Source: Phycisphaeraceae bacterium (GTDB lineage Bacteria; Planctomycetota; Phycisphaerae; Phycisphaerales; UBA1924). Taken from it: a stretch of 64,000 nucleotides of DNA. Shown here in pieces: positions 1-64,000 of this stretch. Location: positions 620,001 through 684,000 of the forward strand of contig JAHBWW010000002.1 of NCBI GenBank assembly GCA_019636795.1, written 5' to 3'. The notes beneath the pieces are model-generated. The model worked only from the letters and a program-made list of their open reading frames with translations. It searched no databases and was not told the DNA's origin. The position numbers and the translations under genes were made by a program. Positions within the stretch are counted from its first letter, which is position 1; each line of letters starts with the position of its first letter.

Positions 1-292
1 CAAACTGGACAGCCACGACCTGATGACGATCGAGCACCGCGCTCGACCGCACCACCCGAGCAGCAATCAAATCGCTGGCGCGAATCACCACGTCGCTCTC
101 GTGTGGAAGGGCGACGGCGATCTCCTGACCTTCAGCCAGCGCATGAGGAGTCTGGACCGTCAACAGGAGCCCGCCTGGCGACTGATCGGTTGTGACCGCT
201 GACAGATAGCGTCCTGTTCGGGGACAGCGCACCTTGCATTGAATTTCAGCGCAGTGCCTCGGATGCTTGCGACGTTCAGCGGGTGCGGTCAT
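1..292 (-). CDS. PilZ-domain protein, 3' part cut off by the window edge
   Basis: Reading the minus strand from the ATG at 292 gives an open frame running off the left edge (97 codons visible). Near the N-terminus it has the arginine-rich ERRKHPRH stretch and, about 22 residues later, TDQSPGG. This is the RxxxR...(D/N)xSxxG pattern by which PilZ domains bind cyclic di-GMP. The rest has the hydrophobic/charged alternation of a small beta barrel. Such proteins are usually cytosolic effectors of c-di-GMP control of polysaccharide, pili or motility, which fits the sugar-transferase genes next door. Its C-terminus and any further domain are not visible. The assignment rests on two motifs only. Confidence 0.7.
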   Translation of the reverse strand, partial: MTAPAERRKHPRHCAEIQCKVRCPRTGRYLSAVTTDQSPGGLLLTVQTPHALAEGQEIAVALPHESDVVIRASDLIAARVVRSSAVLDRHQVVAVQF

Positions 293-442
293 GAGACGGT
301 CCCTCCATGGACTGAACGGTCTATCGGTCCAGGGGGCCTCGAAGGCATGAATAGGCGCAGGTCTGGCGCGATCGGCAAGAACTGCCGGGGTGATTTTGCG
401 CAAGGGGTCTGATCGTCAAGTTTCGGGCAGGTGGGTCCCGAT

Positions 443-1501
443 ATGGGCGGGAGTATGACCATCTGTGCAAGCATTGTGATTCCGACGTGCGGGCGAGTCG
501 AGAAGTTGAGAGAGTGCATCAGGCTGCTGGGGAGGCAGAGCATTCCTTCGAGTTCGTTCGAGGTGCTCATCGGCGTGGACGGGCAGGTGAGCGGGCTGGA
601 GGAGCGCTGCCGCAGCGCGTGGACCGGCCCGGCTGAGCACCTGCACTTCACCCAGGGGCCCAAGCGGGGTCAGGCGTGGGTCCGGAATCAGTTACTCCGG
701 CAGGCGCAGGGCGAAACGCTGATCTTCCTCAACGACGACATGAGACCCGAGCCGATGCTTGTTGCTGCTCATGTGCGCGCGCAGGCAAGCCTTTCGACAC
801 CAAGTCAACCCACGATCGTGATTGGAGATTCGCCCTGGATCGAGAGTGACCCTGATCGGCTGTTCGATCGGTTGGTGCGTGATACCTCGATGGTGTTTTT
901 CTATGACCAGATGCGCGATGCGCCCGATGCGCTCGATCGAGACTGGGGCTTTCGGCACGCGTGGATGCTCAACCTTTCGATTCCAAGGCGGGCGGTTGAA
1001 GCGGTCGGAGGCTTGACAGAGTTTCCCAGCACGTATGGATTTGAAGATGATGAACTGGCGTGGCGGCTTGCCCAGCGATTCGGGTCTGAGGTGCGCTACC
1101 GCCCGGATGCGGTGGCGTGGCACGACCATCGCTACGAGCCAATGGAGTATCTGACACGCGAATATCGGCTCGGGTACGCAGCCCTTGGATTCGCAGCGAT
1201 GGCTCCCGAGTGTGCGAGGGCGTTGTTCAAGCGCGATCTGCTTTCGCCGGCTGAGCGTGCGTATACGGAAGCGTTCGTCGAGCGCGAACAGTCCGGTGCC
1301 CAGCGAGCGCTAGGTTCGTTCCTGCAGACCGCGAGCATGCCAGGCGCATTTGTCGATGGGCCATTCTCGCGAGAACTGCTCGATGTGTGCTACAGCCAGC
1401 ACCTGCCACTGAAGCGCTGGTGCTGGCGATCGGGCCTGCTCGATGCGTTGCGCGGTGAAGCCGAGCGGGCCGATACGCCTCGAGTCATGCTGGCTGCTTG
1501 A
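443..1501 (+). CDS. Family 2-like glycosyltransferase
   Basis: The product starts ASIVIPTCGRVEKLRECI and continues with VLIGVDGQ and IFLNDDMRPEP. This is the GT-A Rossmann core with its metal/nucleotide-binding Asp-rich segment. A later GFEDDELAWRLAQRFG segment resembles the acceptor-side ED motif of GT2 enzymes, and Trp/Arg-rich helices follow. It should transfer a sugar from a nucleotide-sugar to a glycan at the inner membrane or in the cytosol. No transmembrane helix is evident. The start is uncertain: GTG 431, ATG 443 and ATG 455 are in frame and no strong ribosome-binding site decides. The last 17 bases overlap the convergent glycosyltransferase gene on the minus strand. Donor and acceptor are unknown. 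Confidence 0.85.
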   Translation: MGGSMTICASIVIPTCGRVEKLRECIRLLGRQSIPSSSFEVLIGVDGQVSGLEERCRSAWTGPAEHLHFTQGPKRGQAWVRNQLLRQAQGETLIFLNDDMRPEPMLVAAHVRAQASLSTPSQPTIVIGDSPWIESDPDRLFDRLVRDTSMVFFYDQMRDAPDALDRDWGFRHAWMLNLSIPRRAVEAVGGLTEFPSTYGFEDDELAWRLAQRFGSEVRYRPDAVAWHDHRYEPMEYLTREYRLGYAALGFAAMAPECARALFKRDLLSPAERAYTEAFVEREQSGAQRALGSFLQTASMPGAFVDGPFSRELLDVCYSQHLPLKRWCWRSGLLDALRGEAERADTPRVMLAA

Positions 1502-3035
1502 TTGGATGATCCGCAGCATAGAGGCGGTGGACGCTGATTCCCTGGCGCTCGTACACATCGCGACGTGCCCAGAGTACCTCTTCGTGCAGATACGAACTGA
1601 GCACCACATCGGTCGCGCCGGTAGCCTGTGCCTGCGCAGGAAGCACGACAGGAAAGCGAAGCGGATCGGGAGAGCGCGCAGCCGAGTCGTCGTCAGCAAA
1701 GCCGACAATGCGAGCCGGAGAGGAGAGAATGGTGCTCATGAGTGCTCGCGTGTGCGCTCCGCAGCCATGGATGAGGATTGCTCGACCCGCCAGCGAATGC
1801 AGGATGCGAGCAAGGCGATTTTCGGCGTCGGCAGGAACGGAGGCCGGGCGAGTTCGGTCGTGAAAGATGATGGGCATTGCTGCCTGGGCGGTTATTGGGG
1901 GGTCAGTTGCAGCGCGGCCGAGTTCTTCGATGGCATGGCGAACCATGGTTTTGATTGAGAAGTGCGCGAGTGCGCGAGCGTGAGCGGCTCGCCCAGCCGC
2001 ATCGAGATCGCGTGCCAGCAGCGATTGCACTGCGCATGTCAACGCTTGGGCTGTGGTCGCATCGTCATCCTCGGGAGAAGCATCTGCCAAGCAGCCGCAC
2101 GAACCGTCGCCGATCAGGTCGCTCGCGCCCGATGGTGTCCTGGTGATTGCGAGCGCGCAGCCTTGCGCCATGGCTTCGAGTGCCGACAGACTCAAGCCTT
2201 CGATGCGTGAAGGGAGGACGAAAACATCGCTCGCGGCAAGCGCGGCTGCGACGTCATGCGGCGAGTGCACCCCCAGCAGCCGGAGTGAAGCGCGTGAAGC
2301 CGCGGCTGCTTGAAGCGTGCTGAGTGCAGGGCCATCGCCGATGATGGTGAGTCGGTGCGCAATTGCCATCTGCGTCAGCGCGTCAGACAGAAGCGGGAGT
2401 GCGCCGGTGCGTTTGATGGCATCATCGAGGCGCCCGGTATAGACGAGTTCGATGGGGCGGCCATTGACAGGTCGCCGCCGTGGCCGAGAGAGCGGAACAT
2501 CAACCGCATTGGGTACGCAGGCGACACGATCGGCGCAGGTTGGAAGCGAGCGGCGCATGTGATCGCAGAGCCATTGACTGACGCCGATGATGCGCGACAT
2601 GCTCGGCCCGAAGACGCGGAAGATCTCACGCTCGTAGGGCATGGGCGAGTGTCGCCAACCGACGAGACGAACCCGAGCAGGATCGTCTTGCGCGAGTGCA
2701 GCGCAGACGCCAAAGCAGTCGGCATCGCGTGTAGGGATCAAGAGAACGGGGCCTAGCCCTTTGAGCGAGATTGCATTGATGGCGTCGCGATAGGCATTGG
2801 TCACGCTCTTGAGTTGTCCAGCGAGTGATTGAGGCGAAGGAAGATCGGGGCGATGAATTGCGTTGACGCCGGGGTGCAGTTTCAGCGGCACGCTGGCGTG
2901 GTGATCGATGGCTCCATGAATGAGGAGCGTAACCGGACGGCGCTCGGCTGCGAGAGCATTGGCAAGCGTGATGGCCCATGTGGTTACGCCGCCAATCGAT
3001 GCGCCCTGCGGAAGAATGATCAACACGGGATTCAT
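1485..3035 (-). CDS. GT4 glycosyltransferase fused to a C-terminal Rossmann-like domain
   Basis: 516 residues. The first ~390 form a GT-B glycosyltransferase of the GT4/GT1 type: an N-terminal GGVTTWAITLANALA glycine loop, LVYTGRLDDAIKR in the middle, and the EX7E-like PSRIEGLSLSALEAMAQG donor-binding segment. After a linker comes an extra ~105-residue domain with ILIHGCGAHTRAL, IVGFADDD, VVLSSYLHEEVLW and ISVHRLY. It looks like a small nucleotide-binding fold and recurs in the GT2 gene at 9464-10732. The gene overlaps the upstream GT4 gene by four bases (ATGA), so the two are probably translated together. It likely builds a surface glycan; the sugar is unknown. Confidence 0.88.
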   Translation of the reverse strand: MNPVLIILPQGASIGGVTTWAITLANALAAERRPVTLLIHGAIDHHASVPLKLHPGVNAIHRPDLPSPQSLAGQLKSVTNAYRDAINAISLKGLGPVLLIPTRDADCFGVCAALAQDDPARVRLVGWRHSPMPYEREIFRVFGPSMSRIIGVSQWLCDHMRRSLPTCADRVACVPNAVDVPLSRPRRRPVNGRPIELVYTGRLDDAIKRTGALPLLSDALTQMAIAHRLTIIGDGPALSTLQAAAASRASLRLLGVHSPHDVAAALAASDVFVLPSRIEGLSLSALEAMAQGCALAITRTPSGASDLIGDGSCGCLADASPEDDDATTAQALTCAVQSLLARDLDAAGRAAHARALAHFSIKTMVRHAIEELGRAATDPPITAQAAMPIIFHDRTRPASVPADAENRLARILHSLAGRAILIHGCGAHTRALMSTILSSPARIVGFADDDSAARSPDPLRFPVVLPAQAQATGATDVVLSSYLHEEVLWARRDVYERQGISVHRLYAADHPIKQPA

Positions 3036-4141
3036 GCTGCCATACCTCGAAGACTCAGTCGGCCCGCATCGAGTATGCGCGATGCGCGGGCTGTGTAACT
3101 CAGGCGGCGAGCCAGAGCGAGTCGCGAGGCGCGACCTGTTGCGTCGCAGGCAGACTCGAGCGCCAGCGAAATCGCACGGGCAAGCGAAGTTGCGTCATCG
3201 GGCTCGAACCAGATGAACATGCTTTCGGGCACGGCACGCACCAGCGCAGGAATGCTCGACGCCACGATTGGCGGCCCCGAAGCGAGATACTCACCAAGTT
3301 TGACCGGGCTGGTCCAGTCTTTCGAGACTTCGCGCGCCGAGGGTGGCAGAAGCAGAACATCGGCATGCTGGACGAATGGCGGCACCTGGGCGTGCGCGAG
3401 CAGGCCATGCAAATGCACGTTTGTCAGTCCGCGCGACGTGATCGTGCGCTGATGGCGGGCGATGTCTTCGGGCAGGCCTCCGACGAGGTGAAACGACGCC
3501 CGCGGGAGCAGGGCGGCTGCTTCGATGACTGTCGGAATTCCCTTGTAGTCGTAGAGGTGACCGCTGTAGACGATGTTCGGGCCGGGACTCTCAAATGGCG
3601 AGGGCGCGTGGCGTGTGAAGAGTTCGAGATCAACGCCATCGGGCACGACATGGACTCGGCCAGGCTCTGCGCCGCGCTCGATGAAATGGTCGCGCAGGAT
3701 CGGAGCGATGGTGATGATGGCACGCATGGCAGGAGTCGCGCGCGTGGCAGCGAGCGTCTGATCGAGCAAGCCGTTTTCGACGCCAATATGCGCGTGCGTC
3801 TCGACGATGGACGGAAGCCCGCAGGCCGACGTGAGCAACGGAGCCCAGAAGTTGCGCCCATAGACCGCGTCGCATTGATCGGCGAGAATGGTGCGGGCAG
3901 CCCATCGCCCGAATGATTCATCGTCGGGCTCGCCTGGGCAGGTCACCCAGTGCACGTGCGACTCGTGATAGGTTCGGGCAGGATCGGCACCGTGAGCATC
4001 GGCCGCAGGAGCGAGTGTGTAGAGGCGCACATCGTGTCCCAGTCGCGCGAAGCCGCCAGCTGTCTTGATGACGTTGATAGCGTGAGCACGCAAGGATCCG
4101 GGCTGAATCTGGCTGACAACCGCAAGTCGCATGTGGATCAT
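3032..4141 (-). CDS. GT4-family glycosyltransferase
   Basis: GT-B glycosyltransferase. It opens with RLAVVSQIQPGSLRAHAI, has VVPDGVDLELF at the domain boundary, IVYSGHLYDYKGI at the start of the second Rossmann domain, and a donor-site KLGEYLASGPPIVASS segment with LLPPSAREVSKDW ahead of it. The frame stays open upstream to 4339, but family homology begins only at the Met codons at 4141 and 4132, and the divergent sulfotransferase gene occupies the longer region. I chose ATG 4141; 4132 is equally possible. Its stop overlaps the start of the next glycosyltransferase gene, forming a two-gene minus-strand unit. Cytosolic or membrane-associated; the sugar is not predictable. Confidence 0.88.
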   Translation of the reverse strand: MIHMRLAVVSQIQPGSLRAHAINVIKTAGGFARLGHDVRLYTLAPAADAHGADPARTYHESHVHWVTCPGEPDDESFGRWAARTILADQCDAVYGRNFWAPLLTSACGLPSIVETHAHIGVENGLLDQTLAATRATPAMRAIITIAPILRDHFIERGAEPGRVHVVPDGVDLELFTRHAPSPFESPGPNIVYSGHLYDYKGIPTVIEAAALLPRASFHLVGGLPEDIARHQRTITSRGLTNVHLHGLLAHAQVPPFVQHADVLLLPPSAREVSKDWTSPVKLGEYLASGPPIVASSIPALVRAVPESMFIWFEPDDATSLARAISLALESACDATGRASRLALARRLSYTARASRILDAGRLSLRGMAA

Positions 4142-4280
4142 GGATCGGCATTTGGTGGCCTGAGTCTCCAAGTCGAGTTGAAGTGCGCGTAGCGCAGATT
4201 TTGCGCATGCCACTGCGACCGCCGGCACGATGTGGCACAAGCATGCGAGATGCCGATGCACACATTCGGGAGGGCTCTTC

Positions 4281-4835
4281 ATGACCAAGCCGATGGTCTT
4301 CGGAATCGGGCTGAGCAAGACAGGCACCCACACACTCAACGAGTGCCTTGAGGCCCTTGGCTATCGCAGTGTGCATTACCCTGATCCAGCGATCATGAAT
4401 GCGCGGCAGTTCGAGAAGGTGCTGACGGGGTATGACGCAGCGACGGATATCAGCGTTTCGGCGTACTTCCGCGAACTGGACCATGTGTTTCCGGGCAGTC
4501 GATTCATCCTGACGACGCGCGCGATCGGCGCATGGGTGCGAAGTATCGAGGATCATCTCCGCCGTCGCGAGCACGAACTGGCCCTGCCCGACTGCCCCAA
4601 GGCAAAACTTCGAGAGATTGTCTATGGCTCACGCGCATTCGATCGCGCGACGTACATCGTTGCATACGGGCGGCATGTGCAGAATGTGCGATCATACTTT
4701 GCGGGGCGCGACAGTGACCTGCTTGAAATTGACATCTGCGCGGGCGAAGGGTGGGAGAAATTGTGCCCATTTCTCGGCGTAGCGCAGCCTCGCGACGACA
4801 TGCCTTGGCAGAACCGCACACGCGTTGCCTCCTGA
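4281..4835 (+). CDS. Sulfotransferase family protein (P-loop, PAPS-dependent type)
   Basis: About 184 residues starting MTKPMVFGIGLSKTGTHTL. The GLSKTGTHTL segment is the 5'-phosphosulfate loop of sulfotransferases that use PAPS. GSRFILTTRAIGAWVRSIEDH is the 3'-phosphate-binding arm with the conserved Arg and Ser (RDP.WVRS type). GGGAGG lies seven bases before ATG 4281, so this start was preferred to an upstream in-frame codon at 4230. The family includes short bacterial members that sulfate carbohydrates or small molecules. Between glycosyltransferases and methyltransferases, a role in decorating a polysaccharide is a reasonable inference. It is transcribed divergently from the glycosyltransferase pair. 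Confidence 0.82.
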   Translation: MTKPMVFGIGLSKTGTHTLNECLEALGYRSVHYPDPAIMNARQFEKVLTGYDAATDISVSAYFRELDHVFPGSRFILTTRAIGAWVRSIEDHLRRREHELALPDCPKAKLREIVYGSRAFDRATYIVAYGRHVQNVRSYFAGRDSDLLEIDICAGEGWEKLCPFLGVAQPRDDMPWQNRTRVAS

Positions 4836-4929
4836 TTCCTGCGGGCGCGACTGAAACGATCAGAGATCCGCTTGATCGCCAATAATCCCTTGCTCACCCG
4901 AGATCCGGGCAAGAGACAAGGAGGCAGCC

Positions 4930-5565
4930 ATGAGTTTGCACATCGGAAGCGTCGCGCCAAATTTCACGGTCGAAACTACGCAGGGTCCGCTCACGCTGTA
5001 CGACTATCTGGGCAATTCCTGGGGCATCCTGTTCAGCCATCCGGCAGACTTCACGCCCGTGTGCACGACCGAGCTGGGTGCTGTGGCCAAGCTCAAGCCA
5101 GAGTTTGATCGTCGCAATGTCAAAGTGCTCGGGCTGAGTGTCGATGCGCTCAAGGATCATGAAGCGTGGAGTCGTGACATACAGGAGACGCAAGGCGCGG
5201 CTCTCAACTTTCCGCTGATTGCGGATAAAACACGCGAAGTCTCGAATCTGTACTCGATGATCCCGCCCGCAGCAGCCGACAACATGACTGTGCGCTCGGT
5301 GTTCATCATCGGGCCCGACCGCAAGATCAAACTGATGCTGACCTACCCGGCGAGCACGGGGCGGAACTTCGACGAGATCCTGCGCGTGATTGATTCGCTG
5401 CAACTGACCGCCAATTACAAGGTCGCGACGCCGGCCAACTGGAAGCAGGGTGAAGATTGCATCATTGTTCCGGCGGTTAGCAATGATGAAGCACAGCGGC
5501 TGTTCCCCAAGGGGTTCAAGGAGATCAAGCCGTACTTGCGCACCACGCCACAGCCGAACAAGTGA
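4930..5565 (+). CDS. 1-Cys peroxiredoxin (Prx6/AhpC-TSA family)
   Basis: 211 residues with the peroxidatic-site motif PADFTPVCTTE (Cys45 with the Pro/Thr/Cys geometry) followed by LSVDALKDHEAW and NFPLIADKTREVS. The length, the C-terminal WKQGEDCIIVPAVS and FPKGFKEIKPYLR mark the Prx6 subgroup. It reduces hydrogen and lipid hydroperoxides in the cytosol and lacks the usual resolving Cys position. AGGAGG six bases before ATG 4930 gives a confident start. It lies between polysaccharide genes but has no obvious functional link to them. It may share a transcript with the sulfotransferase gene 94 bases upstream. Confidence 0.95.
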   Translation: MSLHIGSVAPNFTVETTQGPLTLYDYLGNSWGILFSHPADFTPVCTTELGAVAKLKPEFDRRNVKVLGLSVDALKDHEAWSRDIQETQGAALNFPLIADKTREVSNLYSMIPPAAADNMTVRSVFIIGPDRKIKLMLTYPASTGRNFDEILRVIDSLQLTANYKVATPANWKQGEDCIIVPAVSNDEAQRLFPKGFKEIKPYLRTTPQPNK

Positions 5566-5588
5566 GTGATCGGCGCGAGGCTGCGGAC

Positions 5589-6335
5589 CTAGGCGACACT
5601 GGCCAGGACTGCATGGCACCCGAACGCCGATCGCGGCGCGAGACGCAGGCGGTAGGCGAGTTCGGACATCGCACCGGTGTGCATTGGAGCGTCATCCTTC
5701 GGGTAGAGTCTCGAAGCGTGCACGCTGAACCCGCGCGAGCGCAGGAAATCGATGAACTCTCGTCTTGCCCATTCGCGAACGTGCTCGGGCTTCTCACTTC
5801 GGCAACAGTCGCGGCCTCGTTCGCGCGAACGATCGGGCGTCGAGAAGATCACCAGCCCCCCCGGCGCGAGACATTGCTGAATCAGGTCCAGCATCGGGTC
5901 GGGATCCATGAGATGCTCGATCACATCGGCACACACGACCAGGTCGAACGGCAGTTCGGGCATGTAGATCGGATTTTCGAGATCGACGACGACAAACTCG
6001 CCAGGACGCTCCAGATCGTGACACATGCGCACGGCTGAAGTTTGATCGAGCCCGACGATGTGAGCCCCCGTTGGAGCCAGAAGCTCGGCAAGCTTAGTTG
6101 CAACTCCACAGCCAACATCAAGTACACGGTCGAGGCGGGCACGACGAACGATGCTGGCTGCCCAACGGTAGACGTGATACTGAAACTTCCCGCTCGCCGC
6201 AACGCGCCATGGCGCCCAGTACTCCTGGCCATCGCGGTTGACATCGTCCGTGAGATTGGCTGCCTGCTGAACGTACTGCCTGGGCAGACAGAAGCGCGTC
6301 GGGTCGGCAAGATGAGTGTTCGAAGTCGTAGTCAT
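5589..6335 (-). CDS. Class I SAM-dependent methyltransferase
   Basis: 248 residues. Motif I is VLDVGCGVATKLAELL, motif II IVGLDQTS, and the later loops are FDLVVCADVIEHLMDPD and LAPGGLVIFSTPD, the UbiE/COQ5-like Methyltransf_11 pattern that binds S-adenosylmethionine. The DRSRERGRD loop and the C-terminal FIDFLRSRGFSV strand resemble methyltransferases of glycan clusters. The substrate is unknown. It follows the GT4 gene (start at 7691) by only six bases on the same strand, so the two form an operon. It converges on the peroxiredoxin gene with a 23-base gap. Confidence 0.88.
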   Translation of the reverse strand: MTTTSNTHLADPTRFCLPRQYVQQAANLTDDVNRDGQEYWAPWRVAASGKFQYHVYRWAASIVRRARLDRVLDVGCGVATKLAELLAPTGAHIVGLDQTSAVRMCHDLERPGEFVVVDLENPIYMPELPFDLVVCADVIEHLMDPDPMLDLIQQCLAPGGLVIFSTPDRSRERGRDCCRSEKPEHVREWARREFIDFLRSRGFSVHASRLYPKDDAPMHTGAMSELAYRLRLAPRSAFGCHAVLASVA

Positions 6336-6341
6336 GGCATT

Positions 6342-7691
6342 TCAGGCAGCGGATGTCAGCGAGGACACTGAGCGGACAATCGCGTCTTCAACAGATTGAC
6401 GCTGATGATCGGGAATGCGGCTGAGCATCTCTTTGAGTGATGACCGCCATGCGGTGGCGATGTGCTCCGGGTCCTGATGCAGCAAAAGCGGGTTCCAGCG
6501 TACAACGCCACGGTCAAGATCGCACCTGTTCGACGCAAGACGGCAAGCGGCCTTATGTGCTTCAATTTCGAGTTCCGCGATGCGATCAAGACCGTATCGA
6601 GATCGAACCTGCTCGGCAGCGCACGCCCCGATCTGTTGTCGCCAGCTGGTGTCTTCGAGCAATCCGGCCAGCGCGTAGGCAAATGTCTCGGGCGCTCCAG
6701 GCACACGCACACCGGTTACACCATTTTCGATCACACACCCCAGCCCCGGCGCATCGGCGACAATGCACACGCATCCGGTGCTCATCGCTTCGAGCACACT
6801 CTTGGGATGACCTTCAAGAGCACTGGCCTGAAGATACATAGAGGCCTTGCTCATGCGCGCCAGGACCTCGCGATGCGCAAGTCGAGGCTTGAAGATCACG
6901 CGAGCGTTCAGTTCCATGGCGAGCGAGCGCAAGGCCTGCTCTTCCGGCCCTTCGCCGATGATTTCGAGAGTCAGAGGCGGATCGGGCGGCAGATCAGCCA
7001 CCGCACGGATCAACGCGTCGACGCGCTTGCGCGCCACCAGCTGCCCCACATACAGCAGCAGGTTCGGGTCGCGGTCTTCAGCATCGATGATCGGATAGTC
7101 CGCCAACACAAAGTTGGGAATCACACGCACATGATCAGTGTCCAGCCCATCGCGCCAGCACAGGTCATCAACGATCGTTTGCGTTGTGCCCACGACAAGA
7201 TTGGCCGCTCCGATCACCGTCTGTTCGATGAGTCCGGCATTCACAGTTCGGTATGACCCCGGGCCGAACTCATGAGCGAGAAACTGTGACCGAAGATAGC
7301 CACAGCGAGCAATCAGCGTCACAGGCTTGCGCTGGCGTCGCAAGGACGACGCAAGCACACAGGCCGCCCCGGCATCGTCCATCTGATTCGTCTTGATGAC
7401 AACATCTGCAAAGGGCCCAAGTTGTGCAAACCTTTCGGGAAGGCTCGCCGCGTAACGCAAACTGTCGAGTCCATCGCGATTGACGATGCATGAAACCTTT
7501 GGCCCCAGGGCCTGAGCGATGCTCTGATCGCGATTATCACCATGTGACACGACGACGATGCGTTCGTAGTAGGGCGCAAGACGGTCGTAGAGTGCCCACT
7601 CGCGTTCGAGCAAGCCTTGCCGCTGCCACTCGAAAAGGGACATATCCCGAGACATCGTGAACAACAAAGTATGTGCGATGGTTTCGGTCAT
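6342..7691 (-). CDS. GT4-family glycosyltransferase with C-terminal extension
   Basis: About 449 residues from ATG 7691. The GT-B features are LLLYVGQLVARKRVDALI, LEIIGEGPEE, and the donor-site EGHPKSVLEAMSTGCVCIVAD (EX7E). About 70 residues follow the canonical fold (after the SRYGLDRIAELE helix), containing RWNPLLLHQDPEHIATAWR, with no recognised function. The frame is open further upstream to 7814, but the divergent methyltransferase starts at 7750 and the family homology needs nothing before MSRDMSLFEW, so 7691 was chosen; other Met codons are possible. Likely part of the same glycan pathway as its neighbours. Confidence 0.85.
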   Translation of the reverse strand: MTETIAHTLLFTMSRDMSLFEWQRQGLLEREWALYDRLAPYYERIVVVSHGDNRDQSIAQALGPKVSCIVNRDGLDSLRYAASLPERFAQLGPFADVVIKTNQMDDAGAACVLASSLRRQRKPVTLIARCGYLRSQFLAHEFGPGSYRTVNAGLIEQTVIGAANLVVGTTQTIVDDLCWRDGLDTDHVRVIPNFVLADYPIIDAEDRDPNLLLYVGQLVARKRVDALIRAVADLPPDPPLTLEIIGEGPEEQALRSLAMELNARVIFKPRLAHREVLARMSKASMYLQASALEGHPKSVLEAMSTGCVCIVADAPGLGCVIENGVTGVRVPGAPETFAYALAGLLEDTSWRQQIGACAAEQVRSRYGLDRIAELEIEAHKAACRLASNRCDLDRGVVRWNPLLLHQDPEHIATAWRSSLKEMLSRIPDHQRQSVEDAIVRSVSSLTSAA

Positions 7692-7749
7692 TTGAAGTCT
7701 CGTGTACAAATCGTCAAGCCCGTCATTGCAGTGGTTCGATATCGCGTTC

Positions 7750-8637
7750 ATGGCCCACCAACTTGCCCAACCCACGCTTGGCGTACCAAGCCCCATCTCC
7801 GCATCCCGCCTCAATGGGGACCAGCCTCTGTCTTCGGACGAGAGACAGGCCTATCTGCACTATCACAGGCAGCGCAACACCCTCAATCGGGCACTATCAA
7901 AAAGAGCCCGAATCCGCACCCGTGCCCAACCTGCCTTCAAGCATGGCTTCTCGGACCTTGCCTCGCCTTCACGTGCCGCGCTGGATCGCTTTGTTGAATG
8001 GGCTGCAACGCGGATGCATCGCACGTGGGGCGAGCGGACCATTCGTGTGCTCGATATCGGATGTGGGTCAGGTTACTCGGCGTTGCTGCTTGAGCGCGTG
8101 GGGCTGCGAGGGCGATATGTCGGACTGGATCACGCCGAGCATCCGCGTTTCGGGGGGATGCAATGCGCAGCATTTGCGCGTGAACTGATCGTCGGGGATG
8201 TGCATCGCATCGACCTGACTGATATAGAGCCTTTTGATCTTGTGCTGTCGATGACCTCTCTGGAGCACTTCGAGAACGACGCCGGGGCGCTCGAGCGCAT
8301 TCGTCTCGCAGCCGGGCCCGGAGCTGCCGAGTTGCATGTCGTGCCTGCCGAAGACGGGCTGCGCCTGTGGGAGGCGCACGGATGGAGGCAGTACAGCGCC
8401 GGGTGTGTCGCGAGTCTCTGCCCGGCAGCGGAAATCTACCGCATTGGAGGATGGGCCTCAGCCATGCTGCACCACACCATGATTACACGATCAATGCATC
8501 GCGGACGCGATGGTCGTGACCGGAGGCCCAATCTGTACATGGGCCTGCGATCAATCGCGCTGAAACTCGATCAACTCATGGGCAATCATCCCGCATCGCT
8601 GTACGCCGCCGTCACCTGGCCGGAGAATTCGCGATGA
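7750..8637 (+). CDS. Class I SAM-dependent methyltransferase
   Basis: About 295 residues. After an ~80-residue N-terminal region the product has RVLDIGCGSGYSALLLERVG (SAM-binding motif I), RYVGLDHAEH, and PFDLVLSMTSLEHFEND, which is the acidic loop and helix of the Methyltransf_11/25 type. The C-terminal part (WRQYSAGCVASLCPAAEIY) is not recognised. Start ATG 7750 leaves a 58-base divergent spacer to the GT4 gene; an in-frame ATG at 7702 is less likely. It overlaps the next methyltransferase gene by four bases, so the two are translationally coupled. It probably methylates a sugar or lipid-linked glycan. Confidence 0.83.
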   Translation: MAHQLAQPTLGVPSPISASRLNGDQPLSSDERQAYLHYHRQRNTLNRALSKRARIRTRAQPAFKHGFSDLASPSRAALDRFVEWAATRMHRTWGERTIRVLDIGCGSGYSALLLERVGLRGRYVGLDHAEHPRFGGMQCAAFARELIVGDVHRIDLTDIEPFDLVLSMTSLEHFENDAGALERIRLAAGPGAAELHVVPAEDGLRLWEAHGWRQYSAGCVASLCPAAEIYRIGGWASAMLHHTMITRSMHRGRDGRDRRPNLYMGLRSIALKLDQLMGNHPASLYAAVTWPENSR

Positions 8638-9452
8638 GCAGTGCGGTCATGATTCATCGCCGGGGCAGGCTCGAGATGTACTGCCGCGGCGCGGACACGC
8701 CGGAATACTGGGAAGATCATTGGAAGCAGCACCCGCCTCAGATGATGACCGGCATGGGTGTCTATGTCGGGTTTCGCTGGGCGATCGAGCGGTACATGCC
8801 GCGCGAAGGGCTGATCGTCGAAGCCGGATGTGGCAACGGAAACACAGCGCGCACGATTCGTGCTGCCGGGTATGACATTGAGTGTCTTGATTTCGCCCCC
8901 AAAGTCATCGCGGCTAATCTGGCCATTGATCCTGCCGGTCGCTATCGCGTTGGAGATGTGCGCGAGATGCCATATTCATCGGGGGTGCTCGCGGGATATA
9001 TCTCGCTGGGCGTAGTCGAACACTTTGACGACGTAACGCGAAGGCAGATCCTGCGCGAAGCTGCTCGATGCCTGATGCCGGGTGCGACTGCGCTGATCAC
9101 TGTCCCCCACTACAACATGCTCCGTCGAGCGCGCTTCGGCCTGCTGGGTCGAGGCACAATCCCCACTGATCTTGCTCTATATCAGTACTTTTTCTCGCGC
9201 AGAGAGATCGAGGCCGAGGTGCGCGCGGTCGGGCTCGAAATCGTTGCCAGCGACGGATATGACGCGTACAAGGGAATCAAGGACACGATCGGCGGCAAGG
9301 GCTTGCTTGATCGAATGCGATCGGGCAGCCGACACATGGGCCGACTTGTAGATCACCCGCCCTCGATTGTGCGTCGCGCGTGCGGGCACATGCTGCTGAT
9401 CGTGGCACGCAAACCCGCCTGCCTGGATATCAGCCTGAAGTCCGCTGCATGA
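8634..9452 (+). CDS. Class I SAM-dependent methyltransferase
   Basis: 272 residues. The N-terminal segment PEYWEDHWKQHPP is typical of methyltransferases in O-antigen clusters. Motif I is LIVEAGCGNGNTARTIRAAG, followed by IECLDFAPKVI and LGVVEHFDD. The C-terminal half contains YFFSRREIEAEVRAVGLEI, a substrate-side segment common to glycan methyltransferases. The start overlaps the stop of the preceding methyltransferase gene (ATGA), and its own stop overlaps an in-frame ATG of the next GT2 gene, so 7750-10732 reads as one three-gene operon. The substrate is not predictable. Confidence 0.87.
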   Translation: MSSAVMIHRRGRLEMYCRGADTPEYWEDHWKQHPPQMMTGMGVYVGFRWAIERYMPREGLIVEAGCGNGNTARTIRAAGYDIECLDFAPKVIAANLAIDPAGRYRVGDVREMPYSSGVLAGYISLGVVEHFDDVTRRQILREAARCLMPGATALITVPHYNMLRRARFGLLGRGTIPTDLALYQYFFSRREIEAEVRAVGLEIVASDGYDAYKGIKDTIGGKGLLDRMRSGSRHMGRLVDHPPSIVRRACGHMLLIVARKPACLDISLKSAA

Positions 9453-9456
9453 GGAG
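9451..9456 (+). promoter_or_regulatory. Ribosome-binding site deciding the GT2 start
   Basis: GAGGAG lies seven bases before the ATG at 9464 and overlaps the stop codon of the upstream methyltransferase gene. It favours 9464 over the in-frame ATG at 9449, which overlaps that stop codon and has no such site. Confidence 0.55.
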
Positions 9457-9463
9457 TCTTTCG

Positions 9464-10732
9464 ATGATTCGCGACAAGGACAACGGCGTTTCGGTCGTTC
9501 TGCCCGTTTCAGAGGTCGAGCCGGAGGTCTTGCAGAGCGCGCTCGAGAGCATGTGCGAACAGTCGCACGAGAATCTTGAGGTTCTTCTCGTACTCAATGG
9601 CTCTGACCGTGCAACACGCCAGGCAGCACACGAGCTTGCTGCTGGTGATCGCCGCACGCGAGTCCTCGAACTTGAACACGCCAGCCTTGCCGCGGCGATC
9701 AATCTCGGACTGAGGCAGGCTTCACACACGTTGGTTGCGCGCATGGACGCCGATGACTGGAGCCACCCGCAGCGGATCGAACAGCAATATGAACGCATGA
9801 TCGATAATCCGTCGCTTGCTGCGCTCGGGACGGCATACGAGATTGTCGGTCCAGATGGCCAACGCTATGGAGTGATGACGCCACCGACCGATCCGGCCGA
9901 AGCACGCTGGAGGCTTCTGATTTCAAATCCATTTGCCCACGGTTCGATGATGTTGCGGCGTGACGCCGTGCTGGCACTGGGCGGATACGACGAACGCTTC
10001 GAGCGAGCCCAGGACTACGAGTTGTGGGTGCGACTCAGCGGCCGCGGCGCGCGTAGCGGTGTGTGCGCCACCTCGGAGGTGTTGTACACCCTGACACGAT
10101 CGGAGGCACAAGGCGCCTTCGGGGCGACGCCGATGCAGGCCGAATTCGCAGCCAAAGTCATGACCCAGGCATGGAATGGACTGGCACAAGGCGACGCGAT
10201 GGCACTGGAGTCCATCATCGCGCAGATCGCCCGGCGGAGTCAGGCCACCGAAGCCCGAGGAGCACTCGAAATGCGCTTGCGCGAGCAGGGGCCTACGAGT
10301 TCAGATTTGCTTGCGTGGCTCTGGACCGCCTGGACCACACCAGCGTCGAGCGCGCGGGCATTCGACATCGCGCGAGGCTCTCGCGTCCGTGAAGTGGCGC
10401 GGTCTATGCAGGCCAGCGGCGTTGATGCCATCTCCCTTTGGGGTGCTGGCACGCACACTGCATGGCTGCTCGACCATCAGGCCGATCTCGGCATTTCGAT
10501 CATCGGGATAGTTGATGACGCGCTGCACGGTTCGAAGCGATTCGGGCGGCCCATCGACCACCAGGATACGCTCAAGCCCGGCTCGCATGTGCTTCTCTCG
10601 AGCGATTGGCACGAGGATGCGTTGTGGAGTGCGTCGGCCCGTGCACGAGCGCGCGGCGTTCATGTGTGGCGACTGTATGGCGAACCGCAAAGCTCGATCC
10701 CGATCGCCAAGACCAACCGCCGGTCAGCGTGA
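9464..10732 (+). CDS. GT2 glycosyltransferase fused to a C-terminal Rossmann-like domain
   Basis: About 422 residues. Residues 1-~230 are a GT-A family 2 enzyme: VSVVLPVSEVEPEVLQSAL, VLLVLNGSD, LVARMDADDWSHPQRIEQQ (the DxD donor/metal site) and ERAQDYELWVRLS (the ED catalytic-base motif). A helical middle follows. The last ~100 residues have AISLWGAGTHTAWLL, IIGIVDDA, HVLLSSDWHEDALW and VHVWRLYG, aligning motif for motif with the extra domain of the GT4 enzyme at 1485-3035. It is the last gene of the methyltransferase operon. It ends nine bases inside the convergent adaptor gene. Probably adds a sugar to a surface polysaccharide. Confidence 0.88.
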   Translation: MIRDKDNGVSVVLPVSEVEPEVLQSALESMCEQSHENLEVLLVLNGSDRATRQAAHELAAGDRRTRVLELEHASLAAAINLGLRQASHTLVARMDADDWSHPQRIEQQYERMIDNPSLAALGTAYEIVGPDGQRYGVMTPPTDPAEARWRLLISNPFAHGSMMLRRDAVLALGGYDERFERAQDYELWVRLSGRGARSGVCATSEVLYTLTRSEAQGAFGATPMQAEFAAKVMTQAWNGLAQGDAMALESIIAQIARRSQATEARGALEMRLREQGPTSSDLLAWLWTAWTTPASSARAFDIARGSRVREVARSMQASGVDAISLWGAGTHTAWLLDHQADLGISIIGIVDDALHGSKRFGRPIDHQDTLKPGSHVLLSSDWHEDALWSASARARARGVHVWRLYGEPQSSIPIAKTNRRSA

Positions 10733-12520
10733 ATCCTGACCCTCGGTCGGTGTTGCTGTGTTCTGAGCGCTTTCTGAAACAGGCTTGGCCCCGTCTGCCG
10801 AGTCGGTACTCGCCTTGCTGGCAGCATCCTGACTTGCGGGTTTCGCACTCGATCCATCCGTTGGTGCACGACGCGGCATCGGCGGCATGCCGGGCGTGCC
10901 TCCGTTGGCCCCCATGCGGGCCGGAACGGGCGCCACGGGCGAACCGGTTTCGTCCATCGTGTAACCCGCAGCGAGAAGTGACGATTCGCTCCAGGGCTCC
11001 ATCAGCACCTCGCCCGGAGTCGGGCTGCGCAGCAGGACCCGCGCCCCGGCATCAAGCCCCGAAAGGATCTCCGCTCGAGTGTCCGAGCGCCGACCGATCA
11101 TCACCGGCACGCGAGTAAACTTCACCCCGCGACTCATATAGACATACGTCACCGCACCATCGATGAACACTGCCTGAATCGGAACATTGACAACATCATC
11201 GACGCGCCCGAGCTGGATGCGCGCTTCGCAGCGCATGCTCGGCTTTAAGAGATCTGTATCCTGCCCGGGGTTGAGCACGACACGCACGGTGTACTCACGG
11301 CGGTTCGGATCGCGCCATCCCCCGCCCTCTGCCATCACCCCAATGCTCGCCACGACACCCGAGAAAACCTGCTGCGCAATGGCGTCGATCTGGATCGTGG
11401 CCGACTGTCCTGGGCGAACTCGACCCGCCAGGCTCTCGTGAACCCGAACGCGTGCGACCATCTCCGACACATCCGGAAGCACAATCAGCAGGTCGTTGGG
11501 TGCGACATTGCGCCCGACTTGCAAGGGCCCCTCGTTGGACATGCGAAAGTTGTCAGACTGCACTGTTGAGCCGTACACAACCAGCCCCGTCGATGGCGCA
11601 ACGACCGTACACGCAGCAAACTGCTGACGTAAGTCGGCCAAGCGCTGCTCACGACGACCGACCTGTCGCTCACGATTGGCGACCGTCGCCTGGCGCGAGG
11701 TGATGTTGATCTCGTTTTCCTGTCGTACGCGATCAAGTTCAGCAATGGCTTCATCCAGATCCGACTGCTTCTGCTTTTCGTCGCGAGGATACTGATACTC
11801 CTCGTAGACGCGCTGTGCAAGAATTGCCTTTTCCTGGTCAGCCTTGGCGTTGATGAAAGCGATCAGATCGAGGTCGCGCTCATCCTGACTGATGAACTTG
11901 CGCTCGAGCAGTTCCTCGCTTCGCATGAACTTGGCTTCAAGGCGTTCGACCTGCCGTTCCGCCTGCTCGATCGCGAGTTGCTGATCCTTGCGTGTGCGCT
12001 CAACCTCGCCCGAGAGCCATTGCTTGAGTGAAAGGTCGGCAAGGACAATCTCGAGTTCGGCCTTGCGCAGGCGCGACTCGTTTTCACTGCGCTGAATTTC
12101 CAAAGCCGTCTGGGCTGCCATCAGCTCGGCCTGCGCCTCCGCCAGCGCGAGTTCCTCGGTCACAATGTCATCTTCAATTGTGTCGCTGTTCAGACGGACC
12201 AGCACATCGCCAGCCCGAGCGATCGAACCCTCGGGCACGATCTCGACGATTGTCCCCATTTTGAGCAACTGGCTTCGCATTTCGATGCGGTTCTTGGCCT
12301 CAAGTTCGCCCGTAGCCAGAGTTGTGATCTCGAACGTCCCGCGTTCTGCCGCCACAAGTTCCGTGGTCGATGCTCTGGCACCCTTGGCTTCATCGTCACC
12401 AGCAAGCAGCATCCAAGTGCCCACGACAAGACCAAGAAGAACGATCGACACCACCACCATCGTGAGTGTGCCGCCCCTTCTGGAAAGTCCGCTCATGCGC
12501 TGCGCAAGGATCGAGTTCAT
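10724..12520 (-). CDS. HlyD/MacA-like periplasmic adaptor (membrane fusion protein)
   Basis: About 598 residues. An N-terminal anchor helix (GTLTMVVVSIVLLGLVVGTW) is followed by the first half of a barrel-sandwich domain (RGTFEITTLATGELEAKN, AGDVLVRLN). A ~200-residue charged coiled-coil hairpin comes next, then the returning half (CTVVAPSTGLVVYG) and beta-barrel and membrane-proximal domains (VNVPIQAVFIDG, ILSGLDAGARVLL). The last ~70 residues are Pro/Ala/Ser-rich and look disordered. Family members link inner-membrane pumps to outer-membrane channels. No pump gene adjoins it, so its partner is unknown. GGGAG upstream of ATG 12520 supports this start over longer in-frame versions that would overlap the divergent mqnB gene. 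Confidence 0.85.
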   Translation of the reverse strand: MNSILAQRMSGLSRRGGTLTMVVVSIVLLGLVVGTWMLLAGDDEAKGARASTTELVAAERGTFEITTLATGELEAKNRIEMRSQLLKMGTIVEIVPEGSIARAGDVLVRLNSDTIEDDIVTEELALAEAQAELMAAQTALEIQRSENESRLRKAELEIVLADLSLKQWLSGEVERTRKDQQLAIEQAERQVERLEAKFMRSEELLERKFISQDERDLDLIAFINAKADQEKAILAQRVYEEYQYPRDEKQKQSDLDEAIAELDRVRQENEINITSRQATVANRERQVGRREQRLADLRQQFAACTVVAPSTGLVVYGSTVQSDNFRMSNEGPLQVGRNVAPNDLLIVLPDVSEMVARVRVHESLAGRVRPGQSATIQIDAIAQQVFSGVVASIGVMAEGGGWRDPNRREYTVRVVLNPGQDTDLLKPSMRCEARIQLGRVDDVVNVPIQAVFIDGAVTYVYMSRGVKFTRVPVMIGRRSDTRAEILSGLDAGARVLLRSPTPGEVLMEPWSESSLLAAGYTMDETGSPVAPVPARMGANGGTPGMPPMPRRAPTDGSSAKPASQDAASKASTDSADGAKPVSESAQNTATPTEGQDSR

Positions 12521-12638
12521 ATCAGTCTCCCGTGCGACCCGGCCCGACACATGATTCCTACCGTTCCGCTGCGATAAAGTTGATTCATTTTCACGCCTGA
12601 TTGATAGGCGCACGCCCTGCTGAACGGCGTTCCTTGTT

Positions 12639-13328
12639 ATGCCAAACACTCCAAACACCCTCCTTATTGCAGTCCCAAGCGACATCGAATGGCGTGCCCT
12701 CTGGCCTGAGATGCCGTTTGTGCTCTGGAAGGCCCAAAAAATCGGTAAGTATTGCGACGCCGTTCTGACCGGAATAGGCAAAGCCAATGCCGCCGCGGGC
12801 ACTGTTGCCGCGTTCGATCCAGCACGCCACTGCGGATTCATCTCTATCGGAATTGCAGGCTCGCTCCCAACATCGGGGTTGGCACTCGGCGACGTCATCG
12901 CTGCCAGCGCAAGTGTCCTAGCAGATGAGGGTATTGACACGCCGACCGGTTATCAGACCTGTGCAGCGATGGGTTTTGCACAGATCGGCGAAAGCGATAC
13001 TGCTGATGGGCATAGGACCTGGGTCGAGTTCCTCGCAGAGCGCGGTTGCAGCGTCGGAGTTGTTGCGACAGTTTCCACCTGTTCTGGGACTGACGCGCGA
13101 GCGAACGCGATCGTTCGCCAATTCAGCGCACGGGCAGAAGCCATGGAAGGTGCGGCTGTGGGATTGGCCGCGTTCCGCCTCGGCGTTCCCTTTGTTGAAG
13201 TGCGCGTCGTCAGCAACACGACCGGGGACCGCGATCGGCAAGTCTGGCAGATGCAGGCAGCCCTTGATCGCTTGGGGTCTGTCGCCCAGTTGGTGTTTGA
13301 CTTGCCGTGCGCACATGATCGGACCTGA
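12639..13328 (+). CDS. mqnB: Futalosine hydrolase
   Basis: 229 residues of the nucleosidase (MTAN/PNP_UDP_1) superfamily. LTGIGKANAAAGTVAAF and SIGIAGSLPTSGLALGDVI form the nucleoside/phosphate-side loops. The C-terminal EAMEGAAVGLAAFRLGVP and VRVVSNTTGDRDR carry the catalytic-region Glu and the SNxxGDRD signature typical of MqnB. The enzyme cleaves futalosine to dehypoxanthinyl futalosine and hypoxanthine in the alternative menaquinone pathway. Length matches the family (~220). A 5'-methylthioadenosine nucleosidase is the main alternative, but the NTTGDRD ending favours MqnB. It is transcribed divergently from the adaptor gene with a 118-base spacer. No other menaquinone gene is nearby. Confidence 0.83.
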   Translation: MPNTPNTLLIAVPSDIEWRALWPEMPFVLWKAQKIGKYCDAVLTGIGKANAAAGTVAAFDPARHCGFISIGIAGSLPTSGLALGDVIAASASVLADEGIDTPTGYQTCAAMGFAQIGESDTADGHRTWVEFLAERGCSVGVVATVSTCSGTDARANAIVRQFSARAEAMEGAAVGLAAFRLGVPFVEVRVVSNTTGDRDRQVWQMQAALDRLGSVAQLVFDLPCAHDRT

Positions 13329-13481
13329 CGCCCAGTTCTGTCTGGTGCGGTCGTGCAGTTCAGCGAGCGCAGCGAATCGGGGGGATTGGGTGAATCGGTA
13401 AATCGTGCGGGCTAACGCGTCGATGGGTTGAAGGCCGGGAAGTATGCATCTTCCCTGTCTGGACCTGGAGAGGTGTTTGCT

Positions 13482-14765
13482 ATGCGCAAGAAGAGTCTGA
13501 GTTCCCTGCAAGCGGTCCACAGTCATGCGTTGCCAGTCGCGATCGACTTCGGAGCCAGCGCGCTGCGACTGCTCCAGATCGCCGCAGGTGAGCCTCCGCG
13601 ACTGGTCGCAGCGGCGCAGATCGAAGTCCCAGACGAGTTACTGGCCGATCCTGCTGCCCGCCTTCGTTTTCAGATCGACTCATTGCCCAAACTGGTCAAG
13701 AAGAGCAAGTTCACGACCAAGCGGGCTGTGTTCATGATTCCATCCGGGCAGATCTTCTGCAAGCACATGCAGTTTCAACTGAGCGAAGGTGTAGACGTTG
13801 AATCGCTGCTTCGCGCGACGCTGCCCACGCAGGTCGGATGCGACTATGAGTCGCTGGTATGCCGACATGTCACCGTCAATGAGGGCAATCGCGGCGGCAA
13901 GTCCGAGGTCATCTGCATGGCGGCCAGCCGCGAACTGGTCGGACGCCTGATGCAGGCGATCAAGGTCTCGCATCTGGAACCCGTGGGCGTACACAGCCCG
14001 TTTCAGGCTGCGATTCGCGCATTCTGGGGGATCAATCGCCGGGCTGAGGACTTGTCGCGCACAACGCTGTATGTCGATCTGGGCTATGGCGGAACCAATG
14101 TGCTCATCGCCGAGGGCGAGAACCTTGTGTTCGCGCGAACAGTTGAACTGAGCGGCTTGCACATGGATCAAGCCATCGCCCAGCAGGCGCGCGTGAATCT
14201 GCACGACGCCCGTGCACTTCGGCGGCGCATCATGATGGAGCAGCCGTCGACGGCGCCGAAGACAGCGGCTACAGGAGGTGAAGGACTTGCCATGCTCACC
14301 GCCGCGCTGTCAGCTGCAAAGCATGATTCATCTGACGCGACCGAGGCTCAATCGCAGACCGATGCTGTCGCCGTTGCCGAGGAACGCCGCATGGGGCAGA
14401 AGAACGCACCGGGGCTCGGCAGCGAAGTTGCGCCAGCACCTTCGAGGACGGTCTTTCCGCCGGGCGTGAACCTCAAAGAGCAACTGGAGATCCTCACCGA
14501 CGAGATCCAGATGTGTGTGCGCTATCACAAGAGCATGTTCCCGAATCGCCCGATCGAGCGAGCGATTTTCTTTGGCGGCGACGCACGCCAGCCGTGGCTC
14601 TGCCAGCATCTGGCACGCGGGCTGCGAATGGCAGTGCAGGTCAGCGACCCGATCGGCAGCCTGACTCGCAGCGGCAGCGAAACAACCATCGGCGTGAACT
14701 TCGGCGAGCCGCAGCCAGGCTGGACTGCGGCGCTTGGGATGTGCCTCAGCCCGACCGACCTGTAA
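13482..14765 (+). CDS. pilM: PilM-like type IV pilus/type II secretion ATPase-fold protein
   Basis: 427 residues with an actin-like ASKHA fold: PVAIDFGASALRLLQIA (phosphate-1 loop), RAVFMIPSGQIFCKHM, TLYVDLGYGGTNVLIAEG (phosphate-2 loop) and a late ERAIFFGGDARQPWLCQHL segment. PilM proteins are cytoplasmic and bind the N-terminus of PilN to anchor the pilus alignment complex. An ~85-residue low-complexity insertion (about residues 260-345, rich in Ala, Ser, Thr and Glu) interrupts the second half, unlike the compact classic PilM. GGAGAGG ahead of ATG 13482 supports this start. It heads a five-gene cluster with PilN-, PilO-, PilP- and GspE-like genes. Confidence 0.83.
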   Translation: MRKKSLSSLQAVHSHALPVAIDFGASALRLLQIAAGEPPRLVAAAQIEVPDELLADPAARLRFQIDSLPKLVKKSKFTTKRAVFMIPSGQIFCKHMQFQLSEGVDVESLLRATLPTQVGCDYESLVCRHVTVNEGNRGGKSEVICMAASRELVGRLMQAIKVSHLEPVGVHSPFQAAIRAFWGINRRAEDLSRTTLYVDLGYGGTNVLIAEGENLVFARTVELSGLHMDQAIAQQARVNLHDARALRRRIMMEQPSTAPKTAATGGEGLAMLTAALSAAKHDSSDATEAQSQTDAVAVAEERRMGQKNAPGLGSEVAPAPSRTVFPPGVNLKEQLEILTDEIQMCVRYHKSMFPNRPIERAIFFGGDARQPWLCQHLARGLRMAVQVSDPIGSLTRSGSETTIGVNFGEPQPGWTAALGMCLSPTDL

Positions 14766-14777
14766 TTGGAGACTGAT

Positions 14778-15599
14778 ATGAACCGGGCATTCATGAGCGG
14801 AAACTCCTCCACCTTTCTTCCAGAGGACTACGTCCGTCGCAAGGACGAAGCAAAATGGAACATCATCTCGCTGTTGCTCTTTGGCGTGGTCATGGTCGCG
14901 GTTGTGTCCGCATTCGTCCTGACCAACCGGCGCTGGCAGAATGTTCGCACCGAGCAGGAAGTCATCCGGCTTCAGTTCCAGGACGAAGCGGTCAAGATTG
15001 CTTCGCTCGAAGAACTCGAGAAGCAACGCGCCGAAATCATGGATAAGGCCACCATCGTCGCAGCACTACGCGACAACATTCCACGATCGGTCCTGATGGC
15101 CGAACTCTGGCGCGCCAAACCATCGAAAGCAACACTAGTCGAAGTCAAGCTCAGCGGCGAACGCATCCGTGCAACCCCTGCTGAGGGAGCAGACAAAGCC
15201 CGATCGCCCGTCGCGTCGATCCGTGGTGGAGCCAAGTCCGAAACCGATAAGAAAGTCGATCCCCTGAAGGTGCCGCCACCAACGTTTGTCCATCGTATCG
15301 AGATCGAAGGTGTCGCCGAGGGCAACGACCATATTGCTGATTATCTGGCCCGCCTCAAGGCATCTCCGCTGCTGCGCGAGGTGGAGCTCCAGTTCATCAG
15401 CGAGACCACAATCGAAACCGTCGTGATGCGCCGGTTCAAGATCACGGCCCGTCTCAACCCCGACGCCAAGGCCTCGGATGTTGATGCTGCCGAGGAAACC
15501 ACGCTCTTTGACGCGGACTCCACGGCACTCGATTCATCCCCCTCGAGGCCCAACTCGTTTCTGCAGGGGCTCATGCGAGCGATGGAGGACAAGCAGTGA
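14778..15599 (+). CDS. pilN: PilN-like inner-membrane assembly protein
   Basis: About 273 residues: a ~30-residue cytoplasmic N-terminus, a membrane helix (IISLLLFGVVMVAVVSAFVL), a coiled coil (EQEVIRLQFQDEAVKIASLEE) and a periplasmic ferredoxin-like domain with FVHRIEIEGVAEGNDHIADYL. This is the PilN/GspL_C layout; the protein bridges cytoplasmic PilM and periplasmic PilO. An insertion rich in Lys/Pro (around residues 140-175) lengthens it relative to the ~200-residue classic form. GGAG eight bases before ATG 14778 marks the start. Its stop overlaps the GTG of the PilO-like gene (GTGA), so the two are coupled. Sequence identity to known PilN was not tested; position and topology drive the call. 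Confidence 0.75.
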   Translation: MNRAFMSGNSSTFLPEDYVRRKDEAKWNIISLLLFGVVMVAVVSAFVLTNRRWQNVRTEQEVIRLQFQDEAVKIASLEELEKQRAEIMDKATIVAALRDNIPRSVLMAELWRAKPSKATLVEVKLSGERIRATPAEGADKARSPVASIRGGAKSETDKKVDPLKVPPPTFVHRIEIEGVAEGNDHIADYLARLKASPLLREVELQFISETTIETVVMRRFKITARLNPDAKASDVDAAEETTLFDADSTALDSSPSRPNSFLQGLMRAMEDKQ

Positions 15600-16147
15600 A
15601 ACTGGGAACACGCGAAATCATCACGTTCCTCATTGTGCTCATGATTCCGGTCGTGAGTTACCTTCTCGTGTTCCGACCTCAGAACCGGGACATCGAAGCC
15701 TCGCTGACCGAGATCTCGCACAAGCGCGACATCCTGCGCCGCTTGCAGGATGAAACGTCTCGCAATGCCGACCTGCTCGAAGCCAATCGGCGCATCGCCG
15801 AACGCATCAAGAAAGACGAAGCACGCCTGCCTTCATCGCAGGGTGTCGACGAGATTGTGCGGCAGGTCTCGGGCCTGGCGATCGAATCGGGTCTGGCCCC
15901 ACCGACACTGAAGAGCCTCAAGCCTCTCGAAGCATCGGTGTATTGGGAACTGCCACTCGAAATGACAACGTCGGGCACGTTTCGAGGCTTCTACGAGTTT
16001 CTGCGGCGGCTCGAACGCCTGCCTCGCATCACACGCGTCGTGCAGATGGAAATCAAGCGCGGCCGAACAGAGTTGAAAGAGCCGGAAATCACCGTGAAGT
16101 TCACGATGAGCATCTATTTCCAGCAAGGAGAGGGTAACGATGGCTGA
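15596..16147 (+). CDS. pilO: PilO-like inner-membrane assembly protein
   Basis: 183 residues: an N-terminal membrane helix (IITFLIVLMIPVVSYLLVF), a coiled coil (RDILRRLQDETSRNADLLEA) and a periplasmic domain. The segment LPLEMTTSGTFRGFYEFLRR matches the PilO signature ("hG.Y..l..Fl..l..lpRIv"), here continuing LERLPRITRVVQMEI. PilO pairs with PilN in the pilus alignment complex. The GTG start at 15596 overlaps the stop of the PilN-like gene. Its stop in turn overlaps the start of the PilP-like gene by eight bases. Confidence 0.82.
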   Translation: MKLGTREIITFLIVLMIPVVSYLLVFRPQNRDIEASLTEISHKRDILRRLQDETSRNADLLEANRRIAERIKKDEARLPSSQGVDEIVRQVSGLAIESGLAPPTLKSLKPLEASVYWELPLEMTTSGTFRGFYEFLRRLERLPRITRVVQMEIKRGRTELKEPEITVKFTMSIYFQQGEGNDG

Positions 16148-16850
16148 AGATCGCATTGATGAATCCTTCCTCGGCGAGAACGATGTCGCCCAGAGTCGTG
16201 AAGGCAGCCGCCTCTTCGTCGATCTCGGGTCGGGTGCCGGCGCTGTGCCTGTGCGGGCCGACCTTGGCCGAGGTGCAATGCTTCGCTCGTCGCACGCGAT
16301 CGTCGTCGCATTCATGGTTGTTCTGTCGGCGGGGGGCATCATGCTGATGCGCCAGTTCGGGGTCGGCGTCAAGACCGCTTCGGCCGACTTCAATGTCACA
16401 CTCGACCGCATCGATCGGCCCAAAATCGAGGCCGTCCGATTTGAAACTCTCATGACTACGCTCGAAAGCGGCGACCGTCCGCTGCAGGTCGATCCCAGCA
16501 AGATTCTTCAGCCAAGCCCGTTTGAACTCAAGGTCGAGACCGCGACGCTCGTTGACAACACCCCGCGCGAGACGCCAGAAGAACGCGCCGCTCGCGAAGC
16601 CGCCGAAGCCAAAGCCCGCGCCGTACGCGATCGCGAGCAGGCCATCGAACGCGCACTGGGAACGCTTCGACTTCAGAGCATCGTCGGAGGGCGCATCCCG
16701 GCCGCTCGAGTCAACACGCAGATCGTGCGGGCGGGCGATGTCGTGGCCGACTTCTTTGCTGTCAAAGAAATTCGCGACCGATCGGTCATTCTCGAATGCG
16801 ATGGCAAGATCTACGAACTCGGGCTGACCGGCATTCAAATCAAGCCGTAA
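16140..16850 (+). CDS. PilP/GspC-like periplasmic linker protein
   Basis: 236 residues. A ~50-residue cytoplasmic part precedes a membrane helix (AIVVAFMVVLSAGGIMLM). A linker with an Ala/Glu/Arg-rich helix (TPEERAAREAAEAKARAVRD) follows, then a C-terminal beta domain with LRLQSIVGGRIPAARVNTQ, RAGDVVADFFAVKEIRDRS and YELGLTGI. The last part resembles the homology region of PilP and GspC, which docks on the secretin. Pilus PilP is normally a lipoprotein, whereas this protein has a membrane helix and so is closer to GspC in topology. No secretin gene is in the window. It overlaps the PilO-like gene start-to-stop. Confidence 0.62.
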   Translation: MAEDRIDESFLGENDVAQSREGSRLFVDLGSGAGAVPVRADLGRGAMLRSSHAIVVAFMVVLSAGGIMLMRQFGVGVKTASADFNVTLDRIDRPKIEAVRFETLMTTLESGDRPLQVDPSKILQPSPFELKVETATLVDNTPRETPEERAAREAAEAKARAVRDREQAIERALGTLRLQSIVGGRIPAARVNTQIVRAGDVVADFFAVKEIRDRSVILECDGKIYELGLTGIQIKP

Positions 16851-16870
16851 TCGCACGATCGACTCATGCA

Positions 16871-16874
16871 GGAG
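16871..16874 (+). promoter_or_regulatory. Ribosome-binding site supporting a TTG start
   Basis: GGAG lies seven bases before the TTG at 16882. No in-frame ATG exists near the expected N-terminus of the GspE/PilB protein, so this site is the main support for initiation at TTG. Confidence 0.5.
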
Positions 16875-16881
16875 CGCAGCA

Positions 16882-18897
16882 TTGGCGGGCAAGATCAACA
16901 TCGATGACATCCTCAATCAACTCGGTGCCGATGCCGAGCCTGAGAACGGCGCTCAACGCAAACCCCCGATGCGCCAGCGCCCAGAGCGCAAGCACGCCAT
17001 CGATGAGGCGTCCGCATCGTTCAGCCCGCTGCCGTCGATGCCCTCGGCACAGCGCCGATTTACGGAACGCACAGTCGACGAATCGGATGCGGCCGACGCC
17101 GGCGAGAGCGCCGCAGGCTTTCCATTGCCTCCATCCTTTGATGAAGAGATGGTGTTCGAACCAGGCGTCGAAGAACCGGTCGTGGGCGAAGGAGTTGGCG
17201 AACTGCTCATTCGCCGAGGGAACATCACACCTGAAGAGCTGACCGCCGCCGAGCAGATTCTCAAGCAGTCGCCCGGACGCAAGTTGCACGAACTGCTGAT
17301 CGAACGCGGCGTTGACGAGGTCTGCGTGCAACGGGCAGTCGCAGACCTTGCTGGCGTTCCTTTCGAGCGCGTCGATCTCGACAAGGGTCTTGAAGGCGGA
17401 TTCGATGGCAAACTCCTTCAAAGGCTCACCGCAGAGTTCTGCAAGGAGCACGGCATCCTGCCGCTGCGCGTCGAGGGCTCACGCACCGTCGTCGGTGCGA
17501 CCAGTCCTGACGATGTCTTTCTCCTCGACGAAATTCGATCGAGGCTTGGCGCCTCGAACCTCAAACTCGTGCTCATCACATCCTACGATCTTCGAGCGGC
17601 ACTCGATATCGTCGGCGGAGGAAGCGAAGAACAGGTCGATCTTTCCGAGATTCTTTCCGACGTTGAGGAAGGCGACGTCGAAGTCAATGCATCGGAGCAG
17701 GCTGCCGATGCAATGGACCTCGAGGCCAAAGCCGGCGAAAGCCCGGTCATCCGCTACGTCAACTACATCATTCAGACCGCCGTCAAAGAAGGTGCCAGCG
17801 ACATTCACATCGAACCCGGCGAGAAGAAACTCAAGGTGCGTTATCGCATCGACGGCATTCTCTTCGAGATGATGAACCCCCCGGCGTCGATGTCGGCCGC
17901 GATCACGAGTCGCCTCAAGATCATGGCGAATCTCGATATCTCCGAACGCCGCATCCCCCAGGACGGACGCATCCGGTGCACCGTGCAGGGACGCAAACTC
18001 GACCTGCGCATGTCGACACTCCCCTCGACGTATGGCGAAAAAACCGTCATGCGTATTCTCGATACACGTTCGATCAACGTGCAACTCGAAGAACTCGGCT
18101 TCAGCGATTCGGCGCTGCGCATCTGGAAAAACGCAATCAAGGAGCCCCACGGCATCGTCCTCGTGACCGGTCCGACGGGTTCAGGTAAGACAACCACGCT
18201 CTATTCCTCCCTGCGCCAGCTCGACAAAACCAAGCTCAACATCTCGACCGTCGAAGACCCGGTCGAGTATCACCTCGATGGCGTCACGCAGACCCAGATG
18301 CACGAGAAGATCGGCATGACCTTTGCCCGGGCGCTCAAGGCCCTGTTGCGACAGGACCCCGATGTCATCATGCTCGGCGAAATTCGAGACCACGAAACCG
18401 CACACATAGCCATCCAGGCAGCCCTCACTGGTCACCTCGTCCTCAGCACCCTGCACACGAACGATGCGCCAAGCAGTATCACGCGACTGGTCAACATCGG
18501 CATGGAGCCTTTCCTCGTCGGGGCCGCGCTCAACGCCGTACTCGCCCAGCGACTCGTGCGCCGACTGTGTCTGAACTGCAAGGCCGAACAGACCCCATCA
18601 GAAGAAATGGCCGAATACCTCGAACTCCAGGGCTTGAGCGTCGATCACATGTGGATGCCCGCCGGATGCGAAAAGTGCCGCAACACCGGCTACTCCGGCC
18701 GGGTCGGCCTCTATGAGCTCCTCACCGTCGATGACTCCTTACGCGACGTCGTCGCACGCAACCCCAATGTCACCGAGTTCCGCAGGCTGTGTATCGAGCG
18801 CGGCATGGTGTCTCTGAGACAGGACGGCATGGAAAAGGCCATCGCCGGACGGACCACCGTCGCCGAAGTCCTGCGTGTGACGGAGTCCACTCAATAG
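16882..18897 (+). CDS. Type IV pilus / type II secretion assembly ATPase (PilB/GspE)
   Basis: 671 residues. After a disordered ~75-residue leader there are two GspE_N/MshEN-like segments (GELLIRRGNITPEELTAAEQ; LLQRLTAEFCKEHGILPL). The ATPase core follows: an Asp box region (ASDIHIEPGEKKLKVRYRID), Walker A GPTGSGKTTTLYS near residue 428, Walker B ALLRQDPDVIMLGEIRDHET, and the His box TGHLVLSTLHTNDAP. A tetracysteine zinc motif (CLNCKAEQ ... CEKCRNTGYSG) near the C-terminus marks the extension ATPases rather than PilT. It powers pilin or pseudopilin polymerisation from the cytosol. TTG is the probable start. It is the last gene of the PilM-N-O-P-like cluster. Confidence 0.95.
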   Translation: MAGKINIDDILNQLGADAEPENGAQRKPPMRQRPERKHAIDEASASFSPLPSMPSAQRRFTERTVDESDAADAGESAAGFPLPPSFDEEMVFEPGVEEPVVGEGVGELLIRRGNITPEELTAAEQILKQSPGRKLHELLIERGVDEVCVQRAVADLAGVPFERVDLDKGLEGGFDGKLLQRLTAEFCKEHGILPLRVEGSRTVVGATSPDDVFLLDEIRSRLGASNLKLVLITSYDLRAALDIVGGGSEEQVDLSEILSDVEEGDVEVNASEQAADAMDLEAKAGESPVIRYVNYIIQTAVKEGASDIHIEPGEKKLKVRYRIDGILFEMMNPPASMSAAITSRLKIMANLDISERRIPQDGRIRCTVQGRKLDLRMSTLPSTYGEKTVMRILDTRSINVQLEELGFSDSALRIWKNAIKEPHGIVLVTGPTGSGKTTTLYSSLRQLDKTKLNISTVEDPVEYHLDGVTQTQMHEKIGMTFARALKALLRQDPDVIMLGEIRDHETAHIAIQAALTGHLVLSTLHTNDAPSSITRLVNIGMEPFLVGAALNAVLAQRLVRRLCLNCKAEQTPSEEMAEYLELQGLSVDHMWMPAGCEKCRNTGYSGRVGLYELLTVDDSLRDVVARNPNVTEFRRLCIERGMVSLRQDGMEKAIAGRTTVAEVLRVTESTQ

Positions 18898-18912
18898 CGA
18901 TACACTCGCTGC

Positions 18913-19542
18913 GTGAGCGAACATGGAATCATTCTCGTCGGAGGCGGCGGGCACGCCCTGGTCGTTGCCGAGGCTCTTGCACAAGGCGGAGCCAGCGTCA
19001 TCGGCTTTTGCGACGATCGGGCCGACGCGGTCCTGGCATCAGGCTCGGGCGCGCTGCGACACCTCGGCCTAGTTCATGCCGTGCTGAGCCTCCAGCCCGC
19101 AAACTCTCCACTCTTGCTCGCACTCGGAAACGTGATGGTGAGGCGGACGCTCCTGGCTCGCTATCCCTTGCTTGCCCGCACAACAGCAACCGCCATCCAC
19201 CCAACCGCATCCATCGCAGTGACATCGAACATCGCCCCCGGGGTATTCATCGGCCCCTGCGCCGTTGTTCAGGCCCGAGCCGCCATCGCCCCTCACGCCA
19301 TCATCAACACCTCTGCTGTCATCGAACATGAGTGCCACATCGGCACCAATACTCACATCGCCCCAACAGTTGTGCTTGGTGGACGGGTGCACGTCGGTGA
19401 CGATGCTTTCGTCGGTCTCGGGGCACGCGTGTTGCCCGGCATTTCCATCGGGGATCGCGCGATCGTCGGGGCCGGTGCCGTCGTTACACGCGATGTCGCT
19501 CCCGATTCATGCGTTGTCGGCGTGCCAGCACGGGCCCGCTGA
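18913..19542 (+). CDS. PglD/NeuD-like sugar O- or N-acyltransferase
   Basis: 209 residues. The first ~80 form a small Rossmann domain (IILVGGGGHALVVAEALA, VIGFCDDRAD) of the PglD_N type. The remainder is a left-handed beta helix of hexapeptide repeats (IHPTASIAVTSNIAPGVFIG, AIINTSAVIEHECHIGTNTHIAP) ending GAVVTRDVAPDSCVVGVPAR. The His in EHECHIG is at the position of the catalytic His in this family. Members acetylate UDP-amino sugars or sialic acids with acetyl-CoA. A GTG start at 18913 follows the ATPase gene by 15 bases, so it is co-transcribed with the pilus cluster. A role in glycosylating pilin or a surface glycan is possible but unproven. Confidence 0.85.
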   Translation: MSEHGIILVGGGGHALVVAEALAQGGASVIGFCDDRADAVLASGSGALRHLGLVHAVLSLQPANSPLLLALGNVMVRRTLLARYPLLARTTATAIHPTASIAVTSNIAPGVFIGPCAVVQARAAIAPHAIINTSAVIEHECHIGTNTHIAPTVVLGGRVHVGDDAFVGLGARVLPGISIGDRAIVGAGAVVTRDVAPDSCVVGVPARAR

Positions 19543-19546
19543 CCTT

Positions 19547-19954
19547 TCACTTCCCCTCTTCTGTCTGCGCTCGCAACGCTCGCGCTCGATCGATGACGCC
19601 TCGTTCAAACTCCGCCGCATCCACCACACTCTCAGGAAATGGTTCCAGCTCGAAGTGCCACTCAATCACCGTGCTGAAACGATGCGGAATGACGGTCGCG
19701 ACCAGATCCGGCCCGGGATACTCATGAAACGGCGCGCGAGTGCGGCGGCTCGTGTGCAACGATTGATATCCCGGCAACTCCAGCCGCACGTCATATCGTC
19801 CATAGTACGTGAATGCTGTCTCCGCAGGCGTACGACCGATCTCTGTGTCATTGAGCCAAACGATCGCCCCCGGCGGATCGGACGTCACCACAATGCGCCG
19901 CTGGATGCAGCCTGTGAGCACGATCGGAATGAGCAGGAGTGCAATCCCCTTCAT
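19547..19954 (-). CDS. PEGA-domain lipoprotein
   Basis: 135 residues beginning MKGIALLLIPIVLTGC, a lipoprotein signal with lipobox LTGC (Cys16). Next comes a PEGA domain: RIVVTSDPPGAIVWLNDTEI, GRTPAETAFTYYGRYDVRLELPGY. The rest (WHFELEPFPESVVDAAEFER) is helical and charged. PEGA domains are small surface-layer-like beta modules in exported proteins; the function here is unknown. It overlaps lpxC by four bases at its start (ATGA), so it is the last gene of the outer-membrane biogenesis operon and is probably anchored in the outer membrane. It converges on the acyltransferase gene with a four-base gap. Confidence 0.88.
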   Translation of the reverse strand: MKGIALLLIPIVLTGCIQRRIVVTSDPPGAIVWLNDTEIGRTPAETAFTYYGRYDVRLELPGYQSLHTSRRTRAPFHEYPGPDLVATVIPHRFSTVIEWHFELEPFPESVVDAAEFERGVIDRARALRAQTEEGK

Positions 19955-20823
19955 GACATCGCTCCGTCGAGTAGCGCCGCAAGCGCACGAGCCGCCTCAT
20001 GATTCAACGCGTGCCCTGAACCATACGCCCTGACAGTCATCAGCGGGAAGGGTCGGCCGATAAGCGCAAGATCGCCGATGAGGTCGAGCAGTTTGTGCCG
20101 CGCAGGCTCGTTGTCGAATCGCAACGCATTGTCGATCGGACCCGACTCCCCGATCACCAGCATGTCTCGTGGCGTCAACCGGCCAAAGAGTCCCAGACTG
20201 CGCATCAACTCGGCTTCATGTTTCAGGCAGTACGTCCGGGCTGGCGCGACGTCCCTTCGAAAATTGTCCGCCGAACCATCCCACCGTGCCGATTGCGCCG
20301 GAATCAAGCTCCCCGGGCCATAATCAAGGTGATACTCGAACAAGACCTTCTCCGCAGGCTCGATTTCGATCCGCACGCCGTCTGGTTTTCCAATCCTCAG
20401 CGCGTCTCGAAGCGTGAAACCTCGCACATCAGTCTCCAGTTCCATCAGCCCCGCACGATCGAACGCTTCGAGAAAGAGCAAGCCTGATCCATCGCCGATC
20501 GGCAGCTCCGCGCAATCAAGCCGAACCACCAGATCAGTCACACCCAGTGCAGCTGCAACCGCCAGCAGATGTTCGACGGTGAACACGACTGCGCCTTCAC
20601 CAAGTCTCAGGTTCGTACTCCGCGCGGGCATCGCAGCAAATGCCGGGTGCACAGCGTCGAGGCTCAGACATTGAATCTCCGCTCGTGCCGCATGCCCACC
20701 ATATTCAAACCGCACCCCATCTCCAGCTTCAGCAGGCTCCATCGAAACGGTCGAGTCGCACCCGCGAAACAGTGAAATACCGCTCACGCGCGCCGGGCTG
20801 GCAATGGTGCGTCGCCGTGTCAT
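19951..20823 (-). CDS. lpxC: UDP-3-O-acyl-N-acetylglucosamine deacetylase
   Basis: 290 residues. The zinc site is visible: TVEHLLAV (Glu84, His85), EPARHKLLDLIGDL (His242, Asp246), and the catalytic His270 in YGSGHALNHEA. ELPIGDGSGLLF matches the conserved E.P..DGSa.pF segment. The N-terminal GISLFRG replaces the usual GxGLHsG. LpxC catalyses the committed step of lipid A synthesis. It overlaps lpxD upstream and the PEGA lipoprotein gene downstream by four bases each. Complete and apparently functional. Its presence with lpxD indicates that this organism makes lipid A or a related lipid. Confidence 0.93.
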   Translation of the reverse strand: MTRRRTIASPARVSGISLFRGCDSTVSMEPAEAGDGVRFEYGGHAARAEIQCLSLDAVHPAFAAMPARSTNLRLGEGAVVFTVEHLLAVAAALGVTDLVVRLDCAELPIGDGSGLLFLEAFDRAGLMELETDVRGFTLRDALRIGKPDGVRIEIEPAEKVLFEYHLDYGPGSLIPAQSARWDGSADNFRRDVAPARTYCLKHEAELMRSLGLFGRLTPRDMLVIGESGPIDNALRFDNEPARHKLLDLIGDLALIGRPFPLMTVRAYGSGHALNHEAARALAALLDGAMS

Positions 20824-21881
20824 GGTTCCTGCACGCGATCGACATCGATCACCTTACCCAGTCGGCGAACCTCGCGTGCCAACTCTGGAAGTCTGCGAAG
20901 TGCAGCAAGGCTCTCGAGTGATTGGCGCGCCGGACCCGCCGGGCTTCCGATCCATGTTTCGCCCTCGGGCACATTGTTGAGCACCAGAGACCCGCCGCCG
21001 ATCGACGCGCGGCTCCCAATCGTCACGTTATCAGGGATACCCACCTTGCCCCCGATCTGCACGCCATCACCGATCTTCACCGAACCAGCAATACCAGTGT
21101 GGCCACAGATCACACAATGCCTGCCAACTGTTGTGTTGTGGGCTATCTGCACAAGATTATCGATCTTGGTGCCCTCGCCAATTGTGGTCGAGCCAAACTT
21201 GGCGCGATCCACGCAACTCGATGCCCCGATTTCCACACGAGGCCCGAGCACAACGTTACCGATGTGCGGTATCTTCGCCAGCCCGACTCCCCCCGCTGCC
21301 GGTCGATACCCAAACCCATCCGCTCCGATGACAACATTGCCATGCAGAATGCACTCATCGCCAATCACGCACCAGTTGTAGATCACGACCCCAGGATGCA
21401 GCACGCAACGCGCACCGATGCGTACACCTTCGCCAACGCTCACGTTTGCGACCAGCCTCGCCGCGTCGCCCACTTTCGCTCGAGCTCCCACCACGCACAT
21501 CGGCCCGATCGAAGCCGTCGGCGCAATCTCTGCGCTCGCATCGACCACCGCCGACGCATGCACCCCGACGACAACGTGCTCTGTCAGGGCTGTAAAATGT
21601 TCAAGCAGTTTGACAAGCGCGAGGTCCGCGTCAGACACAATCAGGAGCGCCCTGGTCGCCGGATCATGCCCAGGCACGTTGATCCCGCGTGTCACAAGTG
21701 CTGCTGAGCCGCTGCACCGGCTCCACTTCGACGCATACTCCGCCGACCTGATAAAGCAGATATCGCCAGGCCCAGCCGATTCGATCGTCCCCGGTCGCTC
21801 GATCACAAGATCGTCACGCCCGACGAGTTCCGCATCGATGAGTTGAGCCACCTGCCCGGTTGTCAGGCATGAAACGGTCAT
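20820..21881 (-). CDS. lpxD: UDP-3-O-(3-hydroxyacyl)glucosamine N-acyltransferase
   Basis: 353 residues. The N-terminal uridine-binding domain (LTTGQVAQLIDAELVG, IESAGPGDICFI) is followed by a long left-handed beta helix of hexapeptide repeats. IGADGFGYRPAAGGVGLAKI is the substrate loop, IDNLVQIAHNTTVG carries the catalytic His, and VICGHTGIAGSVKIGDGV follows, all in the expected order. A C-terminal helix (LAALRRLPELAREVRRLG) completes the trimer. LpxD adds the second acyl chain during lipid A assembly. It lies nine bases downstream of the OmpH/Skp gene and overlaps lpxC, matching the classic skp-lpxD order. Confidence 0.94.
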   Translation of the reverse strand: MTVSCLTTGQVAQLIDAELVGRDDLVIERPGTIESAGPGDICFIRSAEYASKWSRCSGSAALVTRGINVPGHDPATRALLIVSDADLALVKLLEHFTALTEHVVVGVHASAVVDASAEIAPTASIGPMCVVGARAKVGDAARLVANVSVGEGVRIGARCVLHPGVVIYNWCVIGDECILHGNVVIGADGFGYRPAAGGVGLAKIPHIGNVVLGPRVEIGASSCVDRAKFGSTTIGEGTKIDNLVQIAHNTTVGRHCVICGHTGIAGSVKIGDGVQIGGKVGIPDNVTIGSRASIGGGSLVLNNVPEGETWIGSPAGPARQSLESLAALRRLPELAREVRRLGKVIDVDRVQEP

Positions 21882-21890
21882 GGCATCGAC

Positions 21891-22538
21891 TCAGGGACGC
21901 CGACCCGACTGAAACTCGTTGTTCATCAGCCGAACGACTGCCGCCGAAATGTCCACCGACTCGTGCGTATACAGCACCGACCTCGACAGCACAGCGCGAT
22001 TCATGTCGTCCTGCCCAGCCTCCTCAGGAATCTGAAATCCCTCGTCGTTGAGCAGCACCACGTCGTACCCATCACGCTCCGCCACGCGCTTAACCGCGTC
22101 ATTGATCTTGAAGTAGAGTTCACGCAACACCGCGCCGCGCTCAAAACTCAACACCTGATTGAGCAACTTGAACCGAGCTTCAAGACTCACCTGAAGTTCG
22201 CGCAGCTCGATCAGTTTCTCCCGATACTCCGCCGTTCCGGCCTTGAGCACCTTCAAGTCCTCTTCCACGACCTTGATCCGCCCGCTCAACGCATCAAGCT
22301 GCGCTTGTCTGGCCTTTCCCGAATCATCCAGTGAACCCTGCCGCACCAGTCGTTCCTCAAGCCCTTCGAGAATGATCGGAAGATTCACGACCGCCACAGC
22401 TGTCGGCGTCGCCGGAGGCCGAACATACCGCTCGCTGGCGGTCGCACGCCACGCCACCGCCCCGACCACCACCGACACCATCACCATCAGCGCTGCAACT
22501 CGAGAAATGCGAATCTGAACCGCGATCGGCGCACTCAT
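21891..22538 (-). CDS. OmpH/Skp-family periplasmic chaperone-like protein
   Basis: About 215 residues from ATG 22538 (AGGAGA six bases upstream). A signal-anchor-like helix (VAALMVMVSVVVGAVAW) is followed by AVVNLPIILEGL, the conserved first strand of OmpH. A long amphipathic coiled coil (about residues 65-140) and a returning VAERDGYDVVLLNDEGFQI strand complete the jellyfish-shaped Skp layout. Such proteins hold unfolded outer-membrane proteins in the periplasm. It lies between bamA and lpxD, as skp does in other bacteria. The C-terminal ~40 residues are longer than in E. coli Skp. The leader lacks a sharp cleavage site and may stay membrane-anchored. Confidence 0.85.
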   Translation of the reverse strand: MSAPIAVQIRISRVAALMVMVSVVVGAVAWRATASERYVRPPATPTAVAVVNLPIILEGLEERLVRQGSLDDSGKARQAQLDALSGRIKVVEEDLKVLKAGTAEYREKLIELRELQVSLEARFKLLNQVLSFERGAVLRELYFKINDAVKRVAERDGYDVVLLNDEGFQIPEEAGQDDMNRAVLSRSVLYTHESVDISAAVVRLMNNEFQSGRRP

Positions 22539-22641
22539 GCTTCGTCTCCTTGGTCTGAACTCCGTCTGACAATTCTCCGCCCATGCGGCTCGCTCACTGA
22601 CACCCACTACCCCGCTTGCACACAAAAGAGTAGCCGCTTCG

Positions 22642-25221
22642 CTACTGAAATGGAATATCGATCGAAAACGTGAAGAGTCTCGTGTCGTCCGTGTCCTGCT
22701 TCATAAGCGGAACACCAAAGTCGAAAGCCAACGGCGCCGGGCTCAACTGTGGCACATAAAACCGAAACCCGAACCCCGCCGTCACCCGATAGTCTTCAAA
22801 ACCCGGATCGAACGTCACGGTTCCCGAATCAATAAACGCCACGATGCTGAACAATTCCTCAAAGATCGGCTGCTGGATCTGCACCCCGGCAAAGAACATG
22901 TATGTGCCACCGATCGGATCGTCGCTCGGCTCGCCATTGTCGTTGCGCACCCCGCGCGGGCTGACCGTGCGATACTGCAACCCACGGAAACCCTGCCCGC
23001 CGAGATAGAACCGCTCATACGTCGGAGTTTCACTTCGCCCTTGCGGGATGTACCCCACCTTTGTCGTCATACTGAGCACCGTGCGACGACTCATGTAATC
23101 CTCGAAGATCGGAACATACAACGTGTGTTCCGCTTCGAACCGCGTGAACTCGAAATCTCCGCCCATAGCCCCGACCTGCTCGATCGAGATCGACGTTCCC
23201 GAACCTCGCGTCGGACGAAAACGATCATCCAGCGACGTACGACTCAGTGAGATGCCGATGCCCGTCAGGAAATTCTGATCCGCAACGTCGAAGATATCCG
23301 TTGGACGATCCGGAATGACATCGCTCAGGTCAATCGACTCGGCGCGAAAGTTCAGCGATCCTGACCATCGCGTCCCAAATCTGCGTCCTATGCCAAAACG
23401 CGCGCCGTAACGCTGCTCATCGAACTCGTCGTAATCGCGCGATCGATAGAACACCTGCGTCGAAAGCGTGTAATCAGTCTGCATCAGATAGGGCTCGATG
23501 AAACTGATCGCATAGGTCTCCACACGATTGCCAGGCAGGGCCTCGAATCTCATCGTCTGCCCCGCACCGCGAAACGCCCGGCCGCTGAAAAACTCGCCCG
23601 GTGTGTCCGGCCAATCCATCAAGTCAAAGTTGCGCTGTGTCAGCGAAATGCGCCCCGTGACGCCCATGTCGCTCGACACCGCACCCCCGATCGAAAAATC
23701 CCCCGTGCTCGTCTCCGTCACTTCGATCAGCACATCGCGCAGATCCGGTTCCGTCGGGTCCGGAGGCTGAGGCGTGATCTTGATCGAGCGAGGCGCGAAG
23801 AGCCGCCGCTGCGTCAACTGGTGCCTCGTCGCGTCAATTGCACTCGAGTCAAGAGGCCGACCCGGAAGCAACTCTGTGCCATGCAAAATGACCTCTTTGC
23901 GTGTCAGCGTGTTCCCGCTCGTTGTGACCAGACCGGTGCGAAACGCGGTGCCCTGCGTCACGATCAACTTGAGATCCACCAGCGGATTGTCCGGATCGCG
24001 CAGCTCATACCGCTCGATCTTGGCGTTGATGTAGCCAAGCTTGCCGTAGGCAGAGACCACATCACGAGCGCCTACTTCGATGTCGCGCGCCCCGAACACA
24101 TCGCCACGCTTGACCTTGAACAACCCCTCGATCTGCGGCAGGTCGAAAATCGCAGCCTCGGGCTCGACATCGCGATACTCCACAATCACATCGCGCAGTG
24201 TGTACAGCAGCCCTTCCTCGACAATGAACGTCACAATCGCTTCGCGACCGTTCGGTGCCGGTTGCAGCCTGTAGCCGATGCGTACGTCGAGGTATCCCTG
24301 GTTGCGGTAAAACTGAATCAGACGCCCGACATCCGTGTCCAGTTCCGTATCGTCGACCTGCCCCTTCTTGAAGAGGTTGGCAGTCCTGGTCTTGATCTCG
24401 CGGAATAACTCCCGATCCTCGAACGACTGGTTGTTCTGAAACCGGATGTCGGTGATCTTGACCCGCTCGCCTTCGCGAATGTCGAACACAATCGTGCCGC
24501 TCTCGGTCAGTTCGCGCTCGTCGACAGTGACGCGGGCAAAGTAATACCCCTTCTCGCGATACAGATTCTCAATCTTGCGGGCGGTGCGATCGACCTGAAA
24601 CCGATCAACCGGCGCGCCCACGATCAGGTCGATCACGCGCCCGATTGTCTGGTCCGTCAGCTTCAGATTCCCCGCGACCTGAATCGCCAAGATCACGGGC
24701 TGTTCCGAGAGCGTGAAGATCAGACGCACGCTGCCATCGTCGAACAACTGCACCCCCGTGCGCACATTTCCGAACACATTGAGACGGTTCAGTCGGCTGA
24801 CGTCGTCACGCACCGTCTGCAACCGGAACGCCGACCCGCTCACCGAACGGATGTTGTTCCGGGCGATCTGCTCAAGTCGTCCATCGAGTTCATCGCCTTC
24901 GACCATCGACTGAAGGACGATCTCGCGAATCACGCGCCCTTCGTAAGGCTCAAGATCCGCAATCACCGTCTGCGCCCAAGCCTCTGCCGAACCAATCGAC
25001 ACCGCAAGCCCCGCAATCGCGCAGAACATCAGACCCGACGCACACACTCGTTGCACCGCATCCTTCACAGAACCGAAACCATAACCGACCGGCCAGCACG
25101 CGACAACTTGACCGCAGCCTCTCTCGCCATGACGATCCCCCGAAATAGGTGTGACCCGCCGCGCCCGCAACGCCACTGCGCCGTCCACCTTCGGCCTTAA
25201 GTTGGATCGCGTTGGATTCAC
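22642..25221 (-). CDS. bamA: Outer-membrane protein assembly factor BamA (Omp85)
   Basis: Up to 859 residues. A signal-like helix (LMFCAIAGLAVSIGSAEAWAQ) is followed by five POTRA-like repeats with typical VAGNLKLTDQTIGRVI, FQNNQSFEDRELFREI and TTSGNTLTRKEVILHG segments. The C-terminal Omp85 beta barrel carries the conserved GGQGFRGLQYR loop (RGF-type motif) and ends DIPFQ. BamA folds and inserts outer-membrane proteins. GTG 25221 overlaps the dnaN stop (GTGA), but that start leaves ~60 residues before the signal sequence. GTG 25068 would give a more normal leader, so the start is uncertain. It is followed by ompH, lpxD and lpxC. Confidence 0.94.
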   Translation of the reverse strand: MNPTRSNLRPKVDGAVALRARRVTPISGDRHGERGCGQVVACWPVGYGFGSVKDAVQRVCASGLMFCAIAGLAVSIGSAEAWAQTVIADLEPYEGRVIREIVLQSMVEGDELDGRLEQIARNNIRSVSGSAFRLQTVRDDVSRLNRLNVFGNVRTGVQLFDDGSVRLIFTLSEQPVILAIQVAGNLKLTDQTIGRVIDLIVGAPVDRFQVDRTARKIENLYREKGYYFARVTVDERELTESGTIVFDIREGERVKITDIRFQNNQSFEDRELFREIKTRTANLFKKGQVDDTELDTDVGRLIQFYRNQGYLDVRIGYRLQPAPNGREAIVTFIVEEGLLYTLRDVIVEYRDVEPEAAIFDLPQIEGLFKVKRGDVFGARDIEVGARDVVSAYGKLGYINAKIERYELRDPDNPLVDLKLIVTQGTAFRTGLVTTSGNTLTRKEVILHGTELLPGRPLDSSAIDATRHQLTQRRLFAPRSIKITPQPPDPTEPDLRDVLIEVTETSTGDFSIGGAVSSDMGVTGRISLTQRNFDLMDWPDTPGEFFSGRAFRGAGQTMRFEALPGNRVETYAISFIEPYLMQTDYTLSTQVFYRSRDYDEFDEQRYGARFGIGRRFGTRWSGSLNFRAESIDLSDVIPDRPTDIFDVADQNFLTGIGISLSRTSLDDRFRPTRGSGTSISIEQVGAMGGDFEFTRFEAEHTLYVPIFEDYMSRRTVLSMTTKVGYIPQGRSETPTYERFYLGGQGFRGLQYRTVSPRGVRNDNGEPSDDPIGGTYMFFAGVQIQQPIFEELFSIVAFIDSGTVTFDPGFEDYRVTAGFGFRFYVPQLSPAPLAFDFGVPLMKQDTDDTRLFTFSIDIPFQ

Positions 25222-26396
25222 CCGAGCGTAACCGGCATGACGACATACACAAACTCGGACCCAGACCTGAACAGACCCGGCTTGTTCGGCCCCTTCAGTT
25301 CAAGAATGACCTCCGGCTGCTCGATCACCTTCAACGCATCAACCAAAAACCCAGGATTGAACCCGATCTCGATGTCGGTCCCCTCGAAACTCGATACATC
25401 GACGGTCACACAAGCCTCCCCCACTTCAGGTGCTCGGCTTGAAAGTTCAACCTGACGATCGGCGTGCTTGAACGTCATCCGAACGCCTCGGGATTCCTCG
25501 TTCGTGAGCAATGCTGCACGCTTCACCGCCGAGGACAGCACGTCGCGGTCCAGCCCGATTTTGATGTCCAGATCCTTGGGAATGACATCCTCATACGGCG
25601 GGAAAGTCCCCTCAACCAGTTGCGTCGCCAAGACCGCCCGGCTCTGGTCGTCGAGTGGACCGAACGCGAACACAGCCTGGTTATCTGTAATCGCGACGTT
25701 GATCGGTTCTTCCGGATCTTCGGCGAGTTTGGAGAGCATCGACAAGGCTTTGGTTGGAATGATGCAACTCACGGGCCCATCAGAAGCAGCGTCGTCGACA
25801 AGGGTGCCGCGTGCCAGCGCGAGGCGTCGGCCGTCGGTCGCCACAAGTTCGAGCTTCTTGCCCGCCCGCTTGAAGAGCACACCATTGATCGCATATCTCG
25901 AATTTTCGCGGGCTGTCGCGAAAGTGGTTCGATTGATGAGGCTCACGAGCGAACCTGCTCGCTGGGCAAAGATCGTTTTGGCGGGTCGCTGTCCACCTGC
26001 GCCCTGAGCGATGGCCTGAAAATCGGGGATCGGGGGCGCTTCTGCGGGGTCGTACCCATGCAACTGAAAGTGAGCGTCTGTGCCGCGGATGTGGCAGAGT
26101 TCGCCCTTGGTCTCAATGGTGAGTGTCGGGTCGTTTTCTTCCGCCCGAATGATCGATAGCAACTTGTCGGCCATGACAAGCGCCGCCCCGGGTTTCTGGA
26201 CATCGACGCGCCCGAGGCGGATGACCAGCGACATTTCGGCATCGGTAGCCGCGAGAATCAGCTCACCGGCTCCGCCTTCGGACTCGGCAACGAGTTTGAC
26301 GCATTGCAACTGAGGCCGGCTCGTGCGTGAGGCCGCGACGCCCGAAATGAGCAGCATGGCGTCAAGGAGCGCGGGGCGATCACAGATAACCTTCAT
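25218..26396 (-). CDS. dnaN: DNA polymerase III sliding clamp (beta subunit)
   Basis: 392 residues with three repeated clamp domains. It starts MKVICDRPALLDAMLLISG. Marker segments are LILAATDAEMSLVIRL, ATARENSRYAINGVLF, LELVATDGRRLALARG, EGTFPPYEDVIP, ALLTNEESRGVRM, IGFNPGFLVDALKVI and the C-terminal FVYVVMPVTLG (the M-P-x-(R/T) hydrophobic-pocket ending). The clamp tethers polymerase III to DNA. It lies outside a dnaA-recF-gyrB cluster and directly upstream of bamA, overlapping it by four bases if GTG 25221 is used. I see no DnaA-box cluster in the 267-base spacer upstream, which it shares with the divergent transketolase gene. Confidence 0.96.
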   Translation of the reverse strand: MKVICDRPALLDAMLLISGVAASRTSRPQLQCVKLVAESEGGAGELILAATDAEMSLVIRLGRVDVQKPGAALVMADKLLSIIRAEENDPTLTIETKGELCHIRGTDAHFQLHGYDPAEAPPIPDFQAIAQGAGGQRPAKTIFAQRAGSLVSLINRTTFATARENSRYAINGVLFKRAGKKLELVATDGRRLALARGTLVDDAASDGPVSCIIPTKALSMLSKLAEDPEEPINVAITDNQAVFAFGPLDDQSRAVLATQLVEGTFPPYEDVIPKDLDIKIGLDRDVLSSAVKRAALLTNEESRGVRMTFKHADRQVELSSRAPEVGEACVTVDVSSFEGTDIEIGFNPGFLVDALKVIEQPEVILELKGPNKPGLFRSGSEFVYVVMPVTLG

Positions 26397-26663
26397 ATGG
26401 TGGATCCTCGTACGTTGAGTAGGACAGAGTGTACACCGACCTCACCGCCCGTGCGTCGGAACAAGGGGGTCAAGATCGCACTTGGGGCCGCTGATCAGGG
26501 CCGTTCATTGATCAATTGTGACGCAAGGGGTGGCAGATTGGGCTATGCTGTAGATCACCTGCACCCGCTTGCGGAGGGTGGGGTGTTCTCACGAAACAAC
26601 CACGCAGTCGGGGGCCAAGAGCGGCACACAAACCCCCATGCGTGAAGGAAAGGATGGACCGGC

Positions 26664-28634
26664 ATGTCATTTGAAGCGGCAGTTCACGCGCAAGCCATTG
26701 AAATCAATCGACTTTCGCTGGAAATGTGTGCCAGCAGCGGCAGCGGACATCCCACTTCGTCGATGAGCATCGGCCACCTCGTCACCGTCCTGATGTTCCA
26801 CGCCATGCGCTGGAGCCCGGATCATCCGGACTACCCAACCAGCGACCGGCTGGTGCTGAGCGAAGGCCATGCCGTTCCGGCGGTGTACGCCGCCGCTGCG
26901 ATTCTGGGCATGCAGGTCGGGCGCGACCCCGGCAGTCGTCGGAAACTCTCGGTCGCTGACCTGAGCGGCCTGCGATCTTGGGACAGCGTGCTCGATGGGC
27001 ATCCAAACCCGATGGAAGGGTTCCCGTTCTTCGACGCAGCGACGGGTTCGCTCGGCCAAGGCCTGAGCGTGGCAGCCGGGGTCGGGCTTGGGGCTCGACT
27101 CGATGAGAGCGACCGGCGCGTGTACTGCATCATCGGCGACGGCGAATCCCGCGAGGGACAGGTGGCTGAAGCCCTTGATTTCATCATCGACCACAAGCTC
27201 AACAACGTCCTGCCAATCTTCAACTGTAACGAATACGGCCAGGCAGGGCGGGTCTCGGCGCAACAATCGCATGAACGACTCGAAGGAAAACTGCGGGCCT
27301 GCGGGTTTGACGTCATCACGATTGACGGCCACAACCCGAAGCACATCCGCGATGCACTGGCCAAGTTCGCCACGGCTGCGCAATCCGACTCGGCCCCACC
27401 CATGGCCATAGTCGCCAAAACGGTCAAGGGTTGGGGCTCCCCGAGTGTTCAGGGCAACGGATGGCACGGGAAGCCGCCGACCGGCGACAGCCTGCGCAAG
27501 GCTTTGGCCGAACTCGATGAACGCCGCGTCGAGCTGACGAGTTCGCTCGCCCGGTCGGACGAGTTCACGATTCAGCCTCCCCAGGAAGCGCCCGTCAAAT
27601 CGACAGCCGGTGTCGATGTCCCGTCATTGACCAAAATGATGCGCTCAATGGACATGGATTCGATGATCAACGCGGGACGCATGGCCACGCGCCGGGCCTA
27701 TGGCGTGGCGCTTCGCGCCCTCGGCCAGACCAACCCGGATGTGGTGGTGCTCGATGCCGATGTCAGCAACTCGACCTACGCCGAGACTTTCGCCCGCGAT
27801 GCTGCCATGGCCGATCGGTTTATCGAGTGCAAGATCGCGGAACAGAACATGATGTCGGTTGGCGCGGGCCTCTCGGCAGCGGGCAAGATCCCGTTCTGTT
27901 CGACCTTTGCCAAGTTCGTCACGCGGGGGTATGACCAGATCGAGATGGCTATGAACAGCGGGGCCAACCTCAAGATCGTCGGGTCGCACAGCGGAATCAC
28001 GCTCGCATCCGATGGCCCGAGCCAGATGGCGCTGCCCGACGTGGCGTGGTTCAGGGCGCTGGCAACCGTGCAGGATCACCGGGGAAATCCGGGTTGTTAC
28101 GTGCTCCAGCCTTCGGACGCTTACAGCGCGTACGCCTTGACCGCCGTCATGGCCGACTATGAAGGCATGTGCTACATGCGCACGCTGCGGGCCGAAACCG
28201 AGTTCCTCTACAGCGACGACCACGTCTTCAACCTTGGCGGATTCGAGGTGCTCAGTGAAGGGCGCGATGTCGCGCTGCTCGCTTGCGGATACATGGTGCA
28301 CGAGGCAAACCGCGCGGTCGAGCTGCTCGACAAGGCCGGCATCAGCGCCACGCTTGTGGACATGTACTCCATTCCGTTCGACGACGAAAAACTGCTCGAT
28401 GTGATCTCGTCGAACAACGGCTACGCGATCTCGATCGAGGACAACTACGGCGCCTCCCTTGGATCCGCAGTGGCCGACGCACTGACCACATCGGGCGACG
28501 GGTTCAGCCTTGATCAGATGTTCGTCCGGCGGATCCCCAAGAGCGCCCGCACGCCGGCGGAGATGCTCCAGATGTGCTCGCTGACAGCTGAAGACATGGT
28601 CAAGAAGGTCATGAAACTGCTTCAGGTCGCATGA
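26664..28634 (+). CDS. tkt: Transketolase
   Basis: 656 residues. The N-terminal diphosphate domain has CASSGSGHPTSSMSIGHL, DRLVLSEGHAVPAVYA, GSLGQGLSVAAGVGLG and the thiamine-diphosphate signature GDGESREGQVAEALDF with NCNEYGQAG ~28 residues later. The pyrimidine domain has the catalytic-Glu segment IECKIAEQNMMSVGAGLSAAG and GSHSGITLASDGPSQMALPD. The C-terminal domain has VLLACGYMVHEA-type strands. It transfers two-carbon ketol units in the pentose phosphate pathway. Length is normal. GGAAAGG precedes ATG 26664. A strong hairpin terminator follows at 28678-28712. Confidence 0.93.
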   Translation: MSFEAAVHAQAIEINRLSLEMCASSGSGHPTSSMSIGHLVTVLMFHAMRWSPDHPDYPTSDRLVLSEGHAVPAVYAAAAILGMQVGRDPGSRRKLSVADLSGLRSWDSVLDGHPNPMEGFPFFDAATGSLGQGLSVAAGVGLGARLDESDRRVYCIIGDGESREGQVAEALDFIIDHKLNNVLPIFNCNEYGQAGRVSAQQSHERLEGKLRACGFDVITIDGHNPKHIRDALAKFATAAQSDSAPPMAIVAKTVKGWGSPSVQGNGWHGKPPTGDSLRKALAELDERRVELTSSLARSDEFTIQPPQEAPVKSTAGVDVPSLTKMMRSMDMDSMINAGRMATRRAYGVALRALGQTNPDVVVLDADVSNSTYAETFARDAAMADRFIECKIAEQNMMSVGAGLSAAGKIPFCSTFAKFVTRGYDQIEMAMNSGANLKIVGSHSGITLASDGPSQMALPDVAWFRALATVQDHRGNPGCYVLQPSDAYSAYALTAVMADYEGMCYMRTLRAETEFLYSDDHVFNLGGFEVLSEGRDVALLACGYMVHEANRAVELLDKAGISATLVDMYSIPFDDEKLLDVISSNNGYAISIEDNYGASLGSAVADALTTSGDGFSLDQMFVRRIPKSARTPAEMLQMCSLTAEDMVKKVMKLLQVA

Positions 28635-28677
28635 GTCGCTGGCAAGGGTCAACGATTCGCAAGGAACAAAGAACAAA

Positions 28678-28712
28678 GGCTCCGGGACATCTTCGCCCCG
28701 GAGCCTTTTTTT
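28678..28712 (+). terminator. Intrinsic terminator of the transketolase gene
   Basis: GGCTCCGGG pairs with CCCGGAGCC across a short loop, followed by seven T residues. It lies 43 bases after the transketolase stop. Confidence 0.9.
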
Positions 28713-28719
28713 CGCCATG

Positions 28720-28750
28720 AAAAAAGCCCCAACTTTTGAAGCCGGGGCTT
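28720..28750 (-). terminator. Intrinsic terminator of the sugar dehydrogenase gene
   Basis: Read on the minus strand, AAGCCCCGGC pairs with GTTGGGGCTT across a short A/T-rich loop and ends in a run of T. It lies 48 bases past the stop of the gene at 28799-30151 and back-to-back with the transketolase terminator. Confidence 0.85.
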
Positions 28751-28798
28751 GGAAGACTCAGTCTGTTGTCGCGTGGCGTTCTGGTGCCGCGTGTGCGA

Positions 28799-30151
28799 TT
28801 AACTCGCTGGGCAGGCTGTGGAGAAAACGGTCAGGAAGAACTGCACATCAAAGAAGTTCCACTCTCCGTCGCCGTTGAGGTCGGCGCGGGCAGTCTGTCC
28901 GCTGAACTCGGCCAGGAAGCCCGAGACGTCGAAGAAGTCGATATTGCCATCGCCATTCCAGTCGGCCACGGTCGCGCCAGCCGGAACGATCTTGAAGATT
29001 TCTCCACCGTTCTGATCGCAGATGTAGATCTCGCCGTTGGCATCTTCGCCAAAGGACGTGATGCTGGTGATGCTCAGGCCTCCGCCCGGCGCCAGTTCAG
29101 CGGTGCGGACCGCGAACTGGGTCCGTACGCCATTGACCATGCGGAACGACCAGATGATATTCGAGCAGTAATCTGCGAAGAAATACGTGCCATGGTTCTC
29201 AGGCATGCGGCAGCCGCGATAGACACGCCCGCCCGTGACTGAACACCCGGACCCGCGCCCATACACATGCACCGGGAAGACCATCGTCGCAGCAGGCTGA
29301 CACCCGGTGGTGTTGAACGCGTTATTTCCCTCGTAGCAGCGCCAGCCGTAGTTCTCGCCACCGACCGAGGTGCCGGGCTGATAGTTGATTTCTTCCCACG
29401 CATTCTGACCGACGTCGGCGAGATAGAGGTCGCCGTTGGCCCGGTCGAAGGCATTGCGCCACGGGTTGCGGACGCCGTACGCCCAGATGTCGTCATCGCC
29501 GGTGATACCGACGAACGGGTTGCTTGCAGGGATGCCATACTGCCCGCCCGGAGCGTTGTTGCCATCGACATCGATGCGCAGGATCTTGCCCAGAGGCTGA
29601 TTGGTGATGGTCTGAGCACGGTTGCCAGGATCGTTGGCCGAGCCGCCGTCGCCCATGGCGATGTAGAGATATCCGTCATTGGGGCCGAACTCCATCCACC
29701 CGCCGTTGTGGTTGGAGAACGGCTGATTGATGACCCGCAGAATGCGGGCCGAAAGAAGATTGGCAATGTTGGGATCGGCCGAAACGAGATACTCGGCGAT
29801 GGTGGTGTGCCCGGAGTTGTTGGTGTAGTTGACGTAGAACTTGCCGTTGTTCGCATAGTCGGGGTGGAATGCCATGCCGAGCAAGCCCTGCTCGGATGAC
29901 GTCGTTGTGCCCCCGCCGACAATGGGATCGATGTTCATGAATGGCGTGGCGAGCAGAGCGCCGTTCTCGATGATGCGGACGATGCCTTGCTTCTCAATGA
30001 CAAAGATGCGGGTGGTGTCGCCCGGAGCATGAAACACTCCGATGGGGCGGACGAGCCCGTCGGCAACCAGAACGGTCGTCAGAGGCGTGATGTCCGCCAA
30101 GGCTGGTGCTCCGACGATAGACAAAGACAGGGCGAGCGCTGCGATTCGCAT
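28799..30151 (-). CDS. Secreted PQQ-dependent-type sugar dehydrogenase with dockerin-like tail
   Basis: 450 residues. A signal peptide ([19 protein letters not shown]) precedes a six-bladed propeller of the glucose/sorbosone dehydrogenase family: [88 protein letters not shown]. From about residue 395 comes [20 protein letters not shown] and [20 protein letters not shown], two EF-hand-like calcium loops, ending ACPAS. Family members oxidise sugars with PQQ in the periplasm or outside. The tail matches six others here, but its leading Cys is replaced by Val and the end is not exactly Gly-Cys. GGGAGGGG precedes ATG 30151. Own terminator at 28720-28750. Confidence 0.88.
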
Positions 30152-30304
30152 GGTGTTTCCCCTCCCAAGGAAATATGGTGTGCTTTCTCTTTGTTCGGCT
30201 GACGCCGACCCTCATCGAACAATAGCCAACTCATTCGCAGTTTCACAGCCGGAGGATCCGACTTCGTGCTTCCAAAGCGCCCAACTGACGCGCATTACCG
30301 GACT

Positions 30305-31642
30305 TCAATCGCATCCATCGCTGAACGACTGAAGGAAAATCTGGACATCGAAGAAATTCCACTCCCCGTCTTCATTGAGGTCGGCGGTGAGGTTTTGCAT
30401 CGAGAAATCCGACAGGAAAGCCTGTACATCGAAGAAGTTCACATCGCCGTCGCCGTTATAGTCAGCCGCGCACTCGACGACGGGGGTCGCCACAAAAACC
30501 CCGATCGTTCCATTATTGAAGAACGCCGCGAAGGCAATCTGCCCGGCGTCGTTGATGGCGATATTGCCATTCATGACCTGCTTGCCCGTGCCGCCGCCAA
30601 AGTCGAACCCGAAAGTCAGCGTTCCGATGTCGGTTTCGATCGGTTGGCCGTACTCGACGAGTTTGACGAGCCCGAGGCCGTCGCCCGCGTAGAGCGCGGT
30701 GCTCTGCGCATCGCTTGGTCGAAAGGCAACGAGCCCTTGCGAGTTGACAACCGGGGGAAAGTTCGCGAGTGAGCCATTGATGATGCCCATGTCGCCACCC
30801 TGCGCCACGGGGGTCAGGGTTCCGCCCTGATCCCAGCGCACGACTTCCCAGATCGAGTCGGCTGATCGCCTGCCTGTGAACGCTACGGTGCCGTTTTGTG
30901 CCAGAGCGGTGCTGTTGACGAACGAGTTGTATGTCGCTGCGGTGCTGGCGATGAGCGTTGGTGGGGAGCCGGGGTTCCATCGCATGACGGCTTGGCCGCC
31001 CGAAGCCGGAAGCACCTTGCCGACCATCTGCCTGGCGTCGTTGATCTGAGGCGAAAAGAGGAACGTGTACTGGCCGTCGAACGTGTTGGCGATCTGCGTT
31101 GCGTTGCGAACGCCGCCGATGAACTCCTCGATGAGATTCTTCTGGCCCGAGCCGAAACTGCCCCGGTACCCGATCGCGCCGTCACCCGCAATGGAAATCG
31201 CAGAGACGCCACTGATGCCTTCGGGACCGCCGAGCGGATAGGAATGGAGCAGCGTGCCGTTGGTGCTGCGCACTTCCGCACCGAGAGTTGGGTGCAGGAG
31301 GTACGACAGAGCGAGGCGGCCGTTGCGATTGCCAAGCCCGGAGGTGTACACCGGTTCGGAACTATTCACCTCGTGGACAAGCCCCCCGATCCCGTCCGAG
31401 CCGAAGAAAATGCCTTCGGTCGCAACACCAGAAGCAAGGAAAACCCGAATGGCCACCGAGCCGTCGTCGTCCAAAGCGACCGACTGGCTCGAGAGCGAAC
31501 TGTTCGGTGGCAGGTTGAACGGGGGGATGTTCGGATTGAGACTCGATCGGCACTGGAGTTCAAATGTCCACTGTGTCGCGGGCTGTGCGCACGCCGAAAT
31601 CGTCGCAATTGAAGTCGAGATCACCCCGAGACATATCTTCAT
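30305..31642 (-). CDS. Secreted beta-propeller-like protein with GC-type dockerin tail
   Basis: About 445 residues from ATG 31642 (GAGGGG seven bases upstream). After a signal peptide, repeated segments of the form VALDDDGSVAIRVFLASG, AISIAGDGAIGYRGSFGSG, ALAQNGTVAFTGRRSADS, VVNSQGLVAFRPS and IAINDAGQIAFAAFF recur about every 50-60 residues. This suggests a beta-propeller-like repeat fold seen in many planctomycete exported proteins. The tail has ADYNGDGDVNFFDVQAFLSD and [20 protein letters not shown], preceded by Cys and ending DGCD. No catalytic motif was recognised. Probably an extracellular or cell-surface protein of unknown role. Confidence 0.8.
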   Translation of the reverse strand: MKICLGVISTSIATISACAQPATQWTFELQCRSSLNPNIPPFNLPPNSSLSSQSVALDDDGSVAIRVFLASGVATEGIFFGSDGIGGLVHEVNSSEPVYTSGLGNRNGRLALSYLLHPTLGAEVRSTNGTLLHSYPLGGPEGISGVSAISIAGDGAIGYRGSFGSGQKNLIEEFIGGVRNATQIANTFDGQYTFLFSPQINDARQMVGKVLPASGGQAVMRWNPGSPPTLIASTAATYNSFVNSTALAQNGTVAFTGRRSADSIWEVVRWDQGGTLTPVAQGGDMGIINGSLANFPPVVNSQGLVAFRPSDAQSTALYAGDGLGLVKLVEYGQPIETDIGTLTFGFDFGGGTGKQVMNGNIAINDAGQIAFAAFFNNGTIGVFVATPVVECAADYNGDGDVNFFDVQAFLSDFSMQNLTADLNEDGEWNFFDVQIFLQSFSDGCD

Positions 31643-31732
31643 CCAAAGACCCCTCATGTGTTGAGCATCCACCATACCAGAGCATGGGCTTTGAACCAAG
31701 AACCAATCTTCGAATACGAACAAAAGCGAGGA

Positions 31733-31763
31733 TAAAAAAGCCCCGCTTCCGAAGAAGCGGGGC
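31733..31763 (-). terminator. Intrinsic terminator downstream of the 31795-33168 gene
   Basis: On the minus strand GCCCCGCTTC pairs with GAAGCGGGGC across a short loop, followed by six T residues. It lies 31 bases past the stop codon of the secreted Cys/His-rich protein gene. Confidence 0.9.
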
Positions 31764-31794
31764 GTGAGGAATATCTACCTGATTCGATGCTCGA

Positions 31795-33168
31795 TTACGG
31801 GCAGCCGTCGCTGAACGCCTGCAGGAAGATCGCTGCGTCGAAGAAGTCGATGTTGCCATCGCCGTTCAGATCGGCGGCGGGGTTGTTGGCCGAGAAGTCG
31901 CCGAGGAACAACTGGGCGTCGAAGAAGTCGACGTTGCCATCACCGTTCCAGTCGGCAAGGCACGGCACCTTGACATCGCCCGGAACAAGCGTGGGGATGG
32001 AGATCGATGTGCCACCAGGACCCGGCTTGAAGAGGTTGAGGGTCATGTTGCCAGCGACCGGTGCGCCGTCAGACACGAACTGGAAGGTGTACAACGTGCC
32101 CCAGCGGAGTGCGTTGCCGTTGGGGTTGTTGGTCCACGGGACCGGGTTGCCCCAGGAGACCGACGAACCGCTGTTGGTGTACGCCCACGGCGTGTTGTCG
32201 TAAGGCTCGCCGGAGTGATAATGCGGTGCGCGGAAGTAGTTATCGCTGGCGGAAGCACCATTGCCCAGCGGGATGACCACCGATGCGCCTGAGCGATCGG
32301 AGTCGAGGTTCTGGATGGCATAGGTGTAGGTCCAGGTGCCGTCGCCGTTGTCTTTGACCTTGCGACCGACGTGATAACGACCATCGCTGGGAGCGAAATG
32401 AGTGGTGATGTCCACGTCGGGATCGGGAACGCCGATGCCCAGGCCGTTGTCCTTCCACGCCCAGATGGCGGCCTTCTGGCGCTGGGTTGTGCCCTGAGCG
32501 GTGAGTGTGAAGTCTGCATTGACGCGGAAGCGGCGATACGAAGCGTTGTTGCCGCCGTTGCCCGCCTGAGCATCATCGGGGGTCACATAGTGGCCTTCAA
32601 AGAAGTACAGCGCGCCTGGGTAGTTTGCGGCAGTGAGGTCCACTTCGGGCACCTGACAGCGCTTGAAGATCGCGTTGCCGGTCGAGCCCTGTGGGTTGGC
32701 CCATGGATAGTTGAAGACACCGGTATAGGCATTGACCTGGAAGCGTGGCCCGAGGCCGCCCTGGCTGCCGTTGAGCGAAGCGCCGTAGGGGTCAGAGCAG
32801 TTCACGCCGAGGAGGCTGCCGGTGCCGGGATTCTGGCACGAGCCGCAAAGGTTCTGTGTCAGAGCGGTGAACCCGTGCTTGAGCCACGAAATGCCGATGT
32901 TGTCGATGCGGCCGTTCCAGACGCGATACATGTTCTGGCCAATGACCGGGTGATTCGGGTTGTTGGCCTGCCACAACAGCGGGGTCGTGCCGATGTTGCA
33001 GGACGTCGTCCCTACGGCGTACGACCTCATGCCTCCGACCGCCCCGTAGTGCACAGCACTCGGCAGGTCGCCGACGATCACGTCCGGGTTAGCCACCGAG
33101 GTCCCTGCGAGTGCAGCGAGAGCAACCAATCCGGCCGACACGCGGCCACCGTTGAGCGTTTTCTTCAT
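31795..33168 (-). CDS. Secreted Cys/His-rich protein with GC-type dockerin tail (paralogue A)
   Basis: About 457 residues from ATG 33168. A signal peptide (AGLVALAALAGTSVAN) is followed by DVIVGDL and a conserved block: TTSCNIGTTPLLW, NHPVIGQNMYRVWNGR, IGISWLKHGFTALTQNLCGSC, VNCSDPYGASLNG, then GLGPRFQVNAYTGVF and IFKRCQVPEVDL. A C-terminal beta region contains DNGDGTWTYTYAIQNLD, HYHSGEPYD and NALRWGTLYTFQFVSD. The tail has [20 protein letters not shown] and [20 protein letters not shown], preceded by Cys and ending DGCP. The same architecture recurs in the protein at 37696-39000. The clustered Cys and His could hold a metal; I do not know the function. Own terminator at 31733-31763. Confidence 0.8.
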   Translation of the reverse strand: MKKTLNGGRVSAGLVALAALAGTSVANPDVIVGDLPSAVHYGAVGGMRSYAVGTTSCNIGTTPLLWQANNPNHPVIGQNMYRVWNGRIDNIGISWLKHGFTALTQNLCGSCQNPGTGSLLGVNCSDPYGASLNGSQGGLGPRFQVNAYTGVFNYPWANPQGSTGNAIFKRCQVPEVDLTAANYPGALYFFEGHYVTPDDAQAGNGGNNASYRRFRVNADFTLTAQGTTQRQKAAIWAWKDNGLGIGVPDPDVDITTHFAPSDGRYHVGRKVKDNGDGTWTYTYAIQNLDSDRSGASVVIPLGNGASASDNYFRAPHYHSGEPYDNTPWAYTNSGSSVSWGNPVPWTNNPNGNALRWGTLYTFQFVSDGAPVAGNMTLNLFKPGPGGTSISIPTLVPGDVKVPCLADWNGDGNVDFFDAQLFLGDFSANNPAADLNGDGNIDFFDAAIFLQAFSDGCP

Positions 33169-33379
33169 TTTGACATTCTCCCTTGCAGCGATGCCTGTTC
33201 CAAAGCATCGCCTATCCATAAAAGGCCCAATCGCCAGCCTCTCCGCGAGACGGACGCAAGGATCAGTGTAACGGCTTTTCCTGGGCAGTCCAACTCAAAA
33301 ATCGACAACTTCTTGTTGAATTCGTACCTGCAAGTGCAGAAAGATCTTTGAGTTATCGGTCGTCAACGCCCGATAAGAT

Positions 33380-34486
33380 TCAGCACCCTCCCGAAAACAG
33401 GGATAAGTACTGGAGGACGTCGAAGAAGTCGAAACTTCCATCGCCCGTCAAATCTGCTGCAGGCGCGCCGACTGCATAGGCGCCGAGAAACCCCTGGACG
33501 TCAAAAAAGTCGAGCACCCCGTCCCCATTCCAGTCGGCCGGACAGACGCATTGGTCTGGCAGCCCATCGCCGTTCTGGTCGGTCACGGTGTCGCCGCCGG
33601 CGCGAGCCAGGGCCATGATGAGTTCAAGATCGAGTGCGTTGATAGTCCCATCCTGATTGGCGTCGGTCGGTTGATTGGCCCACGCGCACGCATCGTCGAG
33701 ATTGACAACGCCATCGCCCGTGAGATCAAGATACGCTGGCGGCATGGCGGGCACCCAATGGCTCACACCCAGAGACGCGCTTGATTGCGCCGTGAACACG
33801 AACCCGCCCGCAGGAACAAACGATCCGGTGCTGGTCGTGCGCAACTCGTATCGGCCCGGAGCAAGCAGCCTCTGGGTCGAGGCCATCGTTGCGCTGGTTG
33901 TCCCGCTCCATGTTTCGTGAATCAACGCGCCCTGATTGGTCAGTGGATCGACCGGTCCGACGAGTTCTGTGTCAAGGTAGGTCTGCGCCTGCTGGAGTGC
34001 CTGGTTGGCTGTTGAGTTCCAGACGATGTCGGCGGTTACCCATTCATGCAAAACAACGCTCCCAGTCACTTGCGTGCTCATCTGGCCGATCGCGAAGCCC
34101 ACCTGTCCGATCTGGCTGGAAAGATTTGCCCTGATGCGGCACAGGATCACTACGGATATCGAGTTGCTGTTGATGATGCGCGATTGAGCATTGATATCGC
34201 GCCCGAGTGTGGTGTGCGGGCATCCGCCGTTGAACTCGGTCAACATCTGACTGATCGACAATGCCTGTGAGCCGTTCCAATTGCCTGGCCACGGCACAGA
34301 GCAGATCGGAACGCCAAGGTCGGTGTCGATCGTCTGAGCGGTCTGATTGGTCTCGATGACGTAGCTGACGGCTGGGTCACTGAAGACTTGTGCGACGCTT
34401 GGCGAGATGACACCCACGAGGATGGTCGCGGCCGAAATACAATGCGGCACACAAAGATTGAAACCTGAATGCGACCGACTTCTCAT
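33380..34486 (-). CDS. Secreted protein with two dockerin-like segments
   Basis: About 368 residues from ATG 34486 (GGAGG six bases upstream). After the signal peptide come ~210 residues of beta-rich sequence (FSDPAVSYVIETNQTAQTID, GQVGFAIGQMSTQVTGSVVL, APGRYELRTTSTGSFVPAGG). Then there is a first calcium-loop pair, LDLTGDGVVNLDDACAWANQ and DANQDGTINALDLELIMALA, which resembles an ordinary type I dockerin, and a bridging DQNGDGLPDQCVC. Last is the GC-type pair ADWNGDGVLDFFDVQGFLGA and ADLTGDGSFDFFDVLQYLSL, ending SGGC. The repeated F-T-A and S-V-V strands suggest a jelly-roll-like fold. No enzymatic motif seen. Probably exported and cell-surface associated. Confidence 0.78.
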   Translation of the reverse strand: MRSRSHSGFNLCVPHCISAATILVGVISPSVAQVFSDPAVSYVIETNQTAQTIDTDLGVPICSVPWPGNWNGSQALSISQMLTEFNGGCPHTTLGRDINAQSRIINSNSISVVILCRIRANLSSQIGQVGFAIGQMSTQVTGSVVLHEWVTADIVWNSTANQALQQAQTYLDTELVGPVDPLTNQGALIHETWSGTTSATMASTQRLLAPGRYELRTTSTGSFVPAGGFVFTAQSSASLGVSHWVPAMPPAYLDLTGDGVVNLDDACAWANQPTDANQDGTINALDLELIMALARAGGDTVTDQNGDGLPDQCVCPADWNGDGVLDFFDVQGFLGAYAVGAPAADLTGDGSFDFFDVLQYLSLFSGGC

Positions 34487-34613
34487 GATGAACCTCCGGC
34501 CGAGCACAAGACGCCTGGAACCAGATGCATCCGTGCGGGAAGATTGTGACTCGACCAAGCCATCGCGTCAAGTCGAGCCGTTTGAGCTCTCAAGCCACGA
34601 ACGAACTGGAGCG

Positions 34614-37526
34614 TCAGAAGCAACCAAGTGCGTAGTCGTTCAGGAAAGCCTGGACGTCGAAGAAGTCGATGAGGCCATCGCCGTTGTAATCGCCATAAAG
34701 AGCCTGACTGGTGTACGCGTTGAGGAAGTACTGCACATCGAAGAAATCGAGCACGCCGTCTGCGTTGACGTCGGCCTCGCATGTCCACACCGCTTCAACC
34801 TTGGTCGCTGTGATCTGAAGCCTGAAAATCCCGAGACCGACCTGTGGGACAAGAACCGTGTGGGGCTGGCCAACGATGTTTTGGCCGGAAATGAGTGTGA
34901 AGCGAGTATTGAAAGGCGGGACATAGCCATCAAGCAACTCGATCTTGAGTGTGCCATCCAACGACAGGCCCTGGTTGCTCGTCGTGAGTCGATCATAATC
35001 GTTGATCGCTGCGCCTGCGATGTCGAACTTGAGCTGTGTAGTGTCGGCCAGCATCGGCAAAGTACCGATGTGAATGAGGCTCGTGCGATCTGAATCAGAT
35101 CCTGGATCGAGCGTGCCCAGAATCGTCAACGAGCCATCCAACGCGCCTCTCCCTGCAATGGTCTGATGTTGACCGATTGTGACCGATCCATCACCTGTGG
35201 TTCCCATCTGTGCGTCGCCAAGATCGGCTGTAGTGGCATTGAGCAGGATGATTCCGCTGCCACCGATCGTTACTGTCTCGGAAGTGTTCAGTCGCGCATT
35301 GGTTGAGGATCCTGCCGGGTTGATAACAAGCGTGCCGTTGTTGGTCATGCCTCCCGCGCCGATGTTGAGCGTGGCTCCATGGCGAACACCGTTGACTCCT
35401 TCAAGAGTCGTCGCGTCGACACGACTCGCGCTGCCCGATCCTTCGACACCACCAAGCCACATGCCGCCGGTCATCATGCCCGACAAGGTGACTGTACCGC
35501 CGTTGGTGCCTTGCATGACTCCGCCTGCACTGGCGTCGATCTGGCCCGAGACAGCAACCTCGCGTCCGTTGCGGTCGGCGCTGATCATGCCATCAAGCAC
35601 GATTGGGCCGGCAACTGAGCCTGAGCCCGAGATCGTCTGTGTGCTGCCGATGGTCAGTTCGGCGTCGGTAGCGCCCGCGATCTGAGCATCGCCCAGATCG
35701 GCGGTGATGCTGTTGAGCTCGATATTTCCGTCGCCGACGATGGCCGCTGGGGCAATCGAGCGCATGTGAGCATTGGTCGACGAACCCACGGTATTGACGA
35801 CGATCGTGCCATTGTTGGAAAGCCCGCCGCCCGCGAGACTGAGTGTGGCACCCGGGCGCACGCCGTTGACGCCCGACGCCGAGACGCCGTCATAGATCGC
35901 CTGTGAAAAATCGGCTTCGACATTCCCGGCGATGTGCCCCCCGCTCAGCGTGCCTCGGAGCGACACAGCCCCACCATTCGACCCCCAGAGCATGCCATCG
36001 ATGCCTGCGTTGATCGAGCCCGAAACCACGATGTCGCGTGCTGTGCGGTCGGCGTTGATGGCACCATCGAGCACCATGGGCCCATACACAGCACCTGAAC
36101 CTGAGATTGTCTGCCCGCTGCCGATGGTCAGCGTGGCACCAGCAGCCCCTGCGATCTGTGCGTCGTTGAAGTCAGCGGTGATGCTGTTGAGTTCGAGTTT
36201 GCCGATGCCGGAGATGCTGCTGGGTGTTGTTGAACGGAGCAGGGCGTTGGTGGTCGAGCCGGTGGTGTTGATGATCCATGTGCCGTTGTTGACAAGCCCG
36301 GCATTGATGACGCTGAGGGTTGCGCCGGGGCGAAGGCCATTGATGCCGGTGGAGGTGACACCATCGAGACTTCCGGTGGAGAGTTGTGCCTCGACGCCGC
36401 CCGCGAGATGGCCGCCGGCGAGGCTGCCCTGAAATGCGATTGTCCCGTCGTTGGTGCCTTGCATGGTGCCGGACGAAGAAGCTGTGATCGAGCCAGAGAC
36501 TGCAATATCGCGATTCTTGCGATCGGCATTGATGGTGCCGAGCAGATGAACCGGGCCGGAGACACTGCCCGAACCGTTGACGGTCTGATCTTGACCGATC
36601 GTGAGCGTTGCATCCACCGAACCACTGAGTTGTGCGTCGTTGATATCTGCAGTAATGCTGTTGAGTTCGATGGTGCCCGAGCCGTAGATGGTCGCAGGTT
36701 CGGTGGAACGCACAAGGGCGTTGGTCGTCGATGCGGAGGTATTGACGACCCACCTGCCCTCATTGACAAGCCCGCCTCCAAGGATGCTGAGTGTGGCGCC
36801 CGGGCGGACCCCATTGTCGCCGGTGGAAGTCGATCCATTGATGGTTGCTGCCGCTCCTTGTGCCTCGACACTGCTGATGGCACCGCCGACAATGGTGCCT
36901 GAGAGCATGGCCTTGCCGCCGCCGGAGCCGAAGATGATGCCCCCCGCACTGGCGTCGATGTCCCCTGCAAGCTGAATGTCGCGTCCATTGCGGTCGGGAT
37001 TGATGGTGCCCTCAAGCATGATGGGGCCAGTCAGCAAGCCGGAACCAGCGACAACCTGACCGGGGCCGATGGTGAGCACGCCTGAACCGGTGCCGCTGAG
37101 TCGTGCATCGCCAAGATCGGCGGTGATCGAGTTGAGTTCGATATGCCCGGTGCCCGTGATGCTGGTGGGATCGATAGCTCGAAAAAGTGCATCGACACTG
37201 GAACCTGTCGGGTTGATGATGATCAATCCGTTGTTGATGAACCCCCCGCTACCCAGGCTGAAAATTCGACTGGCTTCGATTTCGAGAGTATTGCCCATGT
37301 GGAGCGTGACCCCGAGAATGCTGGCCGAGAGATTGAACCCAACGGTGTATGCCACGCCCAGATCACCAAGCAGCGCCGTCTCGACGAGCGAGTTGGGAAC
37401 ATCCATGGGCGACCAGTTCGACGCTGTATTCCAGCTGCCACCGGCCGCATTCACCCATTCGGTCTGCGACACCGCGGCACCAGCACACATCACAAGCGCA
37501 GCCACAGCAGGCACTCGGCTCAACAT
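34614..37526 (-). CDS. Large repetitive beta-helix-like exported protein with GC-type dockerin tail
   Basis: 970 residues. The signal peptide MLSRVPAVAALVMCAGAAVS is followed by WVNAAGGSWNTASNWSP, a common start of autotransporter-like proteins. From about residue 90 a ~158-residue unit recurs: IELNSITADLGDA, then GSGSVSGPVHLLGTINADR, then DIAVSGSITASSSGTM, then GVNGVRPGATLSLAGGGLSNNG. The LNSITAD-type motif occurs five times (last copy LNATTAD). This suggests a right-handed beta helix. The C-terminus has a passenger-end-like TQLKFDIAGAAINDYDRLT segment and then ADVNADGVLDFFDVQYFLNA and GDYNGDGLIDFFDVQAFLND, preceded by Cys and ending LGCF. GGAGGGAG before ATG 37526. No autotransporter barrel is present. 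An adhesin or surface structural role is an inference. Confidence 0.83.
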   Translation of the reverse strand: MLSRVPAVAALVMCAGAAVSQTEWVNAAGGSWNTASNWSPMDVPNSLVETALLGDLGVAYTVGFNLSASILGVTLHMGNTLEIEASRIFSLGSGGFINNGLIIINPTGSSVDALFRAIDPTSITGTGHIELNSITADLGDARLSGTGSGVLTIGPGQVVAGSGLLTGPIMLEGTINPDRNGRDIQLAGDIDASAGGIIFGSGGGKAMLSGTIVGGAISSVEAQGAAATINGSTSTGDNGVRPGATLSILGGGLVNEGRWVVNTSASTTNALVRSTEPATIYGSGTIELNSITADINDAQLSGSVDATLTIGQDQTVNGSGSVSGPVHLLGTINADRKNRDIAVSGSITASSSGTMQGTNDGTIAFQGSLAGGHLAGGVEAQLSTGSLDGVTSTGINGLRPGATLSVINAGLVNNGTWIINTTGSTTNALLRSTTPSSISGIGKLELNSITADFNDAQIAGAAGATLTIGSGQTISGSGAVYGPMVLDGAINADRTARDIVVSGSINAGIDGMLWGSNGGAVSLRGTLSGGHIAGNVEADFSQAIYDGVSASGVNGVRPGATLSLAGGGLSNNGTIVVNTVGSSTNAHMRSIAPAAIVGDGNIELNSITADLGDAQIAGATDAELTIGSTQTISGSGSVAGPIVLDGMISADRNGREVAVSGQIDASAGGVMQGTNGGTVTLSGMMTGGMWLGGVEGSGSASRVDATTLEGVNGVRHGATLNIGAGGMTNNGTLVINPAGSSTNARLNTSETVTIGGSGIILLNATTADLGDAQMGTTGDGSVTIGQHQTIAGRGALDGSLTILGTLDPGSDSDRTSLIHIGTLPMLADTTQLKFDIAGAAINDYDRLTTSNQGLSLDGTLKIELLDGYVPPFNTRFTLISGQNIVGQPHTVLVPQVGLGIFRLQITATKVEAVWTCEADVNADGVLDFFDVQYFLNAYTSQALYGDYNGDGLIDFFDVQAFLNDYALGCF
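35150..37253 (-). repeat. About five in-frame tandem repeats of ~474 bp inside the giant exported protein gene
   Basis: The codons for the LNSITAD-type motif fall near 37125, 36650, 36175, 35700 and 35225, giving a period close to 474 bp (158 codons). The copies are similar at DNA as well as protein level; for example the string around GTGATGCTGTTGAG recurs. The fifth copy is incomplete at its C-terminal side. Limits are approximate. Confidence 0.75.
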
Positions 37527-37695
37527 GTTTGCTCCCTCCGTCTAAGAGTCTCTGCACCAGCACCGCACTCCTCCGAGCGGAGTCTGGCGAGACTTGAAAC
37601 ACACAGCGTACCCGCGTTTAAGTGCTACAGAATGCCCAAAGTCAGAAAAATCGCGATCTTTCGTCCGATATCACTCCCTGCCTATCCCGGGCCTT

Positions 37696-39000
37696 TTACG
37701 GGCAGCCATCGCTGAAGAGGCCAAGGAAGATCTGCACGTCAAAGAAGTTGATCAACTCGTCGCCGTTGAAATCCGCAGCCGGGTCATTGGCCGAGAACGC
37801 CGCCAGAAATTCCTGAACGTCGAAGAAGTTGACATCGCCATCACCATTGAAGTCGGCCAAGCACGGCGCAGTCGACGGGATCAGCGATACAACGTCCACC
37901 ACATCGAGCACTCCATCGAGGAACGGTTCGATCCTGACATTTCCGGCTGTCGGTGGGCTGGTCGATATGAAACGGAAGTTGTACAGCGTTCCCCACCGCA
38001 GTGCATTGGTGTTCGCCTCGTCAATAGAGTCCACGACAGCATTCCACCGGACATGGCCCTCATTGATATCGCTCGCCCAGTCTGTCGTGCTGTAAGGCTC
38101 ACCAGAGTGATACTCAACATCGTGAAACCCGATCACGCTGACGACTCCGTCGCCCATCGGCACGAAGAAACCTTTCGCGGCACGATGGGCGTTGACGTTT
38201 TCGACCGCGTACTCGTAGGTCCACGTCCCGTCGTTGTTGTCCGTGACAAGCGCCCCGACCCAGAAACGTCCGTCATCGGGCAGATCAACGTGATTCAGAG
38301 TGACCTGTGGATGAGCCTCTGCCCACGCAAAGATTGCCGGCTGCATGCGCCGCGTCTGGCCGGAGAAAGTCAACCCAAAGTTTGGCGCCACCGTCACGGG
38401 TCTCCATGAGAGGCTGTTGGTGCCGGTAGGCGATTCATCCTTCGAGACGATCTGGGCACTTGCATAGTAACTGGCACCCGGAGTCGTCAGGTCGGCCTCG
38501 TGCACTTGAAGACGCTTGAAGATGATGTTCCCAACTGATCCCATTTCCTGTTGAGGAAACTCGAACACTCCGGTGAATGGGTTGATGCGGGATCGCGCTC
38601 CCAGTCCCTGCTGCTGCCCCATGATCGACGCACTGCTGACCTCCGAGCATCCCGCCCCGAGCTGCGCCCCCGGCGTACCGGGAGTACATGTCTGGCACAG
38701 CGCCTGCTGCAGCGCAAAGAAACCGTGATGCGCCCAACTCATGCCGATTTGCTCAAATCGACCCTCGTGAAGTCGATACAGGTTCATCGTGATGATCGGG
38801 TGATTGGACGAACTGGCGTGCCACGCTGCGGGCTCGTTGCCCACGTTGCATGTTGCGACTCCGAACGAATAGGCGTGAATGTTGCCATCATTGCCCCACC
38901 GAGTCGGGCCGAAGAGATCCCCCACGATCAGATCAGGGCCAGCACCGCTTGCCAGCGAGGCACAAGCCGCAGCCAGAAGAGTCGCAATCGTCGCGTTCAT
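37696..39000 (-). CDS. Secreted Cys/His-rich protein with GC-type dockerin tail (paralogue B)
   Basis: About 434 residues from ATG 39000 (AGGAG nine bases upstream). A signal peptide (TLLAAACASLASGAG) precedes DLIVGDL and the block TCNVGNEPAAW, NHPIITMNLYRLHEGR, IGMSWAHHGFFALQQALCQTC, AGCSEVSSASIMG, GLGARSRINPFTGVF, IFKRLQVHEADL. Then come NNDGTWTYEYAVENVN, EYHSGEPYS and NALRWGTLYNFRFIS. These align in order with paralogue A at 31795-33168. The tail has ADFNGDGDVNFFDVQEFLAA and ADFNGDELINFFDVQIFLGL; the second loop has Glu in place of the usual Gly. It ends DGCP. Function unknown; exported. Confidence 0.8.
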   Translation of the reverse strand: MNATIATLLAAACASLASGAGPDLIVGDLFGPTRWGNDGNIHAYSFGVATCNVGNEPAAWHASSSNHPIITMNLYRLHEGRFEQIGMSWAHHGFFALQQALCQTCTPGTPGAQLGAGCSEVSSASIMGQQQGLGARSRINPFTGVFEFPQQEMGSVGNIIFKRLQVHEADLTTPGASYYASAQIVSKDESPTGTNSLSWRPVTVAPNFGLTFSGQTRRMQPAIFAWAEAHPQVTLNHVDLPDDGRFWVGALVTDNNDGTWTYEYAVENVNAHRAAKGFFVPMGDGVVSVIGFHDVEYHSGEPYSTTDWASDINEGHVRWNAVVDSIDEANTNALRWGTLYNFRFISTSPPTAGNVRIEPFLDGVLDVVDVVSLIPSTAPCLADFNGDGDVNFFDVQEFLAAFSANDPAADFNGDELINFFDVQIFLGLFSDGCP

Positions 39001-39217
39001 GGCACAGCACTCCTTTGTCACTCTCCGAATGGAGAAATGTGCCTGAGCGTACCACAAGTCAGCGCGAGCCGCAATACGAAATCAAGGGGATTCCCGACCC
39101 GATTCCGGTGTTGTTACAAAGTTCTGTATTCCGCGAATCGCACTATCGCCACTCGAACCGCAACGCAGTCTCGCTGGTTCTATCCAGCAGCCTTGCATCC
39201 ACGGTCAAAGCGTGCGG

Positions 39218-40765
39218 TCATCCGTGAATCAGTCGCCCTTCAGCTGCGAGCGCCGCCTCGTGCACCGCCTCGTGCATCGTCGGATGTGCGTGGACCGTTG
39301 CAATGAGTTCCTCGGTCGTGGCTTCGAGTCGGCGCGCCAGCGTCAGTTCTGCGATGAGTTCAGTCGCCTGATCGCCCATGATGTGTGCACCAAGAATTTC
39401 CCCGCGAGGCAATCCACGAATGATCTTGACAAACCCATCGGTGTGAGCCGCCGCGATGGCTTTGCCGTGTGCCTGGAAATTGTACTTGCCGACTTCGTAG
39501 TCTTCGCCCTTCTTAAGCCCCTGAGCCTTGAGCGCCTGCTCGGTGAAACCAACGCTGGCGACTTGTGGCTGGCAATATGTACACCCGGGAATGACGGAGT
39601 AATCCATCGGAATCGGCTCGTGCTTTTCCTTGCCGTCGCGCCAGGCAATACGCTCGATACAGAGGATCGCCTCTTCGCTTGCAACGTGCGCCAGCCAGGG
39701 CGGACCGATGACATCGCCGATGGCATAAACACCTTCGAGATTGGTCTTGTAGTCGATGTGCTTGGGGTCGCCATACACACCGGGGACATAATCGGTCTTG
39801 ATGTGCCCCTTGTGGGTCTCGAGTCCGAGCTTGTCATCGAATAACCCGTCGTAGCGGCCTCCGACTCCAATCGCCAGCAGAATCCGGTCGGCTTCGAGCG
39901 TTTCCTTCTTGCTCTCGTCGGGCTTGCCATCTTTCATCGGCGCGATCGTGACCTTCACGGTCTTGCTCTTGGCATCGACACCGACCGCCGTCGAACCAAG
40001 TTTGAACTCCACGCCCGCCTTCTTGTAATGCTTGAGCATGGCAGCTGAAACTTCTTCGTCCTCGACCGGCAGAATGCGGTCCATCATCTCGATGACCGTG
40101 ACCTTGGTGCCGAAGGAGTGGTAGAAGTAACCAAACTCCATGCCGATCGCACCCGAGCCGACGACGATCAGGCTGGCGGGCTTTTCCTTGTTGTACATGG
40201 CCTCGCGCGCACCCCAGATCTTCGGATCCGTGCCGAACTTGGCAAAAGGAAGATCGCGCGCGACCGAGCCCGTCGCGATCAGAACGTTGGTCGCTGTAAT
40301 CGTCTCGCGCGGCTTGTCTGCCGGCCTGGCGGGCGCATCGGTCCGCTCTTCCTGCACCTGACAATCATAAATCTCGACCGCGCATGGCTCCTTGCCCTTG
40401 CGCGCACGCACAATCTTGGCCGACCCGACGATGTGATCGACCTTGTTCTTCTTGAGCAGAAACTCGATACCCTTGTTGAGTTTTTCCGCCACCCCTCGAC
40501 TGCGCGAGATCACCTTGTCCCACTCAAACTTGATCTCGCCTTCGATCTTGAGGCCCCAGAAATCACCGTGATTGAGTTTCTCCATCAGTTCGGCGTTCGA
40601 GAGCAGGGCTTTGGACGGAATGCACCCCCAGTTCAGACACACCCCTCCAAGTTTGGCCCGCTCAACACACGCGACCTTGTACCCAAGTTGAGCCGCCCGA
40701 ATCGCGCCGACATACCCGCCGGGACCGCCGCCGATGACCACAAAGTCGTAGTGCTTGTTTGCCAC
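39218..40765 (-). CDS. lpdA: Dihydrolipoyl dehydrogenase
   Basis: 515 residues. The FAD-binding start is YDFVVIGGGPGGYVGAIRAA. The redox-active disulfide is GGVCLNWGCIPSKAL. The NAD-binding loop is LIVVGSGAIGMEFGYFYHSF. EGVYAIGDVIGPPWLAHVAS is the second FAD segment, and the C-terminal HAHPTMHEAVHEAAL holds the catalytic His-Glu pair. It regenerates lipoamide for 2-oxo acid dehydrogenases and the glycine cleavage system. Slightly longer than usual because of a Lys/Ala-rich insertion near residues 125-150 (VQEERTDAPARPADKPRE). It interrupts the dockerin-tailed gene island, and no dehydrogenase-complex gene adjoins it. Confidence 0.95.
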   Translation of the reverse strand: MANKHYDFVVIGGGPGGYVGAIRAAQLGYKVACVERAKLGGVCLNWGCIPSKALLSNAELMEKLNHGDFWGLKIEGEIKFEWDKVISRSRGVAEKLNKGIEFLLKKNKVDHIVGSAKIVRARKGKEPCAVEIYDCQVQEERTDAPARPADKPRETITATNVLIATGSVARDLPFAKFGTDPKIWGAREAMYNKEKPASLIVVGSGAIGMEFGYFYHSFGTKVTVIEMMDRILPVEDEEVSAAMLKHYKKAGVEFKLGSTAVGVDAKSKTVKVTIAPMKDGKPDESKKETLEADRILLAIGVGGRYDGLFDDKLGLETHKGHIKTDYVPGVYGDPKHIDYKTNLEGVYAIGDVIGPPWLAHVASEEAILCIERIAWRDGKEKHEPIPMDYSVIPGCTYCQPQVASVGFTEQALKAQGLKKGEDYEVGKYNFQAHGKAIAAAHTDGFVKIIRGLPRGEILGAHIMGDQATELIAELTLARRLEATTEELIATVHAHPTMHEAVHEAALAAEGRLIHG

Positions 40766-41006
40766 GTTGAGTGTTCCTGCTCAGAGAGTGCCTGACCCGA
40801 ATCTCGAAGCCCAAACTCGAGGTTCGTGGGCACTATAGGAAGTCCACCCCTCGCCCCGCCGGGTCAGGGCTATCGGACTCGCGCAATCCTCGTTCCAAGG
40901 CAAACACTTCACATGATGACAAACCAAAAAAGTCTTGTGCCATTGTGCAGAATCGGATATCGTAGATGGTCGATATCGGAGCTGTAGAGCGATTGGTTTT
41001 TTGATC

Positions 41007-41012
41007 GGGGAG
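41007..41012 (+). promoter_or_regulatory. Ribosome-binding site supporting a GTG start for the cytochrome gene
   Basis: GGGGAG lies six bases before GTG 41019. The codons after it give the charged N-terminus and hydrophobic helix expected of an exported protein, so the longer open frame upstream is unlikely to be translated. Confidence 0.6.
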
Positions 41013-41018
41013 AAGTTC

Positions 41019-42857
41019 GTGATCTCAAGAAAATCGTTGAAGCGAGAAGGGCTGTGGGTCTTAGTGCTTGGCGCAGGAATCGCGGCCATTGGCATCGGGA
41101 TGCCCGCGCCGACCACCATTGAAGACTTCTTCGGCCCCGGCACCCAGCCCTCGACCATGCTCGACCCCATCCTGACCGCTCAGGCGTGCTCGTTCTGCCA
41201 CGGCAACTACAACGAGACTCACGAGCCATACCGACCCTGGGCTGCCAGCATGATGGGCCAAGCCGCCCGCGATCCGTTGTTCCATGCCTGCCTCGCAATC
41301 GCTGAGCAGGATGCCCCAGGCTCGGGCGACATGTGTATTCGCTGCCACGCACCCGCAGGCTGGCTCGATGGTCGAAGCATCCCGACCGACGGCTCGTCAC
41401 TCATCGGTGCCGACTTCGAAGGCGTCTCCTGCAACTTCTGCCACCGCATGGTCGATCCCGACTACAAGCCCGGTGTCAGCCCCATCGAGGACGTCGAGAT
41501 TCTCGGCGCTCTTTCACCGCTTCCCCCGGCAAGCGCACACTCGGGCCAGTACGTCATGGACCCGTGGGATGTCCGCCGCGGCCCGCGCGACCTCGGGCCC
41601 AAGTTCTTCTTTCACCCCTGGCTTCAGTCGCCGTTCCACCAAAGCGCGTCAATGTGCGCCACATGCCACGATGTCTCGAACCCCGTCTATGAACGCCAGC
41701 CCGACGGCAAGTACCTCCCCGGCCAGTGGAACGCCCCGGCTGCGAGTTTTGAAAAGTACGACCAGTTCCCGCTGGAACGAACCTATAGCGAATGGCTCAT
41801 GAGTTCATTCGCCTCGGGCCCTATCGACATGGGCGGACGCTTTGGCGGCAACAACCCCAATGTGAGCACCTGCCAGGATTGCCACATGCCCACGACCACA
41901 GGCCGGGGTTGCACCTTCGAGGACTTCCCCGAACGCAACGATCTGCGCCAGCACTTCTTCAACGGCGGCAACACCTGGGTGCTCCAGGCTGTCCGCAACC
42001 TTTACCCTGACTTCGAAACCGGCCTGACGCAAGAGTCAGTCAACGACTCCATCGCCCGGGCGGTCGACATGCTTCGCAATGCCTCAGATATGGAGCTCTT
42101 TGATGGCGGTTCGACGGTGCGCGTCCGCATCACTAACGAATCGGGCCACAAACTCCCGACGGGCTACCCCGAAGGTCGGCGCATGTGGCTCAACGTCAAG
42201 TTCTTCGACAGCAAGGACAATCTGCTCGTCGAACACGGCTCGTATGACTACGACACCGCCATCCTCACAACCGGAAACACCAAGGTCTATGAAGCCAAAC
42301 TCGGGATCAGCCCCGAAGTCGCCCCGCTGTTCGACAAGGAACCCGGCGAGAGTTTCCACTTCGTCCTGAACAACATGTATGTCAAGGACAACCGCATCCC
42401 GCCGCGCGGGTTCACGAACGCCGGCTTCGAGGCCATTCAGGCCGCCCCGGTCGCATACTCCTACGCCGACGGGCAGCATTGGGATGACACCGACTTCACG
42501 ATCCCCCAAGGTGCTGCACGCGTCGAAGCCCGGCTCTTCTATCAGACAGCATCCAAGGAATACATCGACTTCCTGCGATCCGAAAACAAGACCAACAATG
42601 CTGGCGAGGTCGCGTACGAACAATGGCTCGTGACCGGCAAGAGTGCCCCCGTCGAGATGGACTTTGCATCGCTCGAAATCGCCCAGCCCTGCCTCGGCGA
42701 TTTCAACGGCGACGGCGATGTCAACTTCTTCGACGTTCAGGCCTTCCTCGGTGCATTCTCCGCCAATCATCCCTCAGCCGACCTGAACAACGACGGGCTC
42801 TACAACTTCTTCGATGTGCAGATCTTCCTCCAGGCGTTCAGCGACGGCTGCCCCTGA
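41019..42857 (+). CDS. Five-haem c-type cytochrome with GC-type dockerin tail
   Basis: About 612 residues. An N-terminal export helix (LWVLVLGAGIAAIGIGMPAP) precedes five CxxCH haem c motifs: CSFCH (Cys57), CIRCH (~106), CNFCH (~138), CATCH (~220) and CQDCH (~290). Several His residues (HEPYRPW, ARDPLFHAC) could be distal ligands. The C-terminal half lacks haem motifs and has beta-rich sequence (GSTVRVRITNESGHKLPTGY, EAKLGISPEVAPLFDKEPGE). The tail has GDFNGDGDVNFFDVQAFLGA and ADLNNDGLYNFFDVQIFLQA, preceded by Cys and ending DGCP. Probably a periplasmic or surface electron-transfer protein or oxidoreductase; the partner is unknown. A terminator follows at 42898-42926. Confidence 0.86.
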   Translation: MISRKSLKREGLWVLVLGAGIAAIGIGMPAPTTIEDFFGPGTQPSTMLDPILTAQACSFCHGNYNETHEPYRPWAASMMGQAARDPLFHACLAIAEQDAPGSGDMCIRCHAPAGWLDGRSIPTDGSSLIGADFEGVSCNFCHRMVDPDYKPGVSPIEDVEILGALSPLPPASAHSGQYVMDPWDVRRGPRDLGPKFFFHPWLQSPFHQSASMCATCHDVSNPVYERQPDGKYLPGQWNAPAASFEKYDQFPLERTYSEWLMSSFASGPIDMGGRFGGNNPNVSTCQDCHMPTTTGRGCTFEDFPERNDLRQHFFNGGNTWVLQAVRNLYPDFETGLTQESVNDSIARAVDMLRNASDMELFDGGSTVRVRITNESGHKLPTGYPEGRRMWLNVKFFDSKDNLLVEHGSYDYDTAILTTGNTKVYEAKLGISPEVAPLFDKEPGESFHFVLNNMYVKDNRIPPRGFTNAGFEAIQAAPVAYSYADGQHWDDTDFTIPQGAARVEARLFYQTASKEYIDFLRSENKTNNAGEVAYEQWLVTGKSAPVEMDFASLEIAQPCLGDFNGDGDVNFFDVQAFLGAFSANHPSADLNNDGLYNFFDVQIFLQAFSDGCP

Positions 42858-42897
42858 ACGATTCCCGCTCGCCTGCTTCGCTTCTGTCGTACCACAA

Positions 42898-42926
42898 ACC
42901 CGCTCGCAACTGCGAGCGGGTTTTTT
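42898..42926 (+). terminator. Intrinsic terminator of the cytochrome gene
   Basis: CCCGCTCGCA pairs with TGCGAGCGGG across a two-base gap, followed by six T residues, 41 bases after the stop codon. The minus-strand reading has a weaker T-tract, so it mainly serves the plus strand. Confidence 0.9.
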
Positions 42927-42961
42927 CTTGCAGTCGAAGGCGCTCACTCGAGATGTCGCGC

Positions 42962-44290
42962 TCAAGCCGTGAATCGACGCACGCAGATGGTGTCGTTCTG
43001 TCCGCCAAACCCGAAGGAGTTTGAAAGACACACATCAACGCCGCCCACCGGGTTCATGTCGCGCGCAACGTTGGCAACGTGATCAAGATCACACTCGGGG
43101 TCTGCTGTGTGCAAGTTGATCGTCGGCGGGACGCGCCCTGTTTCGATCGCCTTGACACACGTCATCAACTCGACCGCCCCCGCCGCCTGTATCAAATGCC
43201 CGAGCATGCTCTTGACCGAACTGAACGGAACCTCAGGCGCTAGCGTACCAAAAACGCCCTTGACCGCAGTCGTCTCGATCCCGTCGTTCTCCGGCGTTCC
43301 CGTGCCGTGGGCGCTGATGTACTGCACAGGGGCTCGCCCGCGTGCGTCACGCTGCTTCGGGTCGATGCCCGCCTGCGCCAGCGCGCGGTTCATCGCCACC
43401 TGCGCCCCCTGCCCCTGCGGCTGAATGTCCGTAATGCGAAACGCGTCGGCCGACGAACCAAACCCCGCGACTTCGGCCAGTGGCTTGGCCCCGCGCGCCA
43501 GCGCGTGTTCCAATTCCTCGAGTACGATCATGCCCGCGCCTTCGCCCATGACAAAACCTTCACGAGTCTGATCGAACGGGCGTGATGCAGTCATCGGCTC
43601 CTCACGCCGCGTGCTCATCGCTGTCAGCCTGATGAACCCGGTCATGCCCAGCGGGTGAATCATCGAATGCGAGCCGCCCGCGAGCATCACTTCCGCATCG
43701 CCGCGACGGATCGTTTCGAATGCTTCCCCAACCGCCTGCGTGCTGGCTGCGCACGCCGTCATGCAGTTGAACGCCGGCCCACGACACCCAAATGCGTGCG
43801 CCAGATACGACAAGGCAACGTGAGGCTCCTGCTCGATCTCGCGCCGAGCAGTCAATCGCTGACGTGCGCTGGCCATCCATCGCTGGCCGTCAATGCGCTC
43901 GCCCGTCCACCCTGCCAGGTGCGCCGCCACAAAATTGTCAAAGTCGAGGCTGCCCTCGCCACACCCGAGGTACAACCCGAATCGCCGCGCATCGATGTTG
44001 TCCATCGTGCCCAGCCCCGCCTGTGCAATCGCCCGGCTCGCTGCGCCAAGCGCAAACTGAATCCCCAGCCCCGATCCGACAAACGGGCCAGAGCGCTCCC
44101 CCATCACCTCGGCCAGCGAAAACCCGCGCACCTCGGCTGCAAAACTCGTCGCAAATGTGCGCGCGTCGTACCGCTGCACCGGACCCACCGCGCTCTGAGC
44201 AGCAAGCAGGCGCGACCACACCGCATCCACATCAAACCCCAGAGGCGTCACCCACCCCATGCCCGTGATGACAACGCGCCGAGCGCTCAT
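42962..44290 (-). CDS. Beta-ketoacyl synthase, FabF-like, catalytic triad intact
   Basis: 442 residues. RRVVITGMGWVTPLGFD opens a thiolase-fold condensing enzyme. The nucleophile is Cys180 in NCMTACAASTQAVGEAF. The two catalytic His are His328 in YISAHGTGTPENDGIE and His365 in SMLGHLIQAAGAVE, and the C-terminal SNSFGFGGQNDTICV closes the active site. It should condense acyl and malonyl-ACP units. Primary FabF usually sits beside acpP and fabG, and no ACP gene is here. It is the last gene of a minus-strand set with the degenerate ketosynthase and the GxxExxY-like gene; 12 bases separate it from the latter. A dedicated lipid or polyketide product seems likelier than bulk fatty acid. Confidence 0.9.
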   Translation of the reverse strand: MSARRVVITGMGWVTPLGFDVDAVWSRLLAAQSAVGPVQRYDARTFATSFAAEVRGFSLAEVMGERSGPFVGSGLGIQFALGAASRAIAQAGLGTMDNIDARRFGLYLGCGEGSLDFDNFVAAHLAGWTGERIDGQRWMASARQRLTARREIEQEPHVALSYLAHAFGCRGPAFNCMTACAASTQAVGEAFETIRRGDAEVMLAGGSHSMIHPLGMTGFIRLTAMSTRREEPMTASRPFDQTREGFVMGEGAGMIVLEELEHALARGAKPLAEVAGFGSSADAFRITDIQPQGQGAQVAMNRALAQAGIDPKQRDARGRAPVQYISAHGTGTPENDGIETTAVKGVFGTLAPEVPFSSVKSMLGHLIQAAGAVELMTCVKAIETGRVPPTINLHTADPECDLDHVANVARDMNPVGGVDVCLSNSFGFGGQNDTICVRRFTA

Positions 44291-44302
44291 CGTGCTGCCC
44301 GA

Positions 44303-44926
44303 TCATTCGCTCTCTTCGTCATCATCCTCATACTCATCGTCGTCCTCGTACTCATCGTCGTCCTCGTACTCCTCATCGCCTTCCTGCTCAGCCCGCATCG
44401 CTGCAAGCTTGTCGGGATTCAGCACCCGCACGAGTCCGTCCTTGAGCCTCCGCTCGCCAAAGTTGATAATCAGCCCAAGTTCCACGTCCGCTGCCCGCAA
44501 CTGCGCCCGCAGTTCCGTGCGCTCGTGTGCGCGCACATCGCGCTGGTCGGCCATGATCTTGACGAGAAATCTCTTGCCGACGTACACGTCGGCCCGCGCC
44601 TGCCCGACGACATGATCCCCGAAACGCACATCAAACCCATGATCGACGCTGAACTCGATGCCTTCGGTCTTGAGCGCGTGGTTCAGCGCATTGGCATACA
44701 GATCTCGCGCGAACCCAGGCCCAAGAGCCTTGTGCACTTCGATCGCGCACCCGATCACGCGCCGACTCAACTCCGTGAGGTTCGGATCCAGCTCCGAAAG
44801 TGGTGTACCGTGTGAGCCTTCATCATGGCGACGTCCCCCACCCCGCCGGGGATCGTGACGTCCTCTGTTGTCGTGTCTGCGGTTGTCGTGGCGCCGATCG
44901 TCGCGCGAATCCGAGTAGTGTGGCAC
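44303..44926 (-). CDS. GxxExxY-like protein with lost nuclease residues and acidic repeat tail
   Basis: 207 residues. The middle (about 45-168) matches the GxxExxY family of the PD-(D/E)xK superfamily: VIGCAIEVHKALGPGFARDLY, GQARADVYVG, VELGLIINFGERRLKDGL. The signature Gly-x-x-Glu-x-x-Tyr reads GFARDLY here, with Arg for Glu. The strand expected to carry E-x-K (usually IVELKA) reads LVKIMA, so the metal-binding residues appear lost. The N-terminal 40 residues are Arg/Asp/His-rich (DRRHDNRRHDNRG) and the last ~28 are (DDDEYE)n. GTG 44926 has AGGAGA seven bases upstream. It sits between two ketosynthase genes. Function unknown; binding rather than cutting seems likely. Confidence 0.78.
   Translation of the reverse strand: MPHYSDSRDDRRHDNRRHDNRGRHDPRRGGGRRHDEGSHGTPLSELDPNLTELSRRVIGCAIEVHKALGPGFARDLYANALNHALKTEGIEFSVDHGFDVRFGDHVVGQARADVYVGKRFLVKIMADQRDVRAHERTELRAQLRAADVELGLIINFGERRLKDGLVRVLNPDKLAAMRAEQEGDEEYEDDDEYEDDDEYEDDDEESE
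44315..44368 (-). repeat. About three 18-bp tandem repeats coding an acidic tail
   Basis: Two exact copies of an 18-base unit lie at 44333-44350 and 44351-44368, with a degenerate third copy at 44315-44332. They keep the reading frame and encode (DDDEYE)n at the C-terminus of the GxxExxY-like protein. Slippage could change the tail length in steps of six residues. Confidence 0.8.
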
Positions 44927-44966
44927 AGTGAAGTCTCCTGAACATGAAGAAAGTGTCTGTCGTGTA

Positions 44967-46328
44967 TCATAAGGACGAAAGGATCAACGCCGCGTTCTGT
45001 CCCCCAAGCGCCGGGGCGCACACGAGAACATGCCCAAGTTGTGCCGATCGAGCAGGTGCACGGCCGGCATCCAGTCCATCCGCAACTGCCCCGCTCTGGA
45101 TCCGTGCAGACAGCGCCTGATGTCTGATCGCCAGAGCCGCTGCCGCTGCCATCAAACCGCCCTGACCGGCTGAGCAGTTTCCCAGATTCGGCGTGATGGT
45201 CAGGAGCGGTATCGACCCGAGCCGAGGCCCGAACACTTCGCGCAGCGCCCCCGCTTCGCGTGTGTCCAGATCGCGCACTCCGAGTCCAAGAGGCACGATC
45301 GCATCGATATCGCTGGTCGAGAGCCCCGCATCGCGCAGGGCCGACTCGATCGCGTCGACCAGACCCCGATCCACGTTCGTCTCTTCGGGCTCCCACACAC
45401 CGGTCGGGAGCAGCGCCGAACGCGTCTGGGCCGCCCCGAACCCGCTGATGCGTGCATACGCCTGCGCACCACGCGCCCGGGCATGTTCGCGCTCTTCGAC
45501 GATCAGAACCGCGCCTGCCTCGCCAAGGACACCACCGACCGATTCGGGCGAATATGGCCGAACCACGCGCGTGCCATCCGTCTCGGAGGTGTGGGCAATC
45601 CGTCCAGCCAGGTCCATGCGCGTCATCGCCATGTAGTTCAGTTTCGATTCTGCGCCGCCACTGAAGCACGCGTCAGCGTCGCCGCGCTGTATCACCCGCA
45701 TCGACTCTCCGATGCTCAGCAGGCCGCTGGCCTCGGCGCAGGTGATTGTGTTGCTCGGACCTTCAGCCCCATGCAGAATCGTGACATGGCACGCCAGCAT
45801 GTTCGGAAGGTACTTGAGTAACCAAAGCGGCGGAAGATGGTTCATGCCCCCATCGCCGGCACCCGACCCATCGAGAGCCTCAGCTGTACCCCAGGCCCGC
45901 AGACTGAACTCGCCCGAATCGTCAAGAGACTTGCTGAACGCCTGCCCAAGTTCATCAGCCTCGGCCGCGATCAATCCCGCACCGATCTGGCACCCCAATC
46001 TGGGTGATGCAAGAGTCGGATTTTCCGCACCCTCAGCCCGCGTCACCAGTCCGGCATCCGCCACTGCCAGCGACGCCGCGGTCACCGCCAGCGCCGTGTC
46101 GCGCGCCATGACCTTGGTGGCCTTGCGATAATGCTTGGGTAGAAAGTCACGCACTTCAAACGGCGCGCTCTCGCCACCCAGCCGGCACGGCATCGAATCC
46201 GCATCCACCCGTTGCAACTCCCGCAGCGCGCAGATACCCTCGACAAGCCCGTTCCAGAACTCATCCTTACCCAGCCCGAGGGCGCAGATCGTTCCGATAC
46301 CACTGATGACAACTTCACGACGCATCAA
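44967..46328 (-). CDS. Ketosynthase-fold protein without catalytic residues (chain-length-factor-like)
   Basis: 453 residues with the condensing-enzyme fold: REVVISGIGTICALGLG, KVMARDTALAVTAASLAVAD, IQRGDADACFSGGAESKLNY, and a C-terminal GGQNAALIL. The nucleophile position, fixed by spacing to RGDAD, is Glu199 (TCAEASGLLSIG; a Cys lies two residues earlier). The first catalytic His (HGTGT) is Leu348 in VPLGLGVRD, and the second (GHL) is Asn384 in NLGNCSAGQG. All three residues are thus replaced. This resembles the chain length factor (KS-beta) subunit that pairs with an active ketosynthase in type II polyketide and aryl-polyene systems. The intact partner is at 42962-44290 on the same strand. 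Confidence 0.82.
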   Translation of the reverse strand: MMRREVVISGIGTICALGLGKDEFWNGLVEGICALRELQRVDADSMPCRLGGESAPFEVRDFLPKHYRKATKVMARDTALAVTAASLAVADAGLVTRAEGAENPTLASPRLGCQIGAGLIAAEADELGQAFSKSLDDSGEFSLRAWGTAEALDGSGAGDGGMNHLPPLWLLKYLPNMLACHVTILHGAEGPSNTITCAEASGLLSIGESMRVIQRGDADACFSGGAESKLNYMAMTRMDLAGRIAHTSETDGTRVVRPYSPESVGGVLGEAGAVLIVEEREHARARGAQAYARISGFGAAQTRSALLPTGVWEPEETNVDRGLVDAIESALRDAGLSTSDIDAIVPLGLGVRDLDTREAGALREVFGPRLGSIPLLTITPNLGNCSAGQGGLMAAAAALAIRHQALSARIQSGAVADGLDAGRAPARSAQLGHVLVCAPALGGQNAALILSSL

Positions 46329-46421
46329 GTCCCAAGTCTACCGGCCTCGAACCCCCCATGTCGCCTTGGCGTCTACCCCTAGTCGTGCACTCGCCAGACT
46401 CTGGCCGATGAGATTCACAGC

Positions 46422-46931
46422 GTGACCTCTCAGGAACACACACCTCTCCGTTCCCTCTTCGGCCCGTTCGATCCGGGATGGCTGTACCTGCTCGCAGGTC
46501 TGGGATTGCTCTCGGCCTCAGCTCTTATCCCCGCCCAGAAAGACCTCGCCGACGCCCGCTGGCGCCGCGATACAGCCCTTCAACTCGAGCAACATCGCCT
46601 CGATCGCCTTGAACGGTACCACGCCTACCGCGATTCCCTCAAACAGGGTGATCCGAACCTGACACAAAGCCTTGCAGCCTCTCAACTCGGTTTGGTCCCG
46701 TCAGGACAAACCCCACTGACATCCGCTTCGATGCCCGCACTCCGGCATGCGTCGATTTTTCATGAGCTCGAGCCGCCGCCCATCGAAGTTGTCACCCCCA
46801 CATCAAGGGTGTCGATGCTTCAGCGTCTTGTGACCGCTCGCGATTCGCGACTGTGGATTATTGCTGCAGCTGCGATTTGCCTGCTTTTCGGGGCCTTGCC
46901 ACGGTCGGGCAGTCAGGCCGATGACGCCTGA
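46422..46931 (+). CDS. Membrane protein of unknown function with two terminal helices
   Basis: 169 residues from GTG 46422. The first helix is WLYLLAGLGLLSASALIPA (about residues 20-38). A charged coiled-coil-like segment (RDTALQLEQHRLDRLERYHA) and a Ser/Pro-rich loop follow. A second helix, LWIIAAAAICLLFGALP, lies near the C-terminus. The loop should face the periplasm or the cytoplasm, with both ends on the opposite side. I recognise no family. It immediately precedes rnpA, whose upstream in-frame ATG at 46921 lies inside the end of this gene, so it may be the first gene of the rnpA-yidD-tetR run. Confidence 0.7.
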   Translation: MTSQEHTPLRSLFGPFDPGWLYLLAGLGLLSASALIPAQKDLADARWRRDTALQLEQHRLDRLERYHAYRDSLKQGDPNLTQSLAASQLGLVPSGQTPLTSASMPALRHASIFHELEPPPIEVVTPTSRVSMLQRLVTARDSRLWIIAAAAICLLFGALPRSGSQADDA

Positions 46932-46956
46932 GGATGTCGGGCTGTACGATCACAGG

Positions 46957-47361
46957 ATGGCACTTTTTGCCCCATTCAGACCTCGGCATCGGCTCAGCCA
47001 CGCGCGCGAGTTTCGGGCGGTCTATGACACACGGCTCAAAAAACCCCGGGGACCGCTCATCGTCTGGGCGTGTGCGACCGAACACCGCGAGCACCGTCTG
47101 GGGCTCTCGATCGGCCGACGGGTCGGACCTGCTGTCGCGCGGAACGCGGTCAAGCGCCGCTTACGAGAGGCCTTTCGTCTGTCGCAAGCCGAGTTTCCCA
47201 TCCCCCCGGACGGCGGGGGGTACGATCTTGTAGTCGGAGCCCAGCCCCACGATCTGCTCACCATGCAGGCCTATCGCGTCCTGCTCCTTGAGGCTGTTCA
47301 TGCACTGCACCGGGAACACTGCCGACGCCAGCGACGAACATCCGACTCAGGGCAAACCTGA
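46957..47361 (+). CDS. rnpA: Ribonuclease P protein component
   Basis: 134 residues from ATG 46957. It has RHRLSHAREFRAVYDTRLKK, RLGLSIGRRVGPAVARNAVK and the RNR-type basic motif continuing RRLREAFRLSQ, then YDLVVGAQPHDLLTM. This is the order of strands and RNA-binding helix found in RnpA. It binds the catalytic RNase P RNA and helps mature the 5' ends of tRNAs. An ATG at 46921 is in frame but would overlap the previous gene. yidD starts inside its 3' end. The usual upstream neighbour rpmH is not here. Confidence 0.9.
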   Translation: MALFAPFRPRHRLSHAREFRAVYDTRLKKPRGPLIVWACATEHREHRLGLSIGRRVGPAVARNAVKRRLREAFRLSQAEFPIPPDGGGYDLVVGAQPHDLLTMQAYRVLLLEAVHALHREHCRRQRRTSDSGQT

Positions 47362-47731
47362 CGCGGCAACAGCACCCCCAAAACCGGTCATTGGTGTGCG
47401 TCGTGTCTTGATTTGGCCTTTTGTGGCGGTGATTTTTGCGTATCGTGCGACGCTGTCGCCGTTCGTTGGCAGGCAATGTCGATTTCACCCGACATGCTCG
47501 CTCTACGCCTTGGACGCTTACCGGCGTCACGGCGCTTGGATCGGCACGACCCTGACTTTCAAGCGCGTGTTGAGGTGCCATCCCTTTTCGAGGGGTGGGT
47601 ACGACCCGGTGCCGATCGATCGACCAGAGCGTACCAAGGGGCGTTCGTCCCCTACAGTCAGGCTTGCCGATGATGGCATGGCGCATCCTTCTCTTCATGA
47701 TACGCGCACCGTCGAAGGGCCATCCTCATGA
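47300..47731 (+). CDS. yidD: Membrane protein insertion efficiency factor YidD
   Basis: 143 residues from ATG 47300, overlapping rnpA by 62 bases; a GTG at 47396 is an alternative that removes the overlap. The core has the membrane-associated helix VLIWPFVAVIFAYRATLSPF and the family signature: QCRFHPTCSLYALDAYRRHG, LTFKRVLRCHPFSRGG and YDPVP, with three conserved Cys. YidD assists YidC/Sec insertion of inner-membrane proteins. The ~30-residue C-terminal tail (TKGRSSPTVRLADDG) is longer than usual. yidC does not follow; a TetR gene overlaps its stop by four bases instead. Confidence 0.9.
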   Translation: MHCTGNTADASDEHPTQGKPDAATAPPKPVIGVRRVLIWPFVAVIFAYRATLSPFVGRQCRFHPTCSLYALDAYRRHGAWIGTTLTFKRVLRCHPFSRGGYDPVPIDRPERTKGRSSPTVRLADDGMAHPSLHDTRTVEGPSS

Positions 47732-48333
47732 GCCGACTTCCAGCCGCCAAGCGGCGCGAACAACTGCTCGACTGCGCTGCAGAACTCTTTGCAGCCCAAG
47801 GTTATGCGCGCGCGACAACCGCTCAGTTGGCCAAGTCTGCGGGCGTGACCGAGCCGATCATCTACCGCCACTTCAAATCCAAGCGGGACCTGTTCGTTGC
47901 CCTGATCGAGCGTACGGGCAAACGCACGCTGACGCGCTGGGAGCAGGATCTGGAGGGTGCAGACGATCCTGGCGAGCGTCTGCGTCGTCTGATTGGCGAC
48001 AATCCGATGGTGGCTGAGGGTGGGCGCGAGGCGTATCGGGTGTTTCTACAGGCCATCAGCGAGGTGGATGACGACATGATTCAGGCTGCGATCGCGCGCC
48101 ATATCGCCAGTGTGCACACATTCCTTGAGAAGGAGATTGTGCGCGCGCAGGAAGCTCATCGCGTCACGAATAAGTACACGGCGGAAGTGCTAGCCTGGCT
48201 GATGATCAACATCGGGATGGGCTACGGCGTGCTTTCGGCCATGAAGATCCGCAACCACGGCATTGACGCCAGCGGGACACACGTGCAGGAGGTTCTGTCG
48301 CGTGTGCTGGTCGGACGCCCGCCGGAGAAGTAG
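47728..48333 (+). CDS. TetR/AcrR-family transcriptional regulator
   Basis: 201 residues. The N-terminal helix-turn-helix is RREQLLDCAAELFAAQG followed by TTAQLAKSAGVTEPIIYRHF and KSKRDLFVALIER, a complete TetR_N domain. The C-terminal half is helical (FLQAISEVDDDMIQAAIARH, VLAWLMINIGMGYGVLSAM) and would form the ligand pocket and dimer face. The start overlaps the yidD stop (ATGA) and the cysteine desulfurase gene follows without a gap, so it is embedded in an operon. It might regulate this operon or an efflux system. I saw no clear palindromic operator. Confidence 0.9.
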   Translation: MSRLPAAKRREQLLDCAAELFAAQGYARATTAQLAKSAGVTEPIIYRHFKSKRDLFVALIERTGKRTLTRWEQDLEGADDPGERLRRLIGDNPMVAEGGREAYRVFLQAISEVDDDMIQAAIARHIASVHTFLEKEIVRAQEAHRVTNKYTAEVLAWLMINIGMGYGVLSAMKIRNHGIDASGTHVQEVLSRVLVGRPPEK

Positions 48334-49488
48334 GTGCACCGGCCGTTGATCTATCTCGATAACAATGCCACCACGCGCCCGAGTGAGTCTGTGTGCGCCG
48401 CTGTGCAGCGCGCCTGCTCCGAACTCTGGGCCAACCCATCGAGCGTGCACCGCGAGGGTCAGCGTGTGCGGGCTGCGGTCGAGCTGGCGCGGGCCGAGGT
48501 TGCTGCCCTGATCGGGGCCGAGCCGAAAGAGTTGACGTTCACCTCGGGCGGGACAGAATCGATCCACCTTGCCTTGCGTGGGGTGTTGGCGACATCCAAG
48601 ACGCCGGTGCTGGCCACGACCGCGATTGAACATGCCGCCATTCGCGATCTGGCAGCCCAACTCGAGAAGTACGGCGGGGTGCAAGTCCACTGGTTGCCTC
48701 TCAAGCCGGGCGGCCTGATCGACCTCGACGCGGCGGCACCGTTGATCGCATCGGCCACGCTCGTGAGCGTGCAGTGGGCGAACAACGAAACGGGTGTGAT
48801 TCAACCCGTTGGGGAGATAGCCACCCTCTGCCAGAGCGCTGGGGTTCCATTTCATTGCGATGCGACGCAATGGGTCGGGCGGATGCCGCTGGATTTGAAT
48901 GCTTCGCCATCCGTCGGTGTCGATCTGATGACCTTTTCTGCCCACAAGTTTCATGGGCCCAAGGGGGTCGGGGCGTTGTGGGTGCGCAAAGGGCTGGGCG
49001 TGCGGCCGACGATGCCCGGATCGCACGAATTGGGTCGGCGCGGGGGCACTGAAAACGTGCCCGGCATTCTGGGCATGGGTGCGGCTGCGATCGAAGCGGG
49101 ACAGTGGCTGGCTCGGCCCGGGGAGCGTGACCGGCTCGCGGGCATGCGCGACCGCTTTGAAACTAAAATCGAGTCACGGTGCCCGTCGGCCGCGATCAAC
49201 GCCCCGCCCGGGCGCGCGCCACGACTGTGGAATACCACCAATATCGGGTTCTCGCGACTGGAAGCCGAGGCCTTGTTGATGCTCCTGAGCGAGCGCGGGG
49301 TGTGTGCTTCGGCCGGGGCGGCGTGCTCGTCGGGCTCGCTGGATCCGTCGCCGGTGCTGCTGGCGATGGGGGTGAGGCCGGAGGTGGCCCATGGGTCGAT
49401 CCGTATGAGTCTGTCGCGTGAAACGACGCCCGAGGAACTGGATCGGGCAGTCGAGATCATCGTTGAGGCTGTCGAGCGTCTGACATAG
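48334..49488 (+). CDS. Cysteine desulfurase (NifS/IscS family)
   Basis: 384 residues of a fold-type I PLP enzyme. It opens IYLDNNATTRPSESV. His100 stacks on the cofactor (IEHAAIRDL), SVQWANNETGVIQP contacts PLP, Lys205 in TFSAHKFHGPKG forms the Schiff base, and the active-site Cys331 lies in SAGAACSSGSLDPSP. It supplies sulfane sulfur for Fe-S clusters or thiolated tRNA. The GTG start at 48334 abuts the TetR stop codon. The Cys-loop spacing places it closer to NifS/IscS than to SufS. No scaffold gene (iscU, sufB) is adjacent, so the pathway is not fixed by context. Confidence 0.93.
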   Translation: MHRPLIYLDNNATTRPSESVCAAVQRACSELWANPSSVHREGQRVRAAVELARAEVAALIGAEPKELTFTSGGTESIHLALRGVLATSKTPVLATTAIEHAAIRDLAAQLEKYGGVQVHWLPLKPGGLIDLDAAAPLIASATLVSVQWANNETGVIQPVGEIATLCQSAGVPFHCDATQWVGRMPLDLNASPSVGVDLMTFSAHKFHGPKGVGALWVRKGLGVRPTMPGSHELGRRGGTENVPGILGMGAAAIEAGQWLARPGERDRLAGMRDRFETKIESRCPSAAINAPPGRAPRLWNTTNIGFSRLEAEALLMLLSERGVCASAGAACSSGSLDPSPVLLAMGVRPEVAHGSIRMSLSRETTPEELDRAVEIIVEAVERLT

Positions 49489-49532
49489 GGTGGATCGTGG
49501 CACGCGAGCGGGGATTGGTGTACCCTCTTCGC

Positions 49533-50306
49533 ATGACACAAATTCCTTATGTCTCGGATCCGTACGGACACGATCACCTGTCCGAGCCGCCGCGCACGAG
49601 TCTGATGGCGATCATTTCGATGGTGCTGAGTCTGATCGGGTGCTGTCTGCCGATCGGGTTTCTCGGAGCGATTCTCGGCGTGTTTTCGCTGGTGGGGATC
49701 AGTTCATCGAGAGGACGGGTCACGGGCAAAGGATTTGCTGTGGCGGGCATCATCATTGGTGTGATCAACACCGCCATACTGGTCAGCGCGTTCGTCGCCG
49801 CGGAGAAGGGGTTCAAGGCGTACATGGGCATCACCGAGCCGATCTATCTCAATCTTGAGGCTGGCGACTTCGACAGCGTGCGTTTGGCACTGTCAGGCGC
49901 GAGCGCAACGACGACAGATGAACAGTTCATTGCATTCCGCGATGCCTATCAGGCGGAGCTTGGGTCGTTCAGTCGCATGCCGAGCGGGTGGTTCGAATTG
50001 ATGACCAACTTTGTAGGGCCTGAGATTGGGCCAAACGTGGGTGTGTTCCAGGGTCGCAATGACATGATCCCCACGCCGGCGCACTTTGATCAGGGTGTTG
50101 CGCTGCTGATCTTCCAGTTCAATCCGGCACAGACCAGCGGTGGGCCGCCGCTCTTTGTGGATCTGTTCGTCGTGCTTCCTGACGGGACTGAGATTTTGTT
50201 GTCGGACTTTGCCTCGGTGTCGGCGGTGCCGCCAGCCGTGCCTGCAGTTCCGGCGCCTGTCGATCCAGCGCAACCGGACGAACCTGAGATGGATGACGAG
50301 GGTTGA
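49533..50306 (+). CDS. DUF4190-type membrane protein with an extracytoplasmic domain
   Basis: 257 residues from ATG 49533. Two adjoining hydrophobic helices (LMAIISMVLSLIGCCLPIGF, FAVAGIIIGVINTAILVSAF) with the SSRGRVTGKG turn match the DUF4190 tandem-helix module. The C-terminal ~150 residues form a soluble domain (FDSVRLALSGASATTTDEQF, GPEIGPNVGVFQGRNDMI, VALLIFQFNPAQ) and a Pro/Ala-rich acidic tail (VPAVPAPVDPAQPDEPEMDD). I do not know its function. It lies 44 bases after the cysteine desulfurase gene and 49 bases ahead of the MlaF-like ATPase gene, in the place where an MlaE permease would often be. Confidence 0.75.
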   Translation: MTQIPYVSDPYGHDHLSEPPRTSLMAIISMVLSLIGCCLPIGFLGAILGVFSLVGISSSRGRVTGKGFAVAGIIIGVINTAILVSAFVAAEKGFKAYMGITEPIYLNLEAGDFDSVRLALSGASATTTDEQFIAFRDAYQAELGSFSRMPSGWFELMTNFVGPEIGPNVGVFQGRNDMIPTPAHFDQGVALLIFQFNPAQTSGGPPLFVDLFVVLPDGTEILLSDFASVSAVPPAVPAVPAPVDPAQPDEPEMDDEG

Positions 50307-50355
50307 GCGGAATGCCGGCTCTGGAGGTTCGTTTGATCTTGATACTCGCTTGAGC

Positions 50356-51258
50356 ATGCCTGCAACAGAGGAACAACCCGCGATTCGTCTGCGCAACATC
50401 GTCAAGCGTTTCGGCGACCAGACCGTGCTTGACGGCATCAATCTCGACGTACGCCGGGGCGAGACGATGGTTGTCATGGGGGGCTCGGGCTCGGGCAAGA
50501 GCACGACGCTGCGGCTGCTCATTGGAACATTCCTTCCTGATGAGGGCACGATCGAGATCCTCGGGAAGAACGTCGGCACGATGAACGAAGAGGAATTCAA
50601 CGAAGTGCGCAAGCGTTTCGGTATTCTTTTTCAGTCTGGCGCGTTGTTCAACTCGATGACCATCGCTGAGAACGTCGCGCTGCCGCTGCGCGAGCATACG
50701 GACCTGGATCCGGAGATCATCGACATCACGGTGAAGATCAAACTCGAGCTTGTGGGGCTGCGCGAACATGCGGAGAAGTTTCCGGCCCAGCTCTCGGGCG
50801 GGATGAAGAAGCGTGCGGGGCTGGCGCGCGCGATGGCGCTGGACCCGGAGATTCTCTTTTACGACGAGCCTTCGGCCGGGCTTGATCCCGTCACGAGCGC
50901 GCAGATCGACCAACTGATCGTTTCGCTCAGCCGCCAACTCGGGGTCACGAGCGTCGTAGTGACGCACGAAATGGACTCGGCGTTCACGATTGCCGACCGC
51001 ATGGCCATGCTCGACAAGGGGCGCATGATCAAGATCGAGAGTCGCGACTGGTTCGCTCGGCTCCGCGATATGTCGAAGGATGAGGCCGCCCAGCTTGACG
51101 AAAATCACCGACTCATTCGCCAGTTCCTGCGGGGCGATGCCGAGGGCCCGATCACCGATCGTCGCAATGATCTGGGCTATGAAGCCGATTTGTTTGGTGC
51201 GAGCACTCCGCGGTTGTCGCCCGTCCCCAGTGTCGAACCCACGCGGGGCATCTCCTGA
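50356..51258 (+). CDS. ABC transporter ATP-binding protein, MlaF-like
   Basis: 300 residues from ATG 50356. Walker A is GGSGSGKSTTLRLLIG, the Q-loop region GILFQSGALFNSMT, the ABC signature LSGGMKKRAGLARAMAL, Walker B EILFYDEPSAGLDP, and the H-loop VTHEMDSAF. The phrase QSGALFNSMTIAENVALPL with an LSGGMKKR signature is typical of MlaF/Mkl, the ATPase of phospholipid-retrograde transport. The C-terminal ~50 residues extend beyond the family core. The next gene encodes an MCE (MlaD-like) protein, supporting a lipid-transport role. No MlaE permease gene is found within the window. Confidence 0.9.
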   Translation: MPATEEQPAIRLRNIVKRFGDQTVLDGINLDVRRGETMVVMGGSGSGKSTTLRLLIGTFLPDEGTIEILGKNVGTMNEEEFNEVRKRFGILFQSGALFNSMTIAENVALPLREHTDLDPEIIDITVKIKLELVGLREHAEKFPAQLSGGMKKRAGLARAMALDPEILFYDEPSAGLDPVTSAQIDQLIVSLSRQLGVTSVVVTHEMDSAFTIADRMAMLDKGRMIKIESRDWFARLRDMSKDEAAQLDENHRLIRQFLRGDAEGPITDRRNDLGYEADLFGASTPRLSPVPSVEPTRGIS

Positions 51259-51294
51259 CAGGAACAGACTTATGCAGAACATGAGGACAAACCG

Positions 51295-52641
51295 ATGAGC
51301 GCCCGTACTGCCCAGCGCAACAACTTTTTAGCCGGACTCTTTCTTGTCCTCGGGCTGATCTTTGCTGTCGTGCTGAGTTTCTGGACATCGGACATCTTTG
51401 ATCGCATCGGGTCGTTCCGGGTGTATGTGATCGACTTCTCGTTGCGCGACGGCGCGACGGGGCTTGAGAAGGGTTCGCCGGTGTTGCTTGGGGGCAAGTC
51501 GGTCGGGCGGGTCGAGCGCGTTGACTGGCTTCGAGAAGGACAGACACCCGATGGTCGCCAGATCGCCCGGTCGATCAGCGTCGAGGTCAAGGTTCGCACT
51601 GATGTCCCGCTGTATGACAATGCGCAGGCGTGGATCGAACGCCCGATCCTTGGCGGGCTTGCAGCGATCAACATCATCGATCCTGGCGGCCCGCACGACG
51701 GGAGCGCGCTGCTCGCGACCGGCGCGCGCATGGGTGGCAAACTCGCCCCGAGCCTGCTCGCGCAGGCGGGTTTCGGCCCTGAACAAGTCGAAGAGATGAA
51801 GTCGATCCTGCGCGAAGTCAATGCTGCTGCATCCGACATTGCCCAGATCACCGGCGCGATAGCACCGAATGCCGAATCGAACGTTTCGGATGTGTCGGCG
51901 ATGCTTGCGTCCGCGAGGCGAACCATCGAAATGGCCGAACATGACTACCGCTCGCTCTGGTCGCCCAAGGTCACCGCGATGCTCGACAAGGGCGTCGAGA
52001 TCAGCGAGGTGGCGCGCGAGATCGTCGATTCGGCGCTTGAAGGTGTGGGGGAGGCCCGCGGTGGCATCGAGGATGCGCGTGGCGTGATCCGCACTTCGCA
52101 GGAGATTCTTGACGATTCCCGCAGCAACATCGACACGATTCTGGCCAATATTGAAGATGCAACGCGCCACTTCAACGAGGTCACGCGCGAGGAGATCGAC
52201 CAGACCATCGCACGCGGACGCGCAGCTGTAGACGACTTTGGTCAACTGGGTGACTCGCTCAATCTGCTTGTCAACGAGCAGAGGCCGCATATTCAGGCCA
52301 CGATGACCAACGTGCGACTGGCCAGCCTCGACGCTCGGCTGTTCCTCGACGAGATCAAGGCTCAGCCCTGGCGCCTGCTGCGTCAGCCGAACAAGAAGGA
52401 ACTGGAGCGAGAACTGCTGTATTCGAGTGCGCGGGCTTATGCAGGCGCGGTCAGCGACCTGCGGGCTGCCAGTGCCTCGCTTGACAGCATTTTGAGGCAA
52501 ACCGAAACCGGCGGCACGCCCGTGCTTTCTCCCGAAGCCATTGCGTCGCTTCAGCAGCGGATCCACGATGCCTTTCAGACCTATCAGAGAGCGGAAAAAA
52601 CCCTGCTCGACGCTATTATCCACCATGCCCCCGCGCCATGA
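51295..52641 (+). CDS. MCE/MlaD-family lipid-transport protein
   Basis: 448 residues. One N-terminal membrane helix (NFLAGLFLVLGLIFAVVLSF) anchors it in the inner membrane. An MCE domain follows: VIDFSLRDGATGLEKGSPVL, GGKSVGRVERVDW, then ERPILGGLAAINIID. About 280 residues of mostly helical, coiled-coil-like sequence come after (EEMKSILREVNAAASDIAQI, ARGGIEDARGVIRTSQEILD, LDSILRQTETGG). This is longer than E. coli MlaD (183 residues) and nearer the PqiB/YebT or Mce-type long form. Such proteins make hexameric rings that pass lipids between membranes. It follows the MlaF-like ATPase gene by 36 bases. Confidence 0.88.
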   Translation: MSARTAQRNNFLAGLFLVLGLIFAVVLSFWTSDIFDRIGSFRVYVIDFSLRDGATGLEKGSPVLLGGKSVGRVERVDWLREGQTPDGRQIARSISVEVKVRTDVPLYDNAQAWIERPILGGLAAINIIDPGGPHDGSALLATGARMGGKLAPSLLAQAGFGPEQVEEMKSILREVNAAASDIAQITGAIAPNAESNVSDVSAMLASARRTIEMAEHDYRSLWSPKVTAMLDKGVEISEVAREIVDSALEGVGEARGGIEDARGVIRTSQEILDDSRSNIDTILANIEDATRHFNEVTREEIDQTIARGRAAVDDFGQLGDSLNLLVNEQRPHIQATMTNVRLASLDARLFLDEIKAQPWRLLRQPNKKELERELLYSSARAYAGAVSDLRAASASLDSILRQTETGGTPVLSPEAIASLQQRIHDAFQTYQRAEKTLLDAIIHHAPAP

Positions 52642-52667
52642 TGCGTGGAAGTTGTTAGGATGATGTC

Positions 52668-53273
52668 GTGGCACAACGCAGGCACCAGTACGAGCGAGCT
52701 TTCGAGGCGTACCTTCGCGCCCGCAAGATTCCGTACGTTGCTGTCAATGAGGCCAAGAAGGCGATTTTGCCTGATGGGACTCCGTTTCGCGTTGCCGGCG
52801 ACAACGGCACGCAAACGCTCAAATCGTTCGATTTTGTCGTGTATGGCTCGACGACGAACCTGCTTGTAGAGATCAAGGGCCGCAGGCTTGGTGCAACACC
52901 CTCACGCGCGGGCACCTCGGCCCGGCTCGAATCGTGGGTCACGCTTGATGATGTCGAATCATTGAAGCTTTGGCAACAGTTTTTCGGGTTCGGGTTTGAA
53001 GCGGCGTTGGTGTTTGTCTACCAGTGCGAGCTCCAGCCGCCCGACGGGTTGTTTCAGGAGGTTTTTGAGCACGCGGGGAAGTGGTTCATGCTCCGTGCGA
53101 TCTATCTGAACGCCTACGTTGAGCACATGCGAACCAGAAGTCCGCGGTGGCGTACTGTCCACCTGTCGGCGAGTGACTTTGAACGGTGCAGCCAGCCCTT
53201 CGGCCCGTCCCTCGTCGGGGCTGGGTCTGACGCGGGCCCGGAGGTTCCGGCGTTCGAGCCGCTGTCCGTGTAG
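52668..53273 (+). CDS. HYExAFE-type protein, PD-(D/E)xK nuclease-like
   Basis: 201 residues from GTG 52668. It begins RRHQYERAFEAYLRARKIPY, matching the H(Y)ExAFE motif for which a planctomycete-enriched family is named in NCBI annotation, as I recall. The next segment, LKSFDFVVYGSTTNLLVEIK followed by GRRL, has the Asp...Glu-x-Lys spacing of PD-(D/E)xK nuclease folds (FDFVVYG / VEIKGR). A charged surface and no signal peptide suggest a cytosolic protein. It follows the MCE gene by 26 bases. DNA cleavage is an inference from motif shape alone. Confidence 0.72.
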   Translation: MAQRRHQYERAFEAYLRARKIPYVAVNEAKKAILPDGTPFRVAGDNGTQTLKSFDFVVYGSTTNLLVEIKGRRLGATPSRAGTSARLESWVTLDDVESLKLWQQFFGFGFEAALVFVYQCELQPPDGLFQEVFEHAGKWFMLRAIYLNAYVEHMRTRSPRWRTVHLSASDFERCSQPFGPSLVGAGSDAGPEVPAFEPLSV

Positions 53274-53338
53274 ACTCTCATTCGCGGATTTCGACCCGCC
53301 CGCCTCGCGCGGGCCTGCAGGATCAGGAAAGGAACAGC

Positions 53339-53572
53339 ATGAAACGACCCGTCGGTACCTTGATCGCGATCGCCCTGACGTTTGGTGCTGTCGCCGCTTC
53401 GCACGCACCGGCGCAAATTGGCCAGCCTGCGCAGCCTCAGCAACTGCGCATCCCCAAGCCCGTCGGACAACCCAAGGCCACACCGATCATGACCATCTTG
53501 ACGGCCATCCTCGTCGGGGGTGTTGTCGTGATCGCGACGCTGCTACCGAGCAAGCGTGGCCACCAGGATTGA
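53339..53572 (+). CDS. Small exported or membrane protein of unknown function
   Basis: 77 residues from ATG 53339 (AGGAAAGGA upstream). A signal-like segment (GTLIAIALTFGAVAASHAPA) is followed by a Gln/Pro-rich linker (QIGQPAQPQQLRIPKPVGQP) and a second hydrophobic helix, IMTILTAILVGGVVVIATLL, ending in basic PSKRGHQD. It could span the membrane twice or be processed and anchored by the second helix. No family recognised. It is the first of three small genes between the HYExAFE and RicT genes. Confidence 0.68.
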   Translation: MKRPVGTLIAIALTFGAVAASHAPAQIGQPAQPQQLRIPKPVGQPKATPIMTILTAILVGGVVVIATLLPSKRGHQD

Positions 53573-53602
53573 CACACACCTCACACCGACAAGGAGTCTC
53601 AC

Positions 53603-53893
53603 ATGAAATCGCAGAACAATCGTGGGCTTGTCGTGCTCAACCTTGCACTACTGGCCATTCTCGGAGCCGTCACGCTCGTTCCGCAGGCCACGGCCCAGAA
53701 CGCCAATCGAGGCCGCGGCGAGTACACCATGGTCGCGGGCGATCTGGACACCGGCAGTTCCGAAGGCGTGTACATCATCGACTCGGTCAACGCCGAGATG
53801 ATCGTGCTGCGCTGGAACAACTCACGCCGTGTCCTTGAAGGCATCGGGTTCAGAAGTCTTCAGGATGACAGCAAGGCTCCCATCCGCCGCTAA
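53603..53893 (+). CDS. Small exported protein of unknown function (paralogue 1)
   Basis: 96 residues from ATG 53603 (AAGGAG upstream). A signal peptide (VVLNLALLAILGAVTLVPQ) ends near ATAQ. The mature part reads RGEYTMVAGDLDTGSSEGVY, IIDSVNAEMIVLRWNNSRR, then LEGIGFRSLQDD. This compact beta pattern matches the next gene's product (GAYTGMTANGGSTGELLFVI, DDRNEDLLVYSVQQARS, ELRARESL). The two look like tandem duplicates. Function unknown. Confidence 0.72.
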   Translation: MKSQNNRGLVVLNLALLAILGAVTLVPQATAQNANRGRGEYTMVAGDLDTGSSEGVYIIDSVNAEMIVLRWNNSRRVLEGIGFRSLQDDSKAPIRR

Positions 53894-53914
53894 ACGCGAG
53901 AAAGGAACTCAGGC

Positions 53915-54229
53915 ATGGAACACACTCAACAGAAAGCTGCTCGCGTAACACTTTCGATCACCGCTGCGATCCTCGGAGGTCTGATCCTCCTTCAGACTGT
54001 CGGCATCCCCAGCGCATCGGCTCACATGGTCTCGAAGACCGGTGCCTACACCGGAATGACCGCCAATGGCGGCTCGACCGGCGAACTGCTCTTCGTCATT
54101 GACGATCGCAACGAAGACCTGCTCGTCTACTCGGTCCAACAGGCACGTTCGGTCGAACTCCGCGCTCGCGAGTCGCTGCCCGAACTCTTCTCGATCGCCC
54201 GCAACCAGGCTCTGGGCGTTCGGCCTTAG
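53915..54229 (+). CDS. Small exported protein of unknown function (paralogue 2)
   Basis: 104 residues from ATG 53915 (GAAAGGA upstream). A signal-like helix (VTLSITAAILGGLILLQTV) precedes SASAHMVSKTGAYTGMTANG, then GSTGELLFVIDDRNEDLLVY and SVQQARSVELRARE. It shares order and spacing of motifs with the preceding gene. Probably periplasmic or surface-exposed; no catalytic residues are obvious. The RicT gene follows after 36 bases. Confidence 0.72.
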   Translation: MEHTQQKAARVTLSITAAILGGLILLQTVGIPSASAHMVSKTGAYTGMTANGGSTGELLFVIDDRNEDLLVYSVQQARSVELRARESLPELFSIARNQALGVRP

Positions 54230-54265
54230 ACCGGCCCCTTCCTCATTGATCTTTCTTGAAACCAC

Positions 54266-55570
54266 ATGCCCATCCTTCCGCTTCAACAGTTCGAAGATGA
54301 TCTCCTGTCCGCGCAGGAAGAAGCTCGCGCCATCGCTGCACTTCGTCCGCCTACGACCATCGTCGTCCGCTTCGGCGTCATGGGCATGGTCGGTGAGTTT
54401 CCTTACAAGGGAGACTCCACGCCGGGGTGCGGCTCCAAAATAGTCGTCCGCACCCAGAGAGGCATCGAGATCGGCGACATGCTCACCACCACCTGCCAGA
54501 ACTCGGGCTGCTCCAAGAGCATCTCGCGGCAGGAAATGCTCGAGTACATCGACCGCTCGGGCGGCCGGCAGTACCCGTTCTTCACCAATGGCCGGGTCAT
54601 GCGCGTGGCCACTATCGAGGACATGAAGCGGCAGGAGGAACTCGACGCCTCGCGCAAGGCCCTGCGCGACACGGCTCGAGAAGTTGTGCGCAGGCTGGGG
54701 TTTGACATTAAGGTGGTCGATGTCGAGCCAATTCTCAGCGGCGATCGCATCACAGTGTACTACACCGGCGAAGCCCGCATCGACCCTCGCTCGCTGGTGG
54801 CTGAACTTTCCACTGCGTTCAAGGTCAAGATCGATCTGCGCCAGGTCGGGGCGCGCGACGAAGCGCGTCTGGTTGCTGACTACGAGCGCTGTGGACAGTA
54901 CTGCTGCTGCAAGAACTTTCTTAAGGTTCTCAAGCCCATCAGCATGAAGGCGGCCAAGACGCAGAAAGCCACGCTTGACCCGCTCAAGATCAGTGGTCGT
55001 TGCGGCCGACTGATGTGCTGCCTGCGGTACGAAGAGCAGACCTACGAGGAACTGCGCAAGAACCTCCCTCGCCGCAAGACGCGTGTCGGAACGCCCGATG
55101 GCGATGGCATCGTCATCGATTCACAGATTCTCACGCAGCTCGTACTGGTCCGTCTCGACTCGGGCATCGATGTTGCCGTCCCGCTCGAAGAGCTCACTGA
55201 GCCAGGGCTCGAACAGGCACCGCCCAGGCCAGCCTCCCCGCCAGTGCGTGAGCCGCGCGTGCGGCCCATCAGCAGCAGCGGCAGCAGTGGTGCGCTCGCA
55301 GACCGTGTGCCCACAGCGGCCGAAGGCGATGCTTCGGCAACACCTGTGCGCAAAAAGAAGCGCCGTCGCCGCCGAAAGGTTGCAGGCGAGGATCAGCCGC
55401 TTGCGTCTGCCGAACCGCAAGCTCCGCGCGGCGATACTTCCCCCTCGGAGGATGGCCAGAGCGATCAGCCTCGCAAGAAGAAGCGGCGACGCCGCAAGCG
55501 TCGCCCCGGCGGTCCGGACTCGGGCCCTGCCTCGCCTGCCGATGATTCGTCCGACACGCCGCGCGATTGA
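54266..55570 (+). CDS. PSP1/RicT-family protein with long basic tail
   Basis: 434 residues. An N-terminal segment (TTIVVRFGVMGMVGEFPYKG) and the PSP1 core carry Cys-rich motifs: DYERCGQYCCCKNFLKVLKP and ISGRCGRLMCCLRYEEQTYE. These match RicT/YaaT, which with RicA and RicF binds Fe-S clusters and guides RNase Y in Bacillus. DKSL-like IKVVDVEPILSGDRITVYYT is also present. The last ~110 residues are disordered, with Lys/Arg clusters (KKKRRRRRK, KKKRRRRKRR) that may bind RNA. No ricA or ricF gene is adjacent. In a diderm the partner nuclease is unclear. Confidence 0.88.
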   Translation: MPILPLQQFEDDLLSAQEEARAIAALRPPTTIVVRFGVMGMVGEFPYKGDSTPGCGSKIVVRTQRGIEIGDMLTTTCQNSGCSKSISRQEMLEYIDRSGGRQYPFFTNGRVMRVATIEDMKRQEELDASRKALRDTAREVVRRLGFDIKVVDVEPILSGDRITVYYTGEARIDPRSLVAELSTAFKVKIDLRQVGARDEARLVADYERCGQYCCCKNFLKVLKPISMKAAKTQKATLDPLKISGRCGRLMCCLRYEEQTYEELRKNLPRRKTRVGTPDGDGIVIDSQILTQLVLVRLDSGIDVAVPLEELTEPGLEQAPPRPASPPVREPRVRPISSSGSSGALADRVPTAAEGDASATPVRKKKRRRRRKVAGEDQPLASAEPQAPRGDTSPSEDGQSDQPRKKKRRRRKRRPGGPDSGPASPADDSSDTPRD

Positions 55571-55588
55571 CCGCTCAGGAACTGCTGC

Positions 55589-57229
55589 ATGACCGAAAGT
55601 GCTCCGCCCTCGTCAATCAAAGAAACCCTCACGTCGATCATGATCGCGTTTATCGTTGCGCTGATCTTTCGCGGGTTTGTTGTCGAGGGGTTTCAGATTC
55701 CTACCGGTTCGATGGCTCCCACACTACTGGGCGCCAATATCCGTTCGCACAGCGAGCTGGGCGGCTACAACTGGGCCAGTGAAGCCTGGTACCCGGAAGA
55801 TCGCGGCCTGCCACCCGAGCGCCAGCAGCATGTCCATCCGACCGATCCCATGACCGGCGTCGAGATCGCGCCCGTCCGCCAGCGCATCCGCTCGGGCGAT
55901 CGGGTGTTTGTCTTCAAGTACCTCGAACCCATGCACAGCCCGCAACGATGGGACGTGACTGTTTTCAAGGTTCCGATCCGCACGAGCGAGAACTACATCA
56001 AGCGTCTGGTCGGTATGCCCGGCGAGCAACTCGCGCTGGTCGATGGCGATGTGTTCACGCGCCCGCTCGATGCGTCTGGCAGCGGACCCGCGGGTTGGTC
56101 GCAATCCGATTGGTCGATCGTGCGCAAGCCCGAGCGTGTTCAGCGGGCTGTCTGGCAACCTGTCTTCGACAGTCAGTTTGCCCCGCGACAGAGTGCGACT
56201 TTCCGTTCGCCGGTGCGAGGCAGCACCTCGGGCTGGACGGGCCTCGATGCCGGGCCGAGTTATACCTTCGGCGGTTCGGGCCCGACGCGCCTGGATTGGC
56301 TCGACCGCGTCTTTCGGCTCGACGACTACAACTCCTACAACGAACTGCCAAACTTCGGCCAGCGCTGGGACCGCTCGGACCAGAATTCCTTCCCAGTGTC
56401 TGACCTGTCGGTTTCCTTCGGCATCGAGCCCGTAGACGCGGCACGCTCGGCCGCAGTGTTGATCGAGACGCGAGGCCATCGCTTTCGCGCGATGATCGAA
56501 CGGGTCGGCGACGGTCGCGCGACGGCAAGCGTCGCGTTTCAGTCTATCGCGGACTCGAACGACGACTCCCCCTGGACCACTCTCGACTCGGCCGAGGTAG
56601 GAAGTGCGCTGGATTCGGGCCGCGTCACCAACGTCGATTTCTGGCATGTCGATCAGGCGCTGTGGTTGTGGGTTGACGGGCATCTGGTAGCGGGCGGACC
56701 GGAGCGCGGCGCGTATGAATGGGACATCGCCGAGCGACTGCGTAACAACACCGGCGAAGATCTGGCGGTGCGTCTGGACGCCGACACTTCGGGGAGCGTG
56801 CGGCTCATGGCTCCGTCGTTTTACAGCCCGCCCAGACTCGCGTGGGAGTTTGACGCTGGCTCGTTTGCGCTCCACCGGCTGGCGGTGAAGCGCGATCTGT
56901 TCTACCGCCCGACCGAGTTCCAGCGCACCAGTTGGATGGGCGAACCGAGCACGACCCCGGGCCGACCAGGGCTGGGCACGCACCCGGCCTCGCCGTTGAT
57001 CCTCGGGTCCGATGAGTTCTTCTTCTGCGGCGATAACAGTGCCCGCAGCCTCGACGGGCGCTCGTGGGGCGCTGCGCACCCAGCGATGCACGAGAAATAT
57101 CCCACGCCTCCCGGTGTCGTCCATCGCAACATGCTCATCGGGCGGGCGTTCGTGGTCTACCTGCCCGGACCCGAGCGGCACTTTGGCCTCCCGATCTTCG
57201 ACTTCGGCCGCATGCGCTGGATCTGGTAG
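55589..57229 (+). CDS. lepB: Signal peptidase I with a large internal insertion
   Basis: 546 residues. The N-terminal helix IMIAFIVALIFRGFVVEGF is followed by the catalytic PTGSMAPTLLG (Ser41) and ENYIKRLVGMPGEQLALVDG (Lys138). The box E equivalent GDNSARSLDGRSWG is at about residue 482, and the C-terminal HRNMLIGRAFVVYLPGPERH follows, so all catalytic boxes are present. Between about 160 and 470 an extra beta-rich, Trp- and Asp-rich region is inserted (SYTFGGSGPTRLDWLDRVFR, WHVDQALWLWVDGHLVAGG). E. coli LepB is 324 residues. The enzyme should cleave signal peptides at the outer face of the inner membrane. It starts 18 bases after the RicT gene stop. Confidence 0.9.
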   Translation: MTESAPPSSIKETLTSIMIAFIVALIFRGFVVEGFQIPTGSMAPTLLGANIRSHSELGGYNWASEAWYPEDRGLPPERQQHVHPTDPMTGVEIAPVRQRIRSGDRVFVFKYLEPMHSPQRWDVTVFKVPIRTSENYIKRLVGMPGEQLALVDGDVFTRPLDASGSGPAGWSQSDWSIVRKPERVQRAVWQPVFDSQFAPRQSATFRSPVRGSTSGWTGLDAGPSYTFGGSGPTRLDWLDRVFRLDDYNSYNELPNFGQRWDRSDQNSFPVSDLSVSFGIEPVDAARSAAVLIETRGHRFRAMIERVGDGRATASVAFQSIADSNDDSPWTTLDSAEVGSALDSGRVTNVDFWHVDQALWLWVDGHLVAGGPERGAYEWDIAERLRNNTGEDLAVRLDADTSGSVRLMAPSFYSPPRLAWEFDAGSFALHRLAVKRDLFYRPTEFQRTSWMGEPSTTPGRPGLGTHPASPLILGSDEFFFCGDNSARSLDGRSWGAAHPAMHEKYPTPPGVVHRNMLIGRAFVVYLPGPERHFGLPIFDFGRMRWIW

Positions 57230-57301
57230 ATGTTGGTGCCGGGGCGGTGCGCCCCGCTGGCCCGCGCCGACCTCAACAAGATCGCTGGCAATCGCGCGCG
57301 T

Positions 57302-60300
57302 TCAGCCACGGCCAACCGCCTCGGCAGGCTCGGCTGCGGGGGTCGAATCGCCCGTTGAACCGGATTCACTCGCGGGCGACGCGGAAGCGGGTTTGATCGG
57401 TCGCCGCACTGGTCTGGGTGAACGTGCCCTCTTTTCGAAGGCCAGCGCCATCCCTGCCCGCATGTCGAGCACGAGACTGAACACCATTGGCGCGAGTGCC
57501 AGCGTCAGCACGCTCGATGCCAGCAAGCCTCCGACAACCACGCTGCCGAGGCCTCGGTACATCTCGCTGCCTGAGCCGGGCGCAATGACCAGCGGCATCA
57601 TGCCCCCCACGCTCGTCAGGACGCTCATGAAGATGGGCCGCACGCGCGTGCGCACGCTCTTGCCGATTGCGTCGGCCGGAGCGAGCCCTTCTTCGCGCAT
57701 GAAGTTGAGCGACTGGTGCACGAGAAGGATGGCCGCGTTAACGACGACCCCAATGAGGATGAAAAACCCGAGCATCGTCAGCACGTCGAGTTGCTGAGGT
57801 GCCTTGGTTGGATCGGCCATCGACCACGCGTGCACGATCGCCAGCCCCGCGAACCCACCGACAATCGCCAGCGGCACAGTGAACATGATGACGAACGGAT
57901 AGACGAAACTCTCGAACAGCGCGGCCATAAGCAGGTATGTAACGACCAGAGCCCAGATGAAGCGTGCTTCGAGCAGATGCGGCGACGAAGCCAGCCCCGC
58001 CGTCAGACCACCGAGAACGGCCGCCATCAGCAGGCACCCGGCCGCGCCGTAGAGCGTCATTCTGCCGCGACCGACGCGCGCGACGCAGACCGCCGCCCCA
58101 GCAAGCCCCACCAGCAGGAACAGGCCAAAAAGCCCCCATGCTCCGCCGCGCGACACCCAGCCTTTGCCATCGCCTCGCCCGAACATTGCTGATTTGACGT
58201 CGTCAAGTTTGGCTGCTGTGCCTTCGAGGCGTGTGCGCATCGTGCGATCAATCAGCCCCGCGGCATGTGCTGGCGCGATCACTTTATCCTCAAGCGTCTG
58301 CATGACCGCTTCGAGTGGCTCGCCCGTCGGCGGCCTCACCGACACGGCAACGCTGGGCAACTGCTCGAAACGCCGAATCTGCTGGGCAGCGAGCGCGGGG
58401 ACGAAGTTGACGATCGAATCGATCGGCACTACGTCGCCTGCTGGCGTTGCAATCGGAATGTCGGCCAGCATTTCCTTGTATTCGAGCCTGCCGCCCGGGG
58501 GAACGACCATGATGTCCACCGTGTCCGATCCCAGTTTGTACTCGCCCGCGAATGCACCATCGAACAGCGCACGGATCGCGACCCCGAGCATCTCGGTCGT
58601 CAGGCCAAGCTGCCGCCCGCGCTCGTTGAGTTCGACCTGGAACTCCTGTTCGTCGATATTGAAGTTGCTGGGGTTGGCGCGCACGTTGCCAAAGCCGTAT
58701 TCGGAGCCGGCTGCCTGAAACATGAAGTTCGCAGCAGCCGTAACCCGGTCGAGCCGGGGGCCGCTGATCTCGATGTCGATGGTGTTGCCGCCACCGATGC
58801 CGCGCCCGAAGAGGCTGGTCTGAGCAGCACCGCCATAGCTGTCGGGCACGCCCATCATCGCGCCGGTGAGCAGCGACCCGATCGGGATGACGACCTGTTC
58901 GGCCTGACTTGTCGCTCCGACAAACATCAAGTCGCCGAACGCGCCGACAAAGAAATTGTCGACCGCGACCGGATCAAAAGGCCTGTCTGGTGCTTCCAAC
59001 CGAAAGATGGGAGGAAGCGACGCCAGCGATGCCGGATCGCTCTGTTTGGCTTTCATGTACGGCCCGACGACGCCCTCGATCTGCTGGGCGATGCGTTCCT
59101 TCTGCTCAACAGACAGGCCCGGAGGCGTGAGAAGGCCGCCAAAGACCAGGTTGCGGTTCCCCGCAGGAAGATAATCGAGCGGCGGCATGAGCCTGGCGCT
59201 GAGCACTACGCTGCCGACCATCAGCACGATGATGACGGTTGGCCGAATCAGCACGCCGCGCCAGCCCGTGATGGTCCATCGCACCAGCCGTTGCAACAGG
59301 AGGTTCATGCGTTCGAGCAAAGGAGCAACGCCGAAGAGGCTTGATACAGCACGCCCGGCCAGAGTCTTTGGCGGCGCAATCGACAGCCACCGCCCGCACG
59401 CAGGAATCACTGTGATCGACACGACAAGGCTCAGCATGACCGAGGCCACGATCGCCAGCGAGATGTCACGAAACAACTGCCCCGCTTCTTCCTCGATCGT
59501 CAGGACCGGAATGAACACCGCCGCTGTAGTGAGCGTTGAAGCCAGAATCGCACCCCAGACTTCGCGCGAGCCGCGATACGCGGCTTCGAGCGGCGGCAGT
59601 CCCTCGCGCAGTTTGCGGTCGATATTCTCAAGCACGACGATCGCGTTATCGACGACCATACCCACCGCGAACGCCAGGCCCGCCAATGAGATCACGTTGA
59701 GTGTTCGCCCGAGCGCCTGCATCACAAGAAACGTCCCGATCACCGAGATCGGAATCGCGATGAGCACGACCGCCGTCGGACGGATTGCCCGCAGAAACAG
59801 CAGCAGCACCAGCCCGGCCAGCACACCGCCGATGTACAAGTTCGTCTTGACCAGATTGATTGCCGATTCGATGTACATCGTCTCGTCGTAGACCTGCCGC
59901 AAACGCAGGTTCGGGCCCACCGCCCCCTGCCCCCACACGCCCCCGATGTTGGGCAGCACATCGGAGCGCACTTCCTCAAGCACCGCGCGCACATCGCGCA
60001 TCACGTTGACCACGTTGGCGTCGGACTGGCGAATCACGTTGATCGCGATCGACGGATGCCCGAGGCTGCGCACGAACCCGCGACGCTTCTGATAATCGAC
60101 CTCGACCTGTGCCACGTCGCGCACATACACCGGCAGCCCGCCGCGATACACGATCACCGTGTCGAGAATATCCTCGGGGCGGCTGAACTCGCCGACCAGT
60201 CGCACGCGATAGTCGCGCTTGCCCTCAGCGATGGTCCCTGCCGAGACGTTGCGGTTCTGCCCTCGCAATGCGCCAAGCAGGTCGCCGTACGTCAGTTGCC

Positions 60301-60910
60301 GCTGGGCCAGCAGCATCGGATCGGCCAGCACTCGCACCTCGCGCTCGCGCCCGCCATACACGTTGACTTCGGCCACGCCCTCGACGCGCTCGATCATCGG
60401 CTTGACCTCCTTGTCAAGCGCGTCGTACAGCGTCGAGATGTCAAAGCCCGCGTGCAGCGGGAGTTTATCTTCAGGCAGATCGATGATGATCCACGCGATC
60501 GCGTTCTCGGCCGCACCATCGGCCACCTTGACGGTCGGCTCTTCGACTTCCGACGGATAGTTCGACACCTGCCTCAGCGAGTCCGAGACCTCCTGCCTCG
60601 CGCGCGACATGTCCGTGCCGACGTCAAACTCGAGCGTGATCTCGCTCGACCCCTGGCTCGAGACCGACAGCATCCGCTGCAGGCCCGACACATTCTTGAG
60701 TTCCTCTTCCTGCGGGCGTGTGATCTCGTCAACGATTTCCTGCGGGCTGCGACCGGGCCACTGCGTCGACACCGTAATCAGCGGCGTATCGACCGTCGGC
60801 GTGAGCTGAATCGGAATCCGCGACAGCCCGATGAGCCCGAACATCACCACCAGTATCACGCACACCGCCACCCCGACGGGCTTGCTGATCGAAAGCCGAA
60901 TCAGATCCAC
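57302..60910 (-). CDS. RND efflux transporter permease (HAE1-like) with extra helices
   Basis: 1202 residues, versus ~1050 in AcrB. The N-terminus MDLIRLSISKPVGVAVCVIL and the LIGLSRIPIQLTPTVDTPLI segment are typical. Transmembrane helix 4 has AFAVGMVVDNAIVVLENIDR with the proton-relay Asp, and a returning HAE signature FILIGVVVNAAILLVHQS lies near the end. Before the usual TM8 (FIWALVVTYLLMAALFES) two additional hydrophobic helices are inserted (GLFGLFLLVGLAGAAVCVA; LYGAAGCLLMAAVLGGLTAG). GTG 60910 has GGAG six bases upstream. It follows the adaptor gene by 12 bases, and the ~40-residue tail (SASPASESGSTGD) is disordered. Substrate unknown. Confidence 0.93.
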   Translation of the reverse strand: MDLIRLSISKPVGVAVCVILVVMFGLIGLSRIPIQLTPTVDTPLITVSTQWPGRSPQEIVDEITRPQEEELKNVSGLQRMLSVSSQGSSEITLEFDVGTDMSRARQEVSDSLRQVSNYPSEVEEPTVKVADGAAENAIAWIIIDLPEDKLPLHAGFDISTLYDALDKEVKPMIERVEGVAEVNVYGGREREVRVLADPMLLAQRQLTYGDLLGALRGQNRNVSAGTIAEGKRDYRVRLVGEFSRPEDILDTVIVYRGGLPVYVRDVAQVEVDYQKRRGFVRSLGHPSIAINVIRQSDANVVNVMRDVRAVLEEVRSDVLPNIGGVWGQGAVGPNLRLRQVYDETMYIESAINLVKTNLYIGGVLAGLVLLLFLRAIRPTAVVLIAIPISVIGTFLVMQALGRTLNVISLAGLAFAVGMVVDNAIVVLENIDRKLREGLPPLEAAYRGSREVWGAILASTLTTAAVFIPVLTIEEEAGQLFRDISLAIVASVMLSLVVSITVIPACGRWLSIAPPKTLAGRAVSSLFGVAPLLERMNLLLQRLVRWTITGWRGVLIRPTVIIVLMVGSVVLSARLMPPLDYLPAGNRNLVFGGLLTPPGLSVEQKERIAQQIEGVVGPYMKAKQSDPASLASLPPIFRLEAPDRPFDPVAVDNFFVGAFGDLMFVGATSQAEQVVIPIGSLLTGAMMGVPDSYGGAAQTSLFGRGIGGGNTIDIEISGPRLDRVTAAANFMFQAAGSEYGFGNVRANPSNFNIDEQEFQVELNERGRQLGLTTEMLGVAIRALFDGAFAGEYKLGSDTVDIMVVPPGGRLEYKEMLADIPIATPAGDVVPIDSIVNFVPALAAQQIRRFEQLPSVAVSVRPPTGEPLEAVMQTLEDKVIAPAHAAGLIDRTMRTRLEGTAAKLDDVKSAMFGRGDGKGWVSRGGAWGLFGLFLLVGLAGAAVCVARVGRGRMTLYGAAGCLLMAAVLGGLTAGLASSPHLLEARFIWALVVTYLLMAALFESFVYPFVIMFTVPLAIVGGFAGLAIVHAWSMADPTKAPQQLDVLTMLGFFILIGVVVNAAILLVHQSLNFMREEGLAPADAIGKSVRTRVRPIFMSVLTSVGGMMPLVIAPGSGSEMYRGLGSVVVGGLLASSVLTLALAPMVFSLVLDMRAGMALAFEKRARSPRPVRRPIKPASASPASESGSTGDSTPAAEPAEAVGRG

Positions 60911-60922
60911 ACATCACTCCGA

Positions 60923-62065
60923 TCACCGGGACGCATCGGGCACGATGTTCAGAGGCTGACCCGGAAACAGCCTCTCGTTGCCGTCCACCACCACACGCAT
61001 GCCCTCGTTGAGCACCCCCGAGCGGATCGCCACTTGATCGCCGAGTGCGAACAGCCGCTCCACCGCCGCCATCGCCGCACGCCCGCCCGCGTCGTAATAC
61101 ACATACGTGCCAGTCTCGCCCTTGAGCAGCGCGTCCTTAGGCACGAGCAGCGTCGGTGCCCGCTGTCCCATCGGCACCAGTCCCGTCGCGCTCATGCCCG
61201 GCTTGATCAGTCCGTCGGCGTTGCTCACCTCCAGCCGCACCGGGAACAATCGCGATCGCGCGTCGCCCTGAGGCACCGTCGCAATCACTCTCGCCTCGAC
61301 ATCCACGCCCAGCGCCGGCACATGCACCGCGATTGTCTCTGCCCGGCTCGCAAACTGCACCAGTCCTTCAGGCACATCCAGCCAGATATCGATCGGGTCA
61401 ACCTCGATCAACTCAACGACAGCATCCCCTTCGCGAATCCACTGCCCGATTTCCGTGCGCCTGGCTACCACGCGCCCCTTGAACGGCGCGCGAATCGTCA
61501 GATCATCGAGCCGTTGTTCGATCAACTCCACCCGCGCTTCCTCGATCTGCTGCTGCGCTCTGGCCTGAGCGAGCCGTGCTTCTTCAGCCGCGGCTGCGCT
61601 CTCTGCCCGATCCAGTTCCGGCGCTGCGCCCGACTCGCGCGCCAGCACCTCGCGCACACGCACCAGATCGCGCTGGGCCTGCGCCACAAGGGCCTCACGC
61701 TCGGCGACGGTCGCCTGCGTCGACGCCACACGCGACTGAGCCTCGCGCAGTTCCAGATCCATGCGTGTGCGCTGCAGCCGCGCGATCACCGCGCCGGCCT
61801 CGACCGCATCACCGATATCGACACTCAACTCCTCGACCAGCCCGGGCTCCTGCGACGCCAGCAGGCTCTGCCGATGCGCACGCACCTCGCCGGTCACCTG
61901 CCGCCGCTGCTCGACCACATCGCGCGTGACCTCGGCCACACGCACCGTCGCCGGCGGGGGGCCGCCCTCGGGCTGGGCAACGCCAAGACTTCCCACTGCA
62001 AGCAACCCGACGCACAAAGCCGCCACGCGAGTTGTCACTCGATTCTGCACCTTCACCTTACCCAC
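60923..62065 (-). CDS. RND efflux periplasmic adaptor (MFP)
   Basis: About 380 residues from GTG 62065 (AGGAG upstream). A signal peptide ([20 protein letters not shown]) is followed by [20 protein letters not shown] and ILQLS-type [20 protein letters not shown], the lipoyl/barrel-sandwich half. A coiled-coil hairpin ([20 protein letters not shown]) and the returning [20 protein letters not shown] with a beta barrel ([19 protein letters not shown]) follow. The C-terminal [20 protein letters not shown] and [14 protein letters not shown] complete the MacA/AcrA order. No lipobox Cys is evident, so it may be a soluble periplasmic protein. It forms a two-gene operon with the permease. No TolC-like gene is in the window. 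Confidence 0.92.
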
Positions 62066-62145
62066 GGATACGCTCTCCTGTTCGCGCCACAACTTTAGGA
62101 CGACGCCCGGCCAATCATCGAACACACGCCTGGAGTATCTTTTTC

Positions 62146-64000
62146 ATGCCTAATCGCCTCATTGACGCCACCAGCCCGTACCTGCTCCAGCACGCCCACA
62201 ACCCGGTGGACTGGTACGCATGGGGCGATGAGGCGTTCGCCGCTGCGCGAACTCGCGACTGCCCCATCTTCCTCAGCGTCGGTTACTCGACCTGCTACTG
62301 GTGCCATGTCATGGAGCGTGAATCCTTTGAAGACGAAGCCACCGCGCGCCTCCTCAACGCCCGCTTCGTCGCGATCAAAGTTGATCGCGAGGAACGCCCC
62401 GACGTCGACGAACTTTACATGCTCGCCACGCAACTCATGACCGGCCACGGCGGCTGGCCCATGAATGTCTTTCTCGACCCACACTCACTCAAGCCCTTCT
62501 GGTGCGGCACATACTTCCCGCCCGAGCCGCGCCACGGCATGCACTCGTTCACGCAGGTCATCGAAGGCATGGCCATCGCCTGGCGCGACCAGCGCGACAC
62601 CGTCATCGCGCAGGCCGACCGACTGGCCCAGTCCGTCGCCGATGCGCTCTCGCACCACGCTGGCCCGATCTCGCTCTCGCCCACGATCAACGAGACGGCG
62701 GTCTCGCACCTGCTCCGCCAGTTCGATCGCACGCATGGCGGCTTCGGCGGCGCGCCCAAGTTCCCCCAGCCCGCCTTCCTCGATTTTCTGCTCGCCGCGC
62801 GCGACCACGTCGCCGAAGATGACACCCGCAGCGCCATCGACCTGGCCGTGCGCACGACGCTCGATCGTATCGCCCTGGGCGGCATTCACGATCACGTCGG
62901 AGGCGGGTTTCACCGCTACGCCGTCGATGCGACGTGGACGGTGCCGCACTTCGAGAAGATGCTCTACGACAACGCGCTCCTCGCCGCGACGTATACCCAG
63001 GCCGCGCGCGTGTATGACGACAATTTCTACCGCCGCACGCTCCGCCGCACGCTCGACTATGTTCTGCGCGAGATGACCGATCCGCACAGCGGCGCGTTCT
63101 CCAGCGCCCAGGACGCCGAAGTGGACACGCGCGAGGGGCTCAACTATCTCTGGACGCCCGACGAGGTGCGCACCGTGCTCGGCCCCGACGCTGAGTTCGC
63201 GCTGGCGGTCTTCGGCCTCGACAAGGGGCCCAACTTCAAGGACCCCCACCACGCGGATGCGCCCGCCGCCAATGTCCTGCGCCTGGCTCATCGCCCGGAG
63301 GATCTGGCCGCTCAGATGGGCTTGAGCCTCGAAGATTTTCTCGCGCGGCTCGATCGCGTCAGCGACGCCCTGCTCGCAGCCCGCGGGCAGCGCAAGCAGC
63401 CGCACCTCGACGACAAGACGATCGTCGCGTGGAACGCGCTGATGATCCGGGCCCTTGCGACCGCCTCGGTCGTGCTCGACGAGCCGCGATATCTTGACGC
63501 CGCGATCCGGGCCTCCCGCTTCATCCTCGCTTCGATGCGCGATCCCGGCGGCAATCTGCTGCGCATCCACCGCGCGGGCACGTCGCACACGCCCGCGTTC
63601 CTCGAAGATCATGCCGCGATGATCCGCGCTCTGGTCGCGCTGCACGACGCCGCCCCGGACACGGATCTTGGCGGCTCGTCGCCACTCGAAGCCGCCCTCG
63701 ATCTGGCCGACCGGGCGCACACGCTGTTTTCCGATGAGCACGGTTCCTTCTTCGACGCGCCTGCGGGCGCGACCGACCTGTTCATCCGTCCGCGCAGCAC
63801 CTACGACGGCGCGATCCCCAGCGGCTGTTCGCTCATGCTCGCCGCGCTGGTCGATCTCGCAGCCCACACCACGCGCACCGACATCCCGCATCGGGCCGCG
63901 GCCCTGCTCGCATCGCTTTCATCGCAGATCGCCGCCTCGCCGACCTCGACGGTGCTGGCGACGCAGACGCTGCTGCGGATCATGCTGATGCCGACGATCC
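62146..64000 (+). CDS. DUF255/YyaL-type thioredoxin-domain protein, 3' end beyond the window
   Basis: 618 codons are visible and the frame runs off the right edge. It starts [20 protein letters not shown], then [20 protein letters not shown], with the thioredoxin-like CYWCH motif in [18 protein letters not shown] and [15 protein letters not shown]. An (alpha/alpha)6-barrel-like part follows ([69 protein letters not shown]). This is the family of bacterial YyaL and human SPATA20. Its biochemical role is unsettled. ATG 62146 has GGAG 11 bases upstream. It diverges from the efflux operon. Confidence 0.9.

Follow-up and report, generated by a model that had tools for sequence, protein, structure and literature searches.

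Genome-Specific Dialects in the C-Terminal GC-Type Dockerin Tails of a Phycisphaeraceae Bacterium and Its Relatives

Seven genes in the window, the whole 64,000-nucleotide stretch of DNA that was analyzed, encode proteins with a shared C-terminal tail of the GC-type dockerin family, and the helices of such tails tend to follow one residue pattern within a genome and a different one in its relatives. On balance, we regard the tail as a dockerin-fold docking tag, probably clasped by a disulfide and matched genome by genome to one shared surface partner. A bolder version is offered tentatively, as a proposal with somewhat less than an even chance: around a hundred disulfide-clasped tags per genome may make up a genome-wide code, with a face, and in some genomes loop inserts, switching together to suit one undescribed receptor other than a cohesin. 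The open reading frames of all seven genes are present at the coordinates given in parentheses below, that of the cytochrome c-like gene being open from 40935, and their tails lie as follows.

28802..28972, minus strand: on the GSDH-domain protein (gene 28799-30151), with Thr in place of the leading Cys and the end ACPAS
30308..30472, minus strand: on a DUF7453 / NxxGxxAF protein (gene 30305-31723), with the pattern C...GCD
31798..31962, minus strand: on an exported protein whose family was not recognized (gene 31795-33219), with the pattern C...GCP
33383..33544, minus strand: on another exported protein (gene 33380-34558), with the pattern C...GC
34617..34781, minus strand: on an exported protein of 970 aa with repetitive sequence (gene 34614-37526), with the pattern C...GCF
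37699..37863, minus strand: on a protein homologous to that of gene 31795 (gene 37696-39057), with the pattern C...GCP
42690..42854, plus strand: on a multihaem cytochrome c-like protein (gene 41019-42857), with the pattern C...GCP

The original prediction, made from the sequence of the window, held that seven proteins share one tail of about 55 residues with DxNxDG-type loops and a dockerin identity, and this is borne out by both profile and predicted fold. The module is approximately 55 residues long and C-terminal in all seven proteins, and every copy exceeds the curated cut-off of 29 bits of NF041540, the NCBIfam model for GC-type dockerins, with scores from 33.9 to 49.4 bits. Pfam Dockerin_1 sees the module weakly, with one of the seven above the gathering score (23.1 vs 22.9 bits) and six below. 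The bodies that precede the tails are of various kinds, among them a multihaem cytochrome-like protein, a protein with a sugar dehydrogenase fold, a DUF7453 protein, and a repetitive one. Homology links two of the seven, 31795 and 37696, which are 45% identical with the tail included. Six tails carry a Cys three positions ahead of the first loop Asp (C-x-x-D) and terminate in GC followed by zero or one residue. The seventh, on the sugar dehydrogenase, ends in ACPAS and retains the terminal Cys, and it has Thr (T-V-A-D) where the others align their leading Cys. The predicted cysteine pattern is confirmed for the six and for the ACPAS end, and the Val that had been assigned to the dehydrogenase has to be corrected to Thr. 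The minus-strand gene 33380-34558 also encodes extra F-hand-like loops just upstream of its GC tail, and the best Pfam Dockerin_1 stretch of this protein covers residues 298-353.

Structure prediction, which had been proposed as a check, was run with AlphaFold on 68 tails as input and gave a model with a pLDDT of 93.7 and a pTM of 0.78, in which two helices span residues 16-27 and 43-55. The first seven rows returned by Foldseek are dockerin or cohesin-dockerin entries, with no row at E<=0.001, and the same is true of all 14 entries listed by VIA-align, whose best match, 2y3n_B, has a Z of 5.7 over 55 residues at 2.3 Å. These scores are modest because the module is small. The tail is confidently predicted to adopt the paired F-hand fold of a dockerin.

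The window's tails are part of a far larger set. A search of the whole genome (3.49 Mb, 97.13% complete), also suggested at the outset, returned 115 NF041540 matches at E<=10, with 97 sites over the cut-off. Seven tails within 14.06 kb were not matched in 2000 random placements of the 97 sites, the largest group being 6; the grouping is a true cluster and not chance, and part of it is local duplication, given the homology of the 31795 and 37696 proteins. Signal-peptide-like N-termini were scored by a home-made heuristic in 71 of 78 tail-bearing reading frames with an upstream stop in the stretch. In a sample of 294 genomes from the phylum, 20 have a tail match at E<=0.001 and 11 score above the cut-off, and 7 of the 20 belong to the window's own family. 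Within that family, a match is present in 119 of the 120 genomes sampled, above the cut-off in 116; many have at least 45 scored tail matches, and first-look candidates reach 235. Tail-bearing relatives are MAGs labeled Phycisphaerales, Phycisphaerae, Planctomycetota, or plain bacterium, and one is labeled Cyanobacteria. The tails of this last MAG (L110, L118, L119, L121, L124, and L174) are of the Phycisphaerales type with a VQ helix pattern, and it is probably a mislabeled bin.

The proposal of a cysteine clasp depended on the leading and terminal Cys occurring together across the family, and they do. Among 92 tails in register in the window genome, 86 have both Cys, 4 have neither, and 2 are discordant, one with the leading Cys only and the other, the sugar dehydrogenase of the window, with the terminal Cys only (Fisher p 9e-6, for tails that are not independent of each other). 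The 92 are drawn from the 97 sites over the cut-off: L067 has both Cys but yielded no pair to the register script, L102 likewise yielded none and has no GC tail, and L019, L104, and L105 each have at least 31 residues beyond the match. Four more overlapping or spurious frames were excluded from the set of tails of this genome. The tail of L091 ends in FSGG and keeps the leading Cys with no terminal Cys. Under a looser position rule, both Cys are present in 80 of 80 tails from the MAG set (the best 80 of 420), 12 of 12 in G034, 11 of 11 in G172, 11 of 11 in G270, and 5 of 5 in G278; in G251, 3 of 5 tails have both and 2 have the leading Cys only. Read by eye, genomes with loop inserts have the leading Cys in 20 of 20 tails and the terminal Cys in all 19 that are readable to the end. 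Loss of both Cys together fits a pair, and from this pattern the two are likely joined by a disulfide. The parity of Cys in the protein bodies was searched for a disulfide signal and gave none (30 even and 34 odd among Cys-bearing bodies). The window genome, 97% complete, has no match to VKOR, DsbB, or Thioredoxin_4 in three family searches, despite its many Cys-bearing exported proteins. The ends of a known dockerin are held by a noncovalent clasp of Tyr-5 with Pro-66 (PMC4728124), and the leading Cys would fall about one residue from the clasp Tyr if the numbering used there agrees with that of chain 2mte.

By our pattern, 152 of the 184 calcium loops in the window genome are canonical and 17 depart from the pattern in miscellaneous ways. 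The other 15, of which 11 sit in repeat 1, have a 13-residue D-x-x-x-P-x-G form in which the usual ligands of positions 3 and 5 are missing. Carriers of this P-x-G loop include L041, L030, L060, L023, L052, L071, and L079 in the window genome and also L171 in another. In a survey of 20 further tails (L267-L286, of which L282 is partial) from G404, G356, G416, G515, G341, G558, and G551, both calcium loops contain an insert, approximately a dozen residues long in G404 and G356 and shorter in G341 and G558. The inserts are alike within most of these genomes, and the tails of G416 have more than one loop form.

The central observation concerns the helices that follow the loops. Their residues tend to be uniform within a genome and different in its relatives, at positions 13 and 14 and also at 10 and 21, and the dialect is common to both F-hand helices and to unrelated proteins of one genome. 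It was read from an alignment of 216 tails from 24 genomes, which was limited to tails that score at least 20 bits and stop within 8 residues of the end of the frame; the tails of G172, G034, G270, G278, G251, and genomes added later were chosen from the listed top matches. The window genome uses FFDVQxFL, with Gln at position 14 in 70 and 72 of 92 tails in the two repeats. Many MAGs have FFDVSAFL or FFDISAFL, the RFGK genome has FFDVL (three tails), G172 and G034 share IFDFLAFQN, and G270 has NFADLNxVL. A looser DLAxLL with AWG is found in G278 and G251, where position 14 is mixed (2 and 3 of 5 in repeat 1). Among genomes with at least 5 tails, information about the genome of origin peaks at position 14, with 1.76 and 1.84 bits in the two repeats against approximately 0.5 after shuffling, and is next highest at positions 21 and 13; it is nil at Asp 12, in a stretch (positions 9-12) for which the MAG tails are uninformative because they were retrieved by patterns fixing parts of NxDG..FFD. 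The residue at position 14 is the same in repeat 1 and repeat 2 in 0.84 of proteins; when the two repeats are taken from different proteins, agreement is 0.65 within a genome and 0.20 between genomes. Positions 10, 14, 17, and 21 would lie on one stripe of the helix. Because each dialect extends over unrelated proteins, this pattern in the residues points to one shared partner per genome. The original prediction of a single receptor or sorting machine for all of the tails gains support as far as a common partner goes, and neither a receptor nor a machine was found.

In cellulosomes, the dockerin is the plug and the cohesin is the socket. The search for a cohesin-like or sorting partner that accompanied the prediction yielded no cohesin in the window genome, either with Pfam PF00963 (no match at E<=10, sequence level) or with a custom profile (A4) built from 27 domains of the order and class (no match at E<=1, sequence level), and cohesin was rejected as the general partner. 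The PF00963 search covered the window genome, 22 sequence handles, and 251 genomes of the order, 21 of which have a cohesin above the cut-off. With the custom profile, 34 of 120 family genomes match at E<=1 and 17 at E<=1e-5, several of the searched genomes having supplied domains to the profile, and 86 have no match even at E<=1. By hand count, the profile finds a cohesin in 2 of the 11 genomes with at most 19 tail candidates and in 15 of the remaining 109, and whether a family genome has a cohesin bears no relation to its abundance of tails. The cohesin-bearing proteins of other genomes are not a general feature, and some among the matches listed combine the cohesin with further domains. Read by eye, L036, L232, and L252 (from three family genomes, G278, G505, and G425) join a matrixin-like metalloprotease to a cohesin-like domain and dockerin-like loops. 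L033 of G220 is a small protein in which inspection by eye shows a signal peptide, a single cohesin domain, and a membrane helix at the C-terminus; on this reading it is a membrane-anchored cohesin.

It is against these searches that the strongest alternative, a highly diverged cohesin on a planctosome-like scaffold that sequence profiles miss, has to be weighed. Cohesins do occur in the order and the family, at the frequencies given above. Pfam families were scanned in 84 tail-bearing proteins of the window genome (eight longer than 900 residues were excluded), which include 5 subtilases, 4 M12B peptidases, 2 GSDH proteins, 2 lamin-tail proteins, and 1 M14 peptidase, as well as FG-GAP and propeller proteins. 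The M12B and M14 members resemble the planctosome cargo described in PMC6461901. Even a profile derived from the same order and class finds nothing in the window genome, however, and the presence of a cohesin is unrelated to the number of tail candidates, which leaves a diverged cohesin an unlikely partner, albeit one to keep in view.

A second alternative is that the tail is a secretion or sorting signal, with the terminal Cys as a site of processing or covalent attachment. The tail is C-terminal, and 0 to 7 residues follow the terminal Cys; most of the 92 tails end in GC with at most one residue after it, and Pro follows the Cys in 62. These features would suit such a site, as would the lack of a disulfide enzyme in the three family searches. 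In contrast, the terminal Cys comes with the leading Cys, and no hydrophobic membrane stretch follows the tail, the end coming shortly past the second helix in tails inspected by eye. Exosortase, tried as the sorting machine, was rejected: all 120 family genomes have it, however many tails they carry, and its ubiquity makes it uninformative on the tails. A sorting signal is, on this evidence, improbable. With no cohesin recognized in the window genome and exosortase everywhere, neither names the partner.

The dialects might also have arisen without any partner, with the tail serving as a folding or stability cap and drift acting through duplication or gene conversion. Duplication of tails within a lineage would make the tails of one genome alike, and some of the bodies are related, with 91 bodies grouping into 56 clusters. 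Were tails inherited along with the genes that bear them, orthologous bodies would be expected to have similar tails. This expectation was compared with 155 reciprocal body pairs, 78 of which cross differing position-14 dialects; genomes with fewer than 3 tails were excluded, the host majority was computed without the tail in question, and the bodies of L003-L032 may be incomplete, these being partial loci. Position 14 is the host majority at 149 of 166 distinct cross-dialect tail-sites; of the others, 9 have the residue of the partner genome in at least one comparison and 8 have neither. Position 13 (45 pairs) agrees with the host at 91 of 108 sites, with the partner genome at 7, and with neither at 10. 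The cytochrome of the window and L107, for example, have bodies that are 70.8% identical and tails that read VQ and VL. Orthologous bodies bear the dialect of their host, and this counts against the cap, as does a genome signal that is strongest at position 14 and absent at Asp 12. At most conserved tail positions, codon diversity is about that of the gene bodies, which argues against the cap and makes recent gene conversion unlikely; it falls clearly below expectation for Phe 10 and Gln 14, in the cap's favor, and slightly below at positions 9 and 21. Older copying of tails may have occurred. We consider a stability cap hardly probable, and selection for fit to a common partner would be the simplest cause of the dialects. 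Little credence is given to self-association, in which tails bind one another through a self-complementary helix face, gather the cargo into a matrix, and change together: the dialect shared by both repeats and by unrelated proteins is what it would demand, and the cohesin searches found no receptor, but we know of no dockerin precedent for self-binding.

The docking tag that we favor would work as follows. Two calcium-binding F-hand loops, each followed by a helix, would form the C-terminal tag, which the exported cargo would fold outside the cell with calcium. The disulfide between the leading and terminal Cys would probably lock the ends of the tag, and the symmetric face of helix 1 and helix 3 may bind one cell-surface partner, possibly in either orientation. 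In the window genome, that partner would not be a recognizable cohesin. Each genome would keep its tags matched to its own partner, and genome-wide dialects would result. These dialects make the search for the socket testable, since from one genome to another the socket's binding surface would be expected to change along with tail positions 13-14 and 21. The plug family is present in 119 of 120 sampled family genomes, while 86 of the 120 have no cohesin-profile match at E<=1. Protein assembly would benefit from such a ready-made set of tag and partner specificities, to which a covalent clasp may belong.

Among known systems, PEP-CTERM is likewise a C-terminal tag common to many exported proteins, and it consists of a motif, a membrane helix, and a basic end. 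The window tail is instead a folded module lacking the membrane helix and basic end, and exosortase presence is independent of the tails. With the type I dockerins of clostridial cellulosomes, the tail shares two F-hands, the predicted fold, and internal symmetry; this symmetry permits type I dockerins two binding orientations (PMC12484212). The window-type tail differs in that its loops start 27 residues apart and its Cys pair lies close to where the clasp would be, and the searches of the window genome found no cognate cohesin. Of the 68 Pfam families in the 84 cargo proteins scanned, none of the 25 commonest is a cellulase. The planctosome is a planctomycete system. According to Andrei et al. 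2019 on Nemodlikiaceae, dockerin-bearing peptidases of freshwater Planctomycetes, named as reprolysin-like and M14 peptidases, are proposed to assemble extracellularly, in a model that includes cohesin-bearing anchor and adaptor proteins (PMC6461901). Both systems have planctomycete peptidases with tails, M12B and M14 being among the cargo here, whereas the search of the window genome found no cohesin anchor or adaptor of the kind in that model. The phrase GC-type dockerin was not found in the open-licence literature searched, and the available portions of that literature yielded no account of dialects, Cys co-loss, loop inserts, or a missing cohesin. The window tails belong to the same family as the NF041540 GC-type dockerins, with seven of seven over the curated cut-off. 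This family was already known and named, and what the present comparison of tails would add to it are the dialects, the joint loss of the two Cys, and the matching loop inserts.
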